Shown here one piece after another: positions 1 through 28,460 of a stretch of 28,460 nucleotides of DNA. The notes under the pieces were generated by a model that saw only the letters and a program-made list of their open reading frames with translations, was not told where the DNA came from and ran no database searches. This DNA comes from a virus: positions 1-28,460 of IMG/VR virus record IMGVR_UViG_3300021440_000096. One strand, written 5' to 3'. The position numbers were made by a program, and so were the translations under genes. The first letter of the stretch is position 1; every line of letters begins with the position of its first letter.

Positions 1-78
1 GGGTCCGAACGGGAGACCTTCATGTTTATCAAAAAAAATATTGACTAGGGGCGCAATAAAAATCCAAATTAGCATCCG

Positions 79-561
79 ATGACTGAACTCCAAGCGGCTC
101 TTGCCTATGCCGACGGATGCGCTAACTCCAAGCACTTGAGCTTGTTGGGCGCAAATCCGTGCTGGCGAACTGTTGAAATACTTGCGGAACATGTGCGAAC
201 TGAAACCGATGAGCACGCCGAGCATAAAGCGGCCATCGAACTCTTCACGAAACTTGTTCAAGCGTCGGTTAGTTGGCCTCCGCCAAAACGACATGGTGGT
301 TCACCTTGGGTTGCCGGAATTGGGCATCGAACTATCGTGACGCTATGGGCACTCAAACCTACTTTTTTCAATTGTCCCATGAAGGACGTTGCAGAAGTCG
401 CAGGCGTTTCAAATGCCCTTTACTCAAGATATTATAACGAACTAATTGACCGCATGGAGTTTCCGTTACAAAAGTCATACGGTAAGCATATTTTGAATGC
501 TCATCATTATCGTGAGTCTAATGTTTGTGATGATGACTACAAAACAACCGAAGAGCAATGA
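79..561 (+). CDS. Unknown HTH-containing protein at head of packaging operon
   Basis: A 160-aa protein that I do not recognise. Around residues 101-124 it has a plausible helix-turn-helix (MKDVAEVAGVSNALYSRYY), suggesting a DNA-binding role. The N-terminal half is helical and rich in His, Glu and Ala. It sits directly before the terminase small-subunit gene and overlaps it by four bases (ATGA), so the two are probably translationally coupled. This could make it a packaging-site binding protein or a late-operon regulator; that is inference. The gene is more AT-rich than the structural genes further on. The ATG at 79 is preceded by an AT-rich stretch without a Shine-Dalgarno motif. Confidence 0.7.
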   Translation: MTELQAALAYADGCANSKHLSLLGANPCWRTVEILAEHVRTETDEHAEHKAAIELFTKLVQASVSWPPPKRHGGSPWVAGIGHRTIVTLWALKPTFFNCPMKDVAEVAGVSNALYSRYYNELIDRMEFPLQKSYGKHILNAHHYRESNVCDDDYKTTEEQ

Positions 562-1037
562 GCTACGCGAAAACACACGAACAACTATCTGAGGTTATCA
601 ATGTCAGCCGTGGCAGAGTAACGCATGTTTTGAAAGCTCCTGGCGCGCCAAAGAGAACCGAGGAAGGTTACAATATAGAAGAGTTTGTTGATTGGTATAA
701 CAAAACCGGCAAGCATTGGAGTGCAGAGGACAAAGAGTTTTCATTGAAGAGCCAGAGCAAGTCACTCGCTGAACTAAAAGAAGAAGCTCAACGCTTGAAA
801 AACGAGCAGTTGCAAATGAAAAATGATGAGCTTCGCGGATTGCTAATTGAGAAGGAGATTGTTGAAAAGGTTCTTGGTAAGTTTATGTCAACCTTGAGGT
901 CGAGATTGCTATCCGTGAAGGCACAAGCTCCAGTTTTGGCAATGACAACCGATGTTGTAGAATGCGAACGCATCTTGGTTGAAGCTATGCAATCAGCACT
1001 AGAAGCAGTCAGCGAACTACCCTATGAACCCAGATAA
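558..1037 (+). CDS. Terminase small subunit, Nu1-like
   Basis: A 159-aa protein with an N-terminal winged-helix/HTH-like segment (residues about 5-50, including LSEVINVSRGRVTHVLK) that would bind the packaging site. A strongly charged coiled coil follows at about residues 69-105 (repeated E/K with Leu spacing), and a C-terminal helix could contact the large subunit. Size, domain order and position immediately before a GpA-type large terminase fit lambda Nu1-type small subunits, which recognise DNA and recruit the ATPase/nuclease. It overlaps the preceding gene by four bases and the large-subunit gene by 14 bases. The family call rests on architecture and context, not on a diagnostic motif. 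Confidence 0.72.
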   Translation: MSYAKTHEQLSEVINVSRGRVTHVLKAPGAPKRTEEGYNIEEFVDWYNKTGKHWSAEDKEFSLKSQSKSLAELKEEAQRLKNEQLQMKNDELRGLLIEKEIVEKVLGKFMSTLRSRLLSVKAQAPVLAMTTDVVECERILVEAMQSALEAVSELPYEPR

Positions 1038-2859
1038 AGCACAACACGTTTGGGGACTTTTAACATCGGGCATCAAGCCTCCGTCGCGCGAAAAATGGTG
1101 GAAGTGGATGGAAGATAACATACGACTGGACCACCGGAGTGCGATTGAGGGCAACTACCGAACAACCCTGACTCCGTTCGTAAGGTATGTTTACGACGCC
1201 ATGCAAGACCCCCGTGTCAAGCGTGTGACATGCTTGATCTCAGCGCAGAGTTTCAAGTCGCAGGCATTCGCGAACTTCTTTGCGGCAATGCTTATGAATG
1301 ACCCAGGGCAGACGATGTGGGTCATGGCGAATGCTGAGATGTGCGAAGACTTCATTGAAGTTCGCCTAAAGTCCCTGCTTGAGAATTGCAAGGCGACCAA
1401 GGAACGTATGCCGGTCACAAGGAGCGAAAACCGAAAAGACCTAGTGCAATTCCCCGGGATGGACCTTTATGTCCGTGGTAGCAACTCGCGGGCAAAACTC
1501 GAATCAACTCCGATTCGTTGGTTGATCGAGGACGAGCGGGCAGACTGGAAGCCTGGAGCAATCGACGTGGTGCGTATGCGATTGACCGGCTTCCACAACG
1601 CCAAGGAAATCGGTGGAGGCACTGGGGGCGTGGTTGACGACGCCTTCACCAAGGATTTTCTCGACGGGTCGCAAACGCATTGCCACTTCCGCTGTCTCGC
1701 TTGCCAGCATAGCCAACCCTATCGGTTTGGACGTGAGCCGACACCGCTGTTTCCGTTTGCGCGGGCCAAGGGCGGCCTGAAATGGGAAACCAGCGAGCGG
1801 ACTCGACCGGGCGGCGTGTGGAACTTCGAGTTGATGCGGGAAACTGTCCGTTGGGAATGTGAGAGTTGCGGACATGAGCACACCCCAGCCGATGGACCTG
1901 CCATGCGGGCAACCATCCATGCTGTCGAGCACAACCCAACGGCGCGGCCAGAGTGGAAAAGCTTCCACAGCAATATGTTCTCGATGCCGTGGGTAAGCTG
2001 TGACTGGCGGGAACTCGCGGAAAAGTGGCTCCGCGCCCTGGATGCCAAGGCCGCTGGCGACCTCGGGCCGCTACGGGCCTACATCACTCGGGTTCTCGCG
2101 GAACCGTGGGAGGAACGTCTTGGCCAACGTGAGCTTGACGAGACATTCGATGCGATTCGGGCACCGTATGGCTTCAACGAATCATGGCCGGAGGAGGTTG
2201 CGCGATTCATGGGCGTGGACTACCAGGCTGGCAAGGCGGGGTCTGGTGAGCACTTCTGGTGGGTTATCAGGTCAATCTCGGCAGGGGGCCAGCGTCGCCT
2301 CGTGGCCTATGGCAAGGCGTTGTCGTTTGAGGAGTTGGAGTCGATCCGCCAAAGCTACGGCGTGCCGATTCCGTTCTCCCTGATTGACCACGGCTACAAG
2401 GGCGCAACGGTGGCACGGTTTTGCGCGCAAGCTGGATGGAAGCCCATGAAGTCCGAGGGTGACGTGTCATTCATGCACGAAGGCAACGTAAAACGCTACT
2501 GGAAAGAGGGTCGCTGCGCCCCGGGCCTCGGAACTACGGCTCACGCGCCACGACGGGAAATCAAACTCTACCATTGGAGCCTTCCCAGCTTTCGCGATTT
2601 GTTCCATAACTGCCTCACCGGGTTAACACCGGGTTTTACAATTCCTAGCGAGCCCGGAAAGGAGTGGCTGAAGCACATGTCCGCTTGGATTCCTGTGGAG
2701 GAAAGAGGGCCGAACGGCATTGCCAAACGCGACTGGAAGCAAGTCCACGACGATGACCACCTGAGATCATGCGAGGAAATCATCCTTGCTGGCATGACAA
2801 TTGCGGCATTCCACGGCAAGTGCCCAATGCCGATGGGAACGGTCATTAAAGTTAACTAA
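1024..2859 (+). CDS. Terminase large subunit, GpA family
   Basis: A 611-aa packaging motor and nuclease, close to the ~640 aa of lambda gpA. The N-terminal ATPase part shows a deviant P-loop (SAQSFKSQ, residues 73-80) like the non-classical Walker A of this family, and a Walker B-like LIEDE at 167-171. Two Cys pairs (CRCLACQH region near 220 and CESCGHEH near 280) form the zinc-ribbon-like insertion seen in GpA proteins. The C-terminal nuclease domain carries acidic motifs in FMGVDYQAG (near 398) and LIDHGYKG. It cuts concatemers and pumps DNA into the prohead with the upstream small subunit. The ATG at 1024 overlaps the previous gene. Confidence 0.95.
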   Translation: MNPDKAQHVWGLLTSGIKPPSREKWWKWMEDNIRLDHRSAIEGNYRTTLTPFVRYVYDAMQDPRVKRVTCLISAQSFKSQAFANFFAAMLMNDPGQTMWVMANAEMCEDFIEVRLKSLLENCKATKERMPVTRSENRKDLVQFPGMDLYVRGSNSRAKLESTPIRWLIEDERADWKPGAIDVVRMRLTGFHNAKEIGGGTGGVVDDAFTKDFLDGSQTHCHFRCLACQHSQPYRFGREPTPLFPFARAKGGLKWETSERTRPGGVWNFELMRETVRWECESCGHEHTPADGPAMRATIHAVEHNPTARPEWKSFHSNMFSMPWVSCDWRELAEKWLRALDAKAAGDLGPLRAYITRVLAEPWEERLGQRELDETFDAIRAPYGFNESWPEEVARFMGVDYQAGKAGSGEHFWWVIRSISAGGQRRLVAYGKALSFEELESIRQSYGVPIPFSLIDHGYKGATVARFCAQAGWKPMKSEGDVSFMHEGNVKRYWKEGRCAPGLGTTAHAPRREIKLYHWSLPSFRDLFHNCLTGLTPGFTIPSEPGKEWLKHMSAWIPVEERGPNGIAKRDWKQVHDDDHLRSCEEIILAGMTIAAFHGKCPMPMGTVIKVN

Positions 2860-2872
2860 ATCTACTATGTAG

Positions 2873-3205
2873 ATGGCCATTCCAACTCTCCTCGTAGCAT
2901 CTGTGCTTCGTGCCGCCCGCCTTGAGGCAGCGGCAAGCATTCCTGTCACGACCGCCAAGGCCCTGCTGGAACAACTCATGCGAGGCCAGTTTTCGGCCAT
3001 CGTTGGCGATGGCGGTCGAGTCCTGATTGAAACCAACATGGCTGGCCGTGCGGTGAAGTGGCAACAACTAGCGGACCTTTCCCCCAGCGAGATCATGCAA
3101 CTCGCGGAGGCCGCTTGGCGCATGGATGACGAACTTGGCGAGGATGACATCAGCTCACGCCGTGTCACACGCCTAACCGCCATGTTTGGCAACGCAAGAT
3201 ACTAA
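2873..3205 (+). CDS. Small head protein at the gpW (head-tail joining) position
   Basis: A 110-aa, mostly helical protein between large terminase and portal, where lambda-type phages place gpW or a similar small head-completion protein. It contains an alanine-rich N-terminal helix, a short beta-like segment (VLIETNMAGRAVKWQ) and an acidic C-terminal part. I see no diagnostic motif, so the function is inferred from position only. The stop codon is one base before the portal ATG. The start at 2873 follows a small palindrome (CTACTATGTAG) and has no ribosome-binding site motif. Confidence 0.6.
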   Translation: MAIPTLLVASVLRAARLEAAASIPVTTAKALLEQLMRGQFSAIVGDGGRVLIETNMAGRAVKWQQLADLSPSEIMQLAEAAWRMDDELGEDDISSRRVTRLTAMFGNARY

Positions 3206-3206
3206 A

Positions 3207-4739
3207 ATGTTTGAAATCTTTAAGCCAAAAGTAAATGCGTCGATGACGGTCGGAACGCTCGGAGCATCCGAAGCGGCTTCGGTTGTCGTCACTCCTACGA
3301 AGTCAAAGGCGACTGCGGCTCCATCACGCAAGGGCGGAACGCTATTCAAGGGAACTACGCCAATTAGGCGTGGATATTTTGAGTCATTAAATGACAACGG
3401 CGACCGTGCCGGAGTTCCTATTTATGGCTACGGGTCGCCGTTGTTAAGCGACATGACGCGAGACCAATTGACGGCGATTTGCCGCTACCTCGCGGATAAC
3501 CACCCGCTGGCGATTTATGCAACTGGCTTGAAGCGTGATTACTCGGTTCCCATCACGGTGACAAGCGCATCTCCCAGCCCTGCTTGGAATACGGCGGCGG
3601 ACCTATATTGGAAGGACTTGCAGCACATCATTGACTTTACGGGACGCTTCCACTTTGATAGTCTCCAAGAAACATGGTCTATGGCGGTTGATACTGACGG
3701 TGACTTTGGGTTAACGATGACTGACGTTCGCGGATTCCCGCAAGTCCAGGTTGTAAACTCAACAGTCATTCGAGCGCCTAATAACAATACTTTATTTTGC
3801 TATTCTGGCGTTCAGTTGGACCAATTTGGGTCCGTCCTTGGTTATTGGCTGCGGACGATGGATAAGATGATCCCCGAGCCCCAGATGTTCCTTTGCTACG
3901 AGCCAAGGAATGATGGGGAATACCGTGGCATTTCTCCCATGCAGGCTGGCAGTAACGATGCCAGAGACGGGCATGAGATCAATGCGTTTGCTAAGGGTAA
4001 GGCCAAGGCCGAACAGGCAATGGTCATGGTCTTGAAAACCCCTGATGGCACCATTGCTGATACCGATTGGGACCCGAACGCTACCCAGACGTCGGAGCAA
4101 AAGACGGCAACCCCGAAACTTGGCTTCGCTGACTTTCTGGGCAAAGACATCCCCGTCATTCCGAGTGACCACGAAATCATTGCACCTGACATCAAGATCA
4201 ACCAGACTGACTTCCAAGGCATGCAGGACCACCTTGCAGGCCGGTTTGTTATGTCGATTGGGTTTCCGCCTGCATTCGTGTTGGACTCCAAGTTAACCGG
4301 CCCGAATCAGCGGGCGGTCAACGACAAGGTTAAGAAGGCCGTGGAACGCCGCAAGCGAGCGATGGGACGGGCCGCCACATGGGTCCGCAATAATGCAATC
4401 GCTTGGGCAATCGCAAAGGGTAAGCTGGCACCGCAAGTCGGATGGGATAAGGTAAGTCTTCAAGGCCCGGCTGAACTGTCCATCGACATGTCCCAGCAGA
4501 CGCAGGATCGTGATGCCGTAATGCGAGGCATGATGACGCTTCGCGACTATCACGGTCGCCGGAACAAGAACTACGAAGCCGAGATGGAACAAGGCTTCAA
4601 GGAGGCTGAGAAAATCATTAAAAAATGCACCGACCTTTCTGGCGGCGATAAGACACTCTTCACCATGCTGCTGGCTAGATTCCTACCGACTGGAACCGCC
4701 ATGCCAATCACCCCTGACACTTATGACAATGCGCCCTGA
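3207..4739 (+). CDS. Portal protein, lambda family
   Basis: A 510-aa portal subunit forming the dodecameric ring at the capsid vertex through which DNA enters and leaves. It resembles lambda gpB-type portals: an N-terminal segment with an aromatic-rich RGYFESLND stretch, a long beta-rich wing, a helical stem and a conserved segment near residues 255-275 (EINAFAKGKAKAEQAM) typical of this family. A C-terminal helical barrel follows. The ATG at 3207 is chosen because it lies one base after the previous stop; an in-frame TTG at 3186 would add seven residues inside the previous gene. The 3' end overlaps the protease gene by 17 bases. Confidence 0.9.
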   Translation: MFEIFKPKVNASMTVGTLGASEAASVVVTPTKSKATAAPSRKGGTLFKGTTPIRRGYFESLNDNGDRAGVPIYGYGSPLLSDMTRDQLTAICRYLADNHPLAIYATGLKRDYSVPITVTSASPSPAWNTAADLYWKDLQHIIDFTGRFHFDSLQETWSMAVDTDGDFGLTMTDVRGFPQVQVVNSTVIRAPNNNTLFCYSGVQLDQFGSVLGYWLRTMDKMIPEPQMFLCYEPRNDGEYRGISPMQAGSNDARDGHEINAFAKGKAKAEQAMVMVLKTPDGTIADTDWDPNATQTSEQKTATPKLGFADFLGKDIPVIPSDHEIIAPDIKINQTDFQGMQDHLAGRFVMSIGFPPAFVLDSKLTGPNQRAVNDKVKKAVERRKRAMGRAATWVRNNAIAWAIAKGKLAPQVGWDKVSLQGPAELSIDMSQQTQDRDAVMRGMMTLRDYHGRRNKNYEAEMEQGFKEAEKIIKKCTDLSGGDKTLFTMLLARFLPTGTAMPITPDTYDNAP

Positions 4740-5547
4740 ACTGGTTCGCCTTTCGCTCGACACCCCGCTTATCGCTGGCAACACGCTTGCGGTCATGCTT
4801 TCCTCAATCCGTGAAGGCATGGCGGCGGAATTGCCATGGATGAAGGAGATGAAAAAGACCATGAAGTCAGAGATGGTCCGAGTTGGTGAAATCGCCATGA
4901 TTCCGGTCAAAGGCGTTCTAGCGCGCAATCCATCGCTTTACGAGATGGCCTGCTGCGACTTTGAAGATATCGAACAGCTTGACGACATGTGCAAAATTGC
5001 CGAGTCTGACCCAGAGATTCGCGGCGTGCTTCTTGATATTGATAGTCCCGGAGGATTCGTTAACGGAACACCCGAGATGGCCGATTCTGTGGCAGCTTTG
5101 GCGAAAAAGAAATGCGTGATTGCCTTCACAGCTGGCATGGCCTGCTCCGCTGCCTACTGGATTGCATCACAAGCAACAGCGGTCATTTCAACCCGTTCTG
5201 CTATCGTTGGAAGCATTGGCGTTTACTCCGCACTTTACGACCTATCCGCATACTACGCCGAGATGGGAGTAAAGGTTGAAGTCGCAACCAATAAAGAAGC
5301 AACTTTCAAAGCCGCCGGGTTGCCTGGAACCAGTCTTAGCGATGAGCAACGCGCCAACTGGAAAGCATCTGTTCAGCGGGACTTCGATGAGTTCGCTGCT
5401 GCCGTTACCGGGGCACGTCCGCAAATCCAAGCCGAGTCAATGCAAGGTCAAACCTTCAACGGCAAGCAAGCCAAGGCTGCTGGCCTAGTTGATGGCATTG
5501 GAGACAAGGCATTCGCACTGTCTTATTTACGGTCCAAGTTAAAGTAA
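4723..5547 (+). CDS. S49 family head maturation protease (SppA/ClpP-like fold)
   Basis: A 274-aa serine peptidase of the S49 family, the class used as head protease in lambda-like phages (lambda gpC). The signature DIDSPGG lies at residues 105-111. The nucleophile is Ser142 in ACSAAYW and the general base is Lys196 in TFKAAG, 54 residues apart as in single-domain SppA. SAIVGSIGVYSAL (159-171) is also conserved. It probably trims portal, scaffold and/or coat protein in the prohead. There is no signal peptide. Unlike lambda gpC, no long scaffold domain is fused to the C-terminus; the next gene may supply it. An alternative start two codons downstream (4729) is possible. Confidence 0.92.
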   Translation: MTMRPELVRLSLDTPLIAGNTLAVMLSSIREGMAAELPWMKEMKKTMKSEMVRVGEIAMIPVKGVLARNPSLYEMACCDFEDIEQLDDMCKIAESDPEIRGVLLDIDSPGGFVNGTPEMADSVAALAKKKCVIAFTAGMACSAAYWIASQATAVISTRSAIVGSIGVYSALYDLSAYYAEMGVKVEVATNKEATFKAAGLPGTSLSDEQRANWKASVQRDFDEFAAAVTGARPQIQAESMQGQTFNGKQAKAAGLVDGIGDKAFALSYLRSKLK

Positions 5548-5559
5548 TTCCCTTTAGTA

Positions 5560-5922
5560 ATGAAAGACCAAGCTGACATTCTGGCAGAACTCGCCAAGGC
5601 CAATGATGACCTTGCCCAGGTTCGTAGCCAAGTGACCGCTCTTGAACAGGAGCGCGACAACGCGAAGGCCGAGCTTACCACCACCAAGGAGAAGCTGGCC
5701 ACCGCAGAAACTGAACGTGATGCCGCCAAGGCCGCCAAGATTGACTTCGAAAAGGCCGTTGCCGCCGAAGTCGTCGCCCGGGGCTTCGTGAAGGCCCCAA
5801 TCCCAACTGCTGAAGTAGGGAACTCCGGCAAAACCAAACCCCGAATGACCGCTGAGGCATTCATGAAACTCAACCCAACTGAAAAGAAAGCCGCTGCTCT
5901 CGCTGGCGTCATCTTTGAATAA
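5560..5922 (+). CDS. Coiled-coil scaffold-like protein
   Basis: A 120-aa protein whose first ~70 residues are an uninterrupted heptad-rich coiled coil (many E/K/A with Leu and Val spacing). After that come a flexible linker and a conserved-looking C-terminal motif (MTAEAFMKLNPTEKKA) typical of proteins encoded just before phage coat genes. Its place between head protease and coat protein suggests a scaffold or an assembly chaperone that nucleates the procapsid. It is short for a scaffold; the P22 scaffold is about 300 aa. The scaffold role is inference. It is 12 bases after the protease stop and six bases before the coat start. Confidence 0.6.
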   Translation: MKDQADILAELAKANDDLAQVRSQVTALEQERDNAKAELTTTKEKLATAETERDAAKAAKIDFEKAVAAEVVARGFVKAPIPTAEVGNSGKTKPRMTAEAFMKLNPTEKKAAALAGVIFE

Positions 5923-5927
5923 CTTTT

Positions 5928-7061
5928 ATGGCTAACTCCTACACCAATCTCGTTGCGGATGCTTACGTTGCTCTGGCTTATGTTAGCCGCGAGCTTGTGG
6001 GACTGATTCCCAGCGTCAACCGCGACTCCACAGCCGACCGCCTTGCCCAAGGCCAGACGCTCCGTTCACCGATTGCCCCGGTGAATACTGCTGGCCGCGA
6101 TGCCACGCCAGCAATGTCGCTACCCAGCGCGGCTTACCAGACCATCACGAACAACACGCTGACGATCACCAAGTCCCGTGGCTTCCCGTTCTCTTGGACC
6201 TCCGCCGACGTCGCCGCCCTTGGCCCCAACATCCTCAACATCAAACAGCAACAAATCGCCCAAGCGATGCGCGCCGCTGTTGGTGAAATCTCCACCGACG
6301 TCTTCGCCGCACTTCGCAAGGGTGCTAGTCGCGCCTACGGAACGGCTGGCACCACTCCTTTCGCTTCTGATCTTGGCGCTTCAGCCCAGATGAAGAAAAT
6401 CCTGGATGACAACGGCGTCCAATCAAGCGACCGCTCTCTTGTCATCGGGACTACTGCCGGAGCGGCTCTTCGCACGTTGCTGAACAACCCGCTGAACGCC
6501 AACAATTCGCTTAATGGCGACTTGGCTCGCCAAGGTGTTCTCTTCGACGTCAACGGCTTCGCCATCCGCGAGGAAGCCAAGGTAAGCGTGATCACCAAGG
6601 GCACCGGTGCCGGCTACCTCGTGAACTCGGCTTCCCTTGCCATCGGTGACACAACCATCCCGTGCGATACTGGTTCCGGCACCATCCTTGCTGGCGACAT
6701 TGTCACCTTTGCTGGCGACACCAATAAATATGTGGTCGCTACGGCTCTTTCTGGCAGCAGCTTCACCATTGCGGCTCCTGGCCTCCTTGCCGCTCCAGCC
6801 GATAATGCGGCCATCACTGTTGGCAACAACTTCACCGCCAACCTCGCATTCTCTCGCGAGTTCGCTACCCTGGCCACTCGCCTTCCCGAAACCGACGTCG
6901 ATGACATCGCTTCTTTCCGCGAAACAATCACTGACGACGTGTCCGGCTTGAGCTTCGAGCTTGTCGTCTGGCCCGGCCAACGCATGGCCACCTACGAAAT
7001 CGCCATCAACTGGGGCGTTTCTGTGATGAATCCGCACTGCGGAGCCATCCTCCTCGGCTAA
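5928..7061 (+). CDS. Major capsid protein, P22 coat protein-like
   Basis: A 377-aa protein resembling the P22 gp5-type coat family. The N-terminal part (MANSYTNLVADAYVAL, then the ELVGLIP segment and DSTADRLAQGQTLRSPIAP) and the ITKSRGFPFSWTS stretch are characteristic. A beta-rich inserted domain at about residues 220-305 is rich in Gly, Thr and Asp and includes GAGYLVNSASLAIGDTTIPC, probably the surface I-domain-like insertion. It would form the HK97-fold shell. The ATG at 5928 follows a T-rich sequence without a Shine-Dalgarno motif. A strong terminator begins 17 bases after the stop, fitting the high, separately controlled expression of a coat protein. Confidence 0.88.
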   Translation: MANSYTNLVADAYVALAYVSRELVGLIPSVNRDSTADRLAQGQTLRSPIAPVNTAGRDATPAMSLPSAAYQTITNNTLTITKSRGFPFSWTSADVAALGPNILNIKQQQIAQAMRAAVGEISTDVFAALRKGASRAYGTAGTTPFASDLGASAQMKKILDDNGVQSSDRSLVIGTTAGAALRTLLNNPLNANNSLNGDLARQGVLFDVNGFAIREEAKVSVITKGTGAGYLVNSASLAIGDTTIPCDTGSGTILAGDIVTFAGDTNKYVVATALSGSSFTIAAPGLLAAPADNAAITVGNNFTANLAFSREFATLATRLPETDVDDIASFRETITDDVSGLSFELVVWPGQRMATYEIAINWGVSVMNPHCGAILLG

Positions 7062-7078
7062 CTTTGTTGGTCATCGCT

Positions 7079-7115
7079 AAGCCCCCGTGCGCCCCGTGTG
7101 CCGGGGGCTTTTTTT
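7079..7115 (+). terminator. Rho-independent terminator after the coat gene
   Basis: Eight-base arms AAGCCCCC (7079-7086) and GGGGGCTT (7103-7110) enclose a 16-base loop. The run of T continues through 7115. It is placed 17 bases after the coat stop codon and ends exactly one base before the ATG of the next gene, so read-through must feed the neck and tail genes. Confidence 0.9.
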
Positions 7116-7433
7116 ATGGACCTACTCGAAAAATCAACCATTGCGGGCTTCAACGCCATGCGCCGCGCCAACCCAAGGCGGGTCAGCATGGGCGGGCGTG
7201 AGCTTGTGCTGCTTGGCGAGGAAGCGGACCCGACGCCGAACTCGCGGTATTCCATGACCATAGAGGAGGCCGACGACATCATTTTCCACGCGCTGAAAAC
7301 GGACGTCCAAAAATCGGGCTGGAACGTCGTGGAGGGTGGGGTATTGAGCGAAGGTAGTCAGACCTTCCGCATCGCCCGAATTATGCCCGACAACGGTTCA
7401 CCAATCATGCGCATCCGCGCCAGAGTCAGATGA
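7116..7433 (+). CDS. Unknown neck/head-completion region protein
   Basis: A 105-aa protein that I do not recognise. It has a basic N-terminal part followed by a compact alpha/beta region with acidic residues near 48-60 (SMTIEEADDIIFHAL). Its position right after the coat protein is where head-closure or head-tail connector proteins such as lambda gpFII lie, so a neck role is likely but unproven. I choose the ATG at 7116 over a GTG at 7098 because the GTG lies inside the terminator hairpin. The chosen start abuts the T-tract of that terminator and has no ribosome-binding motif. Its 3' end overlaps the next gene by four bases (ATGA). Confidence 0.65.
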   Translation: MDLLEKSTIAGFNAMRRANPRRVSMGGRELVLLGEEADPTPNSRYSMTIEEADDIIFHALKTDVQKSGWNVVEGGVLSEGSQTFRIARIMPDNGSPIMRIRARVR

Positions 7434-8113
7434 CACCGGACGAGTTCACACGTCGCCTTGGTATTTACATGGGATTGACCCGGGATTTGCCGGGGCATGT
7501 GCTGCGGAAGAAGGGGACGGACTTGCGGATCAAGCTGATGCGCGAATTTAAGAAGCAGCGTTGGCGTCGCGGCAAAGGGGTCGGCCCTTGGATTGAGGCG
7601 AGGAAGCGGAAACGCCAGGGCAAGGGGACAAAGGTCCGCCCCAATGTGGCCGCTAAGGCGAAGATTGGAAACTTTCGTCTCGGCAAATTAACGAGTATGG
7701 GTGCGGCGGGAACGGTCCCCCTTACCAAGGCCGGGAAACCCATGAATCGGCGGCAAGCGGCAGTCTGGCTTGAACTCAAGACGCGGCAGCGAGGAATCGG
7801 CCTTCTCGGGGCATCCCTGCTTGAACAACGCTACCAGTCTGGTAAGCTTGTGGCAAACATCGTTGGTGGTAAGTGGCGCGATGGAACAGCCCAGACCCAA
7901 ACCATCGTTGGCGCATCCCGAAATCTTGGAATGATGCATAAGACAACAATCAGGCCTAATTTATATTTGATTGAAGACTTTGTTGGCGGGACTGACGTGG
8001 TTGATCGTCGATATGGGTTAGTGAATAAAGCCCTTGGCGCAGTAAGCGCCGACATGGATAAATACTTTCAGCGCAAGCTTACCGAAGCTCAACGCTACGC
8101 ATTCAAACTATGA
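7430..8113 (+). CDS. Basic neck/minor tail protein
   Basis: A 227-aa, strongly basic protein. Its first 90 residues are packed with Arg and Lys (for example FKKQRWRRGKG and ARKRKRQGKG). A mixed alpha/beta C-terminal half follows. Context between a head-closure candidate and a tail-terminator candidate suggests it is a tail-completion protein of the gpZ or HK97-gp10 kind, which sits at the top of the tail tube. I see no diagnostic motif, so this is positional inference. The basic region may contact DNA. It overlaps both neighbours by four bases, indicating coupled translation. Confidence 0.6.
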   Translation: MTPDEFTRRLGIYMGLTRDLPGHVLRKKGTDLRIKLMREFKKQRWRRGKGVGPWIEARKRKRQGKGTKVRPNVAAKAKIGNFRLGKLTSMGAAGTVPLTKAGKPMNRRQAAVWLELKTRQRGIGLLGASLLEQRYQSGKLVANIVGGKWRDGTAQTQTIVGASRNLGMMHKTTIRPNLYLIEDFVGGTDVVDRRYGLVNKALGAVSADMDKYFQRKLTEAQRYAFKL

Positions 8114-8517
8114 AACTAGATGAAGTTCAGTCGCAGTTGGTAACGCTGATGACGGCAGCCTTCCCGGGGCAAACCGTGGTGGCCGACTTGTTTCGCAAAG
8201 CCACCGAGAAGCAGATGGAAGATGCGCTTTCCACTTCGGGATTTTGCATCTCAGTTTCTCCGCTGTTAACGGTCACGCCTATCAATGGAGAAGGCGGACG
8301 TTCCATGTCCATGCGTGCCATGCACATGGTCCGTATCCGAACCAATCCCGACATCTCCGAAGTCGAACCGATTGGCGCAATCAGAACCGCTTGCACGGCC
8401 GCTAAAAACTACACATCAAACGCCCGCCGGTTTTCCATTGATGAAATTAAGTTTGCGGTTGATGATTCCGGCTGTCTTTCTTGGGATATTTCAGTAACCT
8501 ACGCTGTCCAACTATGA
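8110..8517 (+). CDS. Probable tail terminator / tail completion protein
   Basis: A 135-aa alpha/beta protein with an opening helix, then a segment ending in VRIRTNPDISE and a C-terminal strand pair (LSWDISVTYAVQL). Proteins of this size and fold, encoded between the neck proteins and the tail assembly chaperone, usually cap the tail tube (lambda gpU-like). No single motif proves this. It overlaps the genes on both sides by four bases (ATGA), which ties its translation to the neck protein upstream and the chaperone downstream. Confidence 0.55.
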   Translation: MKLDEVQSQLVTLMTAAFPGQTVVADLFRKATEKQMEDALSTSGFCISVSPLLTVTPINGEGGRSMSMRAMHMVRIRTNPDISEVEPIGAIRTACTAAKNYTSNARRFSIDEIKFAVDDSGCLSWDISVTYAVQL

Positions 8518-8873
8518 CCGATGCTCAACTCCAACTCTTTGCCGTTGCTTCCCTTGCCGGGAAGACGCTTACAGGTGAACCTATCACCGTGCAAGTCCAC
8601 GTCTTGCCGCTGCGACGGTTGCCGGAACTGCTCGAAGAAGGCGGCAGTGCAATCAATCGCACAAAACTCTACACCGGACTTACCGAAGCGGACGTTGAAT
8701 TACTCGACGGAGAAACGCTGAATGCCGTGTTGGAGGCCGGCGACAAAGCAAATTTTACCCGATTGCAGGCGATCCTAGACAGCGTGGCGCGGCTCAACAA
8801 ACTGTTTCCCGAGCCCGCACCCGTGACGCCTGGCAAGGGTGGTTCGACCTCTGCGCCGAAGTCGCAACCCTGA
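8514..8873 (+). CDS. Tail assembly chaperone, G-like product
   Basis: A 119-aa protein located directly before the tape measure gene, where siphophages encode the tail assembly chaperone. The fold looks mostly helical after an N-terminal beta segment (ITVQVHVLPLRRLPELLEE), as in G-type chaperones. It ends in a low-complexity Pro/Gly/Ser tail at 8811-8873. A second long reading frame, offset by -1, overlaps this tail and continues to 8995. This matches the lambda G/GT arrangement, in which ribosomal frameshifting makes a longer chaperone that binds the tape measure protein. The ATG at 8514 overlaps the previous stop (ATGA); an upstream in-frame ATG at 8481 lies within the previous gene. Confidence 0.7.
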   Translation: MTDAQLQLFAVASLAGKTLTGEPITVQVHVLPLRRLPELLEEGGSAINRTKLYTGLTEADVELLDGETLNAVLEAGDKANFTRLQAILDSVARLNKLFPEPAPVTPGKGGSTSAPKSQP

Positions 8874-8995
8874 CCGGGTTAACATTCCGCGAACTTTTGG
8901 AGGAAACTCCATCTCAGGTTTTGGCGCGTCACAAAGTTTTGATGAAGCGTGAGGAACTTGAGAACACCCGACACGGCTTAAAAAATGGCAGCTAA
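8822..8995 (+). CDS. T-like -1 frame extension of the tail assembly chaperone
   Basis: A reading frame offset by -1 from the chaperone gene is open from 8699 to the TAA at 8993-8995. From 8822 on it encodes a coherent helical segment (RDAWQGWFDLCAEVATLTG, then FRELLEETPSQVLARHKV) with high third-position GC. No ATG precedes this segment; the first is at 8942. It overlaps the tape measure start by 11 bases, as lambda T abuts H. It is best read as the T part of a G-T fusion made by -1 frameshifting. Codon bias places the switch at about 8810-8850. The only textbook heptamer, A-AAT-TTT (8750-8756), lies upstream of that; G-GGT-GGT at 8837-8843 is a weaker option. Confidence 0.6.
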   Translation, partial: RDAWQGWFDLCAEVATLTGLTFRELLEETPSQVLARHKVLMKREELENTRHGLKNGS

Positions 8996-10184
8996 CTTAA
9001 CGGTAAGTCTTACGACTCAAGGCGCTACGGAAGCGGCTGGCAGGCTGCAAAGCGTCGCTAATGCTGCGAGCAATGTGGCTGATGCTCAATCACGCATTGC
9101 CGTAACGGGCCGCCAGCTTCAAGCTGCTAGAATCAATCTTGGACGTCAATTCGCTGACGTTGCTGTTACTGGAGCAACGGGCATGAGTCCCGGGTTAATT
9201 GCAATCCAACAAGGCCCGCAGATTATTGATGCGTTAGCACAGATGGGACTTGGCGTAGGAACATTTATCACTCTCGGCAGCGTTATCGCTGGTTTATCCA
9301 TAGACGTAATTTATATCATTAAAGCTTTCAAGGAAATGCGTGAGGCACAGGAGGATGCGCGCAAATCCATGGAGGCAGTTATTGATCTTGATCGGAAAAG
9401 TGGCATTTGGAATCTTAATAGGATTGAAAAGTTTGGCTCAAGTGACATTTATGAAGGTTCTGGTGACAGGTCAAGATTGCAGCGTTACTTAAACCGTCTT
9501 ATTGATGAGAGAATGACGATGACACCAGGTAGCCAAATGTATAAGATAAATACCGAGATGCAAGATAGGGTTAATCGTGTAATTCTTGAAATTGCTGATG
9601 GTATAAGCCGTAAGTTATTTCTAAAAACATTTGCAGAAAAGCAACTTACACCAGAGACAAAGAAATTTATTGATCAAAAAAACCGAGAAGCTAACCTTGA
9701 AAAATATATCAGCGCAGGAGGTAGCTTGAGCATGGCTATCGCCCAGCGTGATTCTTTAATCAAAGAAGGAACAACTCCGGGAAAGAGTGTTAATGAAATT
9801 GCTTATCGGGCCAATTCGCTGAGGGTAGCTGATTCAATGGCCAATCTCATTGAAGACTTGAAAAATCGAGAGCAGAAGGCCGCGAACTCGCAACAAAATC
9901 GAAACGCTTTTCTGCGAGAGGTTGGAAACATTTGGAAAATTAAAGAAGTTAAAGAAGATTTCGGGGCAGCTAAAAACGCCTTCATGCGCGAGATGCGTAA
10001 CATCTGGGAAATGCCAAAGCGTATCCTGAAAATCCCGGAAATCCGCTCCGACCGCACCATGTATGGCGGCGTCATCGGTGGAAGCGCGATGGTCCAAGAA
10101 TCCAAAGCCACAAGCCGCAACACCTCTGACACCGTGAAGGAACTGCGGACCCTGAATGCCCGCCTGTCCTTGGGCTACCAATGA
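8985..10184 (+). CDS. Tail tape measure protein (short)
   Basis: A 399-aa protein with the conserved N-terminal segment of tail-length tape measure proteins (RQFADVAVTGATGMSPG followed by IQQGPQIIDAL, residues about 46-80). A hydrophobic stretch of membrane-spanning type follows at about 84-112 (GTFITLGSVIAGLSIDVIYI). The rest is charged and helical. A duplicated motif lies near the C-terminus: NAFLREVGNIWKI and, 31 residues later, NAFMREMRNIWEM. The protein sets tail length and is ejected with DNA; its small size predicts a short tail. Bases about 9290-9960 are clearly more AT-rich than the flanks, suggesting a mosaic exchange. The next gene overlaps by four bases. Confidence 0.8.
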   Translation: MAANLTVSLTTQGATEAAGRLQSVANAASNVADAQSRIAVTGRQLQAARINLGRQFADVAVTGATGMSPGLIAIQQGPQIIDALAQMGLGVGTFITLGSVIAGLSIDVIYIIKAFKEMREAQEDARKSMEAVIDLDRKSGIWNLNRIEKFGSSDIYEGSGDRSRLQRYLNRLIDERMTMTPGSQMYKINTEMQDRVNRVILEIADGISRKLFLKTFAEKQLTPETKKFIDQKNREANLEKYISAGGSLSMAIAQRDSLIKEGTTPGKSVNEIAYRANSLRVADSMANLIEDLKNREQKAANSQQNRNAFLREVGNIWKIKEVKEDFGAAKNAFMREMRNIWEMPKRILKIPEIRSDRTMYGGVIGGSAMVQESKATSRNTSDTVKELRTLNARLSLGYQ

Positions 10185-11299
10185 AGACGCCGCCTTACTA
10201 TCCGGGACGCCCGGCGGTTGCCTTTGACGAGGAGAACCGCAACCGCCTCATCGCGAACAACGTCGTCCGGTCTGGCAACGGGACACGGGTCGATTGCAGC
10301 CCAGGCGGTCGCGCTATCCATGTTATTCCTCCAAGGCGTGCTTATCCGTGGAGGCCAGCGGCTCAAACGCTCCATTGGCAACCCGACACCGAAGACGCCG
10401 GGCCGACCTACCAAGGCACGCCCATCAACGTCCCGTTTCTGACCTCAGAACCGACCTGGGTTGACGACCCGATGGCGACGCCCGAGGAGAACGCAGCCAA
10501 CCAAGCGGCGGCCCATGCGGCGTGGTTGGCTGGCGCGGCCTTGCTTGATACGGCAAACGCTGACGGCGACGCCATTGTTGAGGTTCCCGGGGACCAAGTT
10601 GGGATCATTAAGTTTCTGACTCCGGGCCGGTTTCTGATTCACTACTCGGTTGTTTGCGGTTTTGACCCGACTTATGACGGGGTAAAGTGCGTTCCTGATG
10701 CAGTCACTAAACTATTGCTAAAGGCCGGAGACACGAATCTTACAGCAACGGCGCTTTATACTACTCATCACGTCAAGCCAGTGTTGAAGGATGTGCATTA
10801 CGGGACGACTACGGCAACGACCGAGGGGACCGTTACGGTTACATTACCAACGCAAATTGAAGCGACGGTTTATCCAGCAAGTCCCGCTGGTGCTGTTGAT
10901 TCAGTGAACTTCGCAGAAACTAGCATAACGACGCATGATTATCAGGATGCCGAAATTGATGCCGTCCAAGTCCTCACTCCGTTTGATGAAGAACCAACTG
11001 CAACGTTCAGCGGGACAGTTGCCATTGCTGAATCAAAGTTTACCCCTTGGACACCGTGGGGCTACTCACGCCAGACCATCACGGGAACTTGGCAGATCGT
11101 TGTCGTTCGCGACCCGGCAGACCGCACTCAGTTGAAAATCAAAAACGGTTCGTCCCTCCTTGACCCTACCGTTGAGTTTCTCGTCAACCGTCATTCTGTG
11201 GAGGACGCAAACCCGGAAACCTTCGACTGGCTGGACGCTGCTGACCTTAACCTCATGCTTCACTCTGGGACCGCAACCTTTCACCTCTTCGCCCCCTAA
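10181..11299 (+). CDS. Unknown tail-region protein
   Basis: A 372-aa protein that I do not recognise. The N-terminal 70 residues are Pro- and Arg-rich. An Ala-rich helix follows at about 104-125, and the C-terminal two-thirds are beta-rich with many Thr and Val residues (for example TTTATTEGTVTVTLPTQIEA). Placed just after the tape measure gene, it may be a distal tail or baseplate component or part of the tail tip. That is positional inference. It overlaps the tape measure stop (ATGA), and its TAA shares a base with the next ATG (TAATG at 11297-11301), so the run is translationally coupled. Confidence 0.6.
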   Translation: MKTPPYYPGRPAVAFDEENRNRLIANNVVRSGNGTRVDCSPGGRAIHVIPPRRAYPWRPAAQTLHWQPDTEDAGPTYQGTPINVPFLTSEPTWVDDPMATPEENAANQAAAHAAWLAGAALLDTANADGDAIVEVPGDQVGIIKFLTPGRFLIHYSVVCGFDPTYDGVKCVPDAVTKLLLKAGDTNLTATALYTTHHVKPVLKDVHYGTTTATTEGTVTVTLPTQIEATVYPASPAGAVDSVNFAETSITTHDYQDAEIDAVQVLTPFDEEPTATFSGTVAIAESKFTPWTPWGYSRQTITGTWQIVVVRDPADRTQLKIKNGSSLLDPTVEFLVNRHSVEDANPETFDWLDAADLNLMLHSGTATFHLFAP

Positions 11300-12144
11300 T
11301 GGCTCTTCTTACTCCTTTCACTGTTCCCAATACTTGGAACGCGCAACAGGTTGCGCCTATTCTTGCGGACACCATCGCCCAAGGCATCACGAAGACGATG
11401 GTTTGGAAAGCCCCATGGCCGGACTGTGAAACCAATCGCATGTTTCCCGGCCAAGAGGTTGTGGACTATGCCGATTTGGTGGCCGCCAAGGTCACGGTTG
11501 AGCCGCTTTCAGAAGATGACACGGAAGCGGATGGGAACGCCACCGTAACGGTTGAATTTGCGCCCGCTGAGTGGGGTTTCGGCACCAGTGACGCAGCAGA
11601 TCCGAATCCGCAACCGCTTTTGCGTTACGACCGCATCGACAAAAGTATTCTTTCCCACCCTGACTATCGCGTTGGCGGCGGCGGTGACTTCGAGTTGGAT
11701 TATGAGGATTTGGCCATGCTCGACATCTGGGCATCGGAACCCGACTACGCTCTCAAGTCGGCATGGCAGTTTACCGACCCGGTGACACGCGAGGAAGTAA
11801 CGCTTTCTGAGAATGCCCAAGAAGTGGCAAAGCTATTGATCGAGAAGGTTGACACCTACTTTTCTCCGGCCCCGGTCATCTCCCATGTTCACCTGACAAA
11901 GCAACGGCCTGCCTGCACGGCTATTGGCTTTATTTACACGGCAGCGGAGTTAACAAGCGTTTTCGACATTCCAACTAATTCTATTCCTCAATACTATAAT
12001 AGGTCGGGAACGCCAACGGATTACCAATGGCTTTGCGTTGGCGAAGATAGGCAACAGCTTCAACGTGGAGGCAACTGGAAGCGGAACCTAGAGTTTCAAG
12101 GTGCCGAATACTACCCCGTTGGGCTTTACCCACGGACCATTTGA
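11299..12144 (+). CDS. Unknown tail-region protein
   Basis: A 281-aa acidic protein without a motif that I can assign. It has several Trp-containing segments (TKTMVWKAPWPDCE, EFAPAEWGFG, LKSAWQFTDP) and a C-terminal region with ISHVHLTKQRPACTAIGF. It lies between another unknown tail-region protein and the probable tail tube gene. It is likely a virion or tail-tip component, by position only. The start is coupled to the upstream stop through TAATG. A 27-base AT-rich gap separates it from the tube gene. Confidence 0.55.
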   Translation: MALLTPFTVPNTWNAQQVAPILADTIAQGITKTMVWKAPWPDCETNRMFPGQEVVDYADLVAAKVTVEPLSEDDTEADGNATVTVEFAPAEWGFGTSDAADPNPQPLLRYDRIDKSILSHPDYRVGGGGDFELDYEDLAMLDIWASEPDYALKSAWQFTDPVTREEVTLSENAQEVAKLLIEKVDTYFSPAPVISHVHLTKQRPACTAIGFIYTAAELTSVFDIPTNSIPQYYNRSGTPTDYQWLCVGEDRQQLQRGGNWKRNLEFQGAEYYPVGLYPRTI

Positions 12145-12171
12145 CCAAGTAAACAAAACTCCTAAATTAGA

Positions 12172-12699
12172 ATGAATATCCTAGACATCGTTCTCGGCAC
12201 CAAGCTTTACATCGCACCCGAGGCTAGCGGAACCGCTGACCGCACGAACAAGCCCGCCTATGACTCAGCCTCATGGCTTGAGTTTGGTGGCGTCACCTCC
12301 GCATCTATCGACGTCACAGGCACCGGCGAAGACCCCGTTTTCAAGCCCGTGGATGGTGTTCTCCAACTCTACAACGTCCACGACACCAAGCGGACCTTGA
12401 CCATCGACGTTGAGCTTACCGACGTCAGCTCCAAGTATCTCAGTCAGGTCTTCGGCGCATCCATCACGGTCAATACTGCCTTCATCCCGCTTTCCGGCCG
12501 CGTCAACCGCCGCATGTGGATGAAGATGGAGCAGATGGACGACTCCAACAATTCCGTCATTCTCCTTGAGCTTTTCACCTCGGCCAAAGTCACGGAAGCC
12601 ATGCAGGCCGGTGAAGGTGTCATTCGCCCGAAAATGCGTTTCACGGTCATCTACTCGACCTTGAACGTGGGCAACGTCCCCACCGCCTCCGGTCTCTAA
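12172..12699 (+). CDS. Probable major tail tube protein
   Basis: A 175-aa protein whose opening (MNILDIVLGTKLYIAPE), beta-rich make-up and length fit siphovirus tail tube subunits. A central region with YNVHDTKRTLTIDVELTDVS would form the beta-sandwich, and a helix-containing loop with DVSSKYLSQVFG resembles the family. Such proteins polymerise into the tube around the tape measure. The gene lies downstream of the tape measure, although in lambda-like phages it is upstream. The tube call is therefore based on sequence style and the lack of a better candidate; a different beta-sandwich tail protein is possible. Confidence 0.55.
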   Translation: MNILDIVLGTKLYIAPEASGTADRTNKPAYDSASWLEFGGVTSASIDVTGTGEDPVFKPVDGVLQLYNVHDTKRTLTIDVELTDVSSKYLSQVFGASITVNTAFIPLSGRVNRRMWMKMEQMDDSNNSVILLELFTSAKVTEAMQAGEGVIRPKMRFTVIYSTLNVGNVPTASGL

Positions 12700-12708
12700 T
12701 CTACGCAC

Positions 12709-13122
12709 ATGGCTACCGCTCCTACACGCTTAACGCCGGGGAGCGCATCCCCGGGCACCGCCCCCACCCGCAAAACCGGAACAAGCGCCTCGGCTGGTTC
12801 GGCTCCGACCCGAAAAACAGCGACAAGCGCATCCGCTGGAAGCTCTCCTTCAAGGCTTTCGGCGGTTTCATCCGTGGTGGTGCCTGGGGCCGGAATTGAG
12901 TTTGAGGGCGCGTCAAACACGCTCGTCATCGGAGCCGGAGCGGCGCACTACGGAATCCGCGTTGGCCACTTCGTTTCCGGCGTGAACATCCAAGCCGGAA
13001 CCATCGTGACCGCGATTGCTGACGATGAGGTTACGATTGACCCCGCGACCGAGGACACCTCGGACGCAACCGACATCACGTTCTCTAACATTCCCCCCGC
13101 CCCGACCCGGCGCTCCACATGA
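12709..13122 (+). CDS. Repeat-containing tail-associated protein
   Basis: A 137-aa protein in two parts. Residues 12-53 are three tandem copies of a 14-residue Ser/Ala/Thr/Pro-rich unit (typified by SASAGSAPTRKTAT), preceded by a partial copy. Residues about 58-125 form a small beta domain (GIRVGHFVSGVNIQAGTIV, then ITAIADDE and V-T-I-D). Domains of the same pattern, V-x-G-x-x-V-x-G-x-x-I-x-x-G-T, are common decorations in phage tail and head proteins. A related segment appears in the downstream fibre gene. Probably a virion decoration or tail-tip protein. It overlaps the fibre gene by four bases. Confidence 0.6.
   Translation: MATAPTRLTPGSASPGTAPTRKTGTSASAGSAPTRKTATSASAGSSPSRLSAVSSVVVPGAGIEFEGASNTLVIGAGAAHYGIRVGHFVSGVNIQAGTIVTAIADDEVTIDPATEDTSDATDITFSNIPPAPTRRST
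12742..12867 (+). repeat. Three tandem 42-bp units
   Basis: Three imperfect in-frame copies of a 42-bp unit encode 14-residue Ser/Ala/Thr/Pro/Arg repeats. A partial copy lies just before them at about 12715-12741. The second unit is closest to consensus; the third diverges in its last five residues. Confidence 0.75.
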
Positions 13123-15509
13123 GCAACCTTTCCCTCACTGTCCCGGTTTACGTTGACCTTGACCCGTCTTGGCCGGTCCTAGTCAAGTCGTCTGACACTC
13201 GTTTGCCGGCTGGTTCGCTTGTCGTCGTCTCAGGCGATAAGCGGCTCTACTCAATCCGCCTCCACCAGACGCCAGACGGGTCAACGTGGCAGCGTGTAGG
13301 CCTTCCCTCGGGTTGGACGATGGTTCTGTCGGGCAAGCGTGCCCCGGGCGGAGAAACGGCCTATTTCACCAACTCGACGTGGACGTCTGTTGGCAGCGGA
13401 ACAACCCTGGCTTACACCGCTACTCTGGACTTTGGTGTTGACGATGCCATTTGGGGCGATCCGGCGGTTCCGACACTTGATTTCTCGATGGACCTCGAGA
13501 TCAGGGATGCGACCAATGCGGTCCGTGGAACCTGGCAGTTTCCGCTTGTCTTGCACCGCGAAAACTATGGCAGCGGCGACACTCCGGCCGACCCCGACTA
13601 TCCGTTTCTCGACCGTCCGGCGGCGGACAACATTTACCTCAGCTTGGACGCGGCTCAGACGTGGTCGGGAGAGCAGCAAGAGCAGGGGCAAGACAACCTC
13701 GGTGCGGGAACGACCGGGAAAGCGGTTTTCGGTGCCGAGACGGAGGAGGACGCCCGCGCCGCAATGGGGGCCGAGCAGGATGAGGACAACACGCCCAGCA
13801 CGAACGTCAGGCGGACCTCAGCCGGGTGGGCAAAGGCCACCGCTGGCGTCTTCGGGCAAGATGGCGACAATGCGTTTACCGTGAAGGGTTTGGACGACTC
13901 AGCCGTTCAAAAGTCCATCACGGGAAGTGCTTCGCAAACGACCTTTTCAACGGGGCAACTCGACCAGACCGGCCTCGTAGACGGCATGAACGTTTACGGC
14001 TCCGCGTTCGTGGACGGCACTACCATCGTTTCGACGGCTGGCGGAGTGACTACGCTTTCGACTGGCAAACTGACGAGTGGGACGGATCAAGTGTTTTTCA
14101 GCAGCGGAACCGACCCTCGCCCGAAGCTTATCCTGACCCGCGAAGGTGCCGAGATTTTCACCATCGACTACCAGGGGAACATCAGCACCGGAAGCACCGG
14201 CAACTTCGGCGCTCTCGTGGTCGGTGGAACTATCTCCTGGGGAACGCAAAACTTCGCTTTGAGCGAGGTGGAACTCGGCACCGGCATCTGGGCGGCGAAC
14301 CTCAACGGAAGCCTAAACATTGCCGGAAACTTCACGCTTGGTGGCGACATTCAGGCCGTTGGGGCTGAGATTCGTGGCGGGTCTTTTGTCGTCGGAGAGA
14401 CCGACCTATTCAAGGCCGACGGCTCCGGTGCGGTCACGGGTCTTTCGTTCACGAACAATTCCAGCACGGCGGCGCTTGGCAGCGCGGGCAATTTCTACGC
14501 TGTCCACGGCAAGTTCAACGGCACCGGAGGCGTTGCTGGACATTGGCTTGTGAAACACGGCACGGCTGAGGCTGGCACGGCAGGTTACACCACCGGCTAC
14601 GCCGCCACAGGTGGCACATTCACGCTTCGAAACGGCACGTCCTCGACGTCCATCCTCACGCTGGATTACAGCGCCTTCACGGCGGCTAGGACTATCAGTT
14701 TCCCGGACGCCGCCGGAACAGTCGTGCTGACTCCTGGGAGCACGTCCATCACCACCCTCGGCACCATCACGACGGGGACTTGGAGTGCGACAGCCATCGC
14801 AGTTGCCAAGGGCGGAACGGGTGGCACCACGGCGCGGGAGGCCCAGCGCAACCTCAGCCTCGGGCGGGAAACGGTCATCGCGCTGGACGCCAACCAATGG
14901 ACCACGGCTACCATCTCCGGCACCGTGGCCAGCAACGGCACCGTTTCGGGCATCCGCTACATCGACGTGAGCGGGTCAACGGCTGGCTTCGGGCGGGCCG
15001 TTTACGGGCCTTCCAGCTACAGCAACCTATGGTCCGCCACAGCCGCGCAGATCGACTTCTCGCAATCGTGGAGGCTGTCATTCCGCACGCGCAACACCTT
15101 GGGCAGCAACACCTCGGCGCGTCACACCATCCTTATCGGTTGCTCCTCGACGCCGACGGCTCACACGCTGGCCAACGCCGGTTTTGCGGTGAACTTCAAG
15201 GGCAATGGCAGCACGGTCGATGTGTTCGTTTCGGCCCACAATGGGACCAGCCAAACGAACTCAACGGTGTCCGCCGCGCCGCTGACCGCCGGGACCACGA
15301 ATTACTATGACTGGGAGCTTGAATGGATTCCTGCCACCGGGCTCTACCTCTACCAAAACGGAACGCTGGTTTGCTCGCTCACCACGGGCCTGCCTTCGGG
15401 AACGGGAAGCGCTGGCAACTACGCGCTTGCCATGATCGCGGAAAACGTTTCTGGGTCAGCAACGGCCACCAACTTTTACCTGATGGGTGGCAAAGTGAAC
15501 CGCTTCTAA
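13119..15509 (+). CDS. Tail fibre / tail tip protein, likely receptor-binding
   Basis: A 796-aa modular protein. Residues 1-150 form a beta-rich N-terminal domain that would attach to the tail. Residues about 165-230 hold the linker (DRPAADNIYLSLDAAQTWSG). Gly/Thr/Ser-rich beta repeats follow. Near residue 550-575 sits the common fibre motif TTGTWSATAIAVAKGGTGG. The C-terminal ~215 residues look like a jelly-roll or lectin-like head domain (SQSWRLSFRTRN, YYDWELEWIP, GLYLYQNGTLVC), a likely receptor-binding module. A segment near 285-330 (VDGMNVYGSAFVDGTTIVS) resembles the beta domain of the preceding protein. The length and Gly/Thr content are typical of trimeric fibres. Its start overlaps the previous stop (ATGA). 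Confidence 0.8.
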   Translation: MSNLSLTVPVYVDLDPSWPVLVKSSDTRLPAGSLVVVSGDKRLYSIRLHQTPDGSTWQRVGLPSGWTMVLSGKRAPGGETAYFTNSTWTSVGSGTTLAYTATLDFGVDDAIWGDPAVPTLDFSMDLEIRDATNAVRGTWQFPLVLHRENYGSGDTPADPDYPFLDRPAADNIYLSLDAAQTWSGEQQEQGQDNLGAGTTGKAVFGAETEEDARAAMGAEQDEDNTPSTNVRRTSAGWAKATAGVFGQDGDNAFTVKGLDDSAVQKSITGSASQTTFSTGQLDQTGLVDGMNVYGSAFVDGTTIVSTAGGVTTLSTGKLTSGTDQVFFSSGTDPRPKLILTREGAEIFTIDYQGNISTGSTGNFGALVVGGTISWGTQNFALSEVELGTGIWAANLNGSLNIAGNFTLGGDIQAVGAEIRGGSFVVGETDLFKADGSGAVTGLSFTNNSSTAALGSAGNFYAVHGKFNGTGGVAGHWLVKHGTAEAGTAGYTTGYAATGGTFTLRNGTSSTSILTLDYSAFTAARTISFPDAAGTVVLTPGSTSITTLGTITTGTWSATAIAVAKGGTGGTTAREAQRNLSLGRETVIALDANQWTTATISGTVASNGTVSGIRYIDVSGSTAGFGRAVYGPSSYSNLWSATAAQIDFSQSWRLSFRTRNTLGSNTSARHTILIGCSSTPTAHTLANAGFAVNFKGNGSTVDVFVSAHNGTSQTNSTVSAAPLTAGTTNYYDWELEWIPATGLYLYQNGTLVCSLTTGLPSGTGSAGNYALAMIAENVSGSATATNFYLMGGKVNRF

Positions 15510-15510
15510 T

Positions 15511-15801
15511 ATGCCCAGACTCCCCCACAAAACGCCGCTTGACCACCGCCAAAGAGAGCTCACCTCGGCGGCGCTTTCGCTGGCCTTCGCGACCATGGAC
15601 AAGGCCACGACGATGGGCATCCTAGAGAGCCACATCAAACGCCTCCAGCGGGCCGCCAAGGTGCATTGCCGCGAGGTTGCTGTTCATAAGGCTGGCAAAG
15701 TAAAGAAAGTAGATTGGTTTTACGCTGCCGAACTCCGCACGTGGATACAGGTGCCCGACTCGGCCATCAGAAGCATCCAAGGAAGTATGGGAAGCTATTG
15801 A
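15511..15801 (+). CDS. Small unknown protein after the tail fibre
   Basis: A 96-aa basic protein, helical for the first 60 residues, ending in a segment with several aromatic residues (KKVDWFYAAELRTWIQVP). I do not recognise it. It starts one base after the tail fibre stop, so it may be co-translated with it and act as a fibre-assembly or virion accessory factor; that is positional inference. There is no signal peptide, and a 22-base gap leads to the next gene. Confidence 0.5.
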   Translation: MPRLPHKTPLDHRQRELTSAALSLAFATMDKATTMGILESHIKRLQRAAKVHCREVAVHKAGKVKKVDWFYAAELRTWIQVPDSAIRSIQGSMGSY

Positions 15802-15823
15802 ATCTATCCAAAGTCCCCCGAAA

Positions 15824-16051
15824 ATGATCACCATCGGATTTATCGTCCCCATCGACTTCGACACCGTTCCCATCCGCGAACTGGTCGAAGCCAACGGGCT
15901 CCAATTCGCCGCAACCGAGTATTTCGAGACCGAGGGCCAATGGCTCACGCTGCGCTTCGCGTTTCCGCCGACACCGGAGCAAAAAGCCGCCCTGCTGGCC
16001 GACTTGCGGGCTTGGCTCATCGCGAACCTTGTCACGGAGGACGCGCAATGA
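15824..16051 (+). CDS. Small unknown protein
   Basis: A 75-aa acidic alpha/beta protein (MITIGFIVPIDFDTVPIRE at the start, PTPEQKAALLADLRAW helix near the end). No family is recognised. It overlaps the repeat-containing ORF downstream by four bases (ATGA), so both are probably made from one transcript. Confidence 0.55.
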   Translation: MITIGFIVPIDFDTVPIRELVEANGLQFAATEYFETEGQWLTLRFAFPPTPEQKAALLADLRAWLIANLVTEDAQ

Positions 16052-16236
16052 GTCAGGTTATTGAGCAGGAAATAGTTGGTATCGATGGCTATATCTTGGG
16101 CATTCGCTACATTGAGCAGGAAATAGTTGGTATCGATGGCTATATCTTGGACATTCGCTACATCGAATCCCATGATTATGACTTCGGCGAAAGCAACAGC
16201 ATACCATTCAATAATATTGGAACCGATACGCAATGA
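16048..16236 (+). CDS. Small repeat-containing protein
   Basis: A 62-aa protein built largely from two copies of a 17-residue unit (IEQEIVGIDGYILGIRY and the same with D for G), followed by an acidic tail. The unit is encoded by a tandem 51-bp duplication with one base difference. I choose the ATG at 16048 because it overlaps the previous stop (ATGA); the frame is open further upstream, but that part shadows the previous gene. The next gene also overlaps by four bases. Function unknown. Confidence 0.6.
   Translation: MSQVIEQEIVGIDGYILGIRYIEQEIVGIDGYILDIRYIESHDYDFGESNSIPFNNIGTDTQ
16061..16162 (+). repeat. Tandem 51-bp direct duplication
   Basis: Two adjacent 51-bp copies (16061-16111 and 16112-16162) differ at a single base near their 3' ends (GGGCAT versus GGACAT). 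The unit length is a multiple of three, so the reading frame is kept and a 17-residue unit is doubled. Confidence 0.95.
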
Positions 16237-16652
16237 CCAACGAAGAAATCATTCAGGGAACGCCACCCCCGGAGAGCATCCCCGACAATGTATCGATTCT
16301 AATTGAAGCATTAAAGGAAGTAGAGAATGCTCCTATGGCTCCATTTGATTCATTTGAAGCCTGTCGTATTAGGTTGATGAAACTAGCCAAGGATGCATTA
16401 GCAAAAGCGAGCAAGGAATCTTTTGTTTCAGTTGCGAATTGTGCAGGTTACTACCAGCCGACCTACAAGCAGGTCGACGCCTCGACCATCGCTGACGCGC
16501 TGGAAGCTCTCGAAATCGGCCTAGCTCACACCAAGGACGCACTTGCCGACTTCCCCAATCACTTTGCGACGAGACTCGAAGTTCTCATGAAGGAAGGCAT
16601 CGAAGCTGATATTCGCAAAATCGAGGCCGCCATCGCCTCGCTGAAATCATGA
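16233..16652 (+). CDS. Unknown helical protein
   Basis: A 139-aa protein, mostly helical, with many Ala, Glu and Leu residues (LIEALKEVENAP near residue 23; ADALEALEIGLAHTKDAL near 86) and no motif that I can assign. It is linked to both neighbours by four-base overlaps. The first half (to about 16440) is AT-richer than the second, which may mark a recombination joint. Function unknown. Confidence 0.55.
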   Translation: MTNEEIIQGTPPPESIPDNVSILIEALKEVENAPMAPFDSFEACRIRLMKLAKDALAKASKESFVSVANCAGYYQPTYKQVDASTIADALEALEIGLAHTKDALADFPNHFATRLEVLMKEGIEADIRKIEAAIASLKS

Positions 16653-23248: not shown

Positions 23249-23989
23249 TTAAAGGATTTCGGAATCTTGAGCTTCGGGCAGGCGCTCGGTTTTGATGTCG
23301 TCCTTTGTGACTTCTTTGAAGATTTTGACGATTTCCGAGATTCGTCCTTCTGCAATTGCGCAAGCCTGTAAGATAGTTTGTTGGATTTGGAAGTCAGCGT
23401 TCACGCGCCACACAAACAAAGGCATACCGCCACAGATTGAAATGAAGTCGCACCAATTGCGTTCAGCGACTAACATTTGCATTTGCGTTTGAATGACAAA
23501 CTTTGCTGGCATTTTACCTGAAAGAACAGTTTCGACTTGGTATTTTTGAAGCCTTGATTTAACTTCAATCATGCCGTGTTCTCCGACAAGACCATCAGGA
23601 CTTGCGCCAATGATGAGTTCGCCAAACTTTCTTGTGATGAAGCCAACCTGTTCAACCTTGGCAATGTTTTCAGAATACAAGCGGCGTGCAACGGCTTCCT
23701 CGGCATGTCCTCTTAACATGTCGGACGAAACGTAACGAGGCTCGCCGTAATTGGTGATGCGCTGTGCTGCGAGTTCGTGGAGGTAGGTTTCAACGGTTTG
23801 GTTTTGAGCCAGCTTGAAAGTCGGCGTTATAAGATCGCCAGCTTCGCTCGCGGTGATAAGACCAAGGCGCAAGGACAGCCACTCAGGCGAACCTTGTTCA
23901 ACGGTGTGAAATGCGCGGCCCTTGTCGTCGCGTTGACAGTTGAGGACTTCTTGCCCCCAAACGGTTGGTGTGAGTTCCGTGATGGTCAT
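23249..23989 (-). CDS. YqaJ-like viral exonuclease (lambda Exo family)
   Basis: A 246-aa PD-(D/E)xK exonuclease. The family opening QGSPEWLSLRLGLITASEA is at residues 32-50. RGHAEEAVARRLY is at 93-105. The catalytic core is GASPDG (Asp132) followed by IEVKS (Glu142, Lys144), and the QTQMQML helix is at 167-173. The enzyme resects double-stranded DNA from 5' ends to give 3' single strands for annealing, so it is the core of a phage recombination/replication module. It overlaps the upstream gene by four bases. No RecT-type annealase is recognisable; the next gene may replace it. Confidence 0.92.
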   Translation of the reverse strand: MTITELTPTVWGQEVLNCQRDDKGRAFHTVEQGSPEWLSLRLGLITASEAGDLITPTFKLAQNQTVETYLHELAAQRITNYGEPRYVSSDMLRGHAEEAVARRLYSENIAKVEQVGFITRKFGELIIGASPDGLVGEHGMIEVKSRLQKYQVETVLSGKMPAKFVIQTQMQMLVAERNWCDFISICGGMPLFVWRVNADFQIQQTILQACAIAEGRISEIVKIFKEVTKDDIKTERLPEAQDSEIL

Positions 23990-24309
23990 AGTTGTTTTGC
24001 TTTGAGTGCTTCGAGTTCGGCCTGCTTCTCCGCGATCTCCTTCGCCAAGCGGTCAGCTGGATTTTCAGGTGCTCGGCTTTCGTGGATGGCCTTTTCGAGT
24101 CCGGCAAGGTCGTCGGCTTTGACGCGAACTTCATCGCGTAAATCATAATTAGGTCCAGCTTCTAGCATAAGCTCATAATGCATCTTGGTGCCTGAGTTGG
24201 CCCAATAAGTCTGATGACAGAACAGCATAAAGCTGCGGTTCCAGCCGCGCAAGACGGCGATTTTGCGGAGAGTTACGACTGCCTCAAGGAATGGTGTTTG
24301 GTCGTTCAT
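23986..24309 (-). CDS. Unknown protein coupled to the exonuclease
   Basis: A 107-aa protein, helical, with a Trp/Cys/His-containing middle (MLFCHQTYWANSGTKMHYE) and a coiled-coil-like C-terminal end (AKEIAEKQAELEALKAKQ). I do not recognise it. It overlaps the exonuclease gene by four bases and is likely co-translated with it, which suggests a role in the same DNA-processing step. Confidence 0.55.
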   Translation of the reverse strand: MNDQTPFLEAVVTLRKIAVLRGWNRSFMLFCHQTYWANSGTKMHYELMLEAGPNYDLRDEVRVKADDLAGLEKAIHESRAPENPADRLAKEIAEKQAELEALKAKQL

Positions 24310-24310
24310 G

Positions 24311-24517
24311 TTAAAAGAGATTTTTCTTTTTCTTAATGCTTACCTTTTGCGCTTTTAGATAATGGCGACATTCGGAGATGGCCATTTTAGTATCAGCTTG
24401 GCATTTTTTAAGATTCTCCATAGCGTGTCTAACCATGCCCATGTTAAGGTCTTCAATGGCTTCTTTAGCATTTTTTTGTATACCTCTAGCACAAGTTTCA
24501 ATAAGTGAAGTTGACAT
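24311..24517 (-). CDS. Small helical protein
   Basis: A 68-aa basic helical protein with three Cys residues (positions 9, 39 and 50) and a Lys-rich end (KVSIKKKKNLF). No family is recognised. It is encoded one base before the next leftward start. The AT-rich composition contrasts with its neighbours. Confidence 0.5.
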   Translation of the reverse strand: MSTSLIETCARGIQKNAKEAIEDLNMGMVRHAMENLKKCQADTKMAISECRHYLKAQKVSIKKKKNLF

Positions 24518-24528
24518 AATAGTTAGGG

Positions 24529-24732
24529 TTAACGGTTCTTTTCAAGAATCTCAAGGGCGTCCTTTGGTGTCACCTTGCCGCTTAGGATTCCGGCAAGCAT
24601 AGATGAGACAGCCTCAAGTCTGAATGCTTTTGATGCGTAGTCTTCCTCGGGCAAATAAGTTGCCGCTTGTTTGTTAAGAAAGGCCTCGATGAGCTTGTGG
24701 GCTTCTTCTCTGGTTGGTGTTTGGTTGTCCAT
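24529..24732 (-). CDS. Small protein, first gene of the leftward operon
   Basis: A 67-aa acidic helical protein (MDNQTPTREEAHKLIEAFL, ending PKDALEILEKNR). No family is recognised. The start at 24732 is preferred because the upstream open frame runs into the intergenic control region. It is the promoter-proximal gene of the leftward early operon; bases 24733-24860 upstream carry the divergent control region. Confidence 0.55.
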   Translation of the reverse strand: MDNQTPTREEAHKLIEAFLNKQAATYLPEEDYASKAFRLEAVSSMLAGILSGKVTPKDALEILEKNR

Positions 24733-24860
24733 GACGAGGCACACCCTGACCACCTTCCGCGCAAATGCAACACAAAACTTGCTGAAAGTTGCGCGCCTTT
24801 GCCCGTTTGTGATTCTAAATCGTTGCACTCCTGCGACATAGGCGTTGAAATAAATCCATC
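24733..24860. promoter_or_regulatory. Divergent control region between leftward and rightward early operons
   Basis: This is a 128-base gap between divergent start codons. It contains inverted arms CGCGCAA (24758-24764) and TTGCGCG (24789-24795), a strict leader-element copy (24822-24837, rightward) and a degenerate leftward version, GTTGCA-TT-TGCGCG, at 24771-24758. No convincing -35/-10 pair can be named, although a weak TTGCGC/TCTAAA pair lies at 24789-24818. A control region for a small Cro-like protein is the natural reading. Confidence 0.6.
24822..24837 (+). promoter_or_regulatory. Repeated leader element copy 2
   Basis: GTTGCA-CTCC-TGCGAC on the plus strand, 23 bases before the ATG of the Cro-like gene. 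The arms are identical to the other two copies; only the four-base centre differs. It can pair as a six-base stem with one G-T pair. Confidence 0.75.
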
Positions 24861-25040
24861 ATGACCATCACGGAAAATCTCACTTCACTCGCGGCAAAGC
24901 ATGGCGTTGACATTCGTCGTGCCGTGCAAGTCGCTGGCATTCATAGGGCTACATGGGCGCGATGGAAATCCGGCCGTGGCGCGCGGTTCAACACGGTTGA
25001 ACTTGTCCGCAACGCGATTCAGAGCCTGGCAACGCGATGA
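24861..25040 (+). CDS. Cro-like small HTH regulator
   Basis: A 59-aa protein with one helix-turn-helix of the Cro/C1 type (LAAKHGVDIRRAVQVAGIHR followed by TWARWKSG, residues about 10-39). It is the first gene of the rightward early operon and faces a divergent leftward operon, the usual place of a phage Cro or repressor-like protein. It could bind the repeated GTTGCA-N4-TGCGAC element 23 bases upstream; this is inference. Its stop overlaps the next start (ATGA), and its ATG has no ribosome-binding motif. Confidence 0.7.
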   Translation: MTITENLTSLAAKHGVDIRRAVQVAGIHRATWARWKSGRGARFNTVELVRNAIQSLATR

Positions 25041-25252
25041 GCACGAAACGGAAAAACGACAAGGTCATTGACGACTGCCTGCGCTGGTTGCGCGGGGAAA
25101 TCGCTGGCGACCCGGTGCATTACCTGTTCGCGATTGCGTGCCTTGCGCGGCAGGAGCGGGAGTTGCGTGCGGCGGCCAAGGCGGTGCTTGCGGCCAAGGA
25201 CGAGCCGGAGCGGGTCGCTGCGATGGCAGAGCTTCGGAGGGCGCTGCGATGA
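25037..25252 (+). CDS. Small helical protein between the regulator and helicase
   Basis: A 71-aa Ala/Arg/Glu-rich helical protein (DDCLRWLRGEIAGDPVHYLF, then ARQERELRAAAKAVLAAK). No family is recognised. It overlaps the HTH gene and the helicase gene by four bases each, so it is a link in a coupled series. It may be a helicase accessory factor; that is positional inference. Confidence 0.55.
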   Translation: MSTKRKNDKVIDDCLRWLRGEIAGDPVHYLFAIACLARQERELRAAAKAVLAAKDEPERVAAMAELRRALR

Positions 25253-27777
25253 AGCTCCGGCCCTACCAGGAGGACGTAATCTACCGCATCAAGTCGCGGA
25301 TTCATGCTGGCATTCGTCGCCTGCTCATCGTCGTCCCTACCGGAGGCGGAAAGTGCCTCGCCAAGGGCACACCCATCTTGATGCATAGTGGGCAAATCAA
25401 GCCCGTGGAGGCCATCAAGGTGGGTGATCTGCTGATGGGACCAGACAGCAAGCCTCGCAAGGTTCTGTCACTGGCCAGAGGCCGCGAGGAGATGTTCCGC
25501 GTGACGCCGATCAAGGGAGATGCCTACACGGTCAACCGCAGCCATGTGTTGTCACTTCGAATGACTAGCGGCGGTGACAGGTCATGGTGTGCTGGAAAAT
25601 CTTTTGCTCCACGGGATATAGCAAATGTGACTGTTGATGAATACCTTGCGTCATCAAACACCTTTAAGCACTGCGCAAAAGGCTGGCGCGTTGGCGTTGA
25701 TTTCCCGTCTTCAAAAACGCCGGAAGCCCTGCCTCCTTACATTCTCGGAACTTGGCTTGGCGACGGGAACTCAAGAGGCCCGTCGCTCACCAACATTGAT
25801 GACGAAATCATTTCGGAATGGAACTGGTTGGCCATGAAGCTTGGCTGTCAGTTCCGGCGCGAAATCCAAAAGGGAAAGTGTCAGCAATTCCATATTTCGA
25901 ACGTAAACGACACGGCCGGACGCGGCAGGAGAATCAATCCCGTGAAGGCGGCACTCCACAACCTCAACCTTCTCAACAACAAACACATACCGGACTGCTA
26001 CAAGATCAACTCAGAGTCCGTGAGGCTTGAGGTTTTGGCTGGGCTAATAGATACGGACGGGGCGCTTGGAAATGGCATTTTTGATTACATTTCAAAGGTC
26101 GAGCGTCTGGCCGACGATGTTTGTTTCCTTGCCCGATCGCTCGGTTTCGCAGCCTACAAAACACCGTGCAAGAAAACATGCGGGAACAACGGGAAGGTCG
26201 GAGACTACTTCCGCGTCTGCATTTCGGGCGACATCTCCCGCGTTCCGTGCCGGTTGCAAAGAAAAAGGCCCGCAAAGAGGCTCCAAAAGAAAAACGTCCT
26301 TAACGTTGGTATCAAGGTAGAGTCTGTTGGCGAAGATGATTACTTCGGCTTCGAAATAGATGGCGACCGGCTGTTTTTACTTGGCGACTTCACCGTGACA
26401 CATAATACCGTTATGTTTTCAAACATAACATCCGGTGCCGCACGCAAGTCCAAGTCAGTCAACCTCTTGGTCCACCGCGATACGCTGCTGACTCAGACGA
26501 GCGCCACCCTCACCCGCATGGGCATCGAGCACGGGCTTATCGCCAGCGGCTACACCCCGAGTTGCGTCCCCGTGCAGGTGTCCTCCATCTGGACGCTGGT
26601 CCGTAGGCTGACGAAGGTCGGAGCGCCGGACATCATCATCATGGACGAGGCCCACCACGCTGCCGCCGGGGCATGGTTGAAGGTCATCGAGGCTTGGCCG
26701 AATGCGGTCATCCTAGGCTTCACCGCGACACCGGAGAGGTTGGACGGCAAAGGGTTGGGCGACATCTTCCAAGAAATCATTGAAGGCCCGCAAGTAGAGT
26801 GGCTAATGCAAGAGGGTTACCTGACCCGCGCCCGCTACATCGGCGTTCCGCCAGATCAGCAACTCGACCTTTCTGGCCTAAGCACCACGGCATCAGGCGA
26901 CTACAACGCCGACAAGGTCGCGGAAATCGCTGACAAGCCCCACATCACCGGGTGCGCCATCAAGCACTACCTCCACTACTGCCCGGGGCAACCGGCGGTG
27001 ACGTTCGTCGCCAACCTCGCCCAGGGCCGGCACGTCAAAGACCAGTTCAACGCCGCCGGAATAGCATCGGAAATCCTTGACGGTGATGTGGAAACGAACG
27101 ACCGCAAGCGCATGGTGGCCGACCTCGCAGCGGGGCGCATCAAGAACATCATCAGTTGCGAGATCATCAACGAGGGCTTCGACCTGCCGGTTTGCGCCGT
27201 CGCCATCCTACTCCGGCCAACCGAGTCGCTTGCCCTTCACCTTCAACAGATTGGGCGCATCCTCCGCGTGGTCTATGCCACGGGCTTTAACCTCGAAACC
27301 CGTGAAGGCCGCCTTGCCTCCATCGCTGCTGGTCCGAAGCCGTTTGCGTTTGTCCTAGACCACGTCGGTAACATGAAGCATGGACGCGCCGAACTCCGCC
27401 GGGAATGGTCGTTAGAGGGGGCAAACGCCCGCCGGAAAAGGGAGCGCCTAGAGGAAGCCGCGTTGGCCAACCGGCAATGCCCTTCCTGCTTCTCCATCAC
27501 GGCTCCGGCTCCCAAATGTCCATGCTGTGGCTGGGTTTTCGAGGTGAAGGCCCGCGAGATCAAGCAGGTTGACGGCTCGCTGTCGGAACTAAGCAACGAC
27601 GAACTCGACCGCATTTACCTTGAGGAGCAGGCGAAGAAGAAGGCCCGCGCCCAGGTCGACCGCGCCCAGACACGCGAGCAGCTTGAAGCCATTGCCGCTC
27701 AACGTGGTTACAAGGCGTCCTGGGTTGACCACATGCTGGCCGCCAAGGCCAAGAAACTCTCACAGAAATCCGCATGA
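25249..27777 (+). CDS. SF2 DEAH-type helicase precursor interrupted by an intein
   Basis: The 842-aa precursor becomes a 491-aa helicase after removal of a 351-residue intein. Extein motifs are an opening RPYQEDVIYRI, Walker A PTGGGK/T split by the intein, DEAH in IIMDEAHHA, GFTATPERLDG, NEGFDLPVCAV and the arginine-finger-like QQIGRILR. A four-Cys zinc motif (CPSC...CPCC) lies near the C-terminus. It would unwind DNA or remodel complexes in phage replication or recombination. I use the ATG at 25249 because it overlaps the previous stop; an in-frame GTG at 25138 lies within the previous gene. The last bases overlap the nuclease gene (ATGA). Confidence 0.92.
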   Translation: MKLRPYQEDVIYRIKSRIHAGIRRLLIVVPTGGGKCLAKGTPILMHSGQIKPVEAIKVGDLLMGPDSKPRKVLSLARGREEMFRVTPIKGDAYTVNRSHVLSLRMTSGGDRSWCAGKSFAPRDIANVTVDEYLASSNTFKHCAKGWRVGVDFPSSKTPEALPPYILGTWLGDGNSRGPSLTNIDDEIISEWNWLAMKLGCQFRREIQKGKCQQFHISNVNDTAGRGRRINPVKAALHNLNLLNNKHIPDCYKINSESVRLEVLAGLIDTDGALGNGIFDYISKVERLADDVCFLARSLGFAAYKTPCKKTCGNNGKVGDYFRVCISGDISRVPCRLQRKRPAKRLQKKNVLNVGIKVESVGEDDYFGFEIDGDRLFLLGDFTVTHNTVMFSNITSGAARKSKSVNLLVHRDTLLTQTSATLTRMGIEHGLIASGYTPSCVPVQVSSIWTLVRRLTKVGAPDIIIMDEAHHAAAGAWLKVIEAWPNAVILGFTATPERLDGKGLGDIFQEIIEGPQVEWLMQEGYLTRARYIGVPPDQQLDLSGLSTTASGDYNADKVAEIADKPHITGCAIKHYLHYCPGQPAVTFVANLAQGRHVKDQFNAAGIASEILDGDVETNDRKRMVADLAAGRIKNIISCEIINEGFDLPVCAVAILLRPTESLALHLQQIGRILRVVYATGFNLETREGRLASIAAGPKPFAFVLDHVGNMKHGRAELRREWSLEGANARRKRERLEEAALANRQCPSCFSITAPAPKCPCCGWVFEVKAREIKQVDGSLSELSNDELDRIYLEEQAKKKARAQVDRAQTREQLEAIAAQRGYKASWVDHMLAAKAKKLSQKSA
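25354..26406 (+). mobile_element. Intein with LAGLIDADG homing endonuclease
   Basis: The 351-residue element begins with the nucleophile Cys1 (CLAKGTPILM) after Lys of the Walker A motif. It ends in His350-Asn351 (GDFTVTHN), and the first C-extein residue is Thr. The block B motif TVNRSH is at 59-64. The endonuclease motifs are LGTWLGDGN (131-139, Asp137) and LAGLIDTDG (228-236). The block F-like region DYFGFEIDGDRLFLL is at 329-343. Both splicing and homing residues look intact. The N-extein side ends GGGK and the C-extein side begins TVMF. The intein seems AT-richer than the flanking helicase codons, consistent with transfer. Confidence 0.95.
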
Positions 27778-28127
27778 AATCCGAATCCCGCAACTCATCC
27801 GAAATCGTCCGCGCCATCGGCAAGGATCAGCGTATCAAGATGTTCCGCAACAACATGGGCGTCGCCAAGCAGGCAAACGGGTCGGTGGTCCGCTACGGCG
27901 TCGGCCCGAACGGCGCGTCCGACTACATCGGTTGGACGACGGTTGAGATCACGCCGGACATGGTCGGGAAAAAGGTCGCCGTGTTCACCGCGATTGAGAT
28001 GAAGAGCGACACTGGCCGCGTCCGTCCCGAGCAGGAGCATTGGATAGGCGTGGTAAACGCCTCAGGTGGTCGAGCTGGAATCGCTCGCACGCCATCTGAC
28101 GCGATGAGGATTGCTGGGCTGCTATAA
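27774..28127 (+). CDS. VRR-NUC domain nuclease
   Basis: A 117-aa single-domain nuclease of the VRR-NUC family. An N-terminal helix with FRNNMGVAKQ leads to VRYGVGPNGASDYIGWT, with the catalytic Asp in SDYIGW. A later EMKSDTGRVRPEQEHW carries the E-x-K pair. These form the PD-(D/E)xK-like active site. Phage members of this family are linked to Holliday-junction or flap cleavage. It overlaps the helicase gene by four bases, so the two are co-translated, probably acting in replication-linked recombination. Confidence 0.9.
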   Translation: MKSESRNSSEIVRAIGKDQRIKMFRNNMGVAKQANGSVVRYGVGPNGASDYIGWTTVEITPDMVGKKVAVFTAIEMKSDTGRVRPEQEHWIGVVNASGGRAGIARTPSDAMRIAGLL

Positions 28128-28162
28128 GCAAAACTGTTACCTCCACGGGTCAAGCTGTCCGG

Positions 28163-28180
28163 TGTTGCATTAGTGCGACA
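28163..28180 (+). promoter_or_regulatory. Repeated leader element copy 3
   Basis: GTTGCA-TTAG-TGCGAC at 28164-28179, 22 bases before the ATG of the last gene. An extra T-A pair and, beyond a two-base bulge, CCGG/CCGG arms extend the stem. It falls in the 74-base gap after the nuclease gene. Confidence 0.75.
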
Positions 28181-28201
28181 TGCCGGGTTGGCTGACGGGG
28201 C

Positions 28202-28460
28202 ATGAGCAACGAAACACAACAACCAACCCAAATCTACCTCGTCGTAGGTGAGACCGGCAAACACGGCGATCGCCTAGAATGGAATGTCGCTGCCTATCTT
28301 AACGCCGAGGAAGCACAAAAGCATATGGAAGCCGCCAAGCTTGAAGCCAATAAGGTAAACGGGAAAAGCTACAAGGAGCGTTCTGAGTTCAAGAATCCTT
28401 ATGATCCTGATTTTCGCTGCGATTACACCGGAACCGGCTATTTTATTTCGCAGATAGAAC
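28202..28460 (+). CDS. Unknown protein, truncated by window end
   Basis: At least 86 codons starting at ATG 28202 (SNETQQPTQIYLVVGETGKH) and still open at the window edge. The fragment has an alpha/beta feel with a segment LNAEEAQKHMEAAKLEANKV and a Tyr-rich stretch near its end. No family is recognised. It is preceded by the leader element copy 3, so expression may be controlled together with the other two element-bearing genes. Confidence 0.65.
   Translation, partial: MSNETQQPTQIYLVVGETGKHGDRLEWNVAAYLNAEEAQKHMEAAKLEANKVNGKSYKERSEFKNPYDPDFRCDYTGTGYFISQIE

Follow-up and report, generated by a model that had tools for sequence, protein, structure and literature searches.

A putative bifunctional class 1 intein of the PI-SceI type in the Walker A motif of a phage SF2 helicase

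Described P-loop inteins and the helicase precursor

The P-loop (ATP-binding loop), where inteins are found most often, is termed a "classic" site of intein insertion in published work, and a mycobacterial DnaB intein at this site is treated in PMC6195587. Among phages, an intein with a LAGLIDADG endonuclease is annotated in the helicase gp34 of Salmonella phage vB_SenS-Ent1 (Jerseyvirus; HE775250) at the same site as the insert described here (MGSGK/C...HN/T, slashes marking the junctions). This intein is 49% identical to ours over its full length; it differs in having 347 aa, and its host helicase is only about 17% identical to ours. The same phage has a second annotated intein, in its DNA polymerase (L060:551-1447). 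Inteins of 332-351 aa from Klebsiella phages JD001/MEW1, Pseudomonas phage Touem01, Vibrio phages and Escherichia phage Bas95 occupy the same site and are 50-53% identical over the full length, with exteins 32-41% identical to those of our helicase; some of these proteins are annotated merely as helicase, homing endonuclease or hypothetical protein.

More distant systems share part of this arrangement. Inteins of DnaB-like proteins (RPxMGK/T; Bacteroidota, Campylobacterota and others) belong to the same family, are about 40-45% identical and have the same split between Lys and Thr, but their hosts have a DnaB-type P-loop context and are not SF2 helicases. PI-SceI, the intein of yeast VMA1, is similar in its layout of HINT and LAGLIDADG parts and in its catalytic residues and is the top structural match, whereas its length (454 aa), insertion site (VMA-a) and +1 residue (Cys) are different and its identity is about 22%. 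The mycobacteriophage TerL1-a inteins reside in the large terminase subunit, unlike the helicase intein considered here (PMC5050341).

The window, that is, the whole analyzed stretch of 28,460 bases, is a virus record with genes of tailed phages (large terminase subunit, portal, major head protein and a RecE-like exonuclease). One ORF of 842 aa, located on the plus strand like the parts of this gene given below, spans positions 25249..27777 (start ATG at 25249, stop at 27777), with a GGAGG resembling a ribosome-binding site 8 nt upstream of the ATG (25236..25240). Pfam and PHROG searches characterize it as a ResIII-type SF2 DNA helicase with an in-frame intein: the exteins match ResIII (1.7e-19) and Helicase_C (3e-10), and the helicase matches the DNA helicase family PHROG 16 (6e-80). 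By these sequence criteria the exteins are an SF2 DNA helicase of PHROG 16, with the Walker A motif, the DEAH box (MDEAHH, read in the sequence) and the helicase C domain all found.

The insert begins with TGC (Cys1) at 25354 and ends with AAT (Asn351) at 26406; it shares the frame of the helicase and is open throughout. It corresponds to residues 36-386 of the precursor, starts with Cys and ends with His-Asn. The N-extein (35 aa, 25249..25353) ends in the Walker A residues PTGGGK, and the C-extein (456 aa, 26407..27774) contains the remaining helicase, so that the Walker A motif is divided between Lys and Thr (VVPTGGGK / TVMFSNI). In intein-free relatives the same point is uninterrupted (PTGSGKTVLFAYI). 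Removal of the insert leaves a helicase of 491 aa (842-351) and restores a continuous conserved protein, as the joined PTGGGK/T corresponds to the PTGSGKT that stands unbroken in 24 loci.

Splicing and endonuclease residues

For random codons of the same composition, an open run of 351 codons has a probability of about 3e-6. The real support for the insert is its homology rather than this value: the insert matches Hom_end_hint in Pfam (E 6e-20) and PI-SceI in a PDB search (E 1.4e-21), the latter match spanning both ends and the endonuclease domain. A chance ORF is ruled out by these two matches. Weak Pfam matches were also found to Hom_end (E 0.002, slightly below the cut-off score) and LAGLIDADG_3, and a search of NCBIfam gave only weak intein matches.

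In the alignment with PI-SceI, residues C1, D137, K210, D235, K304, H350 and N351 are paired with C1, D218, K301, D326, K403, H453 and N454, respectively. The roles of these PI-SceI residues, including the catalytic Asp and Lys, are known. We compared 31 aligned family members, the window's own intein being one of them, and found C1, N61, H64, D137, K210, D235, H350 and N351 invariant in 31 of 31. The splicing residues form a class 1 set: the nucleophile C1; block B, N61-R-S-H64 (25534..25545), in which N61 and H64 are the counterparts of PI-SceI N76 and H79; and the C-terminal junction, where His350-Asn351 is followed by Thr+1, the Walker A Thr (26401..26409). The candidate endonuclease has two LAGLIDADG motifs, block C (YILGTWLGDG, residues 129-138, 25738..25767) with the catalytic D137 and block E (LAGLIDTDG, residues 228-236, 26035..26061) with the catalytic D235, and two Lys residues, K210 (25981..25983) and K304 (26263..26265), which correspond to the catalytic K301 and K403. 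The K304 position is the variable one, with Lys in 23 of the 31 members and Arg, His or Gln in the rest. Thus all four catalytic positions of PI-SceI are kept in this intein, and sequence comparison identifies the insert as a class 1 intein whose LAGLIDADG endonuclease looks intact.

The AlphaFold model of the intein, built from an alignment of sequences of the window, viral contigs and genome contigs, has a pLDDT of 93 and a pTM of 0.91. Foldseek ranks chains of PI-SceI in the first eleven places among the PDB matches (best E 8e-25, query TM 0.80); subsequent matches include the T. litoralis VMA intein, and Prp8 inteins were also matched. The insert is thus predicted to adopt the HINT fold.

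The first-pass annotation had placed an intein of 351 residues at 25354-26406, exactly in the Walker A motif between GGGK and Thr, with a spliced product of 491 aa, Cys1, His-Asn ends and both LAGLIDADG motifs. These coordinates and counts proved exact, and all named elements are present, the key residues being invariant in the family.

Family spread, empty sites and horizontal movement

Relatives of the intein were found in 390 annotated phage records, in 325 of them with coverage of at least 80%, and in 25 loci of environmental viral contigs; bacterial genome contigs encode them in at least 543 stretches. The exact K/T site is occupied in helicases of Klebsiella phage MEW1, Vibrio phages, Pseudomonas phage Touem01, Escherichia phage Bas95, Pantoea phage AH01 and Salmonella phage vB_SenS-Ent1; intein coordinates are already annotated in vB_SenS-Ent1 (HE775250) and Bas95 (PQ850607). 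Among 21 inspected loci of bacterial contigs, most inteins interrupt RPxMGK/T in a DnaB-type P-loop context, from which, rather than from a domain search, the DnaB assignment of these hosts is made, and the others reside in helicase-like P-loops. The nearest relatives are 54-58% identical at the protein level, the best one being L011 (58%).

Inteins are present at the same site in the 17 compared loci and in DnaB-like proteins of bacteria, and the first-pass annotation had stated that P-loop insertion is known for inteins. The novelty implied by that annotation did not hold, since the intein family, the insertion site and the class of the host gene are all already known. With this locus, the large family of P-loop inteins in SF2 helicases, terminases and DnaB-like proteins of phages and bacteria gains one further clear-cut example. 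It is chiefly of value for tracing the spread of one intein family between unrelated P-loop ATPases and for supplying a candidate endonuclease of a compact PI-SceI type.

Five loci (L010, L017, L018, L019 and L064) contain inteins of the same family earlier in the P-loop (TG/SGK, CG/SGK, RG/SGK), their hosts being other helicases and a terminase (Terminase_3, L019). Together with the K/T junctions, this shows that inteins of one family occur in at least two registers of the P-loop. Four more distant members (L021, L022, L023 and L025; 28-36%) interrupt their hosts where the sequence does not resemble a P-loop; L021, L022 and L025 were scanned with Pfam, and their host proteins had no match outside the intein.

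Intein-free alleles, which the first-pass annotation had proposed to look for, were surveyed in the 26 viral loci that a search with the C-extein gave. The Walker A motif is uninterrupted (PTGSGKT or PTGAGKT) in 24 of these loci, while L034 has an intein of the same family at the same site. In L051, also among the 26, the Walker A motif is uninterrupted and another intein-like insert occurs further on; this helicase (L051:2541-5105) is 36% identical to ours, and its differing downstream insert matches Pfam Intein_splicing (PF14890).

When the window and the 17 same-site loci were compared pairwise, the inteins were more similar than the exteins in all 153 pairs (on average, 52% vs 30% identity). 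L011 has the closest intein, yet its helicase is only 28% identical to that of the window. The intein tree groups the window with L011 (support 96/95), a grouping rejected by the extein data (p-AU 0.028), whereas the extein tree joins the window with L034 (80/86), a clade marginally rejected by the intein data (p-AU 0.049); as the groups were picked after the first trees had been seen, these marginal p-values are indicative only. The GC content at third codon positions (GC3) is 0.62 in the intein and 0.76 in the C-extein. Taken together, the identity contrast, the trees and GC3 are consistent with horizontal movement of the intein, and they set no date for its arrival here; slower evolution, rather than transfer, could in part account for the higher conservation of the inteins. 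A tree built from exteins with and without the intein has long branches; a single clade of the intein has p-AU 0.65 in it, and gains and losses are not ordered by this tree.

Proposed activity and alternative readings

The element is very probably a bifunctional class 1 intein, capable of both splicing and homing, that interrupts a phage SF2 helicase at its P-loop; we infer the two activities from its anatomy. The first-pass annotation, which took the element to look active for splicing and homing and the helicase to be inactive until splicing, gave a reasonable prediction on both points. The precursor of 842 aa would excise the 351-aa intein, yielding a helicase of 491 aa with an intact Walker A GGGKT. 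Splicing would take the standard class 1 course, in which an N-S shift at Cys1 is followed by transesterification to Thr+1 and by cyclization of Asn351 helped by His350. The freed intein would then cut intein-free alleles of the helicase gene in co-infecting phages, and repair of the cut allele would copy the intein in. Because 351 residues separate the Walker A Lys from Thr, the unspliced helicase likely lacks ATPase activity; a similar P-loop effect is ascribed to the Pyrococcus horikoshii RadA intein in a work cited in PMC6195587.

It is rather unlikely that splicing works and the endonuclease has lost its activity, the intein persisting since its removal from a catalytic loop must be exact and not through continued homing. 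Homing endonucleases can decay in inteins of long standing. This reading is opposed by the retention of the four catalytic positions, by the high confidence with which the endonuclease domain is predicted, and by empty alleles, which are common in relatives, so that targets for homing exist.

Conditional splicing, controlled by redox state, metal, DNA or a partner, might free the helicase activity under some conditions. PMC6195587 and PMC7360933 report such behavior of inteins in other helicases, for example mycobacterial DnaB, and the insert does part the Walker A Lys from Thr. With regulatory residues considered in outline, we found no specific pointer to such control in this intein sequence and regard this explanation as improbable. 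That the intein acts beyond a selfish passenger, as a timing or stress switch holding back the helicase ATPase until splicing is permitted, seems very doubtful. A broken intein or endonuclease within a dead helicase gene is scarcely credible, as no support for it was found, the splice residues are complete, the helicase domains are present, and a pseudogene or frameshifted element is ruled out by the single open frame of 842 codons.

Elsewhere in the window, a small ORF at 15940-16236 encodes a 17-residue unit repeated in tandem almost without change (EQEIVGIDGYILGIRYI / EQEIVGIDGYILDIRYI).
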